From a virus, in the IMG/VR virus record IMGVR_UViG_3300042519_001962, positions 1 to 64,000 of that record: 64,000 bases of DNA; one strand, written 5' to 3'. The notes beneath the pieces were generated by a model, which saw nothing but the letters and a program-made list of their open reading frames with translations, was not told where the DNA came from and did no database searches. The translations under genes and the position numbers were made by a program. Below, in pieces: positions 1 through 64,000 of this stretch. How positions within the stretch are numbered: the first letter of the stretch is position 1; each line of letters opens with the position of its first letter.

Positions 1-271
1 TGATATCGTTGTAGGTTTCAACCTCAACCTCTGAACCATTTGGGTTCGATACATAAACATCTAAGGAGTTACCACCAGCGAATGATGATGATTTAACTGA
101 ACATACCACATTTGGGTATTTTGCTTTAACAAATTGTTTCACCATTGAGGAGGCGATTGGACCACGTCCGTAAACATAAGGGGTAACACCATCATTACGG
201 AACCTAACAGAATCAGATGGTAAACTCATTTTGATTCCTTCTACTACTACGTTGATTTTCTTACTTTTCAT
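1..271 (-). CDS. Partial small protein, LPD29-like
   Basis: The gene runs off the left edge, so only about 90 N-terminal residues are seen. It starts with MKSKK and contains a PIASSMVKQFVKAKYP stretch followed by VKSSSFAGGNSLDVYV. This order of a helix and then an S-x-S-x-AGG-x-S-x-D-V strand resembles the LPD29 domain found in large polyvalent proteins and phage proteins. That match is from memory and the function is unknown. It is preceded by its own promoter (337-368) and an AAACCC-type leader. Confidence 0.6.
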   Translation of the reverse strand, partial: MKSKKINVVVEGIKMSLPSDSVRFRNDGVTPYVYGRGPIASSMVKQFVKAKYPNVVCSVKSSSFAGGNSLDVYVSNPNGSEVEVETYNDI

Positions 272-336
272 CTTTTATTAATTTTAGGGTTTTAAGGGTT
301 TAAATCGGTGGGAACATCTCTCCCACTCTTACTATA

Positions 337-368
337 CTAAAGTACGACATTTATTTGACATACACAAG
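337..368 (-). promoter_or_regulatory. Promoter, 32-bp Bacteroidota type
   Basis: Minus-strand CTTG and TACTTTAG are separated by exactly 20 bp. The upstream flank has the AT-rich element that ends in GGCAAAAGG, and the transcript leader contains AAACCCTTAAAACCC before the start codon at 271. Confidence 0.8.
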
Positions 369-527
369 CCTTTTGCCATTTATTTTCAAAAAAAGTCGTA
401 ACGTGTTGATTACCAATGAGATTAATTAGGTAACCAATTCGGCTATAATATACATAAGGCAAAACCATATCACTACGGCTATGATATACATATACTTGTT
501 TAAAAATCGTTTTATCATACGTTTCTA

Positions 528-980
528 TTAAGCGGCTTGTAACTCATTCATTACGAATGATTTACATGAGTGCCATTTGGTATTCATCGATTTCCATATA
601 TTCCAGTCAACCATCTTAGGGAATGCTCCATGCATATCACCAACAGTCAAACTCTCCAATAGATTCTTATCGATACTATTCCATTTACCACCTTTGATGG
701 TTAGGATATTAAACCAATAAGATTTTCCATCAATTACTCGTTCCATCTGAACCACAGTGGTGTTCTTACTTAGGTAGTAAGGTAGGTTCTCTATCTTACA
801 CTCAACATCACCAATGACTGGGAATCCAGCTCTAGCTTTGGCTGTGTAACGGAATCGTTGTTCTTTTCCTAACTCAGTTAAATTACTTACTCCAACGGTG
901 TTTCCGTTGATTCTCATTGTACCATAGAATACATCACCACTCATAGTGCCTGTATTGATTGTGATTAAGGGGTTGTTCAT
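528..980 (-). CDS. Hypothetical protein, 150 aa
   Basis: I do not recognise this protein. It is soluble-looking, has no membrane segment or cysteine motif, and contains a beta-rich N-terminal part (residues 1-60) and a helical C-terminus. It is the first gene after the promoter at 1121-1152 and its start codon at 980 follows an AAACCC leader, so the start is well supported. Confidence 0.7.
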   Translation of the reverse strand: MNNPLITINTGTMSGDVFYGTMRINGNTVGVSNLTELGKEQRFRYTAKARAGFPVIGDVECKIENLPYYLSKNTTVVQMERVIDGKSYWFNILTIKGGKWNSIDKNLLESLTVGDMHGAFPKMVDWNIWKSMNTKWHSCKSFVMNELQAA

Positions 981-1120
981 ATTATTTATTTAAGGGTTTA
1001 AAAATCATTTCAACTTTAGGGGTAGATTCCAACTCAATTGGGTTGGCTCTCATCCTACACTCATTACCAGTAGCCATCAGAACCATTATCAATATTATCT
1101 TTATCTCTCTCATTACTATA

Positions 1121-1152
1121 CTAAAGTACAATAAATTTTTGACATATACAAG
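1121..1152 (-). promoter_or_regulatory. Promoter, 32-bp Bacteroidota type
   Basis: CTTG-N20-TACTTTAG on the minus strand. The upstream flank reads TTTTTTGAAAAATAAATGG, the same extended element seen at other sites. It serves the gene that starts at 980. The rest of 981-1215 shows nothing else. Confidence 0.8.
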
Positions 1153-1215
1153 CCTTTCACCATTTATTTTTCAAAAAAGTTCCAACGGGTTGATAATCAA
1201 CCGAATAGGTTTTGG

Positions 1216-1395
1216 TTAGGTATATACCAATTCCTCTATATCAGATACCGCTAATCCCACCTCATGCGATTCGGAACCTCCACCCTCTACCTCATCACAG
1301 GCCAGCTGATAGAATTCCAATATCTCATCCTTATAAATCGGATGTAACCTAATCAGTTTAGTAACGTACTCTCTTAACTCCATTAGTGTGTTCAT
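1216..1395 (-). CDS. Small acidic protein, 59 aa
   Basis: This short frame reads MNTLMELREYV, then a helical and very acidic segment with EGGGSESHE in the middle. Its ATG overlaps the stop of the upstream gene (ATGA), which suggests translational coupling. Similar small proteins with a GGSESHE core occur in large T4-like phages as far as I recall; the function is unknown. Confidence 0.7.
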   Translation of the reverse strand: MNTLMELREYVTKLIRLHPIYKDEILEFYQLACDEVEGGGSESHEVGLAVSDIEELVYT

Positions 1396-1601
1396 AGTAC
1401 TGGATATCCTTTAACAATGTTAACAATCGCTTGAATCTTTGGTGATGTGGCTCCTTCCAATTCCTTATATAGGTACCCATCAAAAAGTCCGTAGAGTTGG
1501 TTCATCAAATGAAATCCCTCCACCTCACCAATTAAATTTAAAACGGCTTCCCTAACCTCTCCGGTCATATGGGCGTGTCTGTCGAATCGTGTGTAACTCA
1601 T
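1392..1601 (-). CDS. Hypothetical protein, 69 aa
   Basis: Small, mostly helical protein without recognisable domain. It lies between a 24-residue membrane peptide and the acidic 59-aa protein and overlaps the latter by 4 bases. Function unknown. Confidence 0.65.
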   Translation of the reverse strand: MSYTRFDRHAHMTGEVREAVLNLIGEVEGFHLMNQLYGLFDGYLYKELEGATSPKIQAIVNIVKGYPVL

Positions 1602-1608
1602 ATCTTAA

Positions 1609-1683
1609 TTATTTTCGTTTTCGAAGTTCGGTGTTGATTGAAGCAAGGTACATTACCGTTACTATTAATAGGAATATTATCAT
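1609..1683 (-). CDS. Candidate 24-aa membrane micropeptide
   Basis: The frame starts MIIFLLIVTVMYLAS and ends in the basic tail LRKRK, which is the pattern of a single-span membrane peptide with a cytoplasmic basic end. It fits exactly in the 92-base gap between two genes. The evidence is only position and composition, so it remains tentative. Confidence 0.4.
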   Translation of the reverse strand: MIIFLLIVTVMYLASINTELRKRK

Positions 1684-1693
1684 CTCTTTTCGT

Positions 1694-1936
1694 TTATTTT
1701 TTCAACCATAGGTTATATACATAATCATAAGAAGTTTCCAGCTCATCAGCAAGACCATCGAACAATCTCTCTCTCACCAAACTATCCCAAACACCAATGT
1801 ATTCGTACACATCACCACCAACAATCAGCTGGTTCAATAACCCAGCAAAGGTTGCTGTTTCACTAAGTTCCATTCCTAATCCATCTGAATTACAATCTGA
1901 TGGGAAATTCTCTAAATAAAATTCTTTAATCTTCAT
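1694..1936 (-). CDS. Hypothetical acidic protein, 80 aa
   Basis: Helical, acidic protein without a motif I know. The start codon is preceded by CCCCTTAGAT, a short form of the leader seen at promoter-proximal genes, although no promoter precedes it. It belongs to the 2.5-1.7 kb operon. Confidence 0.65.
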   Translation of the reverse strand: MKIKEFYLENFPSDCNSDGLGMELSETATFAGLLNQLIVGGDVYEYIGVWDSLVRERLFDGLADELETSYDYVYNLWLKK

Positions 1937-1947
1937 ATCTAAGGGGT

Positions 1948-2211
1948 TTAGTTTTTACGTTGTCCTAATTTTCGTGTACCATATTCAATGGTTACCTGAG
2001 TATATGCTACTTCGTTCTCAAACATATACTTGTCCATTGAAACACTACCTTCTCTGGTCCATCTTTCAATGGTTTCATTGTTTTGTAGTTTTAGAAAAAC
2101 ATCTTCAGCTACTGTAATAGATTCTCCTTTTTTAAGGTACGTTGTTTCGATATTGTGAGTGTACTCTTTAATATCCTGCTTTGCTACTAAAATAAATTCT
2201 CTATGTATCAT
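1948..2211 (-). CDS. Hypothetical protein, 87 aa
   Basis: Small beta-rich protein with no recognised domain. Like its downstream neighbour it has CCCCTTAGAT just before the start. It is 11 bases from the 80-aa gene and 11 bases from the KOW-like gene, so all three are probably co-transcribed from 2538-2569. Confidence 0.65.
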   Translation of the reverse strand: MIHREFILVAKQDIKEYTHNIETTYLKKGESITVAEDVFLKLQNNETIERWTREGSVSMDKYMFENEVAYTQVTIEYGTRKLGQRKN

Positions 2212-2222
2212 ATCTAAGGGGA

Positions 2223-2489
2223 TTAATATTGAATCATTGAAACCGGTACGTTGTAAGAAGCATATCCACCAACCACTCTTAGGTTAGCTTTGGTTCGGTT
2301 AATCTTAACAACCTCCAACTCCCTACCCTGCAACTTAGGATGGTTTACTTTAACTTTCATACCAACTTCCAATCCTATTTTCTTTTCTAAGGATTCAATG
2401 GTACGTTTCTGTTTAATCAACTGAACAACCATTTGGTTGATACTTCTTAGCTCTTCTACTGATAACTTTGATAATTGTGAATAGTTCAT
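2223..2489 (-). CDS. Small KOW/SH3-like protein, 88 aa
   Basis: The N-terminal half (residues 1-40) is a helix with basic end. The C-terminal half contains VGMKVKVNHPKLQGRELEVV followed by KINRTKANL, which resembles a KOW/SH3-like barrel of the kind that binds RNA or ribosomal proteins. Homologues are common as uncharacterised phage proteins. It is the first gene of an operon, with promoter at 2538-2569 and an AAACCC leader. The domain call is inference. Confidence 0.7.
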   Translation of the reverse strand: MNYSQLSKLSVEELRSINQMVVQLIKQKRTIESLEKKIGLEVGMKVKVNHPKLQGRELEVVKINRTKANLRVVGGYASYNVPVSMIQY

Positions 2490-2537
2490 CTTTTATATTT
2501 TAAGGGTTTAAATTAATCTCTCTCTCAATCTTATACT

Positions 2538-2569
2538 CAAATATACAAAAAAGAATTGGATTGCACAAG
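2538..2569 (-). promoter_or_regulatory. Promoter, 32-bp Bacteroidota type
   Basis: CTTG-N20-TATATTTG on the minus strand, a perfect match to the window consensus, with GGCAAAAAG upstream. It drives the 2489-1392 gene group. Confidence 0.85.
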
Positions 2570-2751
2570 CTTTTTGCCATTTATTTTTCCATTTTGATAG
2601 ACTTTTTTTCCACATTTTTTGGTGGAGTTCAAGCCCATTTTTGCATGCCGGGGTTCATTTTCGTCTATGGTCAAACGAAATCCAAATCGCTCCCAACGGG
2701 ATATTAATTTTCAGCAGTATCAGAATAGGTTCTCTCCCACCCACCAGCCCT

Positions 2752-2783
2752 TAAAGATACGAAGAATTTCTCACATTTCCAAA
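2752..2783 (-). promoter_or_regulatory. Promoter without an obvious gene
   Basis: TTTG-N20-TATCTTTA on the minus strand, in the usual 32-bp frame. The next downstream gene has its own promoter about 200 bp away, so this one may make a short non-coding transcript or add to the same operon. Confidence 0.55.
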
Positions 2784-2883
2784 TAAAGTTATCAACAGCC
2801 AATTGTGGATAAATAAAGTTATCAACACTCATAAGCCATTGAGGATGAGCCCGTTATGAAATTCTTTGTTCATAACTTTATTT
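2781..2883. repeat. Iteron-like repeats with DnaA-box match
   Basis: Direct repeats AAATAAAGTTATCAACA at 2781-2797 and 2811-2827, an inverted AAATAAAGTTAT at 2872-2883, and TGTGGATAA at 2804-2812 between the two direct copies. The arrangement resembles replication-origin iterons; a second possibility is a repressor operator. Confidence 0.5.
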
Positions 2884-2912
2884 TGCTATGTGAAATATTT
2901 TTTGTATCTTTG
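2882..2912 (+). promoter_or_regulatory. Plus-strand promoter
   Basis: TTTG-N19-TATCTTTG on the plus strand is a near-perfect Bacteroidota housekeeping promoter. It is the only clear plus-strand promoter in a window where everything else is minus. The frame behind it (2856-3041) does not look like a real protein, so the product may be an RNA. Confidence 0.5.
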
Positions 2913-3193
2913 TACCCTTTTAGCCCCGTTTTTAGCTATCGCCAGGGTTTGTCACCATTGGCTTGGGATTCCGTAATGGGATTGGGATGGGATTGCTCGG
3001 AGAAGTGTGGTAAAACCATAGGGAGAAAAGCTAGGAGCTAAACACATCCCCCCTTAAGCTTCTCAACCCGGTTGATAGGTTGCTTTTCCACATCCTCTTT
3101 TCAACAATGTGGTAAGTGGTGGGAATTTGTGGGAGAAAGTGGTAAGGATTCATTGACATTAGGTGTTAATACCTCTTTATATCAAAATCAAGG

Positions 3194-3212
3194 AGCCCCT
3201 TTGGGTGGGGCT
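3194..3212. repeat. GC-rich hairpin
   Basis: AGCCCC and GGGGCT pair around a 7-base loop. There is no clear T run on either side, so it could be a weak terminator for the plus-strand transcript that starts near 2920 or a structural element. Confidence 0.35.
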
Positions 3213-3288
3213 TTCGGTGTAGTTAAATTTTCGGGGGTATCACAATAGCGATTTGAGAGTGGTGTAGCTTGAGTGTGTAAGGGTTTCG

Positions 3289-3441
3289 TTAGCCCTCTAT
3301 CTCTTCTACTAGTATTTCCTTTATCTTATCTATCTTCTCTCTTACTTCTTCCATTTCTTCTTTTCCTTCTACTATCTCTTCTATTTCCATTAGGGTGAAT
3401 AGTATCTTTAATAAGACCTTTTGGTTTTGATTTGTTTTCAT
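3289..3441 (-). CDS. Small charged coiled-coil protein, 50 aa
   Basis: The frame starts MKTNQNQKVLLKI and continues as an almost pure Glu/Lys/Ile helix, which suggests a coiled coil. Codon use is A-rich like the neighbours. No promoter or terminator is seen around it, so it is less certain than most genes here. The stretch 3442-3600 upstream holds only low-complexity TACTAC repeats. Confidence 0.5.
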   Translation of the reverse strand: MKTNQNQKVLLKILFTLMEIEEIVEGKEEMEEVREKIDKIKEILVEEIEG

Positions 3442-3600
3442 CTGAGTGGGGTGTTAGTGAGTTAGTACTTCCCTTATATATAGGGAGTTCTTTTGATTTT
3501 TGTTTATTCTCTATACGTTATGTATCTATACTACTACTATTACTATTCTTAGCTGATTTATTTTTATCATTGGTTTCACAGCTCCAGTTTGGATTGGACA

Positions 3601-3629
3601 TTAAAAAACCCACCTTTTCGGGGTGGGTT
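3601..3629 (-). terminator. Intrinsic terminator of the hemA operon
   Basis: An 8-bp stem (AACCCACC with GGTGGGTT) and 7-base loop are followed on the minus strand by T6. It lies 10 bases after the stop of the last gene of the operon that begins at the 7406-7437 promoter. Confidence 0.85.
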
Positions 3630-3638
3630 AGGATTCGT

Positions 3639-3833
3639 TTAAATATCCGTTTCATTCTTATAGTGATTTTCATAATAATCTTCACTCATTAGAATTCCAC
3701 CTATCATTTGGTTTATAACCACAGCTTCATTCCAGCTATTATATTTGTAGACATTTGTATCCTTTACAATTACCCAATTTTTTTGTTGAGTAATATCCCG
3801 CCTATCCATCCAATTCCATTCGTTACTACTCAT
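3639..3833 (-). CDS. Hypothetical protein, 64 aa
   Basis: Small Trp/Asn/Tyr-rich protein that begins MSSNEWNWMDRR. No domain recognised. Its start overlaps the stop of the glycosyltransferase by one base and the operon terminator follows directly. Confidence 0.65.
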   Translation of the reverse strand: MSSNEWNWMDRRDITQQKNWVIVKDTNVYKYNSWNEAVVINQMIGGILMSEDYYENHYKNETDI

Positions 3834-4558
3834 TATAATGTTCGATTCATATTTTCAATTAATTCCATAAACCCCCATTGAAATTTCCTTCCAGAGTACA
3901 TATGAATATAGGAGTTCATTCTACCTAGTCCAAAATCCTTCCATCCTTCACCATTTGCTAGTAACTTAAGCGATAGCTGCTCCATTATCAATTCCGGCAG
4001 TACTAACCGATTCCCAGTTTCCCTTGATTTTTTGAAATAGAATTCCTTAATAGCATAGAATGTATCCATATACAATTTCATATGCTCAGGGTTCTTAAAC
4101 GATAGTAACCCTACGTTATGAGCTCCATCCCATATTGGACTCCAATGTGGAAAAATCTCTTTGATTCCCCATTCATCAAATACTTGAATATTATTTGCAT
4201 AGTACTTATCCCCAATTTCACCATCGTTAAAATCATATAGTACATCGTAACTATCAGGTATGATAAGTGGTTCTGCTAAAAACACATCCCCATCCATATG
4301 AATAAAATCACCGGTTTCTCTTTTCATTGCTTCAAACTTCGGTTCGCACCATAGGTAATTCTCAGTATTCTTTTCCAAAAACTTCACTTCATTTACAAAA
4401 TTCCCCAATTCGTTAGCTCCCCTTTCATCCGTATAAAGTGTAATTGGATGAAATCTTCTAGCCATTTTGATTGAACATTGAAACAATTCCAATTGCCCTT
4501 TGATATAAGGTTCACCAAATCCGTTTGGTGTTGTTGTTAAGGTTTGTACTATTCTCAT
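3833..4558 (-). CDS. GT-A type glycosyltransferase, DUF6734-like
   Basis: A 241-aa soluble protein. The N-terminus (MRIVQTLTTTPNGFG) and the MDGDVF motif at residues 88-93, with Asp89 and Asp91 as a DxD-type metal/nucleotide-sugar site, fit a GT-A glycosyltransferase. The overall pattern resembles the DUF6734 family common in Bacteroidota. A likely role is addition of a sugar to a host surface glycan or to phage DNA or protein. Its start overlaps the zinc-ribbon gene (ATGA). Donor and acceptor are unknown. Confidence 0.7.
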   Translation of the reverse strand: MRIVQTLTTTPNGFGEPYIKGQLELFQCSIKMARRFHPITLYTDERGANELGNFVNEVKFLEKNTENYLWCEPKFEAMKRETGDFIHMDGDVFLAEPLIIPDSYDVLYDFNDGEIGDKYYANNIQVFDEWGIKEIFPHWSPIWDGAHNVGLLSFKNPEHMKLYMDTFYAIKEFYFKKSRETGNRLVLPELIMEQLSLKLLANGEGWKDFGLGRMNSYIHMYSGRKFQWGFMELIENMNRTL

Positions 4559-4689
4559 TCTATTGGTTCTTTACATTGTGGACATACAGTTGGTGTTTTT
4601 GTATAGAATACGTTACCGCATTTCTTACAAACTTTCATTTCATCATCACGCCATTCCAAATCTGGGTATCCTATATCTGAATTATTCAT
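4555..4689 (-). CDS. Zinc-ribbon microprotein, 44 aa
   Basis: The frame encodes MNNSDIGYPDLEWRDDEMK and then two knuckles, CKKCG and CPQCK, spaced by 14 residues. This is a classic four-cysteine zinc ribbon. It overlaps hemA by 8 bases on one side and the glycosyltransferase by 4 bases on the other, so it is almost certainly translated in the hemA operon. The partner or nucleic-acid target is unknown. Confidence 0.8.
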   Translation of the reverse strand: MNNSDIGYPDLEWRDDEMKVCKKCGNVFYTKTPTVCPQCKEPIE

Positions 4690-5695
4690 TGTTAATAATA
4701 TACTTTTTCACAAATTCAACCCCATTGTTGATTTGTAGTTCAAATTTATCCAATCTTACCTTCATTATATCCTTAGCTTTTGGTATCTCACCTTGCCTCA
4801 TTTTCAAAGTTGCATCCTTTACCTTAGATAATCCATCCACATCAATCAGTTTTATATTCGATTGAGTTCCAATCAGCGGGTCCACATTTTGTGGTACTGA
4901 TAAATCGATTATAACTTTGGTACCTTCCACATCATTAAAATTTATGATATGATAGTCCGCATTGGTTGCTACTATAATGATATCAGCCAATTTAATATAC
5001 CTTTGGAGGCTTGAATATCTATCACTTTTTACATCCAATTGTTTTGCTATCTTATCTGATAACGATTCAGTTCGATTCAATAACGTAATTTCGTTGGTAT
5101 CCAATTCCGTAATGATATTTCTCATTGTGGCTCTACCCATCTTACCAGCACCAATTACCAAAATCGTTTTGTTCTGAATATCGGTTACATTTTCCTTAAT
5201 ATATTCAACAGCTGCGTTTGATACTGATACTGAACCCTCTGATATTTTAGTTTCTGAACGTATTGTTTTAGCTATCGATTGTGCAAAGTTGGTTATCTTT
5301 TCAAAATACCCACCCAACTTAGCTGAAATACCTGCCATTCTAAGTGCATCCTTAATCTGACCAGCCACTTCATAATCACCCAATAACTGAGAGTCCATTC
5401 CAGATGCAACTTCTACTAAATGTTCAAAACATTCCCTATCATTAATGTAATATGCTTCTCTTTTGAATAGTTCCATATCACCATCACCTACCAAAAGTTT
5501 CAAAAGTTCATCCTCTGGTTGGTCAAATGAATAGATTTCAGTTCTATTACAAGTTGAAATGATAAAAAAATGAAATAATCCGCTATTAGAATACCTTTCT
5601 AAAATAGCAGATTCAGTTAGTGCAAATTTACTTCTTACAGATAACTCAGTTTTTTTATAACTAATACCAACACAATTTAGTGGTTTAAATATCAT
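4682..5695 (-). CDS. hemA: Glutamyl-tRNA reductase, short form
   Basis: This 337-aa protein has every hallmark of GluTR, the NADPH enzyme that converts glutamyl-tRNA(Glu) to glutamate-1-semialdehyde, the first step of the C5 heme pathway. STCNRTEIY carries the nucleophilic Cys at position 49, followed by ASGMDSQLLGDYEVAGQIK (residues 97-115) and SETKISEGSVSVSNAAVEY. The Rossmann loop GAGKMG is at 182-187. Bacterial GluTRs have about 420 residues; here most of the C-terminal helical dimerisation domain is missing, which could change dimerisation or release it from heme feedback. The gene sits in an IMPDH-hemA-zinc ribbon-glycosyltransferase operon. The phage also encodes tRNA-Glu(UUC). Family assignment is firm; activity is inference. 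Confidence 0.93.
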   Translation of the reverse strand: MIFKPLNCVGISYKKTELSVRSKFALTESAILERYSNSGLFHFFIISTCNRTEIYSFDQPEDELLKLLVGDGDMELFKREAYYINDRECFEHLVEVASGMDSQLLGDYEVAGQIKDALRMAGISAKLGGYFEKITNFAQSIAKTIRSETKISEGSVSVSNAAVEYIKENVTDIQNKTILVIGAGKMGRATMRNIITELDTNEITLLNRTESLSDKIAKQLDVKSDRYSSLQRYIKLADIIIVATNADYHIINFNDVEGTKVIIDLSVPQNVDPLIGTQSNIKLIDVDGLSKVKDATLKMRQGEIPKAKDIMKVRLDKFELQINNGVEFVKKYIINNE

Positions 5696-5895
5696 TCTTC
5701 ATTAAGGTATTTGATAAGATTAATAATTGTAATTGTGAAAAAAACCGGCCATACAATAACCATCAAAGCTCTTTCAAAATTATTAAATTGTAATTCATCA
5801 TCACCTCCTCTTGATAGGAGCCAATCATAAAACATAGTAAATCCAAATCCTAAAACTAAATATATTAAAATTTCTTGTCCATATTGTAACATCAT
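5692..5895 (-). CDS. Small membrane protein, 67 aa
   Basis: Two hydrophobic stretches, around residues 5-22 and 44-62, flank a charged loop with RGGDDELQ. The start at 5895 is chosen because the upstream gene ends at 5898; the longer frame would overlap it. It overlaps hemA by 4 bases. A role in anchoring the HemA operon products is possible but unsupported. Confidence 0.65.
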   Translation of the reverse strand: MMLQYGQEILIYLVLGFGFTMFYDWLLSRGGDDELQFNNFERALMVIVWPVFFTITIINLIKYLNEE

Positions 5896-5897
5896 AA

Positions 5898-6089
5898 CTA
5901 ATACTTTTTTGTTAAATTTTCCACATCCCACATTTGTTGTGAGATTTCAATTTTTCTTTCTAATTGTATAATAGCTTCTTTTTGAGCTTGAATATACTCC
6001 TGCATTAAATAAATTTGGTGTTTTAATCTACCATTTTCTTCATCCAATTCCCGTTTATCTTTGAAGTATTTTTTAATTTTTTCTATCAT
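5898..6089 (-). CDS. Coiled-coil protein, 63 aa
   Basis: Highly charged, Glu/Lys/Gln-rich helix with leucine/isoleucine heptads from residue 12 to 52. It starts one base after the stop of the IMPDH-family gene. Function unknown; it may be a scaffold or oligomerisation factor. Confidence 0.65.
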   Translation of the reverse strand: MIEKIKKYFKDKRELDEENGRLKHQIYLMQEYIQAQKEAIIQLERKIEISQQMWDVENLTKKY

Positions 6090-7163
6090 TTATAGTAAGT
6101 GAGGTTTGCCTTCAGTTAATCCGGCGTTAGTTACTTGAACCCATTTTGGGCTGAATTCAGATATTGAATTTGCACCACCATAAGATAGTGCCGATTTTAC
6201 TCCATCCAATAATCCATTTATTACATATTTTACTCCACCTTTATAAGGTATAATAGTTGATTCACCTTCTACGTTTCTAGCTGCCTGTCCATGTGATACC
6301 TTAGTTTCTAATGATGCTGAACCTCTATAACGTTTATACAATCCGTTTCCTTTTTCAATAATTTGACCGGGTGATTCATCAGTTCCAGCAATTAGTGAAC
6401 CAATCATAACACAATCTGCTCCAACCGCTAACGCTTTAGCAATATCACCACTTCCTCTAATTCCACCATCAGCCATAATTGGTACATTTGATATCGTAGC
6501 GATATCCTCAATACAACTTACATTTGGTACACCAAACCCAGTTTTGATTCGAGTAGTACAAAGTGAACCTCCACCAATTCCAACTCTCAATCCATCTGCC
6601 CCAGCTGATTCTAATGCTACAGCTGCCTCAGCAGTTGCGATATTACCCGCAATGATATCCACCTTTTCAAATAGTGGATTTTGTTTACACCATACAATCA
6701 TATCGATTACATTTTGGTGATGTCCATGCGCTACATCGATAACCAAAATATTGGCACCAGCTTCTACCAATTTAGTAGCTCTTACCTTATCTTCTCCCTG
6801 AACACCAATTGCAGCCATAATTGGAATTTGTTTAATTTCAGCATGCCAATCATCATACATAATTCCCCAATCTTCATATGGACCACCAAACCCATCACCA
6901 TAGATTTTATAGCTTAACATTTTAATTTGTTTAGCTTGCTCTTCAATTGACATAAATCGGTGAATACATCCAACACCTCCCATTAGAAACATTTTGAATG
7001 CCATATCTAATTCACACACCGTATCCATTGGGGATGCTACTAATGGATTCATTAATCCATATCGTCTACTTACCAATGTATTTAGATTAATGTTTTGGCG
7101 GGAGTTTACGTTTGAATACGCTGGTACCAATTGGATATCATCGTATGTAAGTGATTGTTTCAT
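6090..7163 (-). CDS. IMP dehydrogenase/GMP reductase family protein
   Basis: A 357-aa TIM-barrel enzyme with LTYDDIQLVP at the N-terminus, SPMDTVCE, the flavin-free catalytic loop GIGGGSLCTTR (Cys202), MADGGIRGSGDIAKA and a mobile-flap region. It lacks the CBS pair that bacterial IMPDHs carry between strands, so it resembles GMP reductase in length. The sequence YRGSASLETK and the flap do not decide between NAD-dependent IMP oxidation and NADPH-dependent GMP reduction. Either reaction would alter guanine nucleotide supply in the infected cell. It begins the core of the hemA operon. Confidence 0.85.
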   Translation of the reverse strand: MKQSLTYDDIQLVPAYSNVNSRQNINLNTLVSRRYGLMNPLVASPMDTVCELDMAFKMFLMGGVGCIHRFMSIEEQAKQIKMLSYKIYGDGFGGPYEDWGIMYDDWHAEIKQIPIMAAIGVQGEDKVRATKLVEAGANILVIDVAHGHHQNVIDMIVWCKQNPLFEKVDIIAGNIATAEAAVALESAGADGLRVGIGGGSLCTTRIKTGFGVPNVSCIEDIATISNVPIMADGGIRGSGDIAKALAVGADCVMIGSLIAGTDESPGQIIEKGNGLYKRYRGSASLETKVSHGQAARNVEGESTIIPYKGGVKYVINGLLDGVKSALSYGGANSISEFSPKWVQVTNAGLTEGKPHLL

Positions 7164-7178
7164 GTAACTTTTTGGTTT

Positions 7179-7388
7179 TTATTTTGTTTGATAAACTAAG
7201 GTATCCAATTCAGTAATAGGAGCGTTCATAAGTTTTCTATAAACTCTACATCCAAATTTCTTACGGGTTGATGCAGATTCACTATCCGCATATCGTTGTG
7301 CTATAAATTGAGAATCACAAACTGCTACTAAGTAACAACGTCCGTTTAAATCACCACCCTCATATGCTAATATTACAAATGTTTCCAT
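7179..7388 (-). CDS. Hypothetical protein, 69 aa
   Basis: Small mixed alpha/beta protein starting METFVILAYEGGD, with an HHH-like basic segment ASTRKKFGCRVYRK. It is the first gene of the hemA operon, 18 bases from its promoter, with the short TATAAATAAAATAAGTT leader. No domain recognised. Confidence 0.65.
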   Translation of the reverse strand: METFVILAYEGGDLNGRCYLVAVCDSQFIAQRYADSESASTRKKFGCRVYRKLMNAPITELDTLVYQTK

Positions 7389-7405
7389 AACTTATTTTAT
7401 TTATA

Positions 7406-7437
7406 CAAATATACGAAAAATTATCGATATCTACAAG
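7406..7437 (-). promoter_or_regulatory. Promoter of the hemA operon
   Basis: CTTG-N20-TATATTTG, and the start codon follows after only 18 bases. The -33 box lies inside the 3' end of the aldolase/Kdo gene. It is the only promoter before the 3607 terminator, so it should drive IMPDH, HemA, zinc ribbon and glycosyltransferase together. Confidence 0.85.
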
Positions 7438-9143
7438 CTTTTCGATAAAATTTCTTCAACAATTTGAATATCTTCGGGATAATCAACTGCATGGGATTGG
7501 TTATCTAACATAACCATTTTAATTTTATGCCCCATCTCTAAAAATCTAATGATTTCAATATCCTCATCATATTCTAATGGAGTTTTTTTACCAAAACTAC
7601 TAAATTCTTTAAGGTGCTCTCTATTAAATGCGTATATACATACCTGCTTTTTGGGATGGTTACCATTACCTGTTTTGGTTCCGGGTATTGGATTCCTAGA
7701 CATATAGATTAACTCATCATTTAAATTGGTAATTACTTTTGGTATTTTCTTATCCTCTACATTTTCATGTTTGTTTAAATAAGACATACAATTTACAATA
7801 TGGTTTGGATATTTCAACTTAGCTTGAATTACCTTATCAATATCAGTTGGGTCCAATAATGGTTCATCACCTTGGATATTTATAATAATATCAGCATCAA
7901 TTTCCATTGTTGCTTCAGCAACTCTATCAGTTCCAGTTAAACAAGAATCTGAAGTTAATATTACATTATATCCATAGCTGTTAACTAAATCTACAATTTC
8001 TTCATTTTCAGTTGCTATATACACATTTTCAATTCCAACTGAATTCTTAGCTATTTCAGCAACCCAAATAATCATTTCTTTATTTTGGATTTTTGCTAAT
8101 GGTTTTCCTGGGAATCTTGAAGATTTGTATCTTGCTGGAATAACAACTGCTATTTTTGGTTTTAATGTTTTTTCAATCTTTGAATAATCGTAAGTTTCTG
8201 AATTTTCAATATCCAATAAAATATTCTCTATTCTATTTGGATTTAAAAATGAAGATTGTAATGTTTGTGGATATAATGGATGAATGTGCTTCATTCCACT
8301 TATCATATAATTGTGAGTAAATCCCCAATTGTGAGTTATATGTAATGGAATCATCCAATCCGTTAAAACTTTATGAAGTGGTGATGAATTATATAATTTG
8401 AATTTGTATTGCAAATATGTAACTAATTGTTCGGTCTTTACGTTTCCAACACCCCTACCCATTCCTAATAATGTACCATCCAACCACACTACACCTTCCT
8501 CTAAAGCAGATATACAATTAGCGAATGCTAATCCAATGTTATCATGTGTATGAATACCAATATCACATCCAAATTCTTTAAAAATTTTAACAATTTCTTT
8601 TACTTTACTTGGTTCAACATTACCATATGAATCAGCAAAATATAATGCTATTGGATTAACATTTACTAATTTACTAAAATCTCGCATTTCATCATCCGAT
8701 AACATAGAAATACTCATCAAATTTATCATCAAATCATATCCTTTATTTTTTATATGATTTGCAATTCCAATTGAGTGGGTTATTTCAGAATGTTTTATTG
8801 CCAATCTACAAATTGAAAATGGTGAATCGGATTTTTGATGAATAATATTATCAATCAATGCAAAATCAATAGAATCTCCTTTAATAAAATCTTTAGCATC
8901 AATCATAAATGCTAATTTAGAATTTAGTGGTAATCTATATTCTAATATTTCCCAAATAAATCTATCATTACATTTTCTAAATTGCCCACCTTTTAGTGGT
9001 GATTTATAACCAATCTCAATAACATCCACACCAGACGTATCCAATGAAAATACTAAATCTTTAACCATTTTTGGTTCAAAATTCCAATTGGTATAGTATC
9101 CACCATCTCTTAAAGTACAATCTAAAATTTTAACCTTTTTCAT
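7431..9143 (-). CDS. Aldolase / CMP-Kdo synthetase fusion
   Basis: A 570-aa two-domain enzyme. Residues 1-320 form a DRE-TIM metallolyase: DCTLRDGG at 8-15, DSYG at 171-174 and the metal-binding HTH at 198-200 (GIHTHDN), as in 4-hydroxy-2-oxovalerate aldolase. Residues 330-570 are a KdsB-type cytidylyltransferase with PARYKSSRFPGKPL at 337-350 and NIQGDEP at 422-428, which activates 3-deoxy-octulosonate as CMP-Kdo. A fused aldolase and CMP-sugar synthetase could form a keto-sugar acid and activate it. The next genes are a HAD phosphatase and a GT29 transferase, which completes a plausible route to a surface glycan. The exact sugar is unknown. Confidence 0.85.
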   Translation of the reverse strand: MKKVKILDCTLRDGGYYTNWNFEPKMVKDLVFSLDTSGVDVIEIGYKSPLKGGQFRKCNDRFIWEILEYRLPLNSKLAFMIDAKDFIKGDSIDFALIDNIIHQKSDSPFSICRLAIKHSEITHSIGIANHIKNKGYDLMINLMSISMLSDDEMRDFSKLVNVNPIALYFADSYGNVEPSKVKEIVKIFKEFGCDIGIHTHDNIGLAFANCISALEEGVVWLDGTLLGMGRGVGNVKTEQLVTYLQYKFKLYNSSPLHKVLTDWMIPLHITHNWGFTHNYMISGMKHIHPLYPQTLQSSFLNPNRIENILLDIENSETYDYSKIEKTLKPKIAVVIPARYKSSRFPGKPLAKIQNKEMIIWVAEIAKNSVGIENVYIATENEEIVDLVNSYGYNVILTSDSCLTGTDRVAEATMEIDADIIINIQGDEPLLDPTDIDKVIQAKLKYPNHIVNCMSYLNKHENVEDKKIPKVITNLNDELIYMSRNPIPGTKTGNGNHPKKQVCIYAFNREHLKEFSSFGKKTPLEYDEDIEIIRFLEMGHKIKMVMLDNQSHAVDYPEDIQIVEEILSKSL

Positions 9144-9147
9144 AAAT

Positions 9148-9531
9148 TTATTTTATATACTTTATGTGTTCTAATGTATCTGTCCAATTTTTAAAAGTAA
9201 ATCCTTTATCATCCACATAAACAAATGCGTTTGGTTTACCCCAAACTACATCCGAAATGTATTGTTTAAAATTATAAGATTCCAACCAATCCCAAATTAA
9301 CTCAGTTCCTGTTTTATCATTAATCAATGGTCTGTTTGGGTTTGATTTGCAACTGAATATTACTATTTTATAATTATCACTTAGATACTTCAACGCAGTT
9401 TCAGTTCCTTCCATTGGTTCACCATATATAGTACCATCAAAAAATCCTTTAGAATCATTATGAATTACTCCATCAAAATCTAATGCAACTACCTTTTTAG
9501 ATTTTTCCAAAAACTCAGCAAAATCTCCCAT
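9148..9531 (-). CDS. HAD-superfamily phosphatase, 127 aa
   Basis: Residues 16-22 read ALDFDGV with the nucleophile Asp18 and general acid Asp20. A later VYVDDKG provides the acidic motif IV, and SCKS supplies motif II. It is small, without a cap. It sits 4 bases from the cytidylyltransferase fusion and 0 bases from GT29, so removal of a sugar phosphate before or after activation is a sensible guess. HAD assignment is firm; substrate is unknown. Confidence 0.8.
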   Translation of the reverse strand: MGDFAEFLEKSKKVVALDFDGVIHNDSKGFFDGTIYGEPMEGTETALKYLSDNYKIVIFSCKSNPNRPLINDKTGTELIWDWLESYNFKQYISDVVWGKPNAFVYVDDKGFTFKNWTDTLEHIKYIK

Positions 9532-10125
9532 TTATATTAAAGTTATGTTTGAAATATTTTTAAGTATATTAAACTCATAATTAATATTATGAGCCGGTCC
9601 AACTATACCCGCTTTCTTAGCTTCTGCAACTTCATCATATGTGGGGTCATAATAGTGACCTGTTTTATTTCCATCAAACCCAATCAAATGAACATTTTTA
9701 TTAAAAAATAAAGATAAATTTAATGCTAATGAGGTTCCAGATGTTAACCTAGCAGTTGATTCATTCATATATGGATGCGAAACATTTAATAATCGAGTGT
9801 TGGGTTGTATATGTAAAATTTCTCTTTTACTGTTACCACGTATTTCCGATGTAGTAAATAACTGAGTTTTGTTTACATATTTTTCAAAATTAGGTAGCAT
9901 GTATTTTGTATGTGGTAATGTAAAATCACTACAATGGAAAGATATTGCTGATACTTTTGTTCCAACATCACCCTCATACCCTTCTATTTGAAAATCATTA
10001 AACCTAATTACACATTCATACGAATCTATAAATTCCCCTTGATTATCCATTTTACCATTACCAACTAATAGTACAGTATCTGGAAAACTTTTAAATAAAG
10101 ATTGTACCGAATCGTATTTTTGCAT
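9532..10125 (-). CDS. GT29 sialyltransferase-like glycosyltransferase
   Basis: Residues 17-60 match sialylmotif L: LLVGNGKMDNQGEFIDSYE and a VIRFN-x-GYEGDVGTK stretch. Residues 128-151 (LTSGTSLALNLSLFF then VHLIGFDG) match sialylmotif S, and His179 with Glu184 in HNINYE correspond to the VS motif. GT29 enzymes transfer CMP-activated sialic acid or Kdo. The adjacent CMP-Kdo synthetase domain makes such a donor likely. No membrane anchor is present, so it would act in the cytoplasm. Confidence 0.8.
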   Translation of the reverse strand: MQKYDSVQSLFKSFPDTVLLVGNGKMDNQGEFIDSYECVIRFNDFQIEGYEGDVGTKVSAISFHCSDFTLPHTKYMLPNFEKYVNKTQLFTTSEIRGNSKREILHIQPNTRLLNVSHPYMNESTARLTSGTSLALNLSLFFNKNVHLIGFDGNKTGHYYDPTYDEVAEAKKAGIVGPAHNINYEFNILKNISNITLI

Positions 10126-10133
10126 ATCCGATA

Positions 10134-10541
10134 TTATTTAAACCATCCGATTTTCTTTCCTTCTTTTTTACGTCTATCGTATTCCTCAACTGAACCCGGA
10201 TATCTAAATGCCCATACCCCAATCAATATGAATGTAAATGCTGCATATCCAACAATTCTAAGTGGAACTGTAAAGTACATTGATATAAGTGAAATACTCA
10301 TTACAATTACCATCATAATTCTACCTTTGTTTGGATACACCCTTTTGGTTTCCCAATTGGTTAGGTATTTTCCAAAGATTTTGTGTTCATGCAACCACTT
10401 ATCCAATTCAGGAGATGATTTTGAGAATGCCCAAGCGGCCAAAAGTGCGAAGAAAGTTGTAGGTACACCCGGAGTAATCACTCCAATGTATGCACAACCT
10501 ACGAATAAAAGCCCCAAGGCTCTCCATAACCATTTTTTCAT
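10134..10541 (-). CDS. DUF454/YbaN-like membrane protein
   Basis: 135 aa with three to four hydrophobic segments. GVITPGVPTTFFALLAAWAF and the following SKSSPELDKWLHEHKIFGKYL match the YbaN (DUF454) family of inner-membrane proteins. It sits between the lysis-type genes and the GT29 gene. A holin-like role cannot be excluded but is not supported by the family. Confidence 0.75.
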   Translation of the reverse strand: MKKWLWRALGLLFVGCAYIGVITPGVPTTFFALLAAWAFSKSSPELDKWLHEHKIFGKYLTNWETKRVYPNKGRIMMVIVMSISLISMYFTVPLRIVGYAAFTFILIGVWAFRYPGSVEEYDRRKKEGKKIGWFK

Positions 10542-10546
10542 ATAAA

Positions 10547-10729
10547 TTATCGTTTAAGTATAAGTACTAATGCTAAAATAAATAGAACTATTCCAATTGG
10601 TATCCAAAGAGGAGCAGTTACCCACCACCAAGACCAATCAATATAGTTTGTTAATTTTAAAGTCATAAAGATTAGGAATAATATCATACCCAATCCGATT
10701 CCGTTGCTGTTATTATTTGAATTTGCCAT
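10547..10729 (-). CDS. Small two-span membrane protein, holin candidate
   Basis: 60 aa with an Asn-rich N-terminus, a first span (residues 10-27), the motif YIDWSWWWV and a second span (38-57) ending in LKR. Phage proteins of this type are often annotated as transmembrane Fragile-X-F proteins. It lies one base from the endolysin-like gene, which makes it the best holin candidate in the window. Confidence 0.65.
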   Translation of the reverse strand: MANSNNNSNGIGLGMILFLIFMTLKLTNYIDWSWWWVTAPLWIPIGIVLFILALVLILKR

Positions 10730-10730
10730 T

Positions 10731-11297
10731 TTAATTAAAATATTGTTTTAAATTATTAGTTTCGATAGTTTTCTTTAATACTTCAACATATCTTTTATCC
10801 GAAGCGTAACTATTAGAAAGGTATTGGTAGTATTCTGCTTCAGTATTTATTGTTGCCAAATACCTACATTGGTAAAATGCGTAATCATAAACTGATTCTC
10901 GCCAACTTTGATAAAATGCGTGATTGTTCTGAGTTCCACCAGCAGTAGTTACTCTCTGCTTAGCTTCTTTCATTCCAAATAGGTTATGGTTTTCTTTGAA
11001 AATATTACTTTTCCACTTACCAGTTTCAATCATAGACTGAGCCATTACAATATGTGGAAACTTAACGTTTAATTCCTTTAAAAGTTCAACCAATTTATCT
11101 TCACTAAATTTATTTTGCTCAGCGGTCATATTCAATACAATCAATTCCTTTTCATAATTTTCCAATGATTGAATTTTAGCATACCTACCAATTGTAAATG
11201 AAATAGCTACTAAACTAATACAAGTTAGTATAACCATTTTAACTGTTTTCAAATCTTTTTTGAATACTAAGTTTGTTCTATCGTACTTATAAATCAT
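10731..11297 (-). CDS. Membrane-anchored glucosaminidase, endolysin candidate
   Basis: 188 aa. Residues 20-38 form an N-terminal signal anchor. The remainder matches the glucosaminidase/Bax-type lysozyme fold: MAQSMIETGKWKSNIF with the catalytic Glu91, then HNLFGMK and a W-x-ESVYDYA segment. An uncleaved anchor in front of a muramidase-like domain is the layout of SAR endolysins. The following two genes are small membrane proteins. Family assignment is good, and the lysis role follows from context. Confidence 0.8.
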   Translation of the reverse strand: MIYKYDRTNLVFKKDLKTVKMVILTCISLVAISFTIGRYAKIQSLENYEKELIVLNMTAEQNKFSEDKLVELLKELNVKFPHIVMAQSMIETGKWKSNIFKENHNLFGMKEAKQRVTTAGGTQNNHAFYQSWRESVYDYAFYQCRYLATINTEAEYYQYLSNSYASDKRYVEVLKKTIETNNLKQYFN

Positions 11298-11300
11298 AAT

Positions 11301-11552
11301 TTATTTTTTTAATTTACCATTAATGTACTGAGTTCTTAATGATTTAGCCTCAATGTATTGAGTTCGTAATTCGTTAAGAACTTCAGCTTGAATTTCATCA
11401 TAATAACCTTTAGTTTCAATATCGGTTATCATTTCCCTTACCGTTTGAACTGTACTTGTCCAATCTTCCATTTGTTCATCACGCAACCATTCATCCAAAT
11501 CAAATAAGAATTTAGATTGCTTTCTATCTAAAAAAATGGTTTTTTTACTCAT
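11301..11552 (-). CDS. Hypothetical helical protein, 83 aa
   Basis: Charged helical protein with an internal imperfect repeat, RTQYIEAKSL and RTQYINGKL, at the C-terminus. Its start overlaps the 38-aa frame upstream. Function unknown. Confidence 0.65.
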   Translation of the reverse strand: MSKKTIFLDRKQSKFLFDLDEWLRDEQMEDWTSTVQTVREMITDIETKGYYDEIQAEVLNELRTQYIEAKSLRTQYINGKLKK

Positions 11553-11661
11553 TAATTTTTAATAATTCACATAACTTATTATAGGTTGCCTGCCCAGATG
11601 AACTCAACCTATCATAATCCCATCCCAACTCTTCAATTAAATCTTTAATATCAGCTAACAT
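11545..11661 (-). CDS. Hypothetical microprotein, 38 aa
   Basis: MLADIKDLIEELGWDYDRL followed by a short helix. It overlaps the upstream gene by 11 bases and the downstream gene by 8, and fills the gap completely, which supports translation by coupling. Confidence 0.6.
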   Translation of the reverse strand: MLADIKDLIEELGWDYDRLSSSGQATYNKLCELLKINE

Positions 11662-11944
11662 AACATAACTTATTTGCTATTAGTAAAATCGTTTCCTCAT
11701 CTTCTTTAGTAAGTCTCCAACTATTACCTAATAGTTTAGATACAGCTTCATCAAATGCATCACCATCGATTGAATTATTTGTTTCCGATAACCCTTTTGG
11801 AGTGAACCCCTCACTATAAAGTTCATCTACCAACTCCATTGCTTCAGCCAATTTTAATTTCTCAGCTTCTAATTTGTTTTTTTCATTTTCCCAAAACTTT
11901 TGTTTTTCTTCTTGGGATAGAGTTTTCCATTCTTCTAATTTCAT
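11651..11944 (-). CDS. Hypothetical coiled-coil protein, 97 aa
   Basis: The first 45 residues are a Glu/Lys-rich helix likely to be a coiled coil; the rest is mixed and ends LCYVS. No family recognised. Confidence 0.65.
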   Translation of the reverse strand: MKLEEWKTLSQEEKQKFWENEKNKLEAEKLKLAEAMELVDELYSEGFTPKGLSETNNSIDGDAFDEAVSKLLGNSWRLTKEDEETILLIANKLCYVS

Positions 11945-11961
11945 AATTTATATTTTAAAGG

Positions 11962-12420
11962 TTACCAACTTGCGTTATATTCAAAATCATCCGCTATCTC
12001 ATCAGTCAAAATATCTTCTAAATACACAATAGTATTTAAGATACTCTTAAAGTACCATTCATCATATTCAGTTCCACCAAAGAAAAATCCACTAGATGAT
12101 GGTAGTAATGTACTAGCTAAATCATTATCAGCTTCAACTTGTTTACATACATCCAATAACTCTTCTAATTTTTCTCTGCTTACATAAGAAGATTGACACT
12201 CATCAATTCCATTCTGAACATTCTGAACGAACCAATTGTGGATTTGATTTGCCTTTCGCCAATATGCAACCTCTTCAACAATAAACTTAACACGCTCCGG
12301 CTTGATTCTTTCATCAACTTTACCACCGGTTTTAACTTCCACATCCATACGGTGTTCTGGTTTGTAATAATCACCACTACGAACATAACTCTTTTTGTAC
12401 AAATAACTGTCTAGTCCCAT
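11962..12420 (-). CDS. Conserved phage protein, 152 aa
   Basis: Starts MGLDSYLYKKSYV and contains EEVAYWRKANQIHNWFVQNVQ, a pattern I recognise from uncharacterised proteins found in many phages and some bacteria. The conserved W/H residues suggest an enzyme or nucleotide-binding fold but none is established. It is the second gene of the operon from 12664-12695. Confidence 0.75.
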   Translation of the reverse strand: MGLDSYLYKKSYVRSGDYYKPEHRMDVEVKTGGKVDERIKPERVKFIVEEVAYWRKANQIHNWFVQNVQNGIDECQSSYVSREKLEELLDVCKQVEADNDLASTLLPSSSGFFFGGTEYDEWYFKSILNTIVYLEDILTDEIADDFEYNASW

Positions 12421-12426
12421 AACTTT

Positions 12427-12624
12427 TTATTTTAATGCGTTTAATAATTTTTTATAATCTATACCAATAACACCCAACAGACCCATAGTTCCGGCCATAA
12501 CTGCAACTGCCATCTCATTTAAAGGTCCTGCAAAGTGGATGTAGTTCTGAATTGTTCCGTTCATTATACCATAGAAGATATAAAATGAACATACTGCGAT
12601 TAAAATTGCTTGATAATTTTTCAT
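12427..12624 (-). CDS. Small two-span membrane protein, 65 aa
   Basis: Hydrophobic spans at about residues 5-22 and 37-54, with YKKLL at the C-terminus. It is the first gene of a long operon whose leader carries AAAACCC. It is only 5 kb from the lysis genes in the same transcript, so a holin or superinfection-exclusion role is conceivable. Confidence 0.6.
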   Translation of the reverse strand: MKNYQAILIAVCSFYIFYGIMNGTIQNYIHFAGPLNEMAVAVMAGTMGLLGVIGIDYKKLLNALK

Positions 12625-12663
12625 ATTTTAGGGTTTTAATTAATTACTCTCTTAATTACTTGT

Positions 12664-12695
12664 CTAATATACAACAAATATTCGATATAAACAAG
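12664..12695 (-). promoter_or_regulatory. Promoter of the 12.6-7.4 kb operon
   Basis: CTTG-N20-TATATTAG. The leader ends TTAATTAAAACCCTAAAA before the start and is nearly identical to those behind 60233-60264 and 63020-63051. Confidence 0.85.
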
Positions 12696-12706
12696 CTTTT
12701 TTGTCA

Positions 12707-13081
12707 TTATTTTGTAATTAAACTCACTTTAATATCTTCAAGTAAGTCCAATTGGTTACGAAATACATCCTTTTCGAATGCCTCTCTATCAATATCCATA
12801 GATTCCTGTACCCTATTTATTAGAATAGTACTAAAATTGGATGAAATTGAACGTTCGAAGGAGAATTTATGGTTAGTAATAGCTATGTAAAAATCATTAA
12901 TAACTATATAGTATTCCATACGTCTGTTACTAACATAGTACTTACCAAAGCCAGGTGACATCATAAAATCGGTATCTTCTTGCTCACACATTAGGTTTAC
13001 AATATCCGAAAGTAATTGTTCGGTTTCACCTAATTTATAAGGTGGTTTAATAATATTTTTTATTTTGGTTATAATATTCAT
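12707..13081 (-). CDS. Hypothetical protein, 124 aa
   Basis: Mixed alpha/beta protein with a short N-terminal amphipathic helix (MNIITKIKNIIK) and a Tyr/Ile-rich middle (RRMEYYIVINDFYIAI). No motif recognised. It starts 12 bases after the 85-aa gene upstream. Confidence 0.65.
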   Translation of the reverse strand: MNIITKIKNIIKPPYKLGETEQLLSDIVNLMCEQEDTDFMMSPGFGKYYVSNRRMEYYIVINDFYIAITNHKFSFERSISSNFSTILINRVQESMDIDREAFEKDVFRNQLDLLEDIKVSLITK

Positions 13082-13093
13082 AGGGATTTTGGT

Positions 13094-13351
13094 TTAAATG
13101 TAACAATTTACATTGGTTAATGCTAATAATTTAATGACTCTAAGGTTATCCATATCAGCCCTACTAACTGCCTCAACCAATTTGTTATCACAAACTGCTT
13201 CAACAAATCCTCCACCACTCATAACACCATCTCTATGCATCATAATGGAAACCATTATATCCACATTGTGGTTTGAAACCTCAACTTGCCAGTCTTTAGC
13301 GAACTGAATAGCTGCATTTTTGTACTTTTCTCTTAATTCTAAATAATCCAT
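13094..13351 (-). CDS. Hypothetical protein, 85 aa
   Basis: Helical N-terminus, then a GGGF loop. First gene behind promoter 13399-13406/13427-13430, with a leader that contains AAACCCCTAAAA. Function unknown. Confidence 0.65.
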   Translation of the reverse strand: MDYLELREKYKNAAIQFAKDWQVEVSNHNVDIMVSIMMHRDGVMSGGGFVEAVCDNKLVEAVSRADMDNLRVIKLLALTNVNCYI

Positions 13352-13398
13352 TTTTTTACGTTTTAGGGGTTTAATTATTAATTCTCAATCTTTATATT

Positions 13399-13430
13399 CA
13401 AATATACGAAATCTTCCTGATATAACCAAG
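13399..13430 (-). promoter_or_regulatory. Promoter, 32-bp Bacteroidota type
   Basis: CTTG-N20-TATATTTG; serves the genes at 13351 and 13081. Confidence 0.85.
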
Positions 13431-13437
13431 CTTTTGG

Positions 13438-14229
13438 TTAATTATTTTCATACACACTAAATGGTGAATTCATTGGGATAATGAACTTATTGTTGGAAGT
13501 GTCAATTTTGTTTCTAACTTTTTTGAATTTCAATCCAACTATAACGTTTTGCTCATCCAAATATCTCATATCATATGCATCACCATCAATTACATCATAT
13601 CCACTCCATTTAGTTGGTAATTGTTTACCTTCAAATACCATAGCTACCCTACCTTTACCTTCCCTTAGTAGATTTACACAATCAATCATATTATACCCTG
13701 AAAATGAGTAGGTTAAATCGTAATTAGAGTACTTTTCTAGCAATCTAAATCGTTTTGATACCTTTGTGTAATCATAGAAAGAAACATCAGGAAACCACTC
13801 CAAAATGTTCTTATTATCCAATTTAAAGGTAGTTGGGTCTAAATCTGAGGTTCCATTCAATCTAACTGAGAATCGTAATCCACTACGTTCAGCTTTCTCT
13901 TTTTCTTTACCAATTTCATAGATTAACCAACCCATAAAAAATTCCCTGTCCTCAAAGAATAGTTTTGTTTTTTTGATGCGGGCCTGATTAATTTGGTTCT
14001 TATGGATATCGATTTTATTCCTACCAGACTCATTCAAACAAGCAGCGGTACATTCATCCGTTCTCATTGGACAAACCTCATATCCACTTGACTTAGCGGG
14101 TGCTAAGTATATAATGTAGGTTGATTCATTATACTTTAATCCTTTAGCCATCTTAGAAGATGAATTAACACTACCAAGATAACTTAATCCGGTTAGTTTC
14201 TTTGCTTGAGATAAATTTTGAAATTTCAT
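13438..14229 (-). CDS. GP88-like cysteine protein, 263 aa
   Basis: Residues 53-66 hold CPMRTDECTAACLN, a cysteine cluster like that of the mycobacteriophage gp88 family (PF17338). This is followed by an R/K-rich helix and a SVRLNGTSDLD beta segment in the middle. The molecular role of the family is unknown; the cysteines could bind zinc or an iron-sulfur cluster. It has a leader with AAACCCCTAAAA but no separate promoter. Confidence 0.65.
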   Translation of the reverse strand: MKFQNLSQAKKLTGLSYLGSVNSSSKMAKGLKYNESTYIIYLAPAKSSGYEVCPMRTDECTAACLNESGRNKIDIHKNQINQARIKKTKLFFEDREFFMGWLIYEIGKEKEKAERSGLRFSVRLNGTSDLDPTTFKLDNKNILEWFPDVSFYDYTKVSKRFRLLEKYSNYDLTYSFSGYNMIDCVNLLREGKGRVAMVFEGKQLPTKWSGYDVIDGDAYDMRYLDEQNVIVGLKFKKVRNKIDTSNNKFIIPMNSPFSVYENN

Positions 14230-14257
14230 TTACTATTAATTTTAGGGGTTTAATTGA

Positions 14258-14473
14258 TTATCTATATAATGTTACAATACTACCGAAGTAACTATCAAAT
14301 ACCTCAAGTAGGTTTTCATAATCACCACTCCTCATTTCAGAACAAATTTCTTCAGAATTCATTCCTAATTGTTTTGCCAGATTTGATGCGGTTCCCAATA
14401 AGTAAAAAGCGTTACCCTGTGGACCGGTTAAATCAATTGTAATTCCTGTTTGTTTTGGTTTTTCTAAAATCAT
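14258..14473 (-). CDS. Conserved phage protein, 71 aa
   Basis: The pattern ITIDLTGPQGNAFYLLG followed by a helical LGMNSEEI segment is familiar from small conserved phage proteins of unknown function. It lies 28 bases after the gp88-like gene start and 20 bases after the 114-aa gene. Confidence 0.65.
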   Translation of the reverse strand: MILEKPKQTGITIDLTGPQGNAFYLLGTASNLAKQLGMNSEEICSEMRSGDYENLLEVFDSYFGSIVTLYR

Positions 14474-14493
14474 AACTTTATTTTTTTTAATTA

Positions 14494-14838
14494 TTAAATA
14501 CCTTGCTCTCTGCGTAAATCATACTCTTCCTTTTCAGCTTCCGAATACTCAACAACCTTTAAGTAAGGTTGAAAATCAGTTTCGTAATAACCTCGAAATC
14601 CAGCGAAGAATAACATCTCATCGATGAACAATTTTCGAACGTAAGTCATATCGGATGAACCAAATCCCTGGTCTTCCGGCCAATCGGAATATTCATTGGC
14701 AACTATCTCCAATGAATTAAAAACAGCATCAGCATAAGTGAATCCGTTTTTAGAAGGGAATCCTTTTCTGATAACATCGTAACCTTCTACTAATGAAGAG
14801 GTTTCGTGAACAAAAGCTAAATTAAATGGTAAACTCAT
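14494..14838 (-). CDS. Hypothetical acidic protein, 114 aa
   Basis: Acidic protein rich in aromatic residues (FAGFRGYYETDFQPY). First gene behind promoter 14884-14915 with an AAACCC leader. No family recognised. Confidence 0.65.
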   Translation of the reverse strand: MSLPFNLAFVHETSSLVEGYDVIRKGFPSKNGFTYADAVFNSLEIVANEYSDWPEDQGFGSSDMTYVRKLFIDEMLFFAGFRGYYETDFQPYLKVVEYSEAEKEEYDLRREQGI

Positions 14839-14883
14839 ATTTTTAGGGTTTTAAGGTTTTAAGTATCTCTCAATCTTTATACT

Positions 14884-14915
14884 CAAATATAGGAAATTAA
14901 TTTGGATTGCACAAG
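14884..14915 (-). promoter_or_regulatory. Promoter, 32-bp Bacteroidota type
   Basis: CTTG-N20-TATATTTG with the full upstream element (TTTTTTTGAAAATAATTGG). It lies just after the terminator at 14966-14992 and restarts transcription. Confidence 0.85.
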
Positions 14916-14960
14916 CCTTTTGCCAATTATTTTCAAAAAAAGTTATTAACATTTTGGCAT

Positions 14961-14992
14961 AAAAAATAACTCATTGAAAATCAATGAGTTAT
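14961..14992 (-). terminator. Intrinsic terminator
   Basis: A perfect 12-bp stem (ATAACTCATTGA with TCAATGAGTTAT) with 3-base loop is followed by T6 on the minus strand. It closes the operon that includes the HldE-like and HAD genes. Confidence 0.85.
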
Positions 14993-15011
14993 AAATTACT
15001 TATAATTTGTC

Positions 15012-15158
15012 TTACTTAGATTTTGATTTAGTTTGGTCCTCAATTACCAAAGAATCATACTCTTGTTGGAGTTTCTGAATCTCAGCTTTGTTAGCCTTTT
15101 TATCCTTGCTTAACTTTAATTTTAGTATTTTTTCAGTAATTTCTTGATTGCGTTCCAT
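15012..15158 (-). CDS. Small coiled-coil protein, 48 aa
   Basis: Lys/Glu/Gln-rich helix from the start MERNQEITEKILKLK to the basic end KSKSK. It sits between the Api92-like gene (4-base gap) and the terminator. Function unknown. Confidence 0.65.
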   Translation of the reverse strand: MERNQEITEKILKLKLSKDKKANKAEIQKLQQEYDSLVIEDQTKSKSK

Positions 15159-15162
15159 AGGT

Positions 15163-15741
15163 TTAAATATAATTTTCTGGATTAAGTTTCATATCTTCAA
15201 TAACATCAATATGAGATTGTTTATGCATTTCTAAAATATCATGCATCTCATCATATAACTTTTGTCTAGCTTCCTCACCAGCCTCTTCATCATCTCCCCA
15301 AAAAACATCAGTATCATATTCATCGATATCTACAAATTCAGTATCATCATATTCCTCTGATGTGTAATATACTCCAGCAAAGTTATAACCTTCATCTTCA
15401 AATGTGTTGTGAACAATTACATCTGATTTAATTTTTCTTAGATTATCTGCAAATCTTTCAATCCAACCATTAATCGGGTCCCATGCTGATGTAACTCTAA
15501 CAACGGGTTCGTCTGGTGAATCATCTTCAATAGAACCATATAACCATTTAGCACCAGTATTATCACAATACCAATTCCTATCATATTCCAATGGTGTATC
15601 ATCTCCAAATACTCTTTTAGTAAGTGCTTCGGTTTGAACATCCCACTCACCATCTTCGGTTTGAAATACTCTTTTAATTTCTGCAAGAACATCTTCGTTT
15701 GAGTTCTGAATAACAATGTAATTTTCTATATTATTTGCCAT
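15163..15741 (-). CDS. Api92/DUF1281-like protein, 192 aa
   Basis: The N-terminus (NIENYIVIQ), the central NTGAKWLYGS and the RVTSAWDPINGWIERF segment match the ferredoxin-like domain of Api92/DUF1281-type phage proteins. The C-terminus is very acidic (Asp/Glu-rich from residue 120). Function of the family is unknown. Confidence 0.65.
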   Translation of the reverse strand: MANNIENYIVIQNSNEDVLAEIKRVFQTEDGEWDVQTEALTKRVFGDDTPLEYDRNWYCDNTGAKWLYGSIEDDSPDEPVVRVTSAWDPINGWIERFADNLRKIKSDVIVHNTFEDEGYNFAGVYYTSEEYDDTEFVDIDEYDTDVFWGDDEEAGEEARQKLYDEMHDILEMHKQSHIDVIEDMKLNPENYI

Positions 15742-15747
15742 AACTTA

Positions 15748-16317
15748 TTATTTATTTAAAAATCCTATTACTTTTTCTTTAATCCCACTTTGTTTGATAC
15801 CTTCATTACTTCTAGCAGTTAGTACAAAGTTATCAAGTCCATGTCCTTGATTGTATTCCGGACTCATATTAAGGTCATCTATTGCAACCCATGTTTCAAT
15901 TTCAGAATTTAATTCCAAATACTTTTCAATCTCCAATATTCTTTTTTTACTATACCAACCCTTCCAACTGAAAAGTGCATCGGATTCTGAATCCCAATCA
16001 CCTAAATTTGGTGTGAATGCTAACGGTCTTTTACTAATACCTTGCTCAATATAGTAATCACCCAACTCTTCTAATGTAGCATGTAATTTCCAATCCGAAC
16101 TAACAATTATTTCAGCACCAGTTTCCTCAAGTACTTCATTCAATACCTTAATAGCTTTTTCATCGAAATTATCCAACCTTACATTCACCGGGGCTTCTTT
16201 TTGAATTAAAGATGAGTTTGGATTATCCGAACGATACTTACTCCATTTCTTACTTCTACCTCCCCAATTGTTAGAGAGGCAAATTACACCATCATTATCT
16301 AAAAATATAACTTTCAT
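15748..16317 (-). CDS. HAD-family protein, SAK-type
   Basis: 189 aa. FLDNDGVICLS at residues 5-15 supplies the two HAD aspartates, IIVSSDWK is motif II, and WVAIDDLN is motif IV. The IDDLN motif and length resemble the HAD domain of Swiss-Army-Knife RNA-repair proteins (HAD_SAK). It overlaps the nucleotidyltransferase gene by one base. A role as a phosphatase on RNA ends or on a sugar phosphate made by the neighbour are both possible. Confidence 0.75.
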   Translation of the reverse strand: MKVIFLDNDGVICLSNNWGGRSKKWSKYRSDNPNSSLIQKEAPVNVRLDNFDEKAIKVLNEVLEETGAEIIVSSDWKLHATLEELGDYYIEQGISKRPLAFTPNLGDWDSESDALFSWKGWYSKKRILEIEKYLELNSEIETWVAIDDLNMSPEYNQGHGLDNFVLTARSNEGIKQSGIKEKVIGFLNK

Positions 16318-16802
16318 TATTTCATTTTTTTAATACTATCCAACAATTCGGGATATTCCAATAGTAATTTTGGATTATTTTTCAAAGTTTGAATTGTAAT
16401 ATCATTCTTTAACTTAGTAGTACTCCAACCATGTGCTCTTGATGTGAATATAACTTTAGGTGTTAAGTTATCACCGGTAAATCGTTTACCAATATAATCC
16501 TCACCCAATATTCTAACATCAGGTTTAAAAAACTCAATTAATTGTATAAGCTCTTCTTCAGTTTGATAAGTATAAACCGCATCAACTGATTCTAATTCCA
16601 TTAAAGTATTATATCTTTCAGCACGAGGTACAACGGGTGTATATTTATTAGCCCTATCAATAGATGGGTCATTTTGTAGAAACACCATAAAGTAATCACA
16701 ATGCTTTTTTGCAGTTTGAAAGGTGTAAACGTAACCTGGATGAATGATATCGAAGTTACCTGCGGTAAATCCTACTATCTTTTGTTCTCCGTTTATAATC
16801 AT
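16317..16802 (-). CDS. HldE/TagD-like nucleotidyltransferase
   Basis: 161 aa with FTAGNFDIIHPGYVYTF in place of the HxGH signature (HPGY at residues 21-24), VVPRAERYNTL, and the C-terminal STTKLK that stands for the ISSTxxR motif. The order is that of the cytidylyl/adenylyltransferase domain of RfaE/HldE and TagD, which activate heptose-phosphate or glycerol-phosphate. Tyr in place of the second motif His is unusual. Together with the Kdo module it points to LPS or capsule precursors. Confidence 0.8.
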   Translation of the reverse strand: MIINGEQKIVGFTAGNFDIIHPGYVYTFQTAKKHCDYFMVFLQNDPSIDRANKYTPVVPRAERYNTLMELESVDAVYTYQTEEELIQLIEFFKPDVRILGEDYIGKRFTGDNLTPKVIFTSRAHGWSTTKLKNDITIQTLKNNPKLLLEYPELLDSIKKMK

Positions 16803-16803
16803 T

Positions 16804-16953
16804 TTATTCTTTGTTTATAATCTCCCACTTAAAAGGAGGTCTATTTCTTTGATACTCACGCATTGACCAATCAATATCATCAGTTTTTAATGTTATTAAT
16901 TCTGGTTGTGGGTTGTTATAATCCAACCAAGTGATTTTAATAATGTAATTCAT
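16804..16953 (-). CDS. Hypothetical protein, 49 aa
   Basis: MNYIIKITWLDYNNPQPELIT then a helical part with FKWEI. It is in a run of three tightly joined frames and ends one base before the HldE-like gene. Codon use matches the neighbours. Function unknown. Confidence 0.6.
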   Translation of the reverse strand: MNYIIKITWLDYNNPQPELITLKTDDIDWSMREYQRNRPPFKWEIINKE

Positions 16954-16956
16954 ACT

Positions 16957-17061
16957 TTAAAATTTACCCCATTGGGATTTATGTCTATTTTCTTCAGCTA
17001 TCTTAAAACCCAACCAAATATCCTTAAAGAATGATTTGATATTATTAATTATTTTGTTCAT
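16957..17061 (-). CDS. Hypothetical microprotein, 34 aa
   Basis: Basic amphipathic sequence (MNKIINNIKSFFKDIWLGFK). It starts only 5 bases after the -7 box of promoter 17066-17097, so the message would be nearly leaderless. It could instead be a leader peptide for the operon. Confidence 0.5.
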   Translation of the reverse strand: MNKIINNIKSFFKDIWLGFKIAEENRHKSQWGKF

Positions 17062-17065
17062 ATTA

Positions 17066-17097
17066 CAAATATACTAATTATTTTTTAATTATCCAAA
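17066..17097 (-). promoter_or_regulatory. Promoter, 32-bp Bacteroidota type
   Basis: TTTG-N20-TATATTTG; its -33 box is at the upstream gene's stop codon. It drives the HldE-like/HAD operon to the terminator at 14966. Confidence 0.8.
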
Positions 17098-17098
17098 T

Positions 17099-17443
17099 TT
17101 ATTTCCAAAATATCTGTATTCCTATTAATATTGCTGCTAAAATCAATGATATACCTGTTTTTGCATTAATACCCTCATTCATAAATATAAATGTGAGAAT
17201 AGCAAACGTAATCATCCCACCAGCTTGCCCTATAAATCTTCCCGGCCATAATTGCCCATCAAAGTGTTCAGCAACCAAAGAAGTTCCTTTAATAAAAATG
17301 TAAGATATTAAGGTCCCACCCATTAGAGATATTAAGAATGGATTACGTTTGAACCAAGGCCAAACGAATTGCCCATTGGTTTGTATCCAAATTATACATT
17401 GGGCTATTGTAAATAATATAACTCCCCAAATTAGGTTTTTCAT
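17099..17443 (-). CDS. Four-span membrane protein, 114 aa
   Basis: Four hydrophobic segments, with IIWIQTNGQFVWPWFKRNP between the first two and EHFDGQLWPGRFIGQ between the middle two. I recognise this pattern from uncharacterised membrane proteins of large T4-like phages. Role unknown. Confidence 0.7.
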   Translation of the reverse strand: MKNLIWGVILFTIAQCIIWIQTNGQFVWPWFKRNPFLISLMGGTLISYIFIKGTSLVAEHFDGQLWPGRFIGQAGGMITFAILTFIFMNEGINAKTGISLILAAILIGIQIFWK

Positions 17444-17452
17444 ACAATCATT

Positions 17453-17764
17453 TTATTTATGAGATGAAAACCCTTTTATGGTACGGCCATCTTTTTCCAA
17501 TTTAGTTTCGATATCTTCTAATCGTTTATCAAAATCATCCAAAGATGTATTGATATTATTTAGTGCGGAATTTATATCTGTAAATCCTTTATTAACATCA
17601 TCTACTATTGTATAATCATTTTCTTCTAATTCTTCCAATTTTCCACCATTGACTGGTATTTTGGGTTTAGATGTTCTAACAATTAAAATGGTTAACATTA
17701 CTATTGGTGCAAATATTAATAATACTATAAATATTGCTACGATTGTATTGAATATTTCTATCAT
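17453..17764 (-). CDS. Membrane-anchored coiled-coil protein, 103 aa
   Basis: Long N-terminal hydrophobic segment (residues 4-30) followed by an acidic linker and a coiled coil with SALNNINTSLDDFDKRLEDI. Type and size would fit a small envelope or virion-associated protein. No family recognised. Confidence 0.65.
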   Translation of the reverse strand: MIEIFNTIVAIFIVLLIFAPIVMLTILIVRTSKPKIPVNGGKLEELEENDYTIVDDVNKGFTDINSALNNINTSLDDFDKRLEDIETKLEKDGRTIKGFSSHK

Positions 17765-17768
17765 GCTT

Positions 17769-18380
17769 TTAAGTTATAAATTCAGTATCTTTCTTTAAGT
17801 CAACATAGACTCCTTTATAAATACCTTCATTAAATTTATTAATAACCTTTTCAACCAACATTGTTGGAGTACCTGTTATTTGGTACAATCCATCCATTAG
17901 TTTAATGACATCTCTAGTTGAATCTATTGGATTAATTGGTGTAATTGTTTCTACTTCCAGTACACCATCTATATATTTTTGAAATTTTAAATAATTTTTA
18001 ATTATTAACATATTATCACTGTTAATTTCAACAACTACACCCTTTGATAAATCTCTGAATGTGTTCCATAAATACCAATTAACACATTTTAAATCAACTA
18101 ATATTCTATTCTTAAATGCCAATCTATATCCATCATCTAAAATTTCTTTCAATTTAGGTAAATCGGGACTATCAGATACCAAACAAACATCAGCATCCCA
18201 AGTTTTAGGATTTGATGGGTTGTTTAAATACTCAGCAAATCCACCAGCTAAATAAACTTCATATTCAGATAAATCATGCAGCTCTGATAGTTCTTTGTAC
18301 CACATAGTTAATGTGTACAACTCAGGTCTACCCCACACAAGGGTAGTTGTTAAATTATCAAATCTACAAAAAAAATCCAT
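17769..18380 (-). CDS. Nucleotidyltransferase-fold protein, 203 aa
   Basis: Residues 42-70 read YEVYLAGGFAEYL, then a linker and TWDADVCLV, which is the GG-x(n)-DxD core of the NTase superfamily. It lacks the CCA-enzyme arm motifs. It may transfer a nucleotide to RNA, protein or an antibiotic-like small molecule. It overlaps the 53-aa frame upstream (TAATG). Substrate unknown. Confidence 0.6.
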   Translation of the reverse strand: MDFFCRFDNLTTTLVWGRPELYTLTMWYKELSELHDLSEYEVYLAGGFAEYLNNPSNPKTWDADVCLVSDSPDLPKLKEILDDGYRLAFKNRILVDLKCVNWYLWNTFRDLSKGVVVEINSDNMLIIKNYLKFQKYIDGVLEVETITPINPIDSTRDVIKLMDGLYQITGTPTMLVEKVINKFNEGIYKGVYVDLKKDTEFIT

Positions 18381-18541
18381 TATCTATTTTTAATACCTTT
18401 GTTTTTACCGGCAATTATAGATTCTAATTTATCAGTTAGTTTTTCAATAGTATCTGAATTTCCTTGATTACCTTTCAGTTTCTCAGTTTTAATTGTATTG
18501 GTAAGTAAATTAATCACTTCCTCTTTTTTCTTATCGTTCAT
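18380..18541 (-). CDS. Small charged protein, 53 aa
   Basis: MNDKKKEEVINLLTNTIK start with a helical, lysine-rich remainder ending GIKNR. Start overlaps the 101-aa gene and stop overlaps the NTase start, so it is bound into the CCA-enzyme operon. Confidence 0.65.
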   Translation of the reverse strand: MNDKKKEEVINLLTNTIKTEKLKGNQGNSDTIEKLTDKLESIIAGKNKGIKNR

Positions 18542-18836
18542 ACAGTTTGTTTAAATATTCAAATACTTTTTCTGAAAATAATGTATTGTACACATCACTT
18601 CCTATTTCAGATGCTTCAACTATGATACCTGATTTTGCATAATTCAATGCATATGCGATATCGTATTGTGAATATATTGGTTTTGCTCTATCAAGCTCTT
18701 CATTAATCATATTGATAAAATCATCTGATTTTAACCACTCATCATACTCAGCATCTCTTAAATCAGCATTGTAAATATATCCTTCCAATTCTTCCTCTGG
18801 AATACTATTAATCATAAATTCTTTTGTTCTACCCAT
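18531..18836 (-). CDS. Hypothetical acidic protein, 101 aa
   Basis: Acidic and Tyr-rich with DLRDAEYDEWLKSDDF in the middle. No domain recognised. It follows the CCA-adding enzyme by 38 bases, in which a TATATTAG box occurs without a convincing -33 partner. Confidence 0.65.
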   Translation of the reverse strand: MGRTKEFMINSIPEEELEGYIYNADLRDAEYDEWLKSDDFINMINEELDRAKPIYSQYDIAYALNYAKSGIIVEASEIGSDVYNTLFSEKVFEYLNKLYER

Positions 18837-18874
18837 TTTTATTAATTGTTATGTTATACTCTAATATACAAATT

Positions 18875-19612
18875 TTATACTTTTTCGTTTGTTGGTTTTA
18901 ACCACATACCATCTTTAAATATTAGGTTTAAAAAACCAGGGATGATTTCATCTACATCCATAAGTAATCTAAGACTTTTTGGTGTATCATATTTCATCAT
19001 CTTCATTAACTCTTCTCTAATTCTTTCACCACTAACAGTTTGTTCTAATTTCTTTAGGATGTTAGGTTGTTTCATTGCTTCCCAAATATCATCACTCATA
19101 ACAAAATCCTTTGTGATTGTAAATCTTAATGCTCTTAGAATTCTCAAAGGGTCATCCATCATAGTTTGTTTAGCTGGTAATGGAGTTCTTAATAAACCTA
19201 TTTTTAAATCATCAATTCCACCAAATATATCTATAAGGTTTCCATCAATATCCTCAGCCATAGCGTTTAATGTAAAATCTCTTCTAAGTAAATCATCTTC
19301 CAATGTTCCCAATTCTAAGATTGGTCTACGAGTTCCCTCAACATATCCAACTTCCTTTCTTGCCATTACGAAATCAGCAACCATCCCAGAGTATTTATGT
19401 TCTTTTGGGAACTTAGCTCTGATAGTAAAACACTCAGGTGTACTTAGGAATATTTCAAAATCATTTACAGTCATCCAATCTGTCATTATTTGAAATCCAC
19501 TCTCTACAGTCCAATCTAAGTTGTCCAAAACAAATGTGAAGTCAATATCTTTTGTATCAACCCCTAACAACCTATCTCTAACACAACCCCCTACTTTGAA
19601 TATCTTTGGCAT
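18875..19612 (-). CDS. CCA-adding enzyme / poly(A) polymerase family
   Basis: 245 aa. VGGCVRDRLLGVDTKDIDF carries the class II NTase GG-x-DxD active site, RRDFTLNAMA and DIFGGIDDL follow, and DDPLRILRALRF and SGERIREEL form the nucleotide-selecting helices. This repairs or adds the 3' CCA of tRNAs. The C-terminal tRNA-binding body is shortened relative to bacterial enzymes of about 400 residues. Nearly all phage tRNAs here lack an encoded CCA, so the enzyme would complete them. It has its own promoter and lies beside the RNA-repair operon. Confidence 0.92.
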   Translation of the reverse strand: MPKIFKVGGCVRDRLLGVDTKDIDFTFVLDNLDWTVESGFQIMTDWMTVNDFEIFLSTPECFTIRAKFPKEHKYSGMVADFVMARKEVGYVEGTRRPILELGTLEDDLLRRDFTLNAMAEDIDGNLIDIFGGIDDLKIGLLRTPLPAKQTMMDDPLRILRALRFTITKDFVMSDDIWEAMKQPNILKKLEQTVSGERIREELMKMMKYDTPKSLRLLMDVDEIIPGFLNLIFKDGMWLKPTNEKV

Positions 19613-19635
19613 AACCTATCTTTTTTATTACATAG

Positions 19636-19667
19636 TAAATATACAAAATATAATTGATATATCCTAA
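19636..19667 (-). promoter_or_regulatory. Promoter of the CCA-enzyme operon
   Basis: TTAG-N20-TATATTTA, a weaker -33 box. It overlaps the tail of the terminator at 19681 and precedes the CCA-adding enzyme by 24 bases. Confidence 0.6.
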
Positions 19668-19671
19668 TATT

Positions 19672-19707
19672 TTAAAAGAAAAAGAGCAACTATTTTAGCT
19701 GCTCTTT
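19672..19707 (-). terminator. Terminator of the RNA-repair operon
   Basis: AAAGAGCA pairs with TGCTCTTT around an 11-base loop; the minus strand then reads TTTCTTTTA. It begins 6 bases after the RNA ligase stop. Confidence 0.75.
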
Positions 19708-19712
19708 ATCAA

Positions 19713-20858
19713 TTAGTGAGAATCTCCCACATCATTTTTCTCTCCATAAATAAGGTAGTCAGGGTTTATAACCTTAGCTACTTTATTACGTTCACCTGTA
19801 TGGTATTTGATTACAATTCCTTCATGTGGAACCTTAGTACCTTCAATCATATTTTTAAATACGAATTTATCTTGCACCTCTTGCGACCAATTTCCAAAAT
19901 GTAATATTTCAACATAAGGTAATTGTAATATATCTTTAATCATCAATTTAGAATTGATAGGACTTAAATACTCACCATTCTCCTTTACATCGAATCCTAC
20001 AAACTCCATTTCTGTCAAACCATAATCATAGTTCTTTTGAATTCCGGCCCCATAGATTTCTCCATAGATTGTGATTCCATCTCCAATTTCTGGTTCCATT
20101 GAATTACTTTTAACGTATTCCCATAACCTCTTTTTGATTTCATATTTATCCGCAATTTGGTACCAAACATTGGTATCATAGAAACCTTGAGAATCCGAAC
20201 CCTTTTCTACATTATGTGAACCAACTACAAATTCATACCCAATCCACTTATCAGCAAACCCAATGAACTTCTTAACCTTATCCCAAAATGATAATTTAAG
20301 TTTCTTAACAATACCATATCTAGCATTAGTACCATGTATCTTACGAGTAATTTCAACGGTATCTTCTTCAGTAAACATTCCATCCACATTTTTTAGGTTT
20401 GGGAATTTATAGTAGATGTGGAAGTTTGGATTGTCTTGGTATCTAATCTTTCTACCTCCGGCTAATTGGATTTGTTTAACTGGTGGTTCGTATTTAGTAA
20501 TTCCTAAGAATTCCATACAATCATCACCTTCGCCTAAATCAAAATCACCCATAGTAACTCTACCACGTAGGTATTTCATTGGGATAATTAAACATTCAGA
20601 ATAAACACCTCTTAATTTTACAGTCCTAACTCTATTACCTTTACGAAGATAGTTAGTTACACCCATCTCTTCAGAAAGTTCTTCAGGTATAACCGCATCA
20701 GTTGTAGCAATGATTGTTTCATCACCAATAGTAAACTCTCCCTTCTTAGTGATTGCATTCCAACCACCAGCAACTACCAATTCGATGTTATCAGCACCCT
20801 CAATTGGATTTACTTCTTTGATTTTTGCTATGTAGCAAACTGAATTTTCGTTTTTCAT
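19713..20858 (-). CDS. ATP-dependent RNA ligase, DRB0094/Rnl5-like
   Basis: 381 aa. Residues 1-125 look like an N-terminal OB/tRNA-binding-like module (IKEVNPIEGADNIELVVAGG). The nucleotidyltransferase domain begins near 165 with EITRKIHGTNAR, where Lys173 is the expected adenylylation site of motif I. FVVGSHN, GDGITIYGEIYG and EGIVIKYH correspond to motifs III to V. An N-terminal OB domain is typical of the Deinococcus DRB0094 ligase type. With the kinase and phosphoesterase next to it, it should seal nicked tRNAs or other RNAs. Confidence 0.88.
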   Translation of the reverse strand: MKNENSVCYIAKIKEVNPIEGADNIELVVAGGWNAITKKGEFTIGDETIIATTDAVIPEELSEEMGVTNYLRKGNRVRTVKLRGVYSECLIIPMKYLRGRVTMGDFDLGEGDDCMEFLGITKYEPPVKQIQLAGGRKIRYQDNPNFHIYYKFPNLKNVDGMFTEEDTVEITRKIHGTNARYGIVKKLKLSFWDKVKKFIGFADKWIGYEFVVGSHNVEKGSDSQGFYDTNVWYQIADKYEIKKRLWEYVKSNSMEPEIGDGITIYGEIYGAGIQKNYDYGLTEMEFVGFDVKENGEYLSPINSKLMIKDILQLPYVEILHFGNWSQEVQDKFVFKNMIEGTKVPHEGIVIKYHTGERNKVAKVINPDYLIYGEKNDVGDSH

Positions 20859-20861
20859 TTC

Positions 20862-21275
20862 TTATAATTTTATTTCAAATCTATTTCTCATTCTTTCAAC
20901 TGCTTCAGTTGGAACACCATGTTGGTTTACACCACCATGTCTATTCTCAACTACTAATGAGTAAACCTGATATCCATAGGTTTTTGCTAAGGTAAAATAT
21001 ATATCCATCTCCCATTTTTGAGTAAAAGTGTTAGATACTACTATTTTTCTATAAAATTGGTCATTAACTAATGAATCCTTCATATAAGTTTCTACTGTAT
21101 TTCTACAAAACTCATGTGCATCTTTTAGTTTAGAACCATCGAAGTTATAGTTACCTTCCTTATCATAAAAATACTTATCAGCTTCACATACTAAGAAATC
21201 ACTTTCTACTATTGAATTTGCTAATGTTGATTTACCACTACCTGGCAATCCTCTTAATAAAAATAATTCTTTCAT
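20862..21275 (-). CDS. Polynucleotide kinase-type P-loop protein
   Basis: 137 aa with GLPGSGKST at residues 9-17, an EADKYF acidic motif and an arginine-rich C-terminus (ERMRNRFE). The size and lid match the kinase module of T4 Pnkp and N4BP2-like proteins, which phosphorylate 5'-OH RNA ends. It is 3 bases from both the ligase and the metallophosphoesterase. Confidence 0.82.
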   Translation of the reverse strand: MKELFLLRGLPGSGKSTLANSIVESDFLVCEADKYFYDKEGNYNFDGSKLKDAHEFCRNTVETYMKDSLVNDQFYRKIVVSNTFTQKWEMDIYFTLAKTYGYQVYSLVVENRHGGVNQHGVPTEAVERMRNRFEIKL

Positions 21276-21278
21276 AAC

Positions 21279-21941
21279 TTACTTTTTATAGTTTTCTACA
21301 ATTGTATGATGGTCTTTATCTAAAAATCCATCAATAGGTTGTTTATCTAATATTCTAACAATATCACTCATACTAATTGGTGATAAGTTGTTACCATCTA
21401 CACCAACATCCATAACTTTACCTCTACCAACTCTTCGGTTAGGTGGTAAGTGAACGTGTCCATGTAAGTGAGGAACTCCCTTACCTAAACCATCCCAACT
21501 TGCTATTGGGTAGTGCATACACACAAAATGAGTTCCATCATGTTTACCACTACCATCGGGCCATTTGATACTCAAATCTAAATATTGATGAACTGAACTG
21601 AATATCTCAGCGATACCATCTCTATTGTTAGCTATGTGGTGGTCGTGGTTACCTAATACTAAGTGAATGTTTTGACAAACAATTCGGTTTCTAAATTCAG
21701 CGATTGAATCAAATCCACCAAAAGACCAGTCACCTAAGTGAATTAAGATATCATCTTGTCCAACTACTGCATTGATATTATTAACTAATACGGCATTCAT
21801 TTGGTTCAATGTATCGAAATCTCTGAAATGGTTTGCACCAGCTCTATCCCATTGTGTTGTTCCTTTACAAATGTTAGCATGGTTATAGTGGGTATCACTT
21901 GTGAACCATACTTTTTGTCCTTTATTTAGTAATATCTTCAT
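21279..21941 (-). CDS. Calcineurin-like metallophosphoesterase
   Basis: 220 aa with all five motifs: SDTHYNHANI, HLGDWSFGG, VLGNHDHH, CMHYP and HLHGHVH. Such enzymes hydrolyse phosphomono- or diesters, including 2',3'-cyclic phosphate left by RNA nucleases. In this operon it probably heals 3' ends before ligation. Substrate is inferred from context only. Confidence 0.85.
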   Translation of the reverse strand: MKILLNKGQKVWFTSDTHYNHANICKGTTQWDRAGANHFRDFDTLNQMNAVLVNNINAVVGQDDILIHLGDWSFGGFDSIAEFRNRIVCQNIHLVLGNHDHHIANNRDGIAEIFSSVHQYLDLSIKWPDGSGKHDGTHFVCMHYPIASWDGLGKGVPHLHGHVHLPPNRRVGRGKVMDVGVDGNNLSPISMSDIVRILDKQPIDGFLDKDHHTIVENYKK

Positions 21942-21943
21942 AA

Positions 21944-22090
21944 CTATCTATCTTTTAATCGTTTGAATACTGCTTTTATGTTTGGTTCTTCTAATTTAAG
22001 TTTCAAAGATTGCCATTTTGATTCTAAGAAATCATTGTACTCTTTCTCAGTTTTGAAACCCATTCTTTTCCAGTCCATTGTAGTTTTCAT
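21944..22090 (-). CDS. Hypothetical protein, 48 aa
   Basis: MKTTMDWKRMGFKTEKEYN then a basic helix. First frame of the RNA-repair operon, 18 bases behind the promoter's -7 box and 2 bases before the phosphoesterase. Function unknown. Confidence 0.65.
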   Translation of the reverse strand: MKTTMDWKRMGFKTEKEYNDFLESKWQSLKLKLEEPNIKAVFKRLKDR

Positions 22091-22108
22091 ATCTCTTAAT
22101 CTTATACT

Positions 22109-22140
22109 CAAATGTAGTAAAAATTATTGACATATACAAG
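22109..22140 (-). promoter_or_regulatory. Promoter of the RNA-repair operon
   Basis: CTTG-N20-TACATTTG with an upstream flank TTTTTTGAAAATAATCGGC. Confidence 0.85.
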
Positions 22141-22169
22141 CTTTTTGCCGATTATTTTCAAAAAAGTTA

Positions 22170-22586
22170 CTAACTTCTATACCTTAAATCATTTTGCCTG
22201 TAAACACTTAATACTGAACCCTGTCCATGTGTTATTGCGAACTGATAACCATAATAATCATAGATAGTTGATGGGAAATTCTCAGTTAAACTATCTATTG
22301 GTTCAATTTCAGTTCCATAATTTTGAGCCAATTCCCACATCAAATCCATAATATGTAATGGTTTATCTGAATATGTATTATAATGCCTTTCATCGTACTT
22401 ACTTTGTTTCTCTAAAACATCCAGCATTAAGTAATCAAATGTAGAATCATCACAAACACCATATCTTTGTAATAGTTTATTTGCTCTTTCCAATTGGATT
22501 CTATCCTTTAAGGCAAGTTTAGTAAAATAATCTACCATTGCCTTTTCACCTTCTGGACTTTTCATATATACCAATACGTCTTTCAT
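22170..22586 (-). CDS. Hypothetical protein, 138 aa
   Basis: Helical protein with a Tyr/Asp-rich C-terminal half. No recognised motif. It starts 3 bases after the 204-aa gene, and belongs to the transcript from 23529-23560. Confidence 0.65.
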   Translation of the reverse strand: MKDVLVYMKSPEGEKAMVDYFTKLALKDRIQLERANKLLQRYGVCDDSTFDYLMLDVLEKQSKYDERHYNTYSDKPLHIMDLMWELAQNYGTEIEPIDSLTENFPSTIYDYYGYQFAITHGQGSVLSVYRQNDLRYRS

Positions 22587-22589
22587 AAG

Positions 22590-23204
22590 TTATAATGAAT
22601 TAGGATAGTAAAGTAATGTTGGATTTTTCTTTTGAATATCCGGTATCTCCTTACCACGTTCTTTTATTTGTTTATTAAATTCCATAACATCAAATCGTTT
22701 GGTAATCAAATGAACTCCATTTTTTGTTGGAATCTTTGTGATTATCTTACCACCATCATTTGGCTTAACCATCTCAATGATATTTGAAATCATATTTTGT
22801 ATATGTTGTGATGTAGTATCAACATCAACAATCCATCTCTTCTCTTGTGTTTTTATTTGTCCAACAACTGAATCGAATAATCCCTTTTGATTATGGTTAC
22901 CATTCTGAATACGTTGTGCCAAATCAACCATCATACTAAGTGATACATCAAAGTGATTTTGTTTCTGAACGTGAATGTAAGCTCTTGCCTTAAACATCTC
23001 ACACATTTGAACAATCTCATCCCATCTACGGTCCAAATGGTCAATACTCTCAATACAATAAGTTTTGATTGTCCTTACTGATTGATGATTATCTCTTTCT
23101 CCTTCAGGTTGGTCCTTCTTTCGTTTGAAAACATATAACATATAAAAGTCACCCCGCTTTTCAAAGTTCAATAATGGCTTAATTAATTCTAAATTGTTTA
23201 TCAT
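22590..23204 (-). CDS. Conserved phage protein, primase-like motif, 204 aa
   Basis: Residues 122-132 read RWIVDVDTTS, an hhhDhD pattern like the metal site of archaeo-eukaryotic primases, and later IPTKNGVHLITKRFD is strongly reminiscent of PrimPol-type and related small phage proteins. The protein is shorter than a full primase. I name the similarity but not a function. Confidence 0.55.
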   Translation of the reverse strand: MINNLELIKPLLNFEKRGDFYMLYVFKRKKDQPEGERDNHQSVRTIKTYCIESIDHLDRRWDEIVQMCEMFKARAYIHVQKQNHFDVSLSMMVDLAQRIQNGNHNQKGLFDSVVGQIKTQEKRWIVDVDTTSQHIQNMISNIIEMVKPNDGGKIITKIPTKNGVHLITKRFDVMEFNKQIKERGKEIPDIQKKNPTLLYYPNSL

Positions 23205-23208
23205 AACT

Positions 23209-23511
23209 CTAAATTAAATGTAATAATATATAAGAAAGTTTATATCCAGCAAACGCACCTAATGCAGATGGAATTGGGAATACAATAAGTTGTCCGAAAT
23301 CGGTAACATATTTAGGTCGATTTACAATCTTACCCATAAAAAAGTAATAAACTAAATATCCAATGAATACTGCTATATCAGTTCTAGTTGCGATAAATAC
23401 AACTAACATTGCTCCTAAGAATCCAAAGATAAAGTTATCTCTAACACCTTCCCATATTTCTTGTGTGGTGCAATCTTTCCATTCCTTAATAATCTTTTTA
23501 TACTTACTCAT
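23209..23511 (-). CDS. Small membrane protein, 100 aa
   Basis: Basic N-terminus (MSKYKKIIKEWKD) followed by three hydrophobic segments. The start at 23511 is preferred because the longer frame would begin upstream of the promoter's transcription start. Function unknown. Confidence 0.65.
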   Translation of the reverse strand: MSKYKKIIKEWKDCTTQEIWEGVRDNFIFGFLGAMLVVFIATRTDIAVFIGYLVYYFFMGKIVNRPKYVTDFGQLIVFPIPSALGAFAGYKLSYILLHLI

Positions 23512-23528
23512 ATCAATTAATTTTAAGT

Positions 23529-23560
23529 CAAATATACAAAAAAAAATCGATATCTCCAAA
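23529..23560 (-). promoter_or_regulatory. Promoter embedded in a terminator
   Basis: TTTG-N20-TATATTTG. Its -33 box is the loop of the terminator hairpin at 23545-23572, so stop and restart signals share bases. Confidence 0.8.
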
Positions 23561-23572
23561 GAAATACCGATT
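23537..23572 (-). terminator. Terminator overlapping a promoter
   Basis: A 12-bp stem with two G-U pairs (AATCGGTATTTC with GAGATATCGATT) and T8 on the minus strand closes the 23598-31.5 kb transcript. Confidence 0.75.
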
Positions 23573-23597
23573 TATTTTTAATTAATTTTAACCAGTT

Positions 23598-23984
23598 TTA
23601 TCCGTTGTGATTATGTATATCAGATTCTTTAAAAATAAGGAATAAACCCATTGCTAATAGTATAGCTGATAGGATAATTCTATAAGGTGATTGAATCATA
23701 GCTCCATTCACACATTGTAACGAAAACAAACCAGCGGTATATATAGCTGTACTTTGTGGATACAATGCGTTGATGCGTTTAAATGTATTGGTTAACGAAA
23801 ACCATAGTACACCCAATAACAATATAACTCCAACAAATATTAGTGCCGGTAGATTTAACCCAACCCCAACTGCAATAACCATAACAGTTATTAGGGATAG
23901 AAATAAAGCTAACAGGTTTCTTAGAAAAAAAGTGGTACCACTAATTGTACCATTGAACTGAAAATACTTTTTGATTGCGTTCAT
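23598..23984 (-). CDS. DUF805-like membrane protein, 128 aa
   Basis: Four hydrophobic segments. The N-terminal KYFQFNGTISGTTFFLRN and the TFKRINALYP segment resemble DUF805/YhaH-type inner-membrane proteins. The gap 23985-24213 upstream contains no gene and no clear signal. Confidence 0.6.
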   Translation of the reverse strand: MNAIKKYFQFNGTISGTTFFLRNLLALFLSLITVMVIAVGVGLNLPALIFVGVILLLGVLWFSLTNTFKRINALYPQSTAIYTAGLFSLQCVNGAMIQSPYRIILSAILLAMGLFLIFKESDIHNHNG

Positions 23985-24213
23985 TTATTTGGATAGGAAT
24001 TTATTAATGAGGTGTGGGTTTGAATCAGTAATCAAAAGATAACCAGGTTTCAAAGAAGGTTGAATTTCGTTGATGGTGGGCGACAGTTGACTCTAAAATG
24101 GTTGAATGTTGTGTATCTTTCGTTATCGTAATCGTTCATCCGCTATGTGCCTCATAGTTGGCTTGTAAGATTATATTAAGAAAACTTCATCTCCCCCATT
24201 CCCTCAATATCTT

Positions 24214-24642
24214 TTAGATATTCGTATTTGAATTATGAATATCTAATTCGTTTTGAAGTTTCTCAACGTGCTCTTCGTATTGTTTAATGACTGCATCACG
24301 TTCGATTACATTCATTTCCACCTCTTTTACAGATACAACACTACCATATCTTTCAGTTTGTTTACCCTCAGAAACATCCATCTTTTTTAATTCTTTGATG
24401 ATTCCTTTGATTTCCGCCATTTGGAAGATTTTATCATACACCGGAGCGTTTGCTCTATGTAATCTTGCTTTCAATTGAACCAACTCATCGGTTAATTCAG
24501 CAATATCCTCTAATTTTTTCTTCACACTATATCTACGAGGATTCCCCTCTTCAATAGAGTTTTGTGTTTGTAGGATTCTATAACACTCTTTAATTTCTGC
24601 CACCAACTTATTTTTGGCTTTAAGGGCTTGCTTTACGTTCAT
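24214..24642 (-). CDS. Coiled-coil protein, DIP1984-like
   Basis: 142 aa, almost entirely helical with heptads. KQALKAKNKLVAEIKECYRI and LKARLHRANA resemble DIP1984/septicolysin-type proteins, which are also coiled coils of unknown function. The similarity is weak. Confidence 0.55.
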   Translation of the reverse strand: MNVKQALKAKNKLVAEIKECYRILQTQNSIEEGNPRRYSVKKKLEDIAELTDELVQLKARLHRANAPVYDKIFQMAEIKGIIKELKKMDVSEGKQTERYGSVVSVKEVEMNVIERDAVIKQYEEHVEKLQNELDIHNSNTNI

Positions 24643-24658
24643 TTTTTTATGATTTTAT

Positions 24659-25042
24659 TTATTGGTTTCTATACATTTTTACAAAATCCTCCAAATCGGA
24701 TTGAACTTTGTTAATCCTATCGAATGCGGCTTTAACCTCCACACCTGATACAATCTTATCTCTGAATTTATTTTCTAATTCATCAATTGTTCTTTTTAAT
24801 AATTCGATTTGAGATATTGTAAACTTTACTTCATCTGTTGATATCTTATTAACTCTATTAATCTCACCATCTATACGTTGATTAACTAACCTATCTCTGG
24901 ATGATATTTCCCTATCCAATTCATCAATTAAATCCTCCAATTGGTTGATTTCTTTTTGTAATTTTCTACCTTTATAAAAGCTAAAACCAAATAGACCTAT
25001 TGAAAATCCAAAACTCAGTAAAATTAAATTTGTGTAATCCAT
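24659..25042 (-). CDS. Membrane-anchored coiled-coil protein, 127 aa
   Basis: One N-terminal membrane span (residues 5-24, LILLSFGFSIGLFGFSF) and then a long charged coiled coil to residue 115. It follows tRNA-Ser with a 30-base gap, so it is probably expressed by read-through from the tRNA operon. Confidence 0.65.
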   Translation of the reverse strand: MDYTNLILLSFGFSIGLFGFSFYKGRKLQKEINQLEDLIDELDREISSRDRLVNQRIDGEINRVNKISTDEVKFTISQIELLKRTIDELENKFRDKIVSGVEVKAAFDRINKVQSDLEDFVKMYRNQ

Positions 25043-25072
25043 GCTATCTTAAATTAAATTATTAATATTTTG

Positions 25073-25158
25073 CGGAAAGAGTAGGATTCGAACCCACGAT
25101 ACCTTTCAGTATGCCGGTTTTCAAGACCGGTGCAATCGACCAACTCTGCCATCTTTCC
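25073..25158 (-). tRNA. tRNA-Ser(UGA)
   Basis: 86 nt with a long variable arm. The anticodon loop CTTGAAA gives UGA. Acceptor GGAAAGA pairs with TCTTTCC, discriminator G. CCA is not encoded (GCAAA follows). Confidence 0.92.
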
Positions 25159-25165
25159 TCTTTTG

Positions 25166-25237
25166 TAGTCCCACCGGGAATCGAACCCGACTTTTCAGGA
25201 TGAAAACCTGATGACCTAACCGATAGTCGATAGGACC
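25166..25237 (-). tRNA. tRNA-Glu(UUC)
   Basis: 72 nt. Loop TTTTCAT in a CAGG/CCTG stem gives UUC; acceptor GGTCCTA pairs with TGGGACT; discriminator A. This is the tRNA whose charged form is the substrate of glutamyl-tRNA reductase, also encoded here. CCA not encoded. Confidence 0.92.
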
Positions 25238-25379
25238 ATATAAATGTGAGCCAAACTTATGTACTTAGTGGGTGTACTCCGTTTATACTACTCTCACATT
25301 CAAATCAGTAGTGTGATGTTAATGGTTGAAAGATATTTACCTTCCTTTCGGCCTACCATCGTGGCCCATGCGTTTGTGG

Positions 25380-25452
25380 AGCGAATAGCAGGAATCGAAC
25401 CTGCATCTCCAACTTGGAAGGATGGAGTAATAAGCCATTATACGATATTCGC
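25380..25452 (-). tRNA. tRNA-Gly(UCC)
   Basis: 73 nt. Loop CTTCCAA gives UCC; acceptor GCGAATA pairs with TATTCGC. It is the only tRNA here followed directly by CCA. One T-T mismatch is in the anticodon stem. Confidence 0.9.
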
Positions 25453-25708
25453 TTATATACGATGAGAATACTCGTTTTAATGAACCAGCTTTATAAGGGT
25501 TATTGGTTGCCTTAATTTCCACTTCCTTTTGAGAAGTACCAATTCAATGTGGGTAAGTAATGTCCTACCACTCATAAAGTTACAAACTACTCTCTTTGTA
25601 GTCCACCTCTTCGAATCTGCCGACCCGATTAACACCTCGCGATGCTAGAAGTTTTTCGAAAGAATCACATTTCCCTTGAGAGGATTTGTGGCAGGGAACA
25701 GCTCCCTA

Positions 25709-26305
25709 CTATGTACACACCTTTCGTCTGCAACTGGTAACCTCTTTCTCTAGTTTGTTTTTTGATTTTGCGTCAATAGGCAAATTGAGTTTTGGTTTGT
25801 AGATAAATTCAAGTAGTGGATTACCACTAGCTCCGCCCCATTTTGAAGAACGGAATACTATACTACTCGATACGTTATCTCTAACGTCATACTTTAAGAT
25901 TACTTCAGTACCCACTCTTTGGTGAGAGGTAGGTAAGGATGATAACAACACCACTTGTACTTCATCATACCTTTCGGTTTTAAGTAACCTTTAATATTGA
26001 ATCACGCAATGATAAGGAGAGATTAAGTCCTCACTTCTTGCATTAATTCTATGGGTTATTTTTATTGGTGTTCCCACCTCAACTGAAGTATCTACAATAC
26101 CCCAGTCATCATTCCATTTCGCTACGGAGTTACCCTCACTACATTCAGGAACAATGATATCCCACTTGCCTACTCAAGCTCCATCCGAAGATGAAACCGC
26201 AAACCCCTCTAAACCAAAGAGATTCACTTTATCCTACTTTCGTAGTTTATTTAACGACCATAGGCGGCCGTTATACACTATGTAGAACAAGTCTACTATG
26301 TGCAA
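25709..26305 (-). pseudogene. Decayed gene with three in-frame stops
   Basis: One reading frame looks protein-like throughout but carries TAG (26234-26236), TGA (26174-26176) and TAA (25991-25993). Pieces such as KWNDDWGIVDTSVEVG and VGTEVILKYDVRDNVSSS read like a beta-rich protein. The last open part (25709-25954) could still make 81 residues. No suppressor tRNA is in the array. It is most simply a decayed gene, but a chance frame cannot be ruled out. Confidence 0.4.
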
Positions 26306-26319
26306 TATTTTCAATACTT

Positions 26320-26328
26320 TCAAAGAAC
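26320..26328 (-). promoter_or_regulatory. BoxA-like antitermination element
   Basis: GTTCTTTGA shortly downstream of a promoter. The same 9-mer recurs at 28564, 29027 and 31142, each time ahead of a stable RNA. Confidence 0.55.
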
Positions 26329-26341
26329 TAATTTTCTTTTT

Positions 26342-26373
26342 CAAAGATACGAATAATTTTTCAATTATCCTAA
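26342..26373 (-). promoter_or_regulatory. Promoter in the tRNA array
   Basis: TTAG-N20-TATCTTTG followed by a BoxA-like element. It would serve the spacer, tRNA-Gly, tRNA-Glu and tRNA-Ser. Confidence 0.7.
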
Positions 26374-26407
26374 TCTTTTTTTAATTATTTTTCAATAATT
26401 TATTTAG

Positions 26408-26480
26408 TTGCGGGAGAGGGAATCGAACCCCCGACCTCAAGGTTATGAGCCTTGCGAGCTACCGCTGCTACTATCCCGCT
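26408..26480 (-). tRNA. tRNA-Met(CAU), initiator-like
   Basis: 73 nt. Loop CTCATAA gives CAU. The first base pair is A1-A72, unpaired as in initiator tRNAs, and the GGTAGCTCG segment is typical of tRNA-fMet, but the anticodon stem lacks the three G-C pairs of initiators. Initiator status is therefore tentative. Confidence 0.75.
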
Positions 26481-26529
26481 ATATATGTTTAAGAACTTAA
26501 TTTTCAACTTCTATGTATATAAGTATATA

Positions 26530-26561
26530 CAAATATACCAAAACGTAAAAAAAATCGAAAA
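26530..26561 (-). promoter_or_regulatory. Possible promoter before tRNA-Met
   Basis: A perfect TATATTTG box with only TTTT at the expected -33 position. Confidence 0.4.
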
Positions 26562-26581
26562 ATAATTTAATTTTTTTATTG

Positions 26582-26655
26582 TGGACCAGAATGGATTCGA
26601 ACCATTGACCTACGCATTATGAGTGCGGTGCTCTAACCAACTGAGCTACAAGTCC
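26582..26655 (-). tRNA. tRNA-Met(CAU) or tRNA-Ile2
   Basis: 74 nt, canonical D and T arms, loop CTCATAA with CAU anticodon. Elongator Met or lysidine-modified Ile cannot be told apart by eye. Confidence 0.88.
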
Positions 26656-26790
26656 AAAACGAGAGAGGGTTCGGGTCTTTCAAGGTTTCTGATTAAGTGC
26701 AATGAGTGACGTCTTTCTACTATAAACCTTTTTTCGAAAATTAATACACTCTACCTCTTAATTACAGCTTCACTCCCTCTCTATTTTTTA

Positions 26791-26976
26791 CTACTTTGCG
26801 TCTGCTTCAGTAGTAATTTCTGCTACAGTTGAATCAGTTGCGATTACAGCTGATGAATCCGTTGCTACTGCAGTTGAGTCTGTTGTTGACGTTTCTGTGT
26901 TTGATTGTTTGTTTCCACAAGATGCCATAACTACCGTTACTGCTACTACTGTTAAAATTGCCATTACTTTTTTCAT
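26791..26976 (-). CDS. Small lipoprotein, 61 aa
   Basis: MKKVMAILTVVAVTVVMASC is a lipoprotein signal with the acylated Cys at residue 20 (lipobox VMAS-C), followed by a Ser/Thr/Asp-rich mature part. The Met at 26976 is used because it starts the signal peptide. A phage lipoprotein on the cell surface could serve superinfection exclusion. It is isolated within the tRNA array. Confidence 0.75.
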   Translation of the reverse strand: MKKVMAILTVVAVTVVMASCGNKQSNTETSTTDSTAVATDSSAVIATDSTVAEITTEADAK

Positions 26977-27034
26977 AACTTTTGTTTTAATTGTTTTAAA
27001 TTGATAAATAAACATAGGAACCTACCTATATTTG

Positions 27035-27129
27035 TAATCATAATTGGATTCGAACCAATTCCAGCTTTACAATAAAGAACCTTTCGATTCAACCTTTGTG
27101 AGGTGCCGCCAACCAATGGCCTTATGATT
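27035..27129 (-). tRNA. tRNA-like gene, broken anticodon arm
   Basis: 95 nt. The acceptor (AATCATA with TATGATT), D arm and T arm are complete, but the region between them contains hairpins GAATC-GAAA-GGTTC and CTTTA-TTG-TAAAG in place of a normal anticodon stem. An intron, an unusual type II tRNA or a pseudo-tRNA are all possible. It starts about 10 bases after its own promoter. Confidence 0.55.
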
Positions 27130-27145
27130 ATTTAAATGAACTATA

Positions 27146-27177
27146 CAAATATACGAAATGTTTTTCACAATTCCAAA
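27146..27177 (-). promoter_or_regulatory. Promoter in the tRNA array
   Basis: TTTG-N20-TATATTTG, 17 bases ahead of the tRNA-like gene at 27035-27129. Confidence 0.75.
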
Positions 27178-27197
27178 TATTTTTTCATTTATTTTTG

Positions 27198-27271
27198 TGG
27201 AGGATATCGGAGTCGAACCGATGACCCCCTGCGTGCAAGGCAGGTGCTCTAGCCAGCTGAGCTAATCCCCC
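27198..27271 (-). tRNA. tRNA-Ala(UGC)
   Basis: 74 nt. Loop CTTGCAC gives UGC; acceptor GGGGGAT pairs with ATCCTCC (one G-U). CCA not encoded. Confidence 0.93.
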
Positions 27272-27274
27272 ATT

Positions 27275-27366
27275 AATCACATCGTACCGGCATTCTGGTT
27301 CTCGCTAACAGAAATTCCATCTCATTTAACCCAGTCTGTGCGATGTGGGTACCGGAGGATGTGATT
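27275..27366 (-). repeat. Inverted repeat enclosing a tRNA spacer
   Basis: AATCACATC (27275-27283) and GATGTGATT (27358-27366) are perfect complements, with a second pair of CCGG boxes just inside. The spacer RNA between tRNA-Ala and the tRNA-like element could fold as one long stem for processing. Confidence 0.5.
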
Positions 27367-27368
27367 TG

Positions 27369-27447
27369 TAGTCAGAGCCGGATTCGAACCGGATAAGCAA
27401 CCACTTTATTGGATTCGGGAACCGTCCCTCATTACGCCCATCTGACC
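27369..27447 (-). tRNA. tRNA-like gene, degenerate anticodon arm
   Basis: 79 nt. Acceptor GGTCAGA pairs with TCTGACT and the T arm is good. The best anticodon arm (AATCC/TGGTT) has a mismatch and a loop AATAAAG without the universal T33, so no anticodon is assigned. Probably a tRNA relic or a processing decoy. Confidence 0.5.
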
Positions 27448-27522
27448 ATTTTAAACATCCAGTCTGACCTTCCAGACAGTACAAGTCGGTATTAATTTCA
27501 CGTGCCGTTTTGTAGTGAATGT

Positions 27523-27765
27523 TTAATATCCTATTTGTTCTTTAATCTCCCATTGCTTTTCAATAGAAATTCTTTCAATTCTCTCTACTGGTACAAACCC
27601 ATCCAATCCCTTATCTTTAACATCTTCAAAATGTTCGATAGTATCTAAACGAAATCCGAACTTATATCTGATGTATTGGAACTTTTCACCATCCCAATAT
27701 GCAGTATGGTTATTTCTGCAAAATCCATTGTACCAACCTTCTTTCATTTCAATTTTTGGTATCAT
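27523..27765 (-). CDS. Hypothetical protein, 80 aa
   Basis: Trp/Tyr-rich N-terminal half (EGWYNGFCRNNHTAYWDGE) that could be a small beta domain, and a charged helical C-terminus. It lies between two tRNA genes. Function unknown. Confidence 0.65.
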   Translation of the reverse strand: MIPKIEMKEGWYNGFCRNNHTAYWDGEKFQYIRYKFGFRLDTIEHFEDVKDKGLDGFVPVERIERISIEKQWEIKEQIGY

Positions 27766-27779
27766 ACTTTTTGTTTTAG

Positions 27780-27853
27780 TGAACCCATCAGGAATCGAAC
27801 CTGAAACCTACACATTAGAAGTGTGTTGCTCTATCCAATTGAGCTATGGGTCC
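27780..27853 (-). tRNA. tRNA-Arg(UCU)
   Basis: 74 nt. Loop CTTCTAA gives UCU; acceptor GGACCCA pairs with TGGGTTC. Confidence 0.93.
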
Positions 27854-28067
27854 AAATTCACACTCTATTTTATCCAACTACAAGTGTGGTGGTTGTCCCC
27901 ATAGCGGGCCCATTGGGCCTTTGATTGGGTTAGGAATAAACCAATTAAACTCTTTCGGAGCAGATGGTTAATCTGGATAGAGCCTTTCCCTATCAGAAGT
28001 CCCATATGGCCATCACACCACTTCTCATCATATTGGACATACTATCCGTTGTATGTTACGGAACGTG

Positions 28068-28139
28068 CGGTCTCACCGGGAATCGAACCCGGCATACCGC
28101 CGTGACAGGGCGGCGTTATAGCCGATTAACTATGGGACC
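28068..28139 (-). tRNA. tRNA-Asp(GUC)
   Basis: 72 nt. Loop CTGTCAC in a CCGCC/GGCGG stem gives GUC. Discriminator G. Confidence 0.93.
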
Positions 28140-28225
28140 AAAAGTGATAGGTGACCCTCCTATCGTGAAATGATATATCATTTCTTTTCTTTATAGAATC
28201 CGAAGATACTGTAGGAACATTTTTG

Positions 28226-28298
28226 AGCCTCCGGTCGGGCTCGAACCAACCACCTGCTGATTACAAATCAGCTGCTCTACCAAATGAGCTACGGAGGC
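28226..28298 (-). tRNA. tRNA-Thr(UGU)
   Basis: 73 nt. Loop TTTGTAA in a GCTGA/TCAGC stem gives UGU; acceptor GCCTCCG pairs with CGGAGGC. Confidence 0.93.
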
Positions 28299-28459
28299 AA
28301 AATTAGGAAAGCTACCTGATATCTTTACAGCCGAATTAGGTACGGATTTCTACATTTAGAATGTTCCTCAAATTCAAACCCCTTTTATGTCCGTACTATG
28401 TGGAGGATAAAAAACCACATTAGTTGATAAAAAATGAATTCTTCACCTCTTTCCTATTG

Positions 28460-28544
28460 TACCGATGGGCGGACTCGAACCGCCACGAGCATTACTACCC
28501 AAGGGATTTTAAGTCCCTCGTGTCTACCATTTCACCACATCGGC
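28460..28544 (-). tRNA. tRNA-Leu(UAA)
   Basis: 85 nt with a variable arm. Loop CTTAAAA gives UAA. It is the first RNA behind promoter 28596-28627 and its BoxA-like element. Confidence 0.92.
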
Positions 28545-28563
28545 ATTTTAGATTTTCAACATG

Positions 28564-28572
28564 TCAAAGAAC
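28564..28572 (-). promoter_or_regulatory. BoxA-like antitermination element
   Basis: GTTCTTTGA between promoter 28596-28627 and tRNA-Leu(UAA). Confidence 0.55.
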
Positions 28573-28595
28573 AAAACTGTCTCTCTTTTACTATG

Positions 28596-28627
28596 TAAAG
28601 ATACAACATAATTTTGAATTATACAAG
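28596..28627 (-). promoter_or_regulatory. Promoter in the tRNA array
   Basis: CTTG-N20-TATCTTTA immediately downstream of the tmRNA 3' end; it starts a new tRNA transcript. Confidence 0.8.
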
Positions 28628-28654
28628 CTTTTTTAAAAACTTTTATAATTTTTG

Positions 28655-29021
28655 TGGAGGTGGCGAGAGTCGAACTCGCGTCCAAATACGGATTTAATAA
28701 ACATCATTCACAAGCTTAGTACATTTTTCTTAATGTACAAAATAGATAAAGATTTATACATTCATTATCATTAATGTTTCCAACTCGATTTCGGGTTCAG
28801 TTGGGTTCCACCTGAGTTCACATTCTATTTTAAGTCCCACGATGTGTGCGGGAGGGATTATGCTGCTACAGCGTAATCGGCACCAACGAAAGACATAGCA
28901 TCTTCGAAGGTCATTGTAGATAATTCTACTGCGTTTATTGTTCGATAGGTATTTACGGATTTCCATCTAACCCGGCTTGCAACTTACCAATTCATCGTAC
29001 CTGTCAAAACCAGGCACCCCC
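28655..29021 (-). ncRNA. ssrA: Transfer-messenger RNA
   Basis: A one-piece tmRNA of 367 nt. The 5' end GGGGGTGCCTGGTTTTGACA and the 3' end with GTTCGACTCTCGCCACCTCC form the tRNA-like domain (GGGGGTG with CACCTCC). An open tag (28861-28926) is preceded by AGTA, reads Glu-Leu-Ser-Thr at the resume point and ends DYAVAA before TAA (28858-28860). The tag is 22 residues, longer than the usual 8-15, and the AVAA end is close to the ALAA degradation signal. tmRNA with SmpB rescues stalled ribosomes and tags the product. The CCA is not encoded. It has its own promoter and a BoxA-like leader. Confidence 0.93.
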
Positions 29022-29026
29022 ATAAA

Positions 29027-29035
29027 TCAAAGAAC
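29027..29035 (-). promoter_or_regulatory. BoxA-like antitermination element
   Basis: GTTCTTTGA six bases before the mature tmRNA end. Confidence 0.55.
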
Positions 29036-29053
29036 TTATCTTTTTTGATACTT

Positions 29054-29085
29054 CAAATATACAAAATCTTTTTGGTATTTCCAAA
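29054..29085 (-). promoter_or_regulatory. ssrA: Promoter of tmRNA
   Basis: TTTG-N20-TATATTTG, about 26 bases upstream of the tmRNA start. Confidence 0.82.
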
Positions 29086-29104
29086 TTTAATTTCAATTAT
29101 TTTG

Positions 29105-29178
29105 TGACCCCGAATGGATTCGAACCATTGACTCCCTCATTAAAAGTGAGGTGCTCTAACCAACTGAGCTACGAGGTC
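29105..29178 (-). tRNA. tRNA-Lys(UUU)
   Basis: 74 nt. Loop CTTTTAA in a CTCA/TGAG stem gives UUU; acceptor GACCTCG pairs with CGGGGTC. Confidence 0.93.
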
Positions 29179-29184
29179 ATTCTG

Positions 29185-29254
29185 AGGTTAAGGTTGGAAT
29201 CGAACCAACTCCGTAGATTTTGCAGACCTACCGGCCTCCAAGACCATCCTAACC
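29185..29254 (-). tRNA. tRNA-Cys(GCA)
   Basis: 70 nt. Loop CTGCAAA in a TAGGT/ATCTA stem gives GCA; acceptor GGTTAGG pairs with CTTAACC; discriminator T. Confidence 0.9.
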
Positions 29255-29258
29255 ATTC

Positions 29259-29711
29259 CTATCTACAAGTGTAATCTGCTGCCCTTGTTGCGATTTGCAT
29301 ATCAGGTTTAAGATTAACTTCATATCCTAATGAGTTTGCCCAACCCTTTGTAGATTGTACTAACTTAGAAGAGTAATGCTTTTCATTTAAGTTGTAATCT
29401 AAATCAATCTGAATAGTTACACCTAAGTTACTCCTTAACCATTCAGCCACTTCAATAGAATATTCAGTTTCTTTCCACAATCTTGTCCACTTATCTAAAA
29501 TCTTATCTACTTTTAGTTTGTGATTAATATAGTGTACACCTGTATTACCATACCTATACGCAATTACAATTGAATATGATGTACAATCTGATAAGTTTTG
29601 AGAATCACACCCAATATGAATATCCGCATGTGGACATTCTTTTAATATATCAATCGTATGTTGTACGATATCTACCACTTCCCCATTTACTTTTCTAAAA
29701 ACTTTTACCAT
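29259..29711 (-). CDS. RNase H-like protein, YkuK/DUF458 type
   Basis: 150 aa. IHIGCDSQ near residue 32, YSIVIAYRY, IQIDLDYN and a C-terminal ATRAADYTCR fit the YkuK-like (DUF458) branch of the RNase H fold, with Asp residues on the first and fourth strands. It is embedded between tRNA-Cys and tRNA-Phe, so an RNA-processing or RNA-degrading role is tempting, but the family has no proven activity. Confidence 0.75.
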   Translation of the reverse strand: MVKVFRKVNGEVVDIVQHTIDILKECPHADIHIGCDSQNLSDCTSYSIVIAYRYGNTGVHYINHKLKVDKILDKWTRLWKETEYSIEVAEWLRSNLGVTIQIDLDYNLNEKHYSSKLVQSTKGWANSLGYEVNLKPDMQIATRAADYTCR

Positions 29712-29737
29712 TACTATTAATATTAATTATTAAATTG

Positions 29738-29810
29738 TGGAGGTGAGTGGAATCGAACCACTTCCTCTGGATTTTCAGTCCAGCGCTTCTACCAAGTTAG
29801 CTTCACCTCC
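29738..29810 (-). tRNA. tRNA-Phe(GAA)
   Basis: 73 nt. Loop CTGAAAA in a CTGGA/TCCAG stem gives GAA; acceptor GGAGGTG pairs with CACCTCC. Confidence 0.93.
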
Positions 29811-29815
29811 TTTTG

Positions 29816-29886
29816 CACGGGTAGAAAGATTCGAACTTCCATCTAAGCTTTTGGAGAGCCGTATGCTACCATTGCACCATACCCGT
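29816..29886 (-). tRNA. tRNA-Trp(CCA)
   Basis: 71 nt. Loop CTCCAAA gives CCA; acceptor ACGGGTA pairs with TACCCGT; discriminator G as in bacterial tRNA-Trp. Confidence 0.92.
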
Positions 29887-29892
29887 ATTTTG

Positions 29893-29964
29893 TACACTTA
29901 GAGAGATTCGAACTCCCATTATCCGGTTCGTAGCCGGAGGTTCTATCCGTTGAACTATAAGTGC
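29893..29964 (-). tRNA. tRNA-Arg(ACG)
   Basis: 72 nt. Loop CTACGAA in a TCCGG/CCGGA stem gives ACG, which needs A-to-I editing by host TadA to read all CGN codons. Confidence 0.93.
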
Positions 29965-29968
29965 ATTG

Positions 29969-30050
29969 TACCCAAGGAGAGACTCGAACTCTCAAGCCTT
30001 TCGGCCACGGTTTCTAAGACCGCTGTGTCTACCAATTCCACCACTCGGGC
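29969..30050 (-). tRNA. tRNA-Leu(UAG)
   Basis: 82 nt with a variable arm. Loop CTTAGAA gives UAG; acceptor GCCCGAG pairs with CTTGGGT. Confidence 0.93.
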
Positions 30051-30057
30051 ATTGTTG

Positions 30058-30131
30058 GGTGATTAATGGGATTCGAACCCATCCTATCAGAATCACAATC
30101 TGACGTGCTAACCGCTAACACTATAAACACC
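30058..30131 (-). tRNA. tRNA-His(GUG)
   Basis: 74 nt including the extra G-1 paired with C73. Loop TTGTGAT gives GUG. One T-T mismatch is in the acceptor stem. Confidence 0.9.
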
Positions 30132-30198
30132 ATGTTGTGTATAATATATTATCCATTTACCCCATATATCTGAGTTTTATATAATATATTGTACATTG

Positions 30199-30268
30199 TT
30201 GTGTGTATGAGGTTCGAACTCATTTGGTCATCCTTATGAGAGATAACTCTTTTCCACTAAGCCACACA
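30199..30268 (-). tRNA. tRNA-Met/Ile(CAU), short
   Basis: 70 nt with loop CTCATAA. The D arm is weak and the last acceptor pair is G-A, so this third CAU tRNA may be an Ile2 species or a declining copy. Confidence 0.7.
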
Positions 30269-30456
30269 ATTTAAAAGAAGTATAACCAGAATTTTGTGTA
30301 AACCTATCATTTGTCTTTTTGCCCCAACCTTGTCCGAATTGCTCACCTTCATAGACTATTTTGGGTTGCATCCTCAGTAGTAAAACGAATTTCTTCTCCT
30401 ACTTTAAGCAATGATGTTCTGAGTTTCCTCTCCGTAGAGCGATAGGAACTTCTTTG

Positions 30457-30544
30457 CGGAGAGTATAGGATTCGAACCTATGGAACCCTTACGAGTTCAA
30501 CACCTTAGCAGGGTGCCGCTTTAAACCAACTCAGCCAACTATCC
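30457..30544 (-). tRNA. tRNA-Ser(GCU)
   Basis: 88 nt with a long variable arm. Loop CTGCTAA in a CACC/GGTG stem gives GCU. One acceptor mismatch. Confidence 0.9.
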
Positions 30545-30549
30545 AATTG

Positions 30550-30623
30550 TTGGTAATATAGGAATCGAACCTATAACCTTTCGCGTATCAGGCGAATGCT
30601 CTAACCAATTGAGCTAATTACCA
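30550..30623 (-). tRNA. tRNA-Ile(GAU)
   Basis: 74 nt. Loop CTGATAC in a TTCGC/GCGAA stem gives GAU; acceptor TGGTAAT pairs with ATTACCA. Confidence 0.93.
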
Positions 30624-30701
30624 ATAAGTTGCAGGATATCGCTTAACCTGCGGTGTTGATATCATTACACACCTTTGATGTTACCACCAGCGATTTTTTT
30701 G

Positions 30702-30785
30702 TGGGAGCAGAAGGATTCGAACCTACTACCTATGCGGGTTACCAGATTTACAGTCTGGCGCCTAACCAATTCGTGCGTTACTCCC
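30702..30785 (-). tRNA. tRNA-Tyr(GUA)
   Basis: 84 nt with a long variable arm. Loop CTGTAAA in a CCAGA/TCTGG stem gives GUA. Confidence 0.93.
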
Positions 30786-30891
30786 AATGGCGTTCCATAT
30801 TACTCACATCTGATAACCATATTGGGTTACCCACTTAATCTTACAACAGCTTTAAACTGAGAGATTGTAAGAATGTGTATGGAACATTTTG

Positions 30892-30965
30892 TAGAAGATA
30901 TAGGATTCGAACCTATGACCCTTTGGATGTAAACCAAATGCTCTAACCAACTGAGCTAATCTTCT
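30892..30965 (-). tRNA. tRNA-Val(UAC)
   Basis: 74 nt. Loop TTTACAT in a TTTGG/CCAAA stem gives UAC; acceptor AGAAGAT pairs with ATCTTCT. Confidence 0.92.
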
Positions 30966-30970
30966 ATTTG

Positions 30971-31046
30971 TCTAGATGGTAGGATTCGAACCTACGTGCT
31001 CTCGCGTCCAAGGCGAGCGAGAAAAACCTGACTCCTCTACATCTAG
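30971..31046 (-). tRNA. tRNA-Pro(UGG)
   Basis: 76 nt. Loop CTTGGAC in a CTCGC/GCGAG stem gives UGG. The D loop is T-rich and unusual. Confidence 0.9.
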
Positions 31047-31052
31047 TTATTG

Positions 31053-31123
31053 TTATCCCTCGAGGACTCGAACCTCGACTGCCTGAATCAAAGTCAGGTG
31101 TCCTGCCATTAGACCAAAGGATA
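31053..31123 (-). tRNA. tRNA-Gln(UUG)
   Basis: 71 nt. Loop CTTTGAT in a CCTGA/TCAGG stem gives UUG; acceptor TATCCTT pairs with AGGGATA. Confidence 0.92.
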
Positions 31124-31141
31124 ATTTGTGTTACCAATATT

Positions 31142-31150
31142 TCAAAGAAC
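31142..31150 (-). promoter_or_regulatory. BoxA-like antitermination element
   Basis: GTTCTTTGA between tRNA-Asn and tRNA-Gln, without a visible promoter of its own. Confidence 0.5.
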
Positions 31151-31160
31151 TATACTTTTG

Positions 31161-31232
31161 CGGGGAGGGAGAATTTCGAAATCTCGACCTGATGATTAAC
31201 AGTCATCTGCTCTTCCTCTGAGCTACCACCCC
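31161..31232 (-). tRNA. tRNA-Asn(GUU)
   Basis: 72 nt. Loop CTGTTAA in a GATGA/TCATC stem gives GUU. One acceptor T-T mismatch. It lies only 5 bases beyond the T run of a terminator, so its transcription requires read-through or antitermination. Confidence 0.9.
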
Positions 31233-31238
31233 AATAAA

Positions 31239-31277
31239 TTAAAAAACCCCTAACTAAATTTTCATCAGTTAGGGGTT
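31239..31277 (-). terminator. Terminator or attenuator ahead of the tRNA array
   Basis: An 11-bp stem (AACCCCTAACT with AGTTAGGGGTT) and T6 on the minus strand. It stands between the 41-aa gene and the first tRNAs, which have no other visible promoter. Confidence 0.85.
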
Positions 31278-31311
31278 CTTAAATACTTTACTATTTAATC
31301 TCTACATTATA

Positions 31312-31437
31312 TCATTCAAATATAATATCCCCTAACTTTGTATACGGTAATCTATTATCCGATTTGCGAATCGCACAATTACCAACCCAACTAAACGTTG
31401 ATTGATTAAGGCCCATATGTTGTATTAGAGTTTTCAT
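31312..31437 (-). CDS. Hypothetical protein, 41 aa
   Basis: MKTLIQHMGLNQSTFSWVG then a basic segment. The internal Met is used because the longer frame begins upstream of the promoter. Function unknown; it may be a leader peptide for the tRNA transcript. Confidence 0.55.
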   Translation of the reverse strand: MKTLIQHMGLNQSTFSWVGNCAIRKSDNRLPYTKLGDIIFE

Positions 31438-31487
31438 TTTTATGAATGTTATATGTTTATATATATTGTGTTTTTTATTTAACGTTG

Positions 31488-31519
31488 TAAATATACGAAT
31501 AATATTTGAATTAAACAAG
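31488..31519 (-). promoter_or_regulatory. Promoter ahead of the tRNA array
   Basis: CTTG-N20-TATATTTA. It drives the 41-aa gene and, through the 31245-31277 hairpin, perhaps the head of the tRNA array. Confidence 0.8.
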
Positions 31520-31544
31520 CTTTTTTTTATTTTTTTTTATTTTT

Positions 31545-31880
31545 CTACAAAACTTCGGTTAAAATTCTCCATTCTTTTAGCGTATTACCATCAAATGTAA
31601 CCTCTACTGGTTTATTTTTGAGTTTATCTACACTATCTACTTTAGCTTCTTTTAAGAGTTTAGAAACGTATCTCATTGTTTCATCATATGATTTACTTCT
31701 GTCCTCTTCAGTCCATTTAGTATGTTCAGTACATTTGATTTGTTCAGAATCCCAATTTCCTTTGAAATCACCAACTCCCCAACCACCATCACCCAATGTG
31801 AAACTGATACCTAACATACATCCCTGATATCCACCAAGTCCAAATGAAACTGCTTCTATTTTTCCTAGTCTCTTTTCCAT
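31545..31880 (-). CDS. Conserved phage protein, 111 aa
   Basis: KIEAVSFGLGGYQGCMLGISFTL... continues with GWGVGDFKG and ends with a KPVEVTFDGNTLKEWRIL module. I know this pattern from many phages and plasmids as an uncharacterised single-domain protein. It has a short-leader promoter. Confidence 0.8.
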   Translation of the reverse strand: MEKRLGKIEAVSFGLGGYQGCMLGISFTLGDGGWGVGDFKGNWDSEQIKCTEHTKWTEEDRSKSYDETMRYVSKLLKEAKVDSVDKLKNKPVEVTFDGNTLKEWRILTEVL

Positions 31881-31897
31881 AACTTATTTTATTTATA

Positions 31898-31929
31898 CAA
31901 ATATACGAATAATATTTGAATTAAACAAG
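31898..31929 (-). promoter_or_regulatory. Promoter with short leader
   Basis: CTTG-N20-TATATTTG, with the start codon 18 bases after the -7 box. Confidence 0.85.
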
Positions 31930-31931
31930 CT

Positions 31932-32531
31932 TTATTTAATATTAATATTCCAACTGATTGAAATACGTGGTACTTCGGTTGAAGTGTACTCTAAAGTCCC
32001 ATGCATTAACCACGATGGGAAAGATATAAGTAAACCTTCTTTTGGTTGGATATGTAATTGAGGTGCCAACTCCTGATTTGTATTATTTGGTAATAACTTA
32101 ACCAATGTGTTTATCGGTGAATCTATAACAAACTCACCACCTTTATCATTTTCCAAATCAACATACAATACGGCTGAGAACCCATTCGATGGTTGCCCAG
32201 CTCCCAAATGGTCATGCATCTCTTGATAACATCCCTTAGTTCCAATCGTCATCCAACAATCATCTACTGAAAATTTGGTTGTAGTAAATTCACCATCTAC
32301 TAAATACTGAGATGTGTGATGTAATATCAAATCCTGCAAATAATCAGGGTAGAACTTCCGTTCAACTTCACAAAATATGTTTGTTCTCGTATTACACTTC
32401 CATTGGTTTGTATTAAACAAATCATCATTTTCCTTTATGTACTTATACACATCTGCTTTCAATCGATGATGTAATTCCGCATCAATTCTGTCAAAGTATA
32501 TTGGTGTTGGGAATAGGTTTTGTATTGGCAT
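31932..32531 (-). CDS. 2-oxoglutarate/Fe(II) oxygenase-like protein
   Basis: 199 aa. The N-terminal NLFPTPIYF is typical of the putative 2OG-Fe(II) oxygenase family found in T4-like phages. His106 and His108 in MHDHLG, a second His177 in WLMHGT and Arg189 form the iron and 2-oxoglutarate site. Such proteins hydroxylate small molecules, nucleobases or proteins. Substrate unknown. Confidence 0.8.
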   Translation of the reverse strand: MPIQNLFPTPIYFDRIDAELHHRLKADVYKYIKENDDLFNTNQWKCNTRTNIFCEVERKFYPDYLQDLILHHTSQYLVDGEFTTTKFSVDDCWMTIGTKGCYQEMHDHLGAGQPSNGFSAVLYVDLENDKGGEFVIDSPINTLVKLLPNNTNQELAPQLHIQPKEGLLISFPSWLMHGTLEYTSTEVPRISISWNINIK

Positions 32532-32548
32532 AACTTATTTTATTTATA

Positions 32549-32580
32549 CAAATATACAAAAATTAATTCACATATCCAAA
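32549..32580 (-). promoter_or_regulatory. Promoter with short leader
   Basis: TTTG-N20-TATATTTG; the leader TATAAATAAAATAAGTT is the same as that behind 7406-7437 and 31898-31929. Confidence 0.8.
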
Positions 32581-32582
32581 TA

Positions 32583-32615
32583 AAAAACCCAACTTTTTTT
32601 AGGAGTTGGGTTTTT
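32583..32615 (-). terminator. Bidirectional intrinsic terminator
   Basis: A perfect 12-bp stem (AAAAACCCAACT with AGTTGGGTTTTT) with A and T runs at both ends. Confidence 0.85.
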
Positions 32616-32632
32616 AAAAATGATTTGATAAT

Positions 32633-32917
32633 TTATTTTGTTTTTAATTCATTTATTGCATCTTCAACATACTTATCTCTTTGTTGTTGTAGATATTCAA
32701 TTCGGTCTAATAGAATTTGTTTATCTTCTTTATCAGTTTGTTGGATATATGTTTTTTGCTCTTCGTATAGTTTTTGCCAATATGCAACCCTCTCTTCCAT
32801 CATTCTACCTTGATACCATATAATTCCTATCATAAGTACAATAGTAAATGATTGCTCTTTTAACTTAGAAAAGAATGTATCTGTAAATCCAGATATTGGA
32901 CTGGTTGATTCTTTCAT
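32633..32917 (-). CDS. Membrane-anchored coiled-coil protein, 94 aa
   Basis: One hydrophobic span at residues 23-38 (FTIVLMIGIIWYQG) and then a Gln/Glu/Lys coiled coil to the end. Type II anchor with long periplasmic or cytoplasmic helix would fit a spanin-like or tail-chaperone-type protein. No family recognised. Confidence 0.65.
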   Translation of the reverse strand: MKESTSPISGFTDTFFSKLKEQSFTIVLMIGIIWYQGRMMEERVAYWQKLYEEQKTYIQQTDKEDKQILLDRIEYLQQQRDKYVEDAINELKTK

Positions 32918-32928
32918 ATTATATAGTT

Positions 32929-33492
32929 TTATTTATACACAATGTAAGTGTTTGTGTCTTTACCATTAAATGGTTGATTTATTGGATAATATATAAAACC
33001 ACCTTCATTAACAAATGGTAGGTACATTGAGTTTAATGTATTAATTATATCATCATTTATTTTTCGCCACCAAATATCCATTACTACAATATCATACATT
33101 TTTGTAGGTTGGAATGTATATATATCACCCTCTATAATATTAACATTTGAACCCAATGCATCCAATTCTCTATTAATATCAATAATATCAGTATTAATTT
33201 CAATTACATCAATAGTGGTGCAAAAATCCTGCACCACGAATGGTATTACACCAAGTCCTAATCCACCAATTAAGATTGAAGTAAATTCCTTATCTAATAA
33301 TTCAGGTGAATATTCCGTAATATAATTTGGTACATCATCTAATAATAGTTTACCATCTGGATTTATTAATTCTAAATAATTAAAATCATTATTCATTTGT
33401 ATTTTGTATCCATTTTTTTCTATAACTGATGTTAATGATTTACCAAGTACACCCTCAATTTGATTATCTAATAATAATTGTTTATTTATCAT
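32929..33492 (-). CDS. SAM-dependent methyltransferase, spermidine-synthase-like
   Basis: 187 aa. SILIGGLGLGVIPFVVQ and IDVIEINTDIIDINRE give the SAM-binding loop and acidic end of strand 2, and YDIVVMDIWW matches motif IV. The layout is that of class I methyltransferases related to spermidine synthase. Substrate unknown. Confidence 0.75.
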   Translation of the reverse strand: MINKQLLLDNQIEGVLGKSLTSVIEKNGYKIQMNNDFNYLELINPDGKLLLDDVPNYITEYSPELLDKEFTSILIGGLGLGVIPFVVQDFCTTIDVIEINTDIIDINRELDALGSNVNIIEGDIYTFQPTKMYDIVVMDIWWRKINDDIINTLNSMYLPFVNEGGFIYYPINQPFNGKDTNTYIVYK

Positions 33493-33504
33493 TTTTTACT
33501 TAGT

Positions 33505-34038
33505 TTAAATGAATGGGTCTTGTCTTGTCTGTATCAAATAATCACCATCTGGTACTTGTACAGTGAAAGTAAGCGACATGTCGGAATCATACTGGAAATC
33601 GACATAATTAAAATTGTCAGAAGTTACAACAATTTCACAATAATCGGGGGTTTTTAAGGCTTCAAAAACCTGTACCAGAATAACATCAGATGGATTAGCG
33701 GTGAAATTTCCAATTTTTACCTGTGGTAGAGCAGCTGGATTATTAACTACAATTGAACCATTTTTGTATATTCGCATGCCCCCTCCAGTTGGCCCCCCTC
33801 TAAAGTGTTCCCAATATATATTTTGTGATGTAACAAGTGGTAAAGCTGAATGGTTATATTTACGCCACTCTGACATTGCTGCTGGGTTGGCTCCATTTGG
33901 TCTAAAAGTGCTGTTTACATTAATAGTAGCATATGTTCCATTCTCTGCTGCATCCAATGATATTTGAGCAGTGGCTGAACGTCCTAATTCTGTATTAATT
34001 GCAGACATTGCTATTTGTCCTGATGCTGGTATTGTCAT
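33505..34038 (-). CDS. Tail/fibre-type virion protein, 177 aa
   Basis: The N-terminus PASGQIAMSAINTELGRSA followed by TAQISL is a motif of tail-fibre and structural proteins of Bacteroidota phages and of other tailed phages. The remainder is beta-rich with a GGPTGGG loop. It is followed by the methyltransferase (12-base gap). Virion location is inferred. Confidence 0.7.
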   Translation of the reverse strand: MTIPASGQIAMSAINTELGRSATAQISLDAAENGTYATINVNSTFRPNGANPAAMSEWRKYNHSALPLVTSQNIYWEHFRGGPTGGGMRIYKNGSIVVNNPAALPQVKIGNFTANPSDVILVQVFEALKTPDYCEIVVTSDNFNYVDFQYDSDMSLTFTVQVPDGDYLIQTRQDPFI

Positions 34039-34065
34039 ATTTACTTATAAATTGATTATACTAAA

Positions 34066-34109
34066 AACAAAAAATCCCATATTATATGTTTAGTATAAAT
34101 ATGAGATTT
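34066..34109 (-). terminator. Intrinsic terminator
   Basis: A 12-bp stem with one G-U (AAATCTCATATT with AATATGGGATTT) and T6 on the minus strand, 25 bases after the SPFH gene. Confidence 0.8.
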
Positions 34110-34133
34110 CTTTGTTTTATGAATATAACGATG

Positions 34134-35066
34134 TTAGTTCATTCCTTTGTACAATTGAGGTGCTGTTCCATAAACAGGTAACTTACCATCCCATTTGTTA
34201 ATCCACTCTAATTGTAATAACAATGGTGTTAATGTAACTTGCTTCATTCTATTTGCTTCAGCTTCAGCTTTTGCTGCGGTTAACATTGCCTGAGCGTTAC
34301 CATTTGCGGTTGCTACTTTGATTTTTGCCTGTGCTTCTGCGGTTTTAACTTCATTCTCTGCTCTCAGTGCTGATTGAACTGCGTTGTTCTTAGCTTCAAT
34401 TGAACGTTTGAATGTTTCAGGATATATTAAGTTAGATGTGAATTGATTGATAACAAATCCCTCTTTTAATAACTGAGCATCTAACAATCTACGAACTTCA
34501 ATTTCGAATATTGCTCTATTACTAATCAACTCATCAGCCGTATATTTATTGGTTGCCAAACGGAATGCATCATACACTGCCGTTTTTAAGAAACCTTCTT
34601 CAATATCTTCCAATGGTCTACGATACTTAGCGAAGATTGCCGGAACTTTATCCCTTTGTACTGAATAGTTCATAATTGGTGATACTGAAAATTCAGAACC
34701 ATCTTTTGAGTTTACAATAAATGAATTGTCAACATCTTCAGTTTTCTTATACTCTTTGTGCTGAATGAATGTTGGAAACTCATACACCTTAGTTGTGATT
34801 GGATTGTAAAATACCATACCAGTAACTGCCGTTACATCATCAACTCCTTTGTTATCACCATACTGATTAACTTTTACACCAACGTGCCCAGCATCAATTC
34901 TTTCACACGATTGTGATAATACTGCTAATCCAATAAATACTCCTACTCCGATTAAAATTCTCTTTACCATTTGTTTAATTTTTAATTGTTTATTTAATTT
35001 TTCTTGTTCTATTAATTGTTCTTGTTCTGGTGATAATCTATTACCCCATCTGTCATAACTTGCCAT
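34134..35066 (-). CDS. SPFH/prohibitin-like membrane protein
   Basis: 310 aa. A membrane anchor (residues 36-52), then the SPFH domain (VKVNQYGDNKGVDDVTAVTG, TEDVDNSFIVNSKDGSEFSV) and a long Ala/Glu coiled coil near 225-285. Prohibitin/stomatin-type proteins build large rings at membranes and control proteases or membrane integrity. Their occurrence in a phage suggests protection of the host membrane or control of FtsH. It overlaps nothing and ends at a terminator. Confidence 0.85.
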   Translation of the reverse strand: MASYDRWGNRLSPEQEQLIEQEKLNKQLKIKQMVKRILIGVGVFIGLAVLSQSCERIDAGHVGVKVNQYGDNKGVDDVTAVTGMVFYNPITTKVYEFPTFIQHKEYKKTEDVDNSFIVNSKDGSEFSVSPIMNYSVQRDKVPAIFAKYRRPLEDIEEGFLKTAVYDAFRLATNKYTADELISNRAIFEIEVRRLLDAQLLKEGFVINQFTSNLIYPETFKRSIEAKNNAVQSALRAENEVKTAEAQAKIKVATANGNAQAMLTAAKAEAEANRMKQVTLTPLLLQLEWINKWDGKLPVYGTAPQLYKGMN

Positions 35067-35067
35067 A

Positions 35068-35409
35068 TTATTTTGTTGGTTTTGGTTTAGATGTTTTCAC
35101 AGTTGTACTGTGTGGTGGTAACGGATGTTCCGATTTAGTTACCTTTGGTTTACGTTTTGTTTTAGGTTTAGCGGCCATCTTAGCAGCTTCCTTTAATTCC
35201 TCTTTATCAACCAGTCCACCTTCATTTGATGTTATTAACTCTTTTAATTCCAATAAACCCCAGAATGATAATAATACTAAACCCACAAATCCTACGATGT
35301 TTAAAAGGGTATTAGCTGCTGTTAGTGCTGGAAAGATTCCATATGTTACCAATAAAAATATTGTAATAAAGGTAACGATTTGTTTTTGGTATTGCTTTAA
35401 CTTATTCAT
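35068..35409 (-). CDS. Membrane protein with basic tail, 113 aa
   Basis: Two hydrophobic spans (about residues 10-30 and 36-54) and a Lys/Pro-rich C-terminal tail (KPKTKRKPKVTK). It is directly upstream of the SPFH gene by one base and may be its partner in the membrane. Function unknown. Confidence 0.65.
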   Translation of the reverse strand: MNKLKQYQKQIVTFITIFLLVTYGIFPALTAANTLLNIVGFVGLVLLSFWGLLELKELITSNEGGLVDKEELKEAAKMAAKPKTKRKPKVTKSEHPLPPHSTTVKTSKPKPTK

Positions 35410-35428
35410 AATTTTATTTTTATTTATA

Positions 35429-35460
35429 CAAATATACGAAATTAATTCGATATATCCTAA
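35429..35460 (-). promoter_or_regulatory. Promoter of the SPFH operon
   Basis: TTAG-N20-TATATTTG with a short A-rich leader of 20 bases to the start at 35409. Confidence 0.75.
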
Positions 35461-35850
35461 TTATTTATATTTTAATTTAACTCTATCTGAAATAGGAATG
35501 GGTTCGTTGCTTTCATCAATCCTTACAAATTTAATGTTAGTTGATAGGATTATGGTTTGCTGACCCGAATATACATTATGTGCTCTAGCTTCTAACATTA
35601 GAGTTAAAGAAGTATTCCCTATCTCCTTTACTCTTCCATATATTTTTAGAAGTTGCCCTTCTTTAGCGGGTCTTTTAAATAAACACTCATCAATTTTTAC
35701 AGTCACTATTCTGGGTGTATCACATACTTCCATTGCCATAGCGGCACCAGCAGCATCAATCCATGCTAAAAGTTTGCCACCAAATAGATTTGCATGAAAC
35801 CCCAAATCAGCTTTCTTAATTGGATGGGTTGATATTAGTTGCATTTCCAT
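35461..35850 (-). CDS. Hotdog-fold acyl-CoA thioesterase
   Basis: 129 aa. NLFGGKLLAWIDAAGAAMA is the active-site helix of YciA-type thioesterases (G-G-x-L-x-x-W-x-D). RIVTVKIDECLFKRPAKEG continues the fold. It hydrolyses acyl-CoA. It overlaps the 75-aa gene by one base. A lipid-metabolism gene in a phage is unusual; it might alter membrane lipids or CoA pools. Confidence 0.85.
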   Translation of the reverse strand: MEMQLISTHPIKKADLGFHANLFGGKLLAWIDAAGAAMAMEVCDTPRIVTVKIDECLFKRPAKEGQLLKIYGRVKEIGNTSLTLMLEARAHNVYSGQQTIILSTNIKFVRIDESNEPIPISDRVKLKYK

Positions 35851-36077
35851 TAATCGAAACTTATATTTTCATCGTTCATAAATTCGTTGAGTTTACTTCT
35901 AGCCGTTTCATATGCTTTGTAAGCATCCTCACTATATTCAGCATCTGACATATATTTGTATTGTGCTCGTAACCATTGGTCCATTTCCCAAAGTACTGAG
36001 TGCATTGATGCCCCCTGAATTGCCATTTGGAATTCATGTTCATCATCGGGTAAATTGAATTGTAATTTTGCTTTCAT
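35850..36077 (-). CDS. Conserved phage protein, 75 aa
   Basis: KAKLQFNLPDDEHEFQMAIQG and a WEMDQWLRAQYKY segment match a small acidic protein family known from T4-like phages. Function unknown. Confidence 0.75.
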   Translation of the reverse strand: MKAKLQFNLPDDEHEFQMAIQGASMHSVLWEMDQWLRAQYKYMSDAEYSEDAYKAYETARSKLNEFMNDENISFD

Positions 36078-36087
36078 TTAAATTTTA

Positions 36088-36276
36088 TTATAAGGAGTGT
36101 CCTAATTTCTGATGTATTGATTTCATATGTTTACATGGTGTGTATCTATTGAATGAACGAGCTGAACATTCACAATTGGTAATTTTCCAATCGGTTACTG
36201 TAACATTATAGTAGGATAACTTTCCAGTCTTTTTATTCCTACTTCCCATTTCTCTATATTGCCAAGTCATACTCAT
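36088..36276 (-). CDS. SWIM-type zinc-finger-like protein, 62 aa
   Basis: CECSARSFNRYTPCKHMKSI gives C-x-C-x(10)-C-x-H, the SWIM zinc-finger spacing. The protein is little more than this domain, so a DNA- or protein-binding role is likely. It is co-transcribed with genes at 36.3-36.9 kb. Confidence 0.7.
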   Translation of the reverse strand: MSMTWQYREMGSRNKKTGKLSYYNVTVTDWKITNCECSARSFNRYTPCKHMKSIHQKLGHSL

Positions 36277-36277
36277 A

Positions 36278-36622
36278 TTAATCGAACCACTGTCTGCGGT
36301 TGGTTTTTAAGTTTTTAATACCTTCATCCCTATACTTAGGGTCATCTCCTAATTTCTCAGCTGCTTCAGCTATCCTACGAGCTATCTCATCATCACCTTC
36401 TTTTCCAATTTCTTTAGCTCTCTTCAATTCCTTATCAGTTAATTCACCACCTTTGGATAAAGAGGCAAAGTTCTTTGTGTGATATTGACCTAATGGTTTA
36501 GTGAATTGTTTTAAATAGGCTGCCTTCTCATCCAAATATTGTAAAAAGGAATCGAAGTTTTCCTTAGCCAACTCATCAAGTTGGGTTTGGGTTAGTTCGT
36601 TTTCGGGATTAAAAAGCTGCAT
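36278..36622 (-). CDS. Hypothetical helical protein, 114 aa
   Basis: Charged helical protein with a Lys/Glu-rich C-terminus. It overlaps the downstream end of the 95-aa gene by 14 bases. No family recognised. Confidence 0.65.
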   Translation of the reverse strand: MQLFNPENELTQTQLDELAKENFDSFLQYLDEKAAYLKQFTKPLGQYHTKNFASLSKGGELTDKELKRAKEIGKEGDDEIARRIAEAAEKLGDDPKYRDEGIKNLKTNRRQWFD

Positions 36623-36896
36623 CTTGCGCCATTATGAATCCAATACTATCTAACTCCTCTTTAACTTTCTTAACTCCACCACCAATCATCAACTCAGCTC
36701 CGATAGCATCAATGGTTAATTGAGCCTTCATAGCGTTAATGAACTTTTTACCTTTAACACCTAATCGAACTGGTGCTTTTTCAATTTCAACTAATGATGG
36801 AAACTTCTCATTTCCAGCAGGAACTATTACACAATTCTTATAACGAACAGTTGATTCTAATGGTTCCGTACTTAATGTGATTACTTTACTTTTCAT
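36609..36896 (-). CDS. Hypothetical protein, 95 aa
   Basis: ATG at 36896 is preferred to an upstream TTG because it follows the AAACCCCTAAAA leader. The protein has a beta-rich first half and the phrase KKFINAMKAQLTIDAIGAEL. Function unknown. Confidence 0.65.
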   Translation of the reverse strand: MKSKVITLSTEPLESTVRYKNCVIVPAGNEKFPSLVEIEKAPVRLGVKGKKFINAMKAQLTIDAIGAELMIGGGVKKVKEELDSIGFIMAQDAAF

Positions 36897-36939
36897 ATTT
36901 TTCAATTTTAGGGGTTTAATTATCTCTTAATCTTATAAC

Positions 36940-36971
36940 CAAATATAAGTAAAATAATTGAGACCTACAAG
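36940..36971 (-). promoter_or_regulatory. Promoter, 32-bp Bacteroidota type
   Basis: CTTG-N20-TATATTTG with the upstream element TTTTTTGAAAATAATTG. Confidence 0.85.
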
Positions 36972-37007
36972 CCTTTTTTCAATTATTTTCAAAAAAGTTA
37001 TCAACAT

Positions 37008-37217
37008 TTATTTGTTAATAACTTGGGCATCATCTACTTTATCACATAAATAAAACAGCCCATCCTTACCTTTTAGTATTTTTTCACAATGGTAAGCTTC
37101 ACATATTTCTTTTGATGTGAATTTCTGCATTACCTTCTCAAACTTTTCTCCTTTAAATGTTCGTTTTACAACAAACATCTCATTACCCATATGGATAAAT
37201 TGTCTATTGTAAAACAT
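37008..37217 (-). CDS. Hypothetical protein, 69 aa
   Basis: Basic protein with CEAYHCEKIL and FYLCDK, three cysteines and one histidine that could hold a metal. Its start overlaps the stop of the previous gene (TAATG). Confidence 0.6.
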   Translation of the reverse strand: MFYNRQFIHMGNEMFVVKRTFKGEKFEKVMQKFTSKEICEAYHCEKILKGKDGLFYLCDKVDDAQVINK

Positions 37218-37411
37218 TAATCGTATCTTTTAAATCCATAAACCTCTTTACGAGTGGCCATGTCAATTAATGATTTAATTTCAGTTTCTCTAGCTGAAAT
37301 CATACCTCCGGTCATTTGCAATAATTCCAAATCCCATTCTTTATCCACCCAACGCATGAATAACTTTGTTAGAATCTTTGATTCAATCTTTTGTATTAAT
37401 TTTTGTATCAT
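37217..37411 (-). CDS. Hypothetical protein, 64 aa
   Basis: Starts MIQKLIQKIESKIL. The Met at 37411 is chosen because the longer frame would overlap the metalloprotease gene by 71 bases; the junction is TAA-T-ATG as at 38776 and 47988. Confidence 0.6.
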   Translation of the reverse strand: MIQKLIQKIESKILTKLFMRWVDKEWDLELLQMTGGMISARETEIKSLIDMATRKEVYGFKRYD

Positions 37412-37412
37412 A

Positions 37413-37826
37413 TTACATAAACATTTTATAGTTATTTTCCTCAGCGTATGCTGCAACTTCATATGGGTGGTTTGAATATTCATAACCCATATTATAATAC
37501 CTACTCATCCAACAGGGTGATTGTAAATAATGTTGATATTCGTGAATGATTGTCCTTACCAAATCTCTCCTATTTTTTACATTATCAATTACAATAGTAA
37601 GTGTATTATCCATACTCTCATACCAACCTTTCAATTCTTTATCCTCTTCAGATTTTGACTTTGTAGTTGAACCATAAAATTCCAAATCATCATCGGCCCA
37701 AATTTCATCCGATTTTATAATTTCCAAATAAGGTAAAGTTGATTGAAAATTACTATATCCATAGTGTTTAGCAACCTTTTTTAACTTACTATTAATAAAC
37801 TTTTCCAACTCCTTAGTTAATATCAT
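37413..37826 (-). CDS. HExxH metallopeptidase-like protein
   Basis: 137 aa with HEYQHYLQ at residues 95-102 and Glu123 in YEVAAYAEE, the zinc ligands of SprT/WLM-like peptidases. The N-terminal half is helical. Substrate unknown; DNA-protein-crosslink or capsid proteolysis are possibilities. Confidence 0.75.
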   Translation of the reverse strand: MILTKELEKFINSKLKKVAKHYGYSNFQSTLPYLEIIKSDEIWADDDLEFYGSTTKSKSEEDKELKGWYESMDNTLTIVIDNVKNRRDLVRTIIHEYQHYLQSPCWMSRYYNMGYEYSNHPYEVAAYAEENNYKMFM

Positions 37827-37843
37827 ATCTCTTAATTATATGT

Positions 37844-37875
37844 CTAATATACGAATAATATTTGGTATTTCCAAA
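37844..37875 (-). promoter_or_regulatory. Promoter, 32-bp Bacteroidota type
   Basis: TTTG-N20-TATATTAG ahead of the metallopeptidase gene. Confidence 0.75.
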
Positions 37876-37878
37876 TTT

Positions 37879-38379
37879 TTAACAACAAATTAAGTGATTT
37901 TTAACCCTTTTTTTCTGAATTTTACCCATAAGAATCTGATATTCTTTGGTTTCCATCACATAGTTTAAATCTATCGTTGTAGCGTAATAGGAATCGCTTC
38001 CTGATGATTTCCAATCGGATTCCATTAGATAGGTGTGTATAAAGAACCACTTAAGGTCAGCCCCAGAATCATCGTAGGATACCAATAGGTAGTCCGATTC
38101 CCTCTTAGAAAACTCACCACCCCTCCAAATATGGGTAGTTTTAGCGGTTTTAATCTCCAATGCGGTACCTTTCACATAAAGGTCAGGTTCACCATCGGAA
38201 AATGGGGATATTACCTCAGGAACCACCTTAGAAAATGATGCTTCTAACATATTGGATATCAGTTCCGATTTCAACTTAGTAGATAGGGAACCATAATCCA
38301 CAACAGATTTGAAAATTTTGAATCTGTTATTAGCTTCCTCAACAACCTGTGGTAAATAACTTAAAATATACTCTCTCAT
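37879..38379 (-). CDS. PD-(D/E)XK nuclease-like protein
   Basis: 166 aa. EPDLYVKGTALEIKTAK (residues 64-80) has the catalytic order PD-x8-ExK (Asp66, Glu75, Lys77). The preceding part is helical like type II restriction enzymes. It may cut host DNA or process phage DNA. Specificity unknown. Confidence 0.7.
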   Translation of the reverse strand: MREYILSYLPQVVEEANNRFKIFKSVVDYGSLSTKLKSELISNMLEASFSKVVPEVISPFSDGEPDLYVKGTALEIKTAKTTHIWRGGEFSKRESDYLLVSYDDSGADLKWFFIHTYLMESDWKSSGSDSYYATTIDLNYVMETKEYQILMGKIQKKRVKNHLICC

Positions 38380-38383
38380 AGAT

Positions 38384-38776
38384 TTAAACGTAATAGGTTA
38401 ACAATGCAATTTCCCTTTCCTTACCCCATTCTTCTTTGTTAATGAAAATACCCAATTCATTAGCCAGATTTAACCCCCTATCCCATGCATCAACTTCATT
38501 CATAAACTGATACATATTGAATTTGGTAGGTTGTTCACAATCATCAACATTTTTATAGTGGTTAGCACTATACTTACCATGTGGTTGTAAAAAGTGACCA
38601 GCTTCATGTAAAAGTGCATACAATCCGTTTTTATTTAGATTATATCTCCTATGAATGTAAATTTTAGCATTATCAGAATTACCAATGTAACAGGTACTAT
38701 TTGATAGTTCAACTGATATTGATTGGTTTTTAAGAAAATTAACAACTTTTTGAAAATTGTTAGGGAATTGGTTCAT
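38384..38776 (-). CDS. HExxH zinc peptidase-like protein
   Basis: 130 aa with LLHEAGHFLQPHG (His57, Glu58, His61), as in ImmA/IrrE-type peptidases. The Met at 38776 gives a TAA-T-ATG junction with the gene upstream. Substrate unknown; it could inactivate a host repressor. Confidence 0.7.
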   Translation of the reverse strand: MNQFPNNFQKVVNFLKNQSISVELSNSTCYIGNSDNAKIYIHRRYNLNKNGLYALLHEAGHFLQPHGKYSANHYKNVDDCEQPTKFNMYQFMNEVDAWDRGLNLANELGIFINKEEWGKEREIALLTYYV

Positions 38777-38777
38777 A

Positions 38778-39086
38778 TTATAGGTATTTAGGTCCGTACA
38801 TACCATATTTAGCAGTTCCATCAAAGATATTACCTCTACTATGTTTAGCAGCGGCTCTCCAACTAGCAGGTTTCATTAAATCACCTTTTTTGATTGGAGC
38901 TCCTAAGTGTTCACCATCAACCATTGATACGAACCCCCAAACAGTGGTTCCATGCATCATTTTAATAAATTTACTACCTTTATTGGGTAATATTGGAGTC
39001 CAAGCTTTGTGAGTAAAGGTATTGTTCCACTCAGTTTCTAACTCAGTATTAACATTTTCTAACCAGATTTCGAATTTTGTTTTCAT
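38778..39086 (-). CDS. Conserved phage protein, 102 aa
   Basis: Contains GFVSMVDGEHLGAPIKKGDLM and ends GMYGPKYL. The ASWRAAAKHSRGNIFDGTAKY segment is familiar from T4-like and other large phages. Function unknown. Confidence 0.7.
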   Translation of the reverse strand: MKTKFEIWLENVNTELETEWNNTFTHKAWTPILPNKGSKFIKMMHGTTVWGFVSMVDGEHLGAPIKKGDLMKPASWRAAAKHSRGNIFDGTAKYGMYGPKYL

Positions 39087-39126
39087 TTTATTAGTTTTAG
39101 GGGTTTAATTATCTCTTATTACTCTG

Positions 39127-39158
39127 TAAACATACGAATAATTCCTGATATAAACAAG
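39127..39158 (-). promoter_or_regulatory. Promoter, 32-bp Bacteroidota type
   Basis: CTTG-N20-TATGTTTA followed by an AAACCCCTAAAA leader to the gene at 39086. Confidence 0.75.
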
Positions 39159-39169
39159 ACATTTCGTAA

Positions 39170-39511
39170 TTATTTTTTAACAAATGAACGTTCACAACTA
39201 CCTGTTTTACAAATAAACCAATTCCAATTTTCATTAGATACGAACCTATCCCAATTTGAACCTTTAACAAAATGACCTACACTTTTATCATAGGTACATA
39301 CATCAATCTCTTTTAAACATCTACGGATTGATGAATAATATCCGCTACTCTTATATCCTAACATATCCTCAATAACATCCACCCACTTTGGTTTTGGATT
39401 ATTATTAATTACTTTGATAAGGGATGGATATACCCTAATTAAGAACTTTTTGTTCTCTGAATCATAGCCAACTTTTTTCTCAAATACTTCGTTAAATTTC
39501 TCTTTGTTCAT
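39170..39511 (-). CDS. Hypothetical protein, 113 aa
   Basis: Basic helical protein beginning MNKEKFNEVFEKK. The Met at 39511 is used because it directly follows the leader. It has two CxxxxxC-like pairs at the C-terminus (FICKTGSCERSF). Confidence 0.6.
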   Translation of the reverse strand: MNKEKFNEVFEKKVGYDSENKKFLIRVYPSLIKVINNNPKPKWVDVIEDMLGYKSSGYYSSIRRCLKEIDVCTYDKSVGHFVKGSNWDRFVSNENWNWFICKTGSCERSFVKK

Positions 39512-39555
39512 AATTTTTAATTTTAGGGGTTTAATTATCATCTCTTATTACTATG

Positions 39556-39587
39556 TAAACCTACGAATAATTCCTGATATAAACAAG
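39556..39587 (-). promoter_or_regulatory. Promoter, 32-bp Bacteroidota type
   Basis: CTTG-N20-TAGGTTTA with AAACCCCTAAAA leader. Confidence 0.75.
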
Positions 39588-39641
39588 CCTTTTGCCAATT
39601 ATTTTTCAACTTTTTTATAACGTGTTGATAATCAATGGCAC

Positions 39642-39670
39642 AAAAAATCCCCAACCTTACGGGGTTGGGG
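39642..39670 (-). terminator. Terminator of groESL
   Basis: CCCCAACC pairs with GGTTGGGG around a 6-base loop, with T6 on the minus strand, 51 bases after the GroEL stop. Confidence 0.85.
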
Positions 39671-39721
39671 TTCTTGTTAGGTCCAGTCACTTTAAATTAC
39701 GACAGGATTCCTATATAAGTA

Positions 39722-41329
<1,608 letters not shown>

Positions 41330-41626
41330 TTATAATTTCATTAATAAATCCGAATCTCTAACAAGGTTATAACTAACCCCACCTAACTTAATTTTCTCAC
41401 CAGGAGTTCCATTTGATATTAATACTTTATCACCTTCATTTACTGATAATTTAATCCACTCACCACCTTGTGATGGGTATCCATCACTAACTGCAATTAC
41501 AACTGCTTCCACAACTGTTTGAGTTGATTGATTTAAGATGATACCACCAGATGATTTTTTATCTGAAGTATCTTCTAATTTTAAGAGAACTCTATCTCCT
41601 AATGGTTTTCCTACATTTTCTGCCAT
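41330..41626 (-). CDS. groS: Co-chaperonin GroES
   Basis: 98 aa with GDRVLLKLEDTSDKKSSGGI and the mobile loop, VVIAVSDGYPSQGGE and the C-terminal VSYNLVRDSDLLMKL. It forms the lid of GroEL. Sequence length is normal for bacterial GroES. Confidence 0.93.
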   Translation of the reverse strand: MAENVGKPLGDRVLLKLEDTSDKKSSGGIILNQSTQTVVEAVVIAVSDGYPSQGGEWIKLSVNEGDKVLISNGTPGEKIKLGGVSYNLVRDSDLLMKL

Positions 41627-41631
41627 AATCT

Positions 41632-41892
41632 TTATTTGTTTTTATAATCATTTATTAAATCTCTGAAGATAGCACATAATTCGTACTCTTCAACTTGTTC
41701 ATTATATTTCATAAGAAGTTCCACCCAATCAATACCAAACCCCTTAACCAATTCGAATGGGTCTGTACCATTCCTATGGTAAGCTTTGATGAATGTTTGA
41801 GTTATTCGATGTAAATCATTATCTTTAGGCATATTTCCAAATGCTTCAAAAAATTCATTTACCGAAAATCTTCCTCCCTCCAATGCTCTCAT
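41632..41892 (-). CDS. Hypothetical protein, 86 aa
   Basis: Helical acidic protein that precedes groES by 5 bases in the same operon. It contains GFGIDWVELLMKYNEQ. No family recognised. Confidence 0.65.
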   Translation of the reverse strand: MRALEGGRFSVNEFFEAFGNMPKDNDLHRITQTFIKAYHRNGTDPFELVKGFGIDWVELLMKYNEQVEEYELCAIFRDLINDYKNK

Positions 41893-41914
41893 ATGCGTTA
41901 ATTTTATATTTCTA

Positions 41915-41946
41915 CAAATATACGAAAAATATTTTAATCTACCAAA
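41915..41946 (-). promoter_or_regulatory. Promoter of groESL
   Basis: TTTG-N20-TATATTTG; the -33 box lies within the 3' end of the upstream gene. Confidence 0.8.
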
Positions 41947-42248
41947 CTATTTTTAAGTTTTAGTAATTCTGCACATCTTTCGTAATATTCATCACCCTCA
42001 TATGCCTTTAACAATTTTTCAACTGTATCATACAACTCTTCTTTTGTAATCAATAGATTAGTTACAATATCCATACCATTTGAATCTTTGTCATCAAATG
42101 AGTAGATTCGCATGATTGAAAATGACATTTTGTCAGATTTTGCGAAATCAAATACATTCTCATACAATAATTGGTTGATTGTATCCCTATTTAATTCTAC
42201 CCATTTTAATATGGAATCGTTGTTAAGATATAGTTTTTTGGTTTTCAA
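41934..42248 (-). CDS. Hypothetical protein, 104 aa
   Basis: Helical acidic protein with two leucine-rich helices in the C-terminal half. It is the last gene of the heme-oxygenase operon, 5 bases from the bilin reductase. No family recognised. Confidence 0.65.
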   Translation of the reverse strand: MKTKKLYLNNDSILKWVELNRDTINQLLYENVFDFAKSDKMSFSIMRIYSFDDKDSNGMDIVTNLLITKEELYDTVEKLLKAYEGDEYYERCAELLKLKNSLVD

Positions 42249-42253
42249 TATTT

Positions 42254-42895
42254 TTATATTTCTGGAAATAGTACTTTTTGCATAAAGTAGGTAGCCCTCT
42301 CTTCTCCAATTTCCGTTTTCAATGCACCAAATGTACGAGGATTATCAGCTTGGTGTCTACAATATATGTTTTGGTTTTCTATAATAATTCTCAACTCATT
42401 TGAATCGGATGTAATATCTACTTCACTTCTTAATTGTTCAATATATCGTTGAAATACCCCCCAAGCAGTTTCAAATATTTTCTCATATTCATCTTCAGTA
42501 GGTCTTACTGCTATGAATTGTTCCGAAAATACCGATGCCCAATAAGGTAACTTTCTATCGGTGTTCCATTCAGTATTATGCCAATCTTCATCATAAAGGA
42601 CTGGGGAACAATCTATAAATGCTCCACTTATCTTTCCACTATTAGTACCACCAACTACATCAAATCCAAAGATTGGTGCTTTTGAGTTCTTATGTGGGAA
42701 ACAAGTGATGTGACAAACTGCAAGTGAACCTACAAAGTATCTCTCTACGTGAGCTAATCTGAAAATTGGTGATTCGTATCGGTAGTTCTCCCAACCATAA
42801 TCATCAGTATGGAGTTCTTTAACCCCATCGATTGATTCGATGAGGTTTTTAAACTTCTCACTATGATATGTTATACGTTCTACTAAATCGTACAT
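42254..42895 (-). CDS. Ferredoxin-dependent bilin reductase, PcyA-like
   Basis: 213 aa. The central part aligns with cyanobacterial PcyA: NYRYESPIFRLAHVERYFVG, then CHITCFPHKNSKAPIFGFDVVGG and ISGAFIDCSPV, then LPYWASVFSEQFIAVRP and a C-terminal NIYCRHQADNPRTFGA and YFMQKVLFPE. Glu51, His62 and Asp79 correspond to the PcyA proton-donor residues Glu76, His88 and Asp105. It reduces biliverdin to a bilin using ferredoxin electrons. The protein is about 35 residues shorter than PcyA. Phage members known as PebS and PcyX are of similar size. It overlaps the heme oxygenase gene by 13 bases. Its exact product cannot be told from sequence. Confidence 0.93.
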   Translation of the reverse strand: MYDLVERITYHSEKFKNLIESIDGVKELHTDDYGWENYRYESPIFRLAHVERYFVGSLAVCHITCFPHKNSKAPIFGFDVVGGTNSGKISGAFIDCSPVLYDEDWHNTEWNTDRKLPYWASVFSEQFIAVRPTEDEYEKIFETAWGVFQRYIEQLRSEVDITSDSNELRIIIENQNIYCRHQADNPRTFGALKTEIGEERATYFMQKVLFPEI

Positions 42896-43395
42896 TTTTC
42901 TAATTCTTTAAAGATTTCAATCATAAAATCAAATCCTGCATTTACCTCATCTGCCCATTCATCTTTTTGAATAGCTCTGATTGAACCAGCACATTCCATC
43001 ATATTTTCAAAATCATACATTTTACCTTGACCGGGTGTTTTCTCTTTCATCATCTGTCCACCAAACATAATTGCTAAGTAGTTAAGATAGATATGAGCAT
43101 TTGCCTCATCTTGTGTTAATCCTTTTAGATATTGAATATATGATTCGGTTGCTGAATCAGGTGAAACATCTGATACACCTAAGTATCCCAAATCCTCACT
43201 TACAGCTGATACTCTCTTTAATCCCTCATTTGGAAATTCAAAGTTGTTTTCCAATGTTGAAAAGATTGCTAATTGTGATTTAAGATACTCACCATATTGA
43301 GATGCGGTTAATCTACCACTAAACATCAATCCGTTGAATGGCATTCTTTCAGCCAATTTGTGCTTTTCAGCAGTTGCTTCTTTTAAAGGTAACAT
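42883..43395 (-). CDS. Heme oxygenase
   Basis: 170 aa. The heme-binding helix LKEATAEKHKLAERMPF has the axial ligand His12, and the distal helix AHIYLNYLAIMFGGQMMKE corresponds to AHSYTRYLGDLSGGQ of cyanobacterial HO1. The C-terminal EVNAGFDFMIEIFKELE also aligns. It opens heme to biliverdin IX alpha, iron and CO with ferredoxin electrons. It is about 60 residues shorter than HO1, as is common for phage versions. The reductase that follows would use its product. Confidence 0.9.
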   Translation of the reverse strand: MLPLKEATAEKHKLAERMPFNGLMFSGRLTASQYGEYLKSQLAIFSTLENNFEFPNEGLKRVSAVSEDLGYLGVSDVSPDSATESYIQYLKGLTQDEANAHIYLNYLAIMFGGQMMKEKTPGQGKMYDFENMMECAGSIRAIQKDEWADEVNAGFDFMIEIFKELEKCTI

Positions 43396-43396
43396 A

Positions 43397-43567
43397 TTAT
43401 TTATCTTCAGTTAAAAATGTTAAAACTATATATGGTATTACTGCTGCCGGTCCTAAGACAACTAATAACGCTCTCCATAAAATTGGGTCTACTTTAGTGT
43501 GGTAACCCAAACCACCACAAATACCACTTAGGAATTTGTTCTTACTACTTCTATAAAATTTTCTCAT
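43397..43567 (-). CDS. PspC-domain membrane protein, 56 aa
   Basis: Short frame: RSSKNKFLSGICGGLGYHT followed by a membrane span ending in TFLTEDK. This is the PspC domain of phage-shock protein C. It is one base upstream of the heme oxygenase gene. Role in this operon unknown; it may signal or stabilise membrane stress. Confidence 0.8.
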   Translation of the reverse strand: MRKFYRSSKNKFLSGICGGLGYHTKVDPILWRALLVVLGPAAVIPYIVLTFLTEDK

Positions 43568-43577
43568 AATTTTGTTT

Positions 43578-43793
43578 TTATTTGTTATTTAATTTACCAT
43601 CATCAAGTTGGGAATCTAAATTCCCAGCGTCTTGGTATGCATCGTATAATAATTCCAATGCTTTTTCAATTTTTGTTTGTATATCCGGATTAACTTCCGT
43701 AAGTGGATGATTTAATATATGTTCATCAATTGTACAACATACTACATGAAGTCTATCCATTAATTCCAAATAGTGTCCATCGTTTATTTCCAT
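43578..43793 (-). CDS. Conserved phage protein, 71 aa
   Basis: HYLELMDRLHVVCCTIDEHIL and EKALELLYDAYQ match a small helical protein common in T4-like cyanophages. Function unknown. Confidence 0.75.
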   Translation of the reverse strand: MEINDGHYLELMDRLHVVCCTIDEHILNHPLTEVNPDIQTKIEKALELLYDAYQDAGNLDSQLDDGKLNNK

Positions 43794-44026
43794 AAGTTTG
43801 TAATTTCAATTATTATTTCTGTTTTGTTTTTATGTAATACATAACCACTCCATCTGTTATCCATTCTACATACCCTATTAAAGTTAAATACTTCAATTTC
43901 GTTACCATCATACCAACCAGTAATTGAGTTTGGCTGATAATCTATTCCTAAGCTTTGTATTTTATCTTCTAAATATAATTTACGAACTTTGGATTCTAAA
44001 TCATATACCGATATATGAATTGTCAT
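43784..44026 (-). CDS. Hypothetical protein, 80 aa
   Basis: Beta-rich second half (GWYDGNEIEVFNFNR, SGYVLHKNKTEIII). It overlaps the 71-aa gene by 10 bases. No family recognised. Confidence 0.6.
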   Translation of the reverse strand: MTIHISVYDLESKVRKLYLEDKIQSLGIDYQPNSITGWYDGNEIEVFNFNRVCRMDNRWSGYVLHKNKTEIIIEITNLWK

Positions 44027-44032
44027 TTTAAT

Positions 44033-44179
44033 TTATTTTTTAAAAATATCGGATAGTTTTTTACCTTCTTTTATAATTCTACCCGTTTGTTCATCCATCT
44101 CAGGTGCTTTCCACATATGGTAAGCGATAAATAAAAAATTAACTATCGTACAAATTCCAATAATTTTAAATATAATCAT
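44033..44179 (-). CDS. Small single-span membrane protein, 48 aa
   Basis: Hydrophobic N-terminus (MIIFKIIGICTIVNFLF) followed by a charged tail. It fills the gap between two genes with 6 bases to the next one. Confidence 0.6.
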   Translation of the reverse strand: MIIFKIIGICTIVNFLFIAYHMWKAPEMDEQTGRIIKEGKKLSDIFKK

Positions 44180-44206
44180 TATTTATGCTTTAATTGTTGG
44201 TTTTAA

Positions 44207-44767
44207 TTATACTGCAGCGTATCTTAGTAAACATCCTATAAATCCATTTGGTCTATATTCTTCAGGATTATCTAATACTTTTTCTAAACGCTCTATTAAA
44301 CTTTGTTTCAGCATCTCCTCATTGTTGTTAGTTGGAAAATCTTGTGCAAATTCAGGTGACCAAGTTAACGTGATACTTTGTGTAGGTTCGAATGTTTCTG
44401 GATTATATACAATAGGACCAAAAACACAACCATCTTTTACTGGTTTATATATTTCCATCGGGTCATACATTTTTGGAGTAAACATTATAGTGTAAACATA
44501 CCCTACTTTACCCATATAAGGTGGTTCTTCAACATCTGACATTTTGTGAGTTTTCATAACAACTGCCTTTTCTCCATCTTCAGTCAAACCAGCTGGTAGG
44601 TCCATCCATACTATCTTATCAAATCCTAAAGACTTGATTAATTCTGATTCTACTTGAATACGTTGTTCTTCAGTTAATTTAATAATAAATTCACTATCGA
44701 AGTATCCATAAGTTTTATCTGCATCTCCGCAGATTGATAATAATTTTTCTGTTAAATTTGATTTCAT
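44207..44767 (-). CDS. Hypothetical acidic protein, 186 aa
   Basis: Contains VGYVYTIMFTPKMYDP and YNPETFEPTQSITLTW beta segments and a helical tail. It starts 5 bases after thyA. No family recognised. Confidence 0.65.
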   Translation of the reverse strand: MKSNLTEKLLSICGDADKTYGYFDSEFIIKLTEEQRIQVESELIKSLGFDKIVWMDLPAGLTEDGEKAVVMKTHKMSDVEEPPYMGKVGYVYTIMFTPKMYDPMEIYKPVKDGCVFGPIVYNPETFEPTQSITLTWSPEFAQDFPTNNNEEMLKQSLIERLEKVLDNPEEYRPNGFIGCLLRYAAV

Positions 44768-44772
44768 AATTT

Positions 44773-45876
44773 TTAATTTGATAATGGTGCTTTGATTGCT
44801 GGATGTGATTGATAATTTTCAATTTCAAATTGCGCAATACTTTGGTATTCTATATCTATTCCTGTTATAGGACAAGGATTGAATTTTAGCGTAGGTAACT
44901 CAAATGGTTTTCTACTAATTTGTTCTTTTGCTTGTTCAATGTGATTTAAATACAAATGTGTATCACCTAAATTTCCAATCAATTCATCAGGTATCATATT
45001 TACTTCTTTAGCAATGATTTCTAATAACAATCCATAAGATGCTATGTTGAATGGTAAACCTAAGAATGTATCTACTGAGCGTTGATTCCACATTAATGAG
45101 ATTGCTCGAGTTGGAATACCCCAATCGTTCATTAATATCTCATTTGTATCAACATGAGCTGCAAACTTAGATTCTGGTCTTTGACCTAAACATACACCTA
45201 TTCTCTCTTCATGGCTCAACTCTCTCGTATAAACTTGAAATCCATAATGACAAGGTGGAAGAACCATTTGGTCTAATTCACCTACATTCCAAGCATTAAC
45301 CATTAATCGTCTTGAGTCTGGATTTGTTTTAAGGTCATTGATTAGGTTTTGTATTTGGTCTACACCACCTTTGTTAATCTCACCCGCTTCATGTGCCCAC
45401 TTCCTCCATTGCTTACCATAAATTGGTCCTAATTCACCGTATCTACTAGCAAACTCATCATCTAATTTAATTGTATATATAAATTCTTCTTGAGTCAAAA
45501 GTCTTATTTCATCCCCTACAACAAGTAGTAGTCTGTCATAAATCATATCATCTAAATCCCCAATGTCAGATTTTAACCACATCTTATCAACAGTATCAAC
45601 GTAGTTTTTATAGGCATCACCATTCCAAATGTTACAACCATTATCAACCAAATACTTAATATTAGTATCACCCTTCAAAAACCATAGTAATTCAGTTACA
45701 ATAGTTTTAAATGGCATCTTCTTAGTTGTTAGAAGTGGAAATCCATCTTTCATATTGTGTCTGATAGTATAACCAAATATTGACTTTGTGCCAGTACCAG
45801 TTCTATCTTTCTTATCAATACCATAATCTAAAATGGTTTGAAGTAAATCCTGATATTGTTTATCTATTTTATTCAT
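44773..45876 (-). CDS. thyA: Thymidylate synthase
   Basis: 367 aa. DRTGTGTKSIFG and the R-loop at residues 25-40, ELLWFLKGDTNIKYL, PDSRRLMVNAWNVGEL, then the active site LPPCHYGF with Cys209, RSVDTFLGLPFNIASYGLL and LGDTHLYLNH. It methylates dUMP to dTMP with methylene-tetrahydrofolate. It is longer than the usual 264-316 residues because of an insertion around residues 95-145 (MWLKSDIGDLDD onward). The downstream ORF context does not suggest dUMP hydroxymethylation. Confidence 0.95.
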   Translation of the reverse strand: MNKIDKQYQDLLQTILDYGIDKKDRTGTGTKSIFGYTIRHNMKDGFPLLTTKKMPFKTIVTELLWFLKGDTNIKYLVDNGCNIWNGDAYKNYVDTVDKMWLKSDIGDLDDMIYDRLLLVVGDEIRLLTQEEFIYTIKLDDEFASRYGELGPIYGKQWRKWAHEAGEINKGGVDQIQNLINDLKTNPDSRRLMVNAWNVGELDQMVLPPCHYGFQVYTRELSHEERIGVCLGQRPESKFAAHVDTNEILMNDWGIPTRAISLMWNQRSVDTFLGLPFNIASYGLLLEIIAKEVNMIPDELIGNLGDTHLYLNHIEQAKEQISRKPFELPTLKFNPCPITGIDIEYQSIAQFEIENYQSHPAIKAPLSN

Positions 45877-45882
45877 ATCTTT

Positions 45883-46143
45883 CTATTCTTTTGTTGGTAT
45901 TGTCCAAATATGAATTGGAGTAAAATCACCTAAGTATGCTGATAGTACGTTAAACTCAACCCACTCAACAGCTTCCTCAAATGTCATATTTTCTTTATTC
46001 TCATCATAAACTAAGCATTCCATTTTATAGATATCATATATAACTCTACCACTATCGGAAATTCCAACAATAGCTTCATCCATATCATCCCATATATATG
46101 CGTCTGGGTTTACCTCATTAATTTTTTCTCTATTATAACTCAT
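45883..46143 (-). CDS. Hypothetical acidic protein, 86 aa
   Basis: Acidic protein with DAYIWDDMDEAIVGI and FEEAVEWVEFNV. Two residues of space from thyA. No family recognised. Confidence 0.6.
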   Translation of the reverse strand: MSYNREKINEVNPDAYIWDDMDEAIVGISDSGRVIYDIYKMECLVYDENKENMTFEEAVEWVEFNVLSAYLGDFTPIHIWTIPTKE

Positions 46144-46146
46144 AGT

Positions 46147-46428
46147 TTATTTTTTATTTGGTGTTTGTTTAGCTTTTTCTCTTTTACGTTTTTCATCCAA
46201 CTTAGCGAACGCATCATGTAACTCACCCAACTTACCTTTTTTCTCTAATGCTGCCTGCTTTTGTGCATCTTTATATGCTTTATCCCAACCAGCTGGATAT
46301 TTAATCTCAACAGAAACAGGTCCATTTGTAGTTCTATCTAAATCATACTTCCAAATAGATATACAACCATCATCATCTTTATAGATACGTTCAAATTTAC
46401 GAGGTTGGTTTGTTGCACTTATTGCCAT
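46147..46428 (-). CDS. Conserved phage protein, 93 aa
   Basis: FERIYKDDDGCISIWKYDLDR followed by a basic helical tail. Known as a small hypothetical in T4-like phages. Function unknown. Confidence 0.65.
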   Translation of the reverse strand: MAISATNQPRKFERIYKDDDGCISIWKYDLDRTTNGPVSVEIKYPAGWDKAYKDAQKQAALEKKGKLGELHDAFAKLDEKRKREKAKQTPNKK

Positions 46429-46438
46429 ATTCTAATTT

Positions 46439-47098
46439 TTAATCCCACCAGCCCCTCATATCCGAACCATCAAACCATTCGTTCCATGTATCAGTTTTTA
46501 ACATTTCTTCAGCTGATTTTGTAGTTTTGAATTTTTTATATCCATTTATATCCTGTCCTTCGAAGATTTTCCAAAGTTCTTTCCACTCTTGCGCTTCTAA
46601 CTTTCTAGCTCTATCAAAAACTTTACGATTGTGTTTCTTTTCTGATGGAGTTTCATTATCTACTAATACATAAAGTTTTTCATTATTTTCTCCAAATGGA
46701 TTATCAGTAGTTTCACCAGTTTCTTCAAATTGCCAATCTCTCATATAAAGAACCCCCAATTCCCCTTCAGCCATATCGATGTATTTATCATCGTTAATGT
46801 TTTTAAGAATTTGGATTGCTCTTTGCATTTTGGCAATCTTCTTATCACGTGATTCTCTAACCTCTATACCATCATGCATCTTTGCTTCCATTATTTCTAA
46901 TGAAGTTTGTAATGCCTCTAATGTGAATCGGTAATCATACCATCTATGGTTCCATAACATTTTACGGAATCTATAAATGTTTTTAAAAAATACCGGTATC
47001 TTATAACGAACTACTTCGTAAGTTTTATACCACCAACTTTCATGTCTAATCAGAGTTTTTAAGCTATCTCCAAAACTATCTGCAAATCCTACTTTCAT
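46439..47098 (-). CDS. Conserved phage protein, 219 aa
   Basis: YKIPVFFKNIYRFRKMLWNHRWYDYRF followed by a helical middle and a C-terminal part rich in Lys/Trp (EWFDGSDMRGWWD). Similar sequences occur in large phages. Function unknown. Confidence 0.65.
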   Translation of the reverse strand: MKVGFADSFGDSLKTLIRHESWWYKTYEVVRYKIPVFFKNIYRFRKMLWNHRWYDYRFTLEALQTSLEIMEAKMHDGIEVRESRDKKIAKMQRAIQILKNINDDKYIDMAEGELGVLYMRDWQFEETGETTDNPFGENNEKLYVLVDNETPSEKKHNRKVFDRARKLEAQEWKELWKIFEGQDINGYKKFKTTKSAEEMLKTDTWNEWFDGSDMRGWWD

Positions 47099-47101
47099 AA
47101 T

Positions 47102-47356
47102 TTATTTTATTAATTCAAATACGTGCCATACAAAGTATCCATCAATGTATGTTTCAATATATTTCATACCTTCATCAATATCCCAACCAGTACCCACAAT
47201 GCAAATGTGTCTTTCTTCTACTTTCTCTTTAGGATTTACTACGGCCCAAAGACATGGAAATTCACCATGCAATTTAACTGTTAGGATTTCAGCACCTTTA
47301 GGTAATTTTAAAGTGCAGTCTTGTGAAGTTACCGGATATTTATAAATTGTTTTCAT
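47102..47356 (-). CDS. DUF7352-like protein, 84 aa
   Basis: IYKYPVTSQDCTLKLPKGAEIL and CLWAVVNPKEK with GTGWDIDEG and YFVWHVFEL match a short beta-sandwich family that I know from phages as DUF7352. Function unknown. Confidence 0.75.
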   Translation of the reverse strand: MKTIYKYPVTSQDCTLKLPKGAEILTVKLHGEFPCLWAVVNPKEKVEERHICIVGTGWDIDEGMKYIETYIDGYFVWHVFELIK

Positions 47357-47359
47357 ATT

Positions 47360-47770
47360 TTATACTGTATGTTCTATTTGTACTCTTACACAATTTTGTG
47401 GTAATCTACTAACGTGTCTATAATTGTTAATGTATCCCATCATATTTGCTGAACCAATTGCGTTTGCTGAATGTATTACAACATCAACAACAGCATGTCC
47501 GTCCAACCATTGATTAACCAACCATTTAGTGCAATCCATTCCAGTCTTTTCCTTAATATTATCATAGTTTAATTCATAATTGTGATATACATTCTTATGC
47601 CACTCTGCCATTGCAGTATCTCCTAAATCGTGGTCCAATGAAATCAAGTCAATATTTTCCAATCCAATGTAAGTAACTGTATCAATAAATTGTTCATAGT
47701 TTCTAACAACTACCCAAGATTCTTTATCTACTGGAGTTCTTACATCATCTAAGTAAATTCTTTTTTTCAT
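47360..47770 (-). CDS. Cyclic-phosphate-type receiver-like domain protein
   Basis: 136 aa. RIYLDDVRTPVD and ISLDHDLGD match the receiver-like domain that is called cyclic-phosphate processing (cREC). The aspartates after the first and third strands form the acidic site. HSANAIGSANMMGYINN is a further conserved segment. The role in this operon is unknown. Confidence 0.75.
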   Translation of the reverse strand: MKKRIYLDDVRTPVDKESWVVVRNYEQFIDTVTYIGLENIDLISLDHDLGDTAMAEWHKNVYHNYELNYDNIKEKTGMDCTKWLVNQWLDGHAVVDVVIHSANAIGSANMMGYINNYRHVSRLPQNCVRVQIEHTV

Positions 47771-47781
47771 AATTTAATTTT

Positions 47782-47988
47782 TTATCTTACGATATTAAAT
47801 GAGTTAATCTTATTACAATTTGTACATACGATGGTATCAATTCTACCCCTTACACAACTATCATGCTCCCAAAGTTCAACTAATGTGGGTGTAGAACATC
47901 CACATTTATCATCTTGAACTGAACTTTTACCATTCCAATGTTTAAGTTGTGGGTCAACAGACCACTCTTCTTTTAATTTACTTACCAT
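47782..47988 (-). CDS. Cysteine-rich zinc-ribbon-like protein, 68 aa
   Basis: MVSKLKEEW start with CGCST and CTNCNK, which may hold zinc. The Met at 47988 follows the upstream stop as TAA-T-ATG. Function unknown. Confidence 0.65.
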   Translation of the reverse strand: MVSKLKEEWSVDPQLKHWNGKSSVQDDKCGCSTPTLVELWEHDSCVRGRIDTIVCTNCNKINSFNIVR

Positions 47989-47989
47989 A

Positions 47990-48334
47990 TTAATAACCAA
48001 TAAAAAATACATCCAACTTAGGTGCAAATCCATCTGAAACAATATCATCATAGATATCATTCAACCAATAGTTTTGAGCCATATCCAAATCATTCATAGT
48101 TTCATTATAGATATCCTCAAATGAATACCCATCACCGAATCCATGTGCACATACCGATTTTGATATTTCACGAAGTGATTTTTCATCACCATCTTTAAAG
48201 ATTTCAAATAGTGCTTTTTCAATGTTTTGTTTAACAATTTCAGCTACCTTATCATTATGGTCATACATTTCTTTTGACCAAGGTTTGGTGATTTCGATAC
48301 CATACTTAAACTGATTTTGTTTCCTTGCTGCCAT
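47990..48334 (-). CDS. Hypothetical protein, 114 aa
   Basis: Helical acidic protein with IVKQNIEKALFEIFKDGDE. First gene behind promoter 48364-48395 and therefore the head of the thyA-heme oxygenase-bilin reductase operon. No family recognised. Confidence 0.65.
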   Translation of the reverse strand: MAARKQNQFKYGIEITKPWSKEMYDHNDKVAEIVKQNIEKALFEIFKDGDEKSLREISKSVCAHGFGDGYSFEDIYNETMNDLDMAQNYWLNDIYDDIVSDGFAPKLDVFFIGY

Positions 48335-48363
48335 ATATTTTAGAGTTTTAAGTTATTAATAAT

Positions 48364-48395
48364 CAAATATACGAAATTAATTTGGAATATCCAAA
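48364..48395 (-). promoter_or_regulatory. Promoter of the thyA-HO-bilin reductase operon
   Basis: TTTG-N20-TATATTTG. I find no other promoter or terminator between it and the groESL promoter at 41915, so it should drive about 6.4 kb. Confidence 0.8.
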
Positions 48396-48925
48396 TATTT
48401 TAGTATGTTTTTTAAAGTATCATCGTTAACATCTACATAAATAAATGGAATATGGTGTTTAATTAGGGTATTTTCTATCTCCAAATCCAGCATTTTGGAT
48501 TCATTCAATGATTGGTACCTTTCCTTTTCATTATACCCACCCTCAGAACGTTTTAGAACGATATTAAGCGTATCATATTGATTATGAATGTCTAACACCA
48601 TTTTATCAAATGAATCACCATACAGCGTTGCTGGGTACTCAGTACCTTTATATACTGATTTATATACCAATGATAATACAATTGGTGAATCCAATATAAT
48701 ATAGTCAACCTTCCCATAACTCTTAACAATTCCCCTATGTTGGTTTGCAAGTACATACAATTGGTCTTTGATAGCAGAATGATTCTCATCCCATGCCAAT
48801 ACTTTTGGAAACTCATATGGATTATCACAACTTATGTGTTTCTTTTTTAACTTATATGTAAGACCATTGGCAATGGATGATTTCCCAATACCAGGTCCTC
48901 CAAATAGATTTACTATTTTACTCAT
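48377..48925 (-). CDS. P-loop nucleoside/nucleotide kinase-like protein
   Basis: 182 aa. GGPGIGKSS at residues 9-17 and ILDSPIVLSL fit an AAA_28/dNMP-kinase-like fold. The basic KRSEGGYNEKERYQ segment fits a lid. Substrate unknown; deoxynucleotide kinase is the likeliest in a phage. Confidence 0.75.
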   Translation of the reverse strand: MSKIVNLFGGPGIGKSSIANGLTYKLKKKHISCDNPYEFPKVLAWDENHSAIKDQLYVLANQHRGIVKSYGKVDYIILDSPIVLSLVYKSVYKGTEYPATLYGDSFDKMVLDIHNQYDTLNIVLKRSEGGYNEKERYQSLNESKMLDLEIENTLIKHHIPFIYVDVNDDTLKNILKYLDIPN

Positions 48926-49773
48926 AGGGATTGTATGTATGAATGTAATTTATCAGATGGACTCCAACCTAATCGATTTAAAGTATCATAGTTTTCTCTT
49001 AAAGTTGAACGATAATTTCCAGCTTGGTCTGGGATATGTACTTTTTGGATTTCACCAAATCTTTCTACCATCATATCATAAATTTCATTTATAGAATAGT
49101 TAACACCAGTTCCCAATTCCCAAGCATCATCATGCTTTTCTGAACCCATACCAACTCTATACAATCCATCAACAATATCTTCAACGTGAGTGAAATCTCT
49201 GCGTTGGTCACCATCACCAACTATTGTAAATGGTAATCCATTTTGAAGTTGATATCTCCAAATTCCAATTACAGCTGCCCATTTACCATCTACTAATTCA
49301 TTTGGACCATAGACATTATAGAATCTACAAATTTCAAAATCACAACCATAAGCAGTTTTGTACATCTTTAAGATATCCTCACCAATCTTCTTATCAGTTG
49401 CGTATGGTGAAGTTTGAGGGTTACACCAACGAGATGATGAACCTGCGTAAACTACCTTTACATTATTTTCTTTAGCCCATTCAGCTACCATTTGTGTACC
49501 ACCCGCATTTACCCTAAATGTTTCCATTGGGTCATCAAATGATGGTTGGATTCTACTTAGTGCAGCAAGATGGTAACATAAATCAAAGTTATCACCTTTC
49601 CAATACATCAAATGTTCTATATCACCATACACATAATTACATCCTTCAATTTCATACTCCTTCAATCCAGTTGAAAGGTCATCCAATGAAACTACATGAT
49701 GTCCTTCGGATAGTAATCGTTTAATTAAGTTTGAACCGATGAAGCCGTTCCCGCCTGTTACTAATACTTTCAT
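48922..49773 (-). CDS. NAD-dependent epimerase/dehydratase
   Basis: 283 aa. TGGNGFIGSNL is the dinucleotide loop; SSSRW and YATDK (Tyr and Lys three apart) form the catalytic pair of extended short-chain dehydrogenases; RRDFTHVEDIVDG is also typical. It could interconvert UDP- or CDP-sugars and feed the glycosyltransferases. It overlaps the kinase gene by 4 bases. Confidence 0.88.
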   Translation of the reverse strand: MKVLVTGGNGFIGSNLIKRLLSEGHHVVSLDDLSTGLKEYEIEGCNYVYGDIEHLMYWKGDNFDLCYHLAALSRIQPSFDDPMETFRVNAGGTQMVAEWAKENNVKVVYAGSSSRWCNPQTSPYATDKKIGEDILKMYKTAYGCDFEICRFYNVYGPNELVDGKWAAVIGIWRYQLQNGLPFTIVGDGDQRRDFTHVEDIVDGLYRVGMGSEKHDDAWELGTGVNYSINEIYDMMVERFGEIQKVHIPDQAGNYRSTLRENYDTLNRLGWSPSDKLHSYIQSL

Positions 49774-49777
49774 AATT

Positions 49778-51103
49778 TTAATTGTCTAAATAAATCCAAT
49801 CGGAATGTTTATCCGATTTTAGTTTCTGTCTTACTCTTTCAGATGAGATACCAAAATGGTTACCAGCATCTTCCATTGAATAGAATTCAATTCCATCACA
49901 ACTTATAACTGGTATTTCTAATCTAATATTATTATCCCACATATCCATCATTTCACCATAGGTAATATCATTACTATCCACCCGTTTCCAATGTCTATAT
50001 TTGGGATTGTTTGATTCAATATAATTTCTAGCAATTTGTTCGGTGAAATCTCCACCAATTAAATCTGCTATTTGTTTTGGGTTCTCAAACGGAACTCCAT
50101 CTACTTCGTATTTTATATGTGGGTTGGTTTCTTCACCAATGATTTGCCACTCTTTGTAAGATGATTTAGTACTTCTACATCTTCTCTCTACTTCAGATGC
50201 AACTAACTTATCTGCATCCACATCAATTGCCGCATGTCTAAATGATAGGTATTCCTTCCCATCTACTTTACACATAGGTTCACCACCTTCAATCTCAATA
50301 GTTGCGATATCAGGGTTTCCTTTTACAAAAATTAGAATGTTTTGATGAACTGATGGTATTTTACGATTTCTATCAAAGTAAGTTTTACCAACTCGTGAAG
50401 CTTGGTGTTGAGAATTGAATAGAATCATATCATTATAGAATTCCATTCCAGCTGATTCCAACATATCTATGGTTTTACGAACCAAACCTCTATATCTACC
50501 TTTAGAATACTTACCAGTTACGGATGGTTCTCTAACTTCAGATACTACAATCCCAAAGAATCGGTTATCTTTTAGTTTTTGAACTGATTTTAGGAGTATT
50601 GATTCATATACTTTATCAAATGAATCCACATCCATATTGGAAATATCATTCACATCATCAGTATAAATCTCCAAATCGTAGTAAGGTGGGCATGTAAATA
50701 CAAAATCAAATGATTCATCGGCTACCTTGTCCAATTCCTCATTCGAATCACCATTAATCCATAAGGGTTTTTTTGATTGCTCTTTGTTGGCTTTTACTTG
50801 TGATTTGGATAAATCAATTCCAACGTATCTTCGGTTCATCTCTTCACATACGATACCTCTCACACTACCACCAGCGAATGGGTCTAATACCATTCCACCT
50901 TTGGGTGAGAACCAATCGTACATCAATTCACAAAGTACTGGGTCAAATACGGAAACTGAATTGGGTGTATCCCAAAAGATAGTTTTGGATTGAGTATCCT
51001 CTCTACCTAATTCAGATTGGATACCATAATTAGTAATCCAATATTCCTTTCTTTGCTTCCATTCCTTTGTTCTAGTATCTAATACTGAAAAGGGTGTAAA
51101 CAT
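49778..51103 (-). CDS. DNA methyltransferase, N6A/N4C type
   Basis: 441 aa. DPFAGGSVRG (residues 74-83) is motif I and FTCPPYYDLEIY (136-147) is the catalytic motif IV (PPYY class). A C-terminal NUMOD-like region (YKEWQIIGE and EDAGNHFGIS) probably helps target DNA. The Met at 51103 is used, as the longer frame lies in the promoter region. It may protect phage DNA from restriction. Confidence 0.85.
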   Translation of the reverse strand: MFTPFSVLDTRTKEWKQRKEYWITNYGIQSELGREDTQSKTIFWDTPNSVSVFDPVLCELMYDWFSPKGGMVLDPFAGGSVRGIVCEEMNRRYVGIDLSKSQVKANKEQSKKPLWINGDSNEELDKVADESFDFVFTCPPYYDLEIYTDDVNDISNMDVDSFDKVYESILLKSVQKLKDNRFFGIVVSEVREPSVTGKYSKGRYRGLVRKTIDMLESAGMEFYNDMILFNSQHQASRVGKTYFDRNRKIPSVHQNILIFVKGNPDIATIEIEGGEPMCKVDGKEYLSFRHAAIDVDADKLVASEVERRCRSTKSSYKEWQIIGEETNPHIKYEVDGVPFENPKQIADLIGGDFTEQIARNYIESNNPKYRHWKRVDSNDITYGEMMDMWDNNIRLEIPVISCDGIEFYSMEDAGNHFGISSERVRQKLKSDKHSDWIYLDN

Positions 51104-51122
51104 ATAACATATTTTATAAACA

Positions 51123-51154
51123 CAAAGATACAAAAAAAGCTTGGTATATCCAAG
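51123..51154 (-). promoter_or_regulatory. Promoter embedded in a terminator stem
   Basis: CTTG-N20-TATCTTTG. The -33 box is part of the terminator stem at 51135-51159. Confidence 0.8.
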
Positions 51155-51159
51155 CTTTT
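51132..51159 (-). terminator. Terminator overlapping a promoter
   Basis: AAAAGCTTGG pairs with CCAAGCTTTT around a TATAT loop; the minus strand continues with T7. It follows the DUF7936 gene. Confidence 0.85.
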
Positions 51160-51185
51160 CTTTAATTATTTTTTATTAGGTGATA

Positions 51186-51635
51186 TTATTCACCATCAAC
51201 CACAACTTCAGTTGTAGTTTCAGTTGTTGGAGCTGCTGTTGGTGCAGGTTCCATCGGACCAGCCGGAGTCACACTTCCAGATGTAGGTGACCAAGGTAAA
51301 TCAGTTTCACCAACTTCTTTAATAGCGTATTCTTTTTGGTTGATTTGCTTTAAGATTTGTTCATTGATGTGAGCCATATAATTAGTTGGTGCACTACCAG
51401 ATACTATATTTTGAATCCAACCTAATACAACTTCTTCAGTAAGTTGCTCATAAGGAATAAATCCCGCCTCATCAGCATCAGGAATATCCAATGGAGTTGC
51501 TCCACTAAATGTACCTTCAGTACCATTTTCATTAGTACCAATTAATTTCCATTGGGTTCCAATTACTAAATCAGTTAAATCAGCAGTATCTTGCTTTTTT
51601 AAACCCGTTAATTTCCATTCGTATGTTAATGCCAT
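51186..51635 (-). CDS. DUF7936-like phage protein, 149 aa
   Basis: ALTYEWKLTGLKKQD, GTFSGATPLDIPD and ATTT-rich C-terminus (PTAAPTTETTTE). The pattern of the first 110 residues matches DUF7936, a domain found in T4-like phages. A virion role is likely. It ends the transcript at the terminator 51135-51159. Confidence 0.75.
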   Translation of the reverse strand: MALTYEWKLTGLKKQDTADLTDLVIGTQWKLIGTNENGTEGTFSGATPLDIPDADEAGFIPYEQLTEEVVLGWIQNIVSGSAPTNYMAHINEQILKQINQKEYAIKEVGETDLPWSPTSGSVTPAGPMEPAPTAAPTTETTTEVVVDGE

Positions 51636-51695
51636 AATAAATCTTTTTTTGTTTTCTTATTATAAATATATATCTTTTTTGTTTTCGCTATTTTT

Positions 51696-52295
51696 TTAGT
51701 GAATATGTTTAACTTCATGCCCTTCCCAACCTTTAGTTGGTTTTGAATTAGGAAAATCAAAACATTTCCACTTCTTTTGTTTTGAAAAATAGATATGTTT
51801 AACCATTGATGTTGGAACATGTCCTCCGGTTGGTAGGACTTTATGTCCTTTTCCAAATACCAACTCAACTTTAACTTTTAGTTTTTCGGTATCATCCCAT
51901 TTTCTTTCCTGCTCTTCTAACATTCTCCACTCACCTCTATTCATATATTGGTCTTGTAGTGCACAATTCAAATATGAAAACGTTTGTTTTAAATTTTCTA
52001 TATTATCAGAAAATGTAGCTGCTGGTGCTAAGTGACCCTTATCATATACATTTGTACGATAATCATTAGCATCTGATGTATGTACATCCTTTTCAGTATA
52101 AAAATCCATAGAACCTCTATTCACATTTGTAGCTCTATTAGTTGATTCATATGTTAACCAAAGTGGTTGTTCGAATACCTCTGAATATAGTACTTCAAAT
52201 ATTGGGGTTTTTACCTTAACTTCATGTCGGTGAGAATCACCTGTAAATGAAAATAATATTAAAATAAATGGGATAAATAAACTTAATCTTTTCAT
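51696..52295 (-). CDS. Secreted DNA/RNA non-specific endonuclease
   Basis: 199 aa. Signal peptide (MKRLSLFIPFILILFSFTG, cleavage near residue 19). The NUC motif YDKGHLAPAA has DKGH at residues 85-88, close to the DRGH of serratial nucleases with Lys for Arg. NCALQDQYMNRGEW continues the active site. It would degrade extracellular or periplasmic nucleic acid, possibly from competing phages or lysed hosts. Confidence 0.85.
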   Translation of the reverse strand: MKRLSLFIPFILILFSFTGDSHRHEVKVKTPIFEVLYSEVFEQPLWLTYESTNRATNVNRGSMDFYTEKDVHTSDANDYRTNVYDKGHLAPAATFSDNIENLKQTFSYLNCALQDQYMNRGEWRMLEEQERKWDDTEKLKVKVELVFGKGHKVLPTGGHVPTSMVKHIYFSKQKKWKCFDFPNSKPTKGWEGHEVKHIH

Positions 52296-52298
52296 TTC

Positions 52299-53156
52299 TT
52301 ATTTTGCTAGTTTCTTTTCATTATATGAATCTACGAATTTCTCCATCAACTCAGCCGGTATTGGTTCGTTAGCCAATTTCTCAGCAATCATCTGAGCGAA
52401 TTTCTCCATATATACATCTTCATTCTCTTCTTCATCTCCAGCAAATATTGCCGCTTTACCTACTCCTTTTAAAATCGTTTCACCTACTACGTGAGGAATA
52501 AACTCCATAGCAACGTGTTGACCGAATGCAGCAGCTCCGTGTGCTAATCCACCGGTTGCAGCTCCAAATAGAGCAGTTGTTACAACTTTAATAGCTACTG
52601 CTTTTAAAGCCTTCTTTTGGTGGTCATTCATCTCTTCACCTTTAAATAGTGATTTAACTGCACCACCTGCAGTTTTGAATTCTTCTACTTCACCTTTAGC
52701 GCCCTTTTTAACAGCTTCCCAAGCTCCTTTAGCTTTATCTGAAATTGCGTGTCCCCAACTTCTTCTTTCCTTAGAACCTCCTTTATGTGAATCAGATTTA
52801 AAGAATTCTTTTTCTTCTTTGGCCCATCCTTTGATTTTATCACTAATTCTACCAACTGCTTCCTTAGCCTTAGCAGCCAATCCCTTTTCGTAATCGGTTT
52901 TCTCAGCCGGTTCCTTTGTAGGTTCTTCGGCCGCTTTTGGAGTTTCTCCTCCAGCTTTCTTATCAGCTGGTTTATCAAATATATTTACTTTAGGTTTAGG
53001 AGGTGCACCAGCATCTCCCTTTTCAGGTTCTTCATAATCGCCGGATTTAATTGCAGCATCTCTGGTTTCTCTTGAACCAAAGTTTACTACCTTACCCGTT
53101 TTTGTTGATTTTGCTACGAAGCTTTCTTCGTTCAACAAGTCCATTAATTTTATCAT
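52299..53156 (-). CDS. Internal-protein-like protein with targeting leader
   Basis: 285 aa. It starts MIKLMDLLNEE, similar to the capsid-targeting leader of T4 internal proteins (a short helix ending LxE). The middle is a Lys/Ala/Glu-rich charged region and the C-terminal half has a hydrophobic segment (ALFGAATGGLAHGAAAF). Cleavage would occur after LLNE by the prohead protease. It may be packaged and ejected. Function unknown. Confidence 0.6.
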   Translation of the reverse strand: MIKLMDLLNEESFVAKSTKTGKVVNFGSRETRDAAIKSGDYEEPEKGDAGAPPKPKVNIFDKPADKKAGGETPKAAEEPTKEPAEKTDYEKGLAAKAKEAVGRISDKIKGWAKEEKEFFKSDSHKGGSKERRSWGHAISDKAKGAWEAVKKGAKGEVEEFKTAGGAVKSLFKGEEMNDHQKKALKAVAIKVVTTALFGAATGGLAHGAAAFGQHVAMEFIPHVVGETILKGVGKAAIFAGDEEENEDVYMEKFAQMIAEKLANEPIPAELMEKFVDSYNEKKLAK

Positions 53157-53905
53157 TTCTTAATCAGATTAGATTTTTTTAATATTCTAGCAGTTGCTAC
53201 CCATTTTTTTCCAATTGGATTATAAAGTGGTTTTCTTAAGAACGCATCTACTGCTTGTTGTACTGGTCTATTTACCGGTTTGTAAACGGTATTATCTACA
53301 ATTACAAAGTTACCACTAAACATACCTTGGAATGCTCCTAAGTTATTTTGACAATCTTTCCAAATTTTGGTTACCAACTCATCCGATAGAACTCTATCTC
53401 GGTTTTTATTTCTTTCCAATGCTACTTCCAATGATGTATTTACAAACACCATTGAACAATCATATCCTAATGATTCAGCATGTTCCATTTTCTTTTTAAT
53501 CTTAGATACCTCATCTCCGGTTCCATCGATAATCATACCCAATCTACCAGCTTCATAAAAAGCTCTTTGTTTATCGGTAATCGCTTTTGCTTTTCCTCTA
53601 ATTGAATTATCTCCCTTAGTGATTAAATCCCAAAGTTCCGGGTCATTCTTTTCAATGTTACCCAACTCCTTCATATCAATACCATTATCTTTAAGACCCT
53701 TCTCAAATGCAGTATCAGAATTTACTAATTTCAATCCACCAGCAGATACCGATGAAAATGCAGATTTACCCACTCCAAATATCTCTTTAGCAGTAAATGA
53801 TTTCCCACTTCCAGGTCCTCCTGCCATAAATACACATTTTAAGATTCCCGGGTCATCAACACCCTCACTTAGAATCCCTTTAATTATTTCCTTTAAACTT
53901 ATCAT
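53153..53905 (-). CDS. Zeta-toxin-like P-loop kinase with targeting leader
   Basis: 250 aa. The leader MISLKEIIKGILSE is followed by a P-loop AGGPGSGKS at residues 28-36, then NSDTAF and IIDGTGDEVSK. The nearest known fold is the zeta-toxin/PNKP-like kinase family. It shares its N-terminus with its neighbours on both sides, which argues that all three are delivered with the capsid. The target is unknown. Confidence 0.7.
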   Translation of the reverse strand: MISLKEIIKGILSEGVDDPGILKCVFMAGGPGSGKSFTAKEIFGVGKSAFSSVSAGGLKLVNSDTAFEKGLKDNGIDMKELGNIEKNDPELWDLITKGDNSIRGKAKAITDKQRAFYEAGRLGMIIDGTGDEVSKIKKKMEHAESLGYDCSMVFVNTSLEVALERNKNRDRVLSDELVTKIWKDCQNNLGAFQGMFSGNFVIVDNTVYKPVNRPVQQAVDAFLRKPLYNPIGKKWVATARILKKSNLIKK

Positions 53906-54318
53906 TATCTTATTTTATTTAAATTCTTTACTATTGAGGTTACTTCACTATTATCAAAATTATGTTCCGATGATATTTGTGACCGGTTTATGGTTTTCCA
54001 TATCGGAGTTCCATTTATAGTGATATCGGATAGTATATCGTTTTTACTTCTACATCCGTTATAATCACAATACTTCCCACCATACAAAACACAAACGTGA
54101 ACCATCGCTTTCGTTTCCGGTTCTATTATAGCTACATACTTACCTCTATTTCCTAAATACTTATTCAGACCATCAGCAAATGTATAACATCCTCCACTCA
54201 TATACCAATCTGTCCAATTGGTATCTTTTCTATATTGTTCTAATGTATCATCTAAATCCGATACACTTATCACAACCTCATTTAGTACTTCATAGATAAT
54301 TTCTTTTAAACTTATCAT
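53905..54318 (-). CDS. Papain-fold-like protein with targeting leader
   Basis: 137 aa. The leader MISLKEIIYEVLNE precedes GGCYTFADGLNKYLG with Cys44, VHVCVLYG with His74 and YCDYNG with Asp85, which could be a catalytic triad of a transglutaminase or peptidase fold. It overlaps the zeta-like gene by one base. Activity is inference. Confidence 0.55.
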   Translation of the reverse strand: MISLKEIIYEVLNEVVISVSDLDDTLEQYRKDTNWTDWYMSGGCYTFADGLNKYLGNRGKYVAIIEPETKAMVHVCVLYGGKYCDYNGCRSKNDILSDITINGTPIWKTINRSQISSEHNFDNSEVTSIVKNLNKIR

Positions 54319-54319
54319 A

Positions 54320-55090
54320 TTAATACTTTTTAATTTGCTTATAATCTAATATAGATATTGGTTTTACAATTATTTCGTTCCAAAGTGAGGTTTTGTTCTC
54401 AGTACAATTCACTAAATCCGTACATAGATTATTCTCATTATCCGGGTATGAAAAACGGAATAAGTTAGCTGCCCGATTTCCTCTATCAGTTGCAAATGAT
54501 TTTACATCTGATTTAAATGCGGCTACTAACTCTCCTCTTATCTTTACCAATATATTACTCTCCGGTCTAAAGAACTCCTTTGCTTGGGTAGTAAACGTTG
54601 ATATAGAAAAACTATACCCACTTCGGATACTATCTGCAAGGTTTCTGAATCCCTCCTCAGATGTCCAATGGTACGTTACCACCTCAGAACCTACGTTACC
54701 ATAAGTATCCTTAGTAAACGATTTATCCAATAGAATATAAGGTTCAATTGCTCCTCTACTATTAAAGAACGCAATCCTATCATTGTTTATGTTCTTTATA
54801 TAATCCCCAAACTCATCTCTGATTCCCCATATCCTATGGTTTACAAAATCTTCAATAAAGTCTAAAACGTTTTTCTTGGTCAAATCCCCATACAAATCGG
54901 TTTCAACCCATAGTTGATATCCAAAATAAGTATCTATAAGTTCCATCATCTTCGGGTCCGTAGGTAAAACCCCACCCCTAGTATCGGAACCACCCTTTTG
55001 TAGGTCTAAAAAACGCTTAGAGATACGTTCCCACTCTCCAATAGTGTGGAACGAATCCTCCGGTTTTTGATATCCTCTTACTTTGTACAT
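54320..55090 (-). CDS. Possible ADP-ribosyltransferase-like protein
   Basis: 256 aa. The second half has YHWTSEEGFRNLADSI, STFTTQAKEF and a final LWNEIIV, an arrangement like the R-S-E triad of ADP-ribosyltransferases (STS and ExE motifs). The N-terminal half is helical. It is next to the internal-protein-like genes, as T4 Alt is. The call is tentative. Confidence 0.4.
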   Translation of the reverse strand: MYKVRGYQKPEDSFHTIGEWERISKRFLDLQKGGSDTRGGVLPTDPKMMELIDTYFGYQLWVETDLYGDLTKKNVLDFIEDFVNHRIWGIRDEFGDYIKNINNDRIAFFNSRGAIEPYILLDKSFTKDTYGNVGSEVVTYHWTSEEGFRNLADSIRSGYSFSISTFTTQAKEFFRPESNILVKIRGELVAAFKSDVKSFATDRGNRAANLFRFSYPDNENNLCTDLVNCTENKTSLWNEIIVKPISILDYKQIKKY

Positions 55091-55121
55091 AGACTCGAAA
55101 TTGGGTTGTTACTTAACTCCC

Positions 55122-55229
55122 CTATAAATATGGATAATTTCCATTTTTGGTTGCTTCCCATATCCCTTCCCCAGCTTCTAATGTAAGAGATACTAACCTC
55201 TTCCAAAACCTTTTTAGTTTATCCCTCAT
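55122..55229 (-). CDS. Hypothetical microprotein, 35 aa
   Basis: Basic N-terminus (MRDKLKRFWKRLVSLTLEA) and a short tail. Overlaps the upstream gene by 11 bases. Function unknown. Confidence 0.55.
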   Translation of the reverse strand: MRDKLKRFWKRLVSLTLEAGEGIWEATKNGNYPYL

Positions 55230-55428
55230 ATGGTATCTCCATCTGCCTATCTACTAAAGTTCGTTCGGTTTCACCACTTTGACGGGAGTATATCGTTTTT
55301 CCCTTATCCGGGGATTCAAAGATTTTCTCCCCAGTTGTGGATTCTCTCCAATACGCTCTACGGATAACATTTCCCAACTCAGCATCGTTTGGGTATTTGT
55401 TGATTAACTCTATAATTTTATTGTCCAT
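55219..55428 (-). CDS. Conserved phage protein, 69 aa
   Basis: ELINKYPNDAELGNVIRR and TERTLVDRQMEIPYEG resemble small conserved proteins of T4-like phages. Function unknown. Confidence 0.7.
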   Translation of the reverse strand: MDNKIIELINKYPNDAELGNVIRRAYWRESTTGEKIFESPDKGKTIYSRQSGETERTLVDRQMEIPYEG

Positions 55429-55628
55429 CCTTTTAAAAAATTTATTCTTAAGTAATACAATGTACTACATATCCCCTTATCCTTAAACTCCTTATACGTC
55501 TTTAACTTCTCATCGGTTTGAAGTAAATCCCTTTCCCATTTTGGTTGTATTCCCAAGCGGCTTTGTATTTCGTATATAAATCTTTCTAATCTACTACGTT
55601 GTGGATTCGGATGTGCGGAGTTATTCAT
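55410..55628 (-). CDS. Hypothetical protein, 72 aa
   Basis: MNNSAHPNPQRSRLERF and a C-terminal hydrophobic-basic segment. The Met at 55628 is chosen since the longer frame would begin at a promoter-like site. Function unknown. Confidence 0.6.
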   Translation of the reverse strand: MNNSAHPNPQRSRLERFIYEIQSRLGIQPKWERDLLQTDEKLKTYKEFKDKGICSTLYYLRINFLKGWTIKL

Positions 55629-55664
55629 ATAGTAATAAGTGTAAGGATAGCTAAATGTAATATT

Positions 55665-55698
55665 CAAATATAAGTATAAATATAACAAAACTATCAAA
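55665..55698 (-). promoter_or_regulatory. Possible promoter, relaxed spacing
   Basis: TTTG and TATATTTG separated by 22 rather than 20 bases. It lies ahead of the gene at 55628. Confidence 0.4.
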
Positions 55699-55765
55699 AA
55701 AATTAAGGTTGCGACTCACCCCCCACCGAATCGATGAAAAGGAGGTATCCCCTTAATCCCAATAA

Positions 55766-55876
55766 CTAAATTTCATCTACACCATCTACATGCGTATCTC
55801 CATACTCATCATCGGTGTGGGGTTCGTTATTCCACTCTTCATTAAAATACTTAAAAGTTGGATATTTGATTTCCAT
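55766..55876 (-). CDS. Acidic microprotein, 36 aa
   Basis: MEIKYPTFKYFNEEWNNE then an Asp/Glu-rich tail. It is one base after the next gene. Function unknown. Confidence 0.6.
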   Translation of the reverse strand: MEIKYPTFKYFNEEWNNEPHTDDEYGDTHVDGVDEI

Positions 55877-55877
55877 C

Positions 55878-56072
55878 TTAAAATATATTAATTACAATTT
55901 TTGCTATTTGATTTTGTGATACCCGAATGGGTACTATTGTATCCCCTGTTATAGGGTTGATTAGAAGTCTACCATCGTTCAACATTTTGTTTTGGGCCGC
56001 TGTAAGTGATTCCAATATCTTTTTAGTGATAAGTGGGTCTTGTACTTCTGCCTCTGATAGTAAACCAAACAT
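55878..56072 (-). CDS. Hypothetical protein, 64 aa
   Basis: Helical start and then PITGDTIVPIRVSQNQI. No family recognised. Confidence 0.6.
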   Translation of the reverse strand: MFGLLSEAEVQDPLITKKILESLTAAQNKMLNDGRLLINPITGDTIVPIRVSQNQIAKIVINIF

Positions 56073-56083
56073 AATCTATTCTC

Positions 56084-56359
56084 CTAATAAGATAATTTAA
56101 CCCCTACAATGCATTCTACCAATCCTTCGTACTTTGAATCAATTGGTGTGATTGATGTTATAATCCATTTTGATTTTTGAAAATTAAGTACTCCTCCTAC
56201 CGATAATACCGGTCCACCTTCAAAGTCAAACATTACCGTTTCACCGGAATCATTTGTTGATGTTCTTTGAAATTGAGATTCCCCAGTAATCCTAAGTCTA
56301 TTGGTATCTAATTTTTCGATAACTCTCTCTAATCCGTATCTGCTTTTAATCATTTCCAT
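56084..56359 (-). CDS. Hypothetical protein, 91 aa
   Basis: Beta-rich protein with TVMFDFEGGPVLSVGG. Structural-protein-like composition. No family recognised. Confidence 0.6.
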   Translation of the reverse strand: MEMIKSRYGLERVIEKLDTNRLRITGESQFQRTSTNDSGETVMFDFEGGPVLSVGGVLNFQKSKWIITSITPIDSKYEGLVECIVGVKLSY

Positions 56360-56370
56360 ATCAATAAGTA

Positions 56371-56547
56371 TTATAGTTGATATTCTTTTAGTTTTTCATT
56401 ATAAATAGTATCCAAAGATTCAATTAAATCCTTGTCATCATACATATTACTAAAATTATTTATTAATTTTTTCACACTTCCATTTGCCATTGCAGCGTAT
56501 TGTGCAGTTTTAATTGTATTTAGTACTTTAAAGTATGCTTCTTTCAT
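56371..56547 (-). CDS. Hypothetical protein, 58 aa
   Basis: MKEAYFKVLNTIKTAQYAA followed by a helical tail. Its start overlaps the stop of the upstream gene (ATGA), which supports translation. Confidence 0.65.
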   Translation of the reverse strand: MKEAYFKVLNTIKTAQYAAMANGSVKKLINNFSNMYDDKDLIESLDTIYNEKLKEYQL

Positions 56548-57005
56548 ATGATTCCTCTAATTTGTAATTCTGATTTAGTGTAACCAAGCTTACATTGTTT
56601 TTTATACCACCAATATAAATCTTCAGTAGTACCCTTACCCCGCTTTCTTTCCATAGCCTTCTCCCATAAATCCTTTTCGAATTCTTCGGCTAATGCTCTT
56701 TGTAATTCTCGCAATCGTTTATTCTCATCAGTATTACCTACTTCATCTAACTTAAGAGCTTTTACTCTTTTAATTCTACCAGCATACAATGCCTCCATCT
56801 CTAATTGAGCTGGGTCTGAAATAAGTGCATTCTTTTTAGTCAATTCATAAGCTTCAATCGCAAGTTCTCTATTATACTTTGCCTCATCAAAATAAGGTGA
56901 AACTTCAAAATCACCATTTTGAATCCTTCGGAGTAATGGAGCTGATTTTGGTAGTGGCTTCTTTCTAAGTTTAGATGTGTACCAACGGAATTTATTATAT
57001 GCCAT
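56544..57005 (-). CDS. Conserved phage protein, 153 aa
   Basis: Basic, helical. NKFRWYTSKLRKKPLPKSA at the start, then RELQRALAEEFEKDLWEKA and a C-terminal YWWYKKQCKLG. Similar proteins exist in T4-like phages. Function unknown. Confidence 0.65.
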   Translation of the reverse strand: MAYNKFRWYTSKLRKKPLPKSAPLLRRIQNGDFEVSPYFDEAKYNRELAIEAYELTKKNALISDPAQLEMEALYAGRIKRVKALKLDEVGNTDENKRLRELQRALAEEFEKDLWEKAMERKRGKGTTEDLYWWYKKQCKLGYTKSELQIRGII

Positions 57006-57006
57006 A

Positions 57007-57270
57007 TTACAATTTTTGGATTTGTTCTAATATATCAGTAACTTCTGTTTCTGATAAATACCCAATAACATCATCTGTAATTGGAGTATCATATGTCAAA
57101 TCACCATCAGTACCTAATACTGCTAATTCATATTTTCCCCTATCACCACCATAGGTATATGGGGTCTTAACTACACTAGCACCATATCCATTTTCAAATA
57201 TGATACGACTCATCACACCTCCCATTCCGGCAGTATGTGGTTTAAATTCTAAATCTTTGAATGTTTTCAT
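57007..57270 (-). CDS. Conserved phage protein, 87 aa
   Basis: MKTFKDLEFKPHTAGMGGVMS then YGASVVKTPYTYGGDRGKYE; a family of small phage proteins known to me only by sequence. The Met at 57270 is used because the promoter's start site lies near the longer frame's start. Confidence 0.7.
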   Translation of the reverse strand: MKTFKDLEFKPHTAGMGGVMSRIIFENGYGASVVKTPYTYGGDRGKYELAVLGTDGDLTYDTPITDDVIGYLSETEVTDILEQIQKL

Positions 57271-57316
57271 CTTTATCTTTTTTACGAATGCTTGTATATT
57301 ATAGTAATTCATATTT

Positions 57317-57348
57317 CAAATATACAAAAAATAATTCAAATAACCTAA
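57317..57348 (-). promoter_or_regulatory. Promoter, 32-bp Bacteroidota type
   Basis: TTAG-N20-TATATTTG; its -33 box is the stop codon of the 48-aa gene upstream. Confidence 0.7.
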
Positions 57349-57491
57349 TTTCTTTCCAAAATCTTTTTTAATTGTGATTCTTTCAATAGTTTCTTTGGTT
57401 CTTGTTTTTTGGATTTGTCCTCTTCCAATGGAATTCGATAGTTCTTTACTAACTTTTCCATCCAATCTTTGGTGTCTTTACTCATACTCAT
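57345..57491 (-). CDS. Small charged protein, 48 aa
   Basis: MSMSKDTKDWMEKLVKNYR and a lysine-rich helix. Overlaps the ligase by 14 bases. It could be a DNA-binding accessory, but there is no evidence beyond charge. Confidence 0.6.
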   Translation of the reverse strand: MSMSKDTKDWMEKLVKNYRIPLEEDKSKKQEPKKLLKESQLKKILERN

Positions 57492-58572
57492 TTCTATTTA
57501 TTTTTATAACATAAGGAAATCGGGGAATTCCATCCGGTGTTAGGTTAAAGTACTTAACAGTTGCTTCTTTACCTATCAAGGAATCTTTGTTTTCTAAAAT
57601 CTCAGCTGTTTCAGCAAATGTCCCCTTTACATTTGATTTGAATCGCTTTCCATCTTTGGTATTAAATACCATATATCCACAAGTGCCGGTTCGGTTACCC
57701 TCACCTTCACATATATCTAAAATCGTATATTCCTCATCTACAAAGGATTTATGCTTCAAAAGGTACTTACTTCGTTTATTCTCATAAAGTCCACCAGTAC
57801 GAAGCATTTGCCCCTCATAACCCTGCTCAACATATTTACCATACAAATCCATAACACCAGCCTCATCCCTAACAGGGTGGGTTGTTACAAACTCACAAGT
57901 AGATGGTAACTTAACACCATACAATGCTTTGAATCTTTCAACAAATTCACCACCATGTGATGGGAAATCATAGATATGGTATTTGATTACTTTTTTACAT
58001 TCCTCTAAATCAGATGGAGTTGGCTTTGTTTTTTTCACCAACGATACAATCTTATTGAAATCATTAGCGAACTTATCAGCGTACAATTCTCCATCAAATA
58101 TTAGATTTGGATTCTCATCAAACAAATATTTCATTGATTCAAAAATGTGAGGTGCTGATACAATTGGTTTACCATTCCTACTAAACATACCATCTTTGGT
58201 AAGGATACATCGGATACCATCTAATTTTGGTTGAGAGAATATTGGGTATTCAATTTTATCTTTGTAATCTTCCCACTTGGCCGCCAACATAGGTTCAAAG
58301 TATTGTTTAGTATCAATGTTATTAATACTTTCAAAATAACCACTCTCTAACTTTTTAGTTCTCTTAGCTATTGCTTCTTTAAGAGCTTGTTCGTTATCAG
58401 TAGTACCATTTGCTTTACCTTCATTTTTACCATACACAACTGTCCATGTGTTTGTGGTAATTACTCCACCACATTGTCCACTATGAGTTCTGTATTTATT
58501 ATCGGATACTTCAATTGTCCACTCTTGAGTTGCACCTGTCTTAGTTTTTTTGTAAATCGTTTCTAATTTCAT
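57478..58572 (-). CDS. ATP-dependent DNA ligase
   Basis: 364 aa. Motif I SQPKLDGIRC has the adenylated Lys116. GELYADKFA, EGQMLRTGG and KYLLKHKSF follow as motifs III to V, and an OB domain at the C-terminus. Residues 1-80 form an extra N-terminal WGR-like module (EWTIEVSDNKYRT, NTWTVVYGKN). It seals DNA nicks in replication or recombination. Confidence 0.92.
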   Translation of the reverse strand: MKLETIYKKTKTGATQEWTIEVSDNKYRTHSGQCGGVITTNTWTVVYGKNEGKANGTTDNEQALKEAIAKRTKKLESGYFESINNIDTKQYFEPMLAAKWEDYKDKIEYPIFSQPKLDGIRCILTKDGMFSRNGKPIVSAPHIFESMKYLFDENPNLIFDGELYADKFANDFNKIVSLVKKTKPTPSDLEECKKVIKYHIYDFPSHGGEFVERFKALYGVKLPSTCEFVTTHPVRDEAGVMDLYGKYVEQGYEGQMLRTGGLYENKRSKYLLKHKSFVDEEYTILDICEGEGNRTGTCGYMVFNTKDGKRFKSNVKGTFAETAEILENKDSLIGKEATVKYFNLTPDGIPRFPYVIKINRNEYE

Positions 58573-58904
58573 CGTAATATGAATTTTAATACATTGTATT
58601 TTATTTTGTGGAATTTATTGAATGTTCGAGGTGACCATACTTTGTGGTCTTGCAACTCATCCAATTGCTTTGCTAAAGTATTCCTTAAAAAGAACAAATC
58701 ACCCTCCCATCTAAATCTAAATCGGTTTGTGTAATTTGGTAAGAAACATAAAAATTTAAATAAATAATAAGAATGCAATCCCTTTGTTATTTTCAGAATT
58801 TCAACACCCCATTGTTCATAAGGTCCGTTGATGTATATATTAAGTAATTTTATATTTAAATTGAACTTTCGCATTTTCCAATCTATTGTTTGGAGTATTT
58901 TCAT
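58569..58904 (-). CDS. Hypothetical protein, 111 aa
   Basis: Basic protein rich in Phe/Leu/Tyr with a FLCFLPNYTNRFRFRWEGDL segment. It overlaps the ligase by 4 bases. No family recognised. Confidence 0.6.
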   Translation of the reverse strand: MKILQTIDWKMRKFNLNIKLLNIYINGPYEQWGVEILKITKGLHSYYLFKFLCFLPNYTNRFRFRWEGDLFFLRNTLAKQLDELQDHKVWSPRTFNKFHKIKYNVLKFILR

Positions 58905-58936
58905 AGTTAATCTTTTTTTTTGAATTTAGAGATTCA

Positions 58937-58953
58937 GGGGGGTATTACCCCCC
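58937..58953. repeat. Six-pair G:C hairpin
   Basis: GGGGGG-TATTA-CCCCCC, with no T run on either side. It lies between the CobS-like gene and the next gene and might protect or cut the message, or slow polymerase. Confidence 0.55.
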
Positions 58954-58976
58954 ATCTCATTTATAATTGATTAACC

Positions 58977-60185
58977 TTAGAACATTGGGATTTCATCTAC
59001 TAACTCTTCTTTTTGTTCGGTAAAAAGAGCTTCTGCTGATGTATCTTTAACATATTTTTGAACCAGTTGTTTCACATAAGTTCTTTCAGAATCTACACCA
59101 CCATCATTAGAGAAGAATGGGAAGATTGAAATTTCAGCTGATTCGAATAAATCGAATCCATCATAAATTAATCCAGCCATTTCAACACTAGCTCTCGTCG
59201 ATACCATAGCGGTAACTTTACCAGAATCACTCATCGATTGAGTTCGAGTGTGGTGAGCGATTTCAGCGATTGCTTTCAAATCATAATCATTAACCTCAGG
59301 GAACATAAACTTTAACAATCCAAATTCCTGCTCATCATTTAGAACATCCATTTCGATAGTTACGAAACGGTCTAAGATAGCCCTATCGATTACCCTAGTC
59401 GAAGTATATTCAGAACCTATGTTAGCGGTAGCGATAAAGGTAACACCTTCAGCCACTTTAACAATTGGTGAACCTTCAGCCTCATCCAAACGTAAGTAAC
59501 GTTGTCCACCATCTAAAACGGTCATCAAAATGTTCCAAGCATCAGGGTGAGCTCTACTCAACTCATCTAATAGAATCACAGCGTTTGGAGTTTTAATTGC
59601 TTTAACGAATGCCGATTCAGCGAAGAAAGTTCCTTTGTTTTTATCAAAGTGAGTATTACCAATCAAAGTAGCACGAGGGTCTTGCGTTGCTCCTAAGTTG
59701 AAGTAGAAATCAGGTCGGTCAAGTGCTTTAACCAATGCTTTAGCTGCCATTGTTTTACCACAACCAGCAGGTCCAGTCATCATAATGTTTTTAGCTCTAA
59801 CAGCTGAACGAACTAAGTATTTCCACTTTAGAGGTGTCATCACCAATTCAATTGGTTTCAAATCAATTGAACTATTGTGAATGAAATCTTTGATTGCGTT
59901 ATGGTCACCTTTATCTTCAAATTGAACACCACCATTATCGGTATTCATTGGGGAAACTAAGTTATTATAAACTTCCATTCCCACTTTTCGGAAAACCTTC
60001 TTACCATTCTTTTGAACGAATGCCTGAAGAGCCAATCCCTGCTCAAATGCATCTTTACGAGTACCGGTTCCGATACCCATTGTACCAACTTTTTGACCTT
60101 TAGTGTCAATTAACTTAAATGAGTTACCAAAAGCTTCTACTTTGTAAACCTCATTTCCTACGAATCCAATTTTTAAATCTTTCAT
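58977..60185 (-). CDS. CobS/MoxR-type AAA+ ATPase
   Basis: 402 aa. Residues 138-145 are the Walker A GPAGCGKT, 203-208 VILLDE is Walker B, and ATANIGSEYTSTRVIDRAILDRF holds sensor I and the arginine finger. The length and the partner VWA gene make it CobS-like, as in cobaltochelatase and MoxR chaperones. Cyanophages carry CobS homologues as well. The first 120 residues are an extra N-terminal domain. Its own role may be chelatase-like or in virion maturation. Confidence 0.87.
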   Translation of the reverse strand: MKDLKIGFVGNEVYKVEAFGNSFKLIDTKGQKVGTMGIGTGTRKDAFEQGLALQAFVQKNGKKVFRKVGMEVYNNLVSPMNTDNGGVQFEDKGDHNAIKDFIHNSSIDLKPIELVMTPLKWKYLVRSAVRAKNIMMTGPAGCGKTMAAKALVKALDRPDFYFNLGATQDPRATLIGNTHFDKNKGTFFAESAFVKAIKTPNAVILLDELSRAHPDAWNILMTVLDGGQRYLRLDEAEGSPIVKVAEGVTFIATANIGSEYTSTRVIDRAILDRFVTIEMDVLNDEQEFGLLKFMFPEVNDYDLKAIAEIAHHTRTQSMSDSGKVTAMVSTRASVEMAGLIYDGFDLFESAEISIFPFFSNDGGVDSERTYVKQLVQKYVKDTSAEALFTEQKEELVDEIPMF

Positions 60186-60232
60186 TTTTATTTATTTTAG
60201 GGTTTTAATTAATTACTCTCTCAATTACCTGT

Positions 60233-60264
60233 CTAATATACGAACAATTTCTGATATAAACAAG
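60233..60264 (-). promoter_or_regulatory. Promoter of the CobS-like gene
   Basis: CTTG-N20-TATATTAG with leader TTAATTAAAACCCTAAAA. Confidence 0.85.
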
Positions 60265-60290
60265 CTTTTTGCCAATTATTTTTGCTTTTT

Positions 60291-60515
60291 TTAATAATAA
60301 AATCGACTATAATAACCTAATGTACCAGTATCCGAATCTGCGTTGTCTATAAACCCAAATCCTTTGTAATTATTGGTATTGAATAGGATTCTTTCAATGG
60401 TGGTGGCAATGCCAGCCTTAAATGCCACTGTAGCGAACTCATCGGTTCGTTTTAGTTGTTCATTAGCCCAATCCAACATAGTACTAACTTCAATCGTTTT
60501 TTTACTTTTAGCCAT
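60291..60515 (-). CDS. Conserved phage protein, 74 aa
   Basis: MAKSKKTIEVSTMLDWANEQL followed by a segment TDEFATVAFKAGIATTIERIL. A single-domain protein of phages. Function unknown. Confidence 0.7.
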   Translation of the reverse strand: MAKSKKTIEVSTMLDWANEQLKRTDEFATVAFKAGIATTIERILFNTNNYKGFGFIDNADSDTGTLGYYSRFYY

Positions 60516-60563
60516 AATTTAGGGGTTTTTTAAGTGATTTAATCTATCTATCAATCTTATACT

Positions 60564-60595
60564 CAAATATACAAAAAAGACTTGAGATAAACAAG
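60564..60595 (-). promoter_or_regulatory. Promoter, 32-bp Bacteroidota type
   Basis: CTTG-N20-TATATTTG with an upstream AAAATAATTAG element; serves the 74-aa gene. Confidence 0.85.
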
Positions 60596-60637
60596 CCTTT
60601 TTCTAATTATTTTCAATAAAGTTATTAACAATTTGAA

Positions 60638-62755
60638 TTATTTTGTTAAGAACAACTCATTTATTGTTTTAGTTATTTGAGCCACATTTGTTACATCGAT
60701 TTTCTTAGCTCCCTTACCATACATCTTCTTAAATCCTCGAGATGGTTCGGTTGTATTTGACCACTCATCTACAAAGTAAGAAAGAGTTTTAATTCCCATT
60801 CCTTCGATTTGTTTAACCATTTTACGAGTGTGTTCGAATGCCGGTTCACCACTATATCGGAAAGAACCACCTTCAAAGTAAGGTTCACCATCTGAGATGT
60901 TTAGGAAGTAAGAATCCATATCGTTATTAGAACCTAAGAAATTCTTCATAATTGCCTCAAAACATAATCCCTCAGGAGTAGTACCACCAGCTCTAAGTGC
61001 CGGAAACATTTGTTTTACCTTTGAGAACTTATCAATACGAGAATCGTAAGCCATAACCACATATGGTGAATTACCATGTGTAGTTCTGAATGAAACCTGA
61101 ATTGATAGGTTTTGAATCATATCAACTGCTTTACAAAGTGCAACCACATTGGTTAAGGTATTAACCCATTTAGAACCACCCATTGAACCACTAGCATCAA
61201 TTGAGATATGTAGGTTAGCTTTTTTGTAAGAATCGGTTTCCATATATTGGAACACATTTTCATTACCAAATCCTAATGATGAAATCATTCGTTTATCAAT
61301 ACTACCATTCTTTTGGCGATTGAACACCGTAGAACGGTCCTCACCTCTAACCTGAAGTTTCTTTCCTAATATAGTTCCAATTCGAATTCCATTTTGAACT
61401 TCAGTCTCATAATGCATTTTAATCAATCCAGTCTCTTCAGGTTTGTACCAATTGTTATCAGTCATTGGGAACATTTGATTTTCAAATAATGATTTGGTAA
61501 GTTTCTTAACTACTATACAAGTTGTACCCTTTCGAGAGTTACCCCAACCATCATTAACACCAGCACCAACTGAAGTAATTTCTGAACCACTTTCCTCAAT
61601 TGCGTTAACATTATTTGCTTCAGTTCGAGTGATAGATTTTTTACGAATTTCACCTCTCATAAACTCTTTCTGCTTTTGAATTTTCTTTTTAAGGAGGTTT
61701 TTTTGGTTATCACTAAGAGTTAATTTATTTGATTCCTTACCACCTTCAGTTGATTCAGTTGCTTCACCACGCTCAACACCTTCAGGCATTTCAATTTCCA
61801 TAGAAGAACCACCAGTTGGTTTACTATCCATATCACCCGTCATTGGAGATGAACCATCCAATGAATCCATTAAATCATCAAATTCAGAATCACTCATTTC
61901 ACGTGATTCATTTGAACTACCATTACCATTTCCATTTTGATTTTGATTTTCTTCAGAATCACCCTGTCCACCAGTACCCTCACCTTCACCATCAGATAAT
62001 GATGGTAAGTTATTTAGAATAATTTGAAAAACTTCCATAGCCACATTAAATGTATCTAAGGTAGATTTCAATCGGTTAATAGTACCTAAACCAATTGTTT
62101 TATAGATTTCGGTGAAACCCGGTAAAGCGTTAAGGTTTGTATTTTTGTTGTGAATGTTAATGATTCGGAACATATAAGAATCAATTGTTGATTCAGTATA
62201 TTCATCTGAAGTTAATCCCTTATCAATTAATGGGTCATTAAAGTATTTATCGTACATTGAACGATAGTAATCTCTATAACCCGGAGCGGAGGTAAAAACG
62301 TAGTAATCAATTCTACGGTCCTCAACCACATTCCAAATATCTTTGATAGTTGAAATTGGATTAGTAATACCTTTTTTGATTGCCCCATCTTTAATATGAG
62401 ATGGAACCAAATTGTAAATATCACCTAATGTTTTAAAATCTGAAAGTTTAATGTGAGAACCTTCGTGCAATGCTAATCCAACAGCCACATCAAAATCCTT
62501 AGGGTCTACGATTTGTGAACCAATTACCACAGTCTTACCATCGGTATAGGAATCACCACGTGTACTAAATTTAACAGGAATTGAATCGTTGGTAACGATA
62601 TTAACGAAGTTGGAGATAGCTCGTTTAGAAGCGGCTAATTTGTAAAGGTCATGTGATTTACGTTCCACATCATTCATTTGATTAACAATGATGTCATCAT
62701 CTTCCCAGTCCTTTAACCAATAAGAAGAATTTCCGTACTTTTTAAATTTACTCAT
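60638..62755 (-). CDS. CobT-like VWA-domain protein
   Basis: 705 aa. The N-terminal half has ALHEGSH (HExxH-like at residues 97-101). An acidic Gly/Asn/Ser-rich linker (about 255-330) follows. The C-terminal VWA domain has the metal-ion site DASGSM at 520-525, GGTTPEG and SDGEP. This is the plan of CobT, the partner of CobS in cobaltochelatase, and of similar MoxR partners in phages. The two neighbouring genes probably act together. Whether metal is put into a tetrapyrrole is unknown. Confidence 0.85.
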   Translation of the reverse strand: MSKFKKYGNSSYWLKDWEDDDIIVNQMNDVERKSHDLYKLAASKRAISNFVNIVTNDSIPVKFSTRGDSYTDGKTVVIGSQIVDPKDFDVAVGLALHEGSHIKLSDFKTLGDIYNLVPSHIKDGAIKKGITNPISTIKDIWNVVEDRRIDYYVFTSAPGYRDYYRSMYDKYFNDPLIDKGLTSDEYTESTIDSYMFRIINIHNKNTNLNALPGFTEIYKTIGLGTINRLKSTLDTFNVAMEVFQIILNNLPSLSDGEGEGTGGQGDSEENQNQNGNGNGSSNESREMSDSEFDDLMDSLDGSSPMTGDMDSKPTGGSSMEIEMPEGVERGEATESTEGGKESNKLTLSDNQKNLLKKKIQKQKEFMRGEIRKKSITRTEANNVNAIEESGSEITSVGAGVNDGWGNSRKGTTCIVVKKLTKSLFENQMFPMTDNNWYKPEETGLIKMHYETEVQNGIRIGTILGKKLQVRGEDRSTVFNRQKNGSIDKRMISSLGFGNENVFQYMETDSYKKANLHISIDASGSMGGSKWVNTLTNVVALCKAVDMIQNLSIQVSFRTTHGNSPYVVMAYDSRIDKFSKVKQMFPALRAGGTTPEGLCFEAIMKNFLGSNNDMDSYFLNISDGEPYFEGGSFRYSGEPAFEHTRKMVKQIEGMGIKTLSYFVDEWSNTTEPSRGFKKMYGKGAKKIDVTNVAQITKTINELFLTK

Positions 62756-62796
62756 ATTTTTAGGGTTTTAATTAATTTATCTCTTAATCTTATACT

Positions 62797-62828
62797 CAAA
62801 TATACGACAAATACCTGAGATATCCAAA
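62797..62828 (-). promoter_or_regulatory. Promoter of the CobT-like gene
   Basis: TTTG-N20-TATATTTG with leader ATTAAAACCCTAAAAATATG. Confidence 0.82.
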
Positions 62829-62839
62829 TAAAATTGAAG

Positions 62840-62980
62840 TTATTTTTGATAAAATTTATCAATCTCTAATTTGGCTTGTTTTAGTGTCTTTTTAGCTTTG
62901 GTTTTTTTACCACTAAAAAGTAGTTCCATCGACTCGATTAACAATCGTCTGTGGGTTGGAAGGGTGTTTTTTGGTTTCAT
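62840..62980 (-). CDS. Small basic protein, 46 aa
   Basis: MKPKNTLPTHRRLLIESME then a Lys-rich helix. It has its own promoter and an AAACCCC leader. Function unknown. Confidence 0.65.
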   Translation of the reverse strand: MKPKNTLPTHRRLLIESMELLFSGKKTKAKKTLKQAKLEIDKFYQK

Positions 62981-63019
62981 ATATTAGGGGTTTGATTAAT
63001 TACTCTCTCAATTACCTGT

Positions 63020-63051
63020 CTAATATACGAATAATATTTGATATAAACAAG
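63020..63051 (-). promoter_or_regulatory. Promoter, 32-bp Bacteroidota type
   Basis: CTTG-N20-TATATTAG; serves the 46-aa gene. Upstream the sequence CGATTTTCTTAAAAATCT is duplicated in part. Confidence 0.85.
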
Positions 63052-63078
63052 GGTTTTCTTAAAAATCTTACGATTTTC

Positions 63079-63237
63079 TTAAAAATCTTCCTCAAATGTA
63101 GATGGAAAATCTGAATCTAAGTCTGCTAATAGAAATAATAACTCTTTTCTAGCATCCTCTACCTGTTTCCACTCTTCATATGATATTGCCTCCTCTAAAC
63201 CATCAATAATATCTTGAATTCTTTCACTTATATCCAT
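63079..63237 (-). CDS. Small acidic protein, 52 aa
   Basis: MDISERIQDIIDGLEEAIS and an acidic helical rest. It follows the CpeT-like gene by 47 bases and probably belongs to its transcript. Function unknown. Confidence 0.65.
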   Translation of the reverse strand: MDISERIQDIIDGLEEAISYEEWKQVEDARKELLFLLADLDSDFPSTFEEDF

Positions 63238-63284
63238 AATAATGTTTTTATTTATATGGGTTTAAATATAAGATATTTGAAAAA

Positions 63285-63971
63285 TTAGTGATTTGCAACT
63301 TTTGAGTAGATATATGGACCTGTTTTTGGCCCCCATATTTGAGTTCCAGAATCATCCCAACCCCTCTCCCAACTAATAACTTCGTGTTGGTATATTACAA
63401 ACTCAGTTGTAGTGTAGGTTGCTCCCTTAAATGAGCCTTTACAATCCGATTCATTGGTACTACCTCTAAATGCCCCTAAGTTATCTTTGTATATCTTTAT
63501 ATCACACCCCACTTTATATGGTAGGTCATAGATGGCAAGTGCCTTTAGTTTGTTGGTATCAACTTTAAATGTTATATCATCTAAATTAAACTTACCAGAC
63601 GCAACTTTGGTATCAGTTAGTACATTCCAAAAATCAACTTCATTTGGTATTGAGAATATGTTTAAACCAATGTAATAATCATCAATTTGGTATATTGCGT
63701 ATATACGTTGTCTATATGGATAGTACTTACCCTCAATTAGTTCACCTTGCTGAGTATAGATTAGAGTCGCTTCATCATGTGTATCATACTCTACAGTCCT
63801 TACTAATACATCACCTCTGGTGGTATCAATGGTTGAATGGTATTTAGTTGAAAACCTACCTGTAATTGAATGTATGTACTTATCAAAATCAAGTGAGTCC
63901 AATTTGGTTTGAGAATATCCAAATATTGGTAGTAATACTACGGAAATGGTTATAAAAATAAACTTTTTCAT
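63285..63971 (-). CDS. CpcT/CpeT-family chromophore lyase-like protein
   Basis: 228 aa. An N-terminal signal peptide (residues 1-20, cleavage before QTKLD) implies export. The mature part matches the CpcT/CpeT family: PYRQRIYAI at 85-93, GCDIKIYKDNLGAFRGST, Cys177 in the DCKGSFKGATYTTTEF stretch, then SWERGWDDSGTQIWGP and GPYIYSK. Cyanobacterial members attach or chaperone bilins on phycobiliproteins, and cyanophages carry cpeT. Bacteroidota members are of unknown function. In this phage it may bind the bilin made by heme oxygenase and bilin reductase. The promoter is probably beyond the right edge. Confidence 0.88.
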   Translation of the reverse strand: MKKFIFITISVVLLPIFGYSQTKLDSLDFDKYIHSITGRFSTKYHSTIDTTRGDVLVRTVEYDTHDEATLIYTQQGELIEGKYYPYRQRIYAIYQIDDYYIGLNIFSIPNEVDFWNVLTDTKVASGKFNLDDITFKVDTNKLKALAIYDLPYKVGCDIKIYKDNLGAFRGSTNESDCKGSFKGATYTTTEFVIYQHEVISWERGWDDSGTQIWGPKTGPYIYSKVANH

Positions 63972-64000
63972 ATTTTGAATTTTTCTTTAATATTTGCTTT

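Follow-up and report, generated by a model that had tools for sequence, protein, structure and literature searches.

Several described systems resemble the gene pair considered here. In SPFH-NfeD operons, for example E. coli QmcA-YbbJ (PDB 8z5g), the same two-gene unit is formed by an SPFH gene and a gene for a small multi-span membrane protein, while HflK/HflC, which are found with FtsH, have the same fold and a probable periplasmic SPFH domain. In phages, passages of a report on Kayvirus (PMC7150955) describe MbpV and MbpS as an adjacent small basic membrane protein and SPFH protein, and also link phage SPFH speculatively to secretion. Phage SPFH proteins are termed unexplained in a passage of another report (PMC13239085) and, according to excerpts of two others (PMC10892097, PMC6034870), were detected in phage preparations by mass spectrometry; the record of a Klebsiella jumbo phage likewise annotates such a detection for its SPFH protein. 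The two halves of the pair are known as separate families, phrog_200 (an SPFH 'lipoprotein') and phrog_1130 (a 'membrane protein'), and the output of the PHROG library states no link between them. No description of a hairpin-SPFH pair in phages of Gram-negative hosts or in Bacteroidota was seen in full-text searches of the open literature, with subscription papers and preprints lying outside that search. SPFH relatives as such were found by tblastn in 747 of 50,697 phage records, including those of Staphylococcus, Pseudomonas, Enterococcus, Klebsiella, Erwinia, E. coli and Halorubrum phages, which does not bear out the claim of an earlier note on this DNA that these proteins are uncommon in phages.

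The pair studied here lies in a window of 64,000 nucleotides, the whole stretch of DNA analysed, which is part of a virus contig of 146,548 bases. A stretch of the window is 100% identical over 12,930 bases to a contig of 270,865 bases (L002), and the genome is therefore considered to be jumbo-sized. A Bacteroidota host is likely for this phage because the closest named DNA matches of the window are short stretches of Flavobacterium phages. The window also carries one cluster of 25 tRNA genes together with a tmRNA (25072-31232; tag AVELSTMTFEDAMSFVGADYAVAA) and genes for a phage-encoded GroEL (533 aa) and GroES (98 aa) at 39722-41626. A thymidylate synthase ORF of 367 aa is found at 44773-45876, and its length, which exceeds the matched profile span (phrog_160, 29-307), suggests an insertion.

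The SPFH/Band_7 gene is located on the minus strand at 34134-35066 and encodes a protein of 310 aa. This consists of a charged N-tail of about 33 residues, one membrane span (residues ~34-52) ending in Ser-Cys54, an SPFH domain (56-247 by Pfam), a long C-terminal helix (217-291) and a C-terminal KWxGxLP motif (W292, G294 and P297). The protein was found to belong to Band_7 (Pfam, E 2.8e-21, 76.8 bits against a cut-off of 23.6) and to phrog_200 (PHROG profile, E 2.1e-66), and its best PDB match by sequence profile is prohibitin (2.9e-9, residues 53-264). A monomer structure predicted from alignment A2 (47 of 54 usable distinct rows) is of moderate confidence (pLDDT 71, pTM 0.46) and, at that confidence, displays the SPFH fold followed by the long helix. 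The best Foldseek matches of this model are human prohibitin structures (E 4e-11), so that the prohibitin complex (PDB 8rrh) is the best match by both sequence and fold, and the QmcA-YbbJ structure is also among the fold matches. Pfam, phrog_200 and the fold matches thus agree with the earlier reading of this product, a membrane protein of a large phage, as prohibitin-like (SPFH). A C-terminal motif of the KWxG(x)P type was observed in all 55 viral and in 58 of 68 chromosomal SPFH proteins, and KWDGK is kept in the eight listed of the other ten. Membership of the protein in HflK or HflC was considered and rejected on the NCBIfam equivalog cut-offs.

The partner gene is located at 35068-35409 on the same (minus) strand and encodes a protein of 113 aa with two hydrophobic spans (found, like all spans counted here, by simple hydropathy windows). 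The two genes meet at a TAA-T-ATG junction (35064-35070, minus strand) in which the stop codon of the hairpin gene is followed by one base and the SPFH start codon. From its basic N-terminus the protein runs through a helix (2-29), a tip with the sequence PALTAANT (27-34; codons for residues 27-35 at 35305-35331, minus strand) and a second helix (34-60) to a basic C-terminal tail with a net charge of +9, and the same protein is encoded in L002. These features confirm the description of the neighbour, which has two spans and a basic tail and is one base distant. In a structure predicted from alignment A3 (32 of 44 rows) both helices have a pLDDT of about 92-94 and the tail is of low confidence, and P27 and N37 of the tip are invariant in alignments A1 and A3.

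The hairpin protein matched no Pfam family above cut-off and no PHROG significantly; the phrog_1130 profile was not matched at E up to 1 and phrog_11110 not significantly. There was no match to PDB by fold (best E 1.6) or by profile (best E 1.5), and none in the phage collection by tblastn. An NfeD-type partner was rejected as its identity, as Pfam detected no NfeD/OB domain in it. A scan of sigma-70 promoters returned 12 compared with 18 in shuffles, and the promoter word TAnnTTTG was observed upstream of the hairpin in 6 of 44 relatives compared with 6% of random stretches. Directly upstream of the pair, a 4HBT thioesterase is encoded at 35461-35850; it belongs to phrog_18230, a family in which its function is unassigned.

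The earlier note had proposed a search for the pair in other phages. From the best 80 of 188 viral relatives of the SPFH protein we obtained 80 loci with 55 distinct proteins, and a two-span hairpin with the tip motif P-x-L-T-x-A-[ND]-T-x-x-N was observed just upstream of SPFH in 52 of the 54 evaluable loci (L024, cut by the contig end, was left out). The hairpin follows the tip-motif pattern in 44 of these, was recognised by the hairpin profile at ~1e-17 in L004 and L046, and is represented by a two-span ORF with a related tip that overlaps the SPFH start in L006, L022, L045, L051, L055 and L059. L017 and L018, the other two evaluable loci, have no hairpin upstream of SPFH; a GroEL ORF was seen in its place. 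In L077 there is a second ORF downstream of SPFH which, judged by eye, resembles another SPFH lipoprotein, an arrangement that recalls hflK-hflC. The P and N of the tip are invariant in the 44 pattern-positive hairpins and the L is present in 43, and the tails of 22 carry an ETE[LY]DY motif before the basic stretch.

Small membrane ORFs are common in phages (71 of 1,042 called genes are small two-span ORFs), and the neighbour could accordingly be unrelated to SPFH and linked to it by chance. A small two-span upstream neighbour was, however, found for 37 of 45 SPFH genes and for only 28 of 758 other genes (3.7%) in the same loci, as called by a naive gene caller, and the spacing of one base recurs in 27 of 44 relatives; the pairing is therefore not attributed to chance. 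The conserved tip and the HMM ranking described below also speak against a chance linkage, as does the converse search, which started from the hairpins of an E. coli prophage-type phage and of the window's clade and in which 59 of 62 viral hairpin loci (46 of the 62 being distinct) have SPFH next to the hairpin. We regard such a coincidence as hardly credible.

The three exceptions in the converse search comprise a spurious match of 21 residues (L160) and two true hairpins without SPFH (L162 and L168). L162 (2001-2450) is colinear with L074 apart from two gaps, one that removes SPFH between short shared words and another, short one further downstream; its hairpin is intact, so that this locus represents a natural knock-out. 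In L168 the hairpin is present and SPFH is absent from the 181-kb contig. The two proteins are therefore not strictly dependent on each other, and these loci, taken together with the linkage and the shared topology, suggest that the two proteins are partners and that a hairpin by itself is tolerated.

The clean loss of SPFH in L162 also bears on a role in lysis timing, where the hairpin would be holin-like and SPFH would be its antiholin or organiser. Such a role would suit a short two-span protein with a basic tail, and weak matches to holin PHROGs (0.03-0.1) were obtained; in passages of the Kayvirus report (PMC7150955) MbpV-MbpS are placed in the lysis region and MbpV is termed holin-like. 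The retention of an intact hairpin in L162 nevertheless argues against a holin/antiholin pair, and no holin family was matched above its curated cut-off. Moreover, the pair is chromosomal in free-living Bacteroidota, and in the stretches viewed from phages of Gram-negative hosts its neighbours are mostly small genes or genes of DNA metabolism, and only two crAss-like records have a peptidoglycan hydrolase close to the pair. A lysis role is thus considered very unlikely.

The pair was also observed in distant phages. Twenty-six phage records were chosen for diversity from among the 120 matches listed, and in 18 of the 21 from phages of Gram-negative hosts a two-span hairpin is found upstream of SPFH, often overlapping its start, with a tip of the L/M-x-S-x-x-[ND]-T type. 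These include P1-like, N4-like and crAss-like phages as well as Lak and Munch, and in five of the 18 (PVP-SE1, Mydo, K18PH07C1, Pae-1 and phiM6) at least one small gene lies between hairpin and SPFH. Three records were not counted among the 18, namely W_25, with another two-span ORF of weak motif, CcrSwift, with a multi-span ORF, and LoVE, with a borderline ORF of 51 aa. In the five records from Gram-positive or archaeal hosts (L096, L098, L100, L103 and L106) the SPFH proteins have no lipobox, and their neighbour is a small protein with one span, located upstream in three and downstream in two. When an HMM of the window-clade hairpin was used to rank 1,208 ORFs, which contained other two-span ORFs as a built-in control, the first ten were SPFH-upstream hairpins of distant phages and the first seven of these were above the inclusion threshold. 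Many hairpins of phages of Gram-negative hosts belong to phrog_1130, to which the window's hairpin is related through profile comparison only. Pairwise profile-profile comparisons with hhalign, made without a control set, gave probabilities of 85-93% in five of six group pairs, and the comparison between the window and chromosomal hairpins was weak at 14%.

In an E. coli prophage the pair is located between the regulators and xis-int, the position of an early operon in lambda. By analogy this early-operon position would suit a phage copy of the HflK/C role, in which the SPFH cage binds host FtsH and alters which membrane or regulatory proteins are degraded, and in which the hairpin may present or mimic an FtsH substrate. 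HflK/C is among the fold matches of the window's protein and, according to PMC12048511, surrounds FtsH in solved structures, and a suggestion published in PMC8540360 ties phage SPFH to HflKC and lysogeny. The scores are, however, far from the NCBIfam equivalog cut-offs (14.6 of 660 bits for HflK with the window's protein and 26.5 of 134.4 for HflC with that of Fraca), many carriers of the pair are lytic, and an FtsH gene was not noticed beside it. We therefore regard this role as an unlikely one, although it is kept as a live rival to the organiser role proposed below.

A scan of bacterial genomes yielded 73 loci. A small two-span ORF was observed directly upstream of SPFH in 50 of the 72 Bacteroidota loci examined, L244 being left out and several of the 72 being viral-looking MAG contigs (e.g. 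L172-L176, L215 and L240). Chromosomal carriers of the pair include Flavobacterium, Sphingobacterium, Empedobacter and Chitinophagaceae contigs, and at five chromosomal loci the neighbours are unrelated to each other and, except for one transposase, not mobile. At a strict threshold SPFH was found in 3 of 80 Bacteroidota genomes, two of which were already known carriers, and the chromosomal distribution is therefore patchy. On a tree the clade of the window, that of crAss/Lak and that of the Proteobacteria phages are separated by chromosomal rows, and the phage label has to change at least four times, which indicates several transfers. In one of the loci, L215 (3836-4786), the hairpin and SPFH form a single uninterrupted frame of 317 aa on a single metagenome contig. 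The viral, distant-phage and Bacteroidota loci together uphold the two-span neighbour as a true partner conserved far beyond this phage, and it is very nearly certain that hairpin and SPFH form a true conserved pair.

The presence of the pair in temperate phages and prophages, as well as patchily in Bacteroidota chromosomes, would also be expected if its role were superinfection exclusion or defence, with an envelope cage that blocks the entry of competitor genomes or counters host defences that act on membranes. The hairpin diverges far more than SPFH, as it would in an arms race: the median identities are 33% and 91% over 44 loci and are uncorrelated (r 0.07, 946 pairs), the latter value being inflated because the loci were chosen for SPFH similarity. 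This divergence may, however, reflect relaxed constraint on short spans, and the 'superinfection exclusion' gene beside the VEc25 pair is an annotation only. Neither gene matches a PADLOC family, and a known defence family was accordingly rejected for the pair. Exclusion, the other live rival, is considered quite improbable.

All 22 of the aligned SPFH proteins, a diverse set, share the cysteine that follows the N-terminal span, and outside the window's clade these proteins mostly look like lipoproteins. For example, ordinary lipoboxes are present in the SPFH proteins of P1-like phages, Munch, Pastis and crAssBcn2, where the N-termini of the P1-like, Munch and crAssBcn2 proteins read LTGC, LSGC or LSSC with D or E next. 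In the window's clade Cys54 is invariant, Ser or Ala precedes it in 54 of 54 proteins, position -3 is F in 49 of 54, and the site is preceded by a long N-tail. With this degenerate lipobox and charged tail lipidation is uncertain, and either a lipid or a plain span may serve as the anchor; some Chitinophagaceae and Bacteroides-type chromosomal relatives are without the cysteine, so that lipidation is not general. Either anchor would place the SPFH domain in the periplasm. The net charge is +5 before the span and 0 after it, and from this distribution and the lipoprotein-type N-termini of the relatives we consider it quite likely that the domain is on the periplasmic side of the inner membrane. 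The basic ends of the hairpin would similarly put its tip at the periplasmic side. In passages of PMC9872710 the Pasteurella prophage SPFH protein PM0222 is released in outer-membrane vesicles and signals via TLR1/2, which is consistent with a periplasmic lipoprotein. With the domain placed there by charge and N-termini, the suggestion in the earlier note that the protein shields a replication compartment fits poorly.

We favour an organiser of the inner membrane that guards or remodels it in infection. The two genes would act as one unit in which the SPFH protein, like prohibitin and HflK/C, builds a cage on the inner membrane and exposes its SPFH domain to the periplasm. Its anchor would be the N-terminal span or, in most relatives outside the window's clade, a lipid attached to the invariant cysteine. 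The two ends of the inserted hairpin would lie in the cytoplasm, and its conserved tip, exposed on the periplasmic side, may dock there with the SPFH ring; the hairpin would thereby provide the membrane-embedded part and, through its basic tail, the cytosolic part. A physical complex of the two proteins is fairly likely. Together, cage and hairpin could then mark out a patch of membrane by protein and in this way shield or remodel the inner membrane of the infected host. This account as a whole is our best explanation and is offered tentatively, at somewhat less than even confidence, and the membrane-guard purpose is its least certain part and is doubtful. The ring itself is predicted by likeness to the fold family.

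That many unrelated viruses, and some bacterial chromosomes, carry the pair points to a membrane machine that has been overlooked. It is conceivable, if improbable, that it represents a distinct unrecognised class of SPFH machine. In such a machine a periplasmic cage, often anchored by a lipid, would have a dedicated hairpin that diverges fast and serves as its membrane plug or specificity element; the pair would have been transferred on several occasions between Bacteroidota and diverse phages, which would use it to keep host membrane defences or competing phages out of a part of the inner membrane. The conserved partner makes the phage SPFH proteins a defined two-gene module that is present in P1-like and N4-like E. 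coli phages, and their role is therefore testable by standard genetics. For structural studies, too, the pair may be useful as a simple and minimal complex of SPFH and partner.

Each of the known systems differs from the pair in some respect. The hairpins here, at 55-130 aa, are without the OB domain of NfeD by Pfam, and the hairpin profile matches no PDB chain. In comparison with HflK/HflC, the SPFH protein falls below the equivalog cut-offs, has another partner and carries a lipoprotein-type anchor in most relatives outside the window's clade. The prohibitin match ends at residue 264 and leaves the KWxGxLP motif outside, and a hairpin is co-encoded here. The Kayvirus MbpV protein has one span and no tip motif, and MbpS is without a lipobox. 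The hairpin-SPFH pair is thus judged to belong with the known SPFH-partner operons, as a variant not described before.
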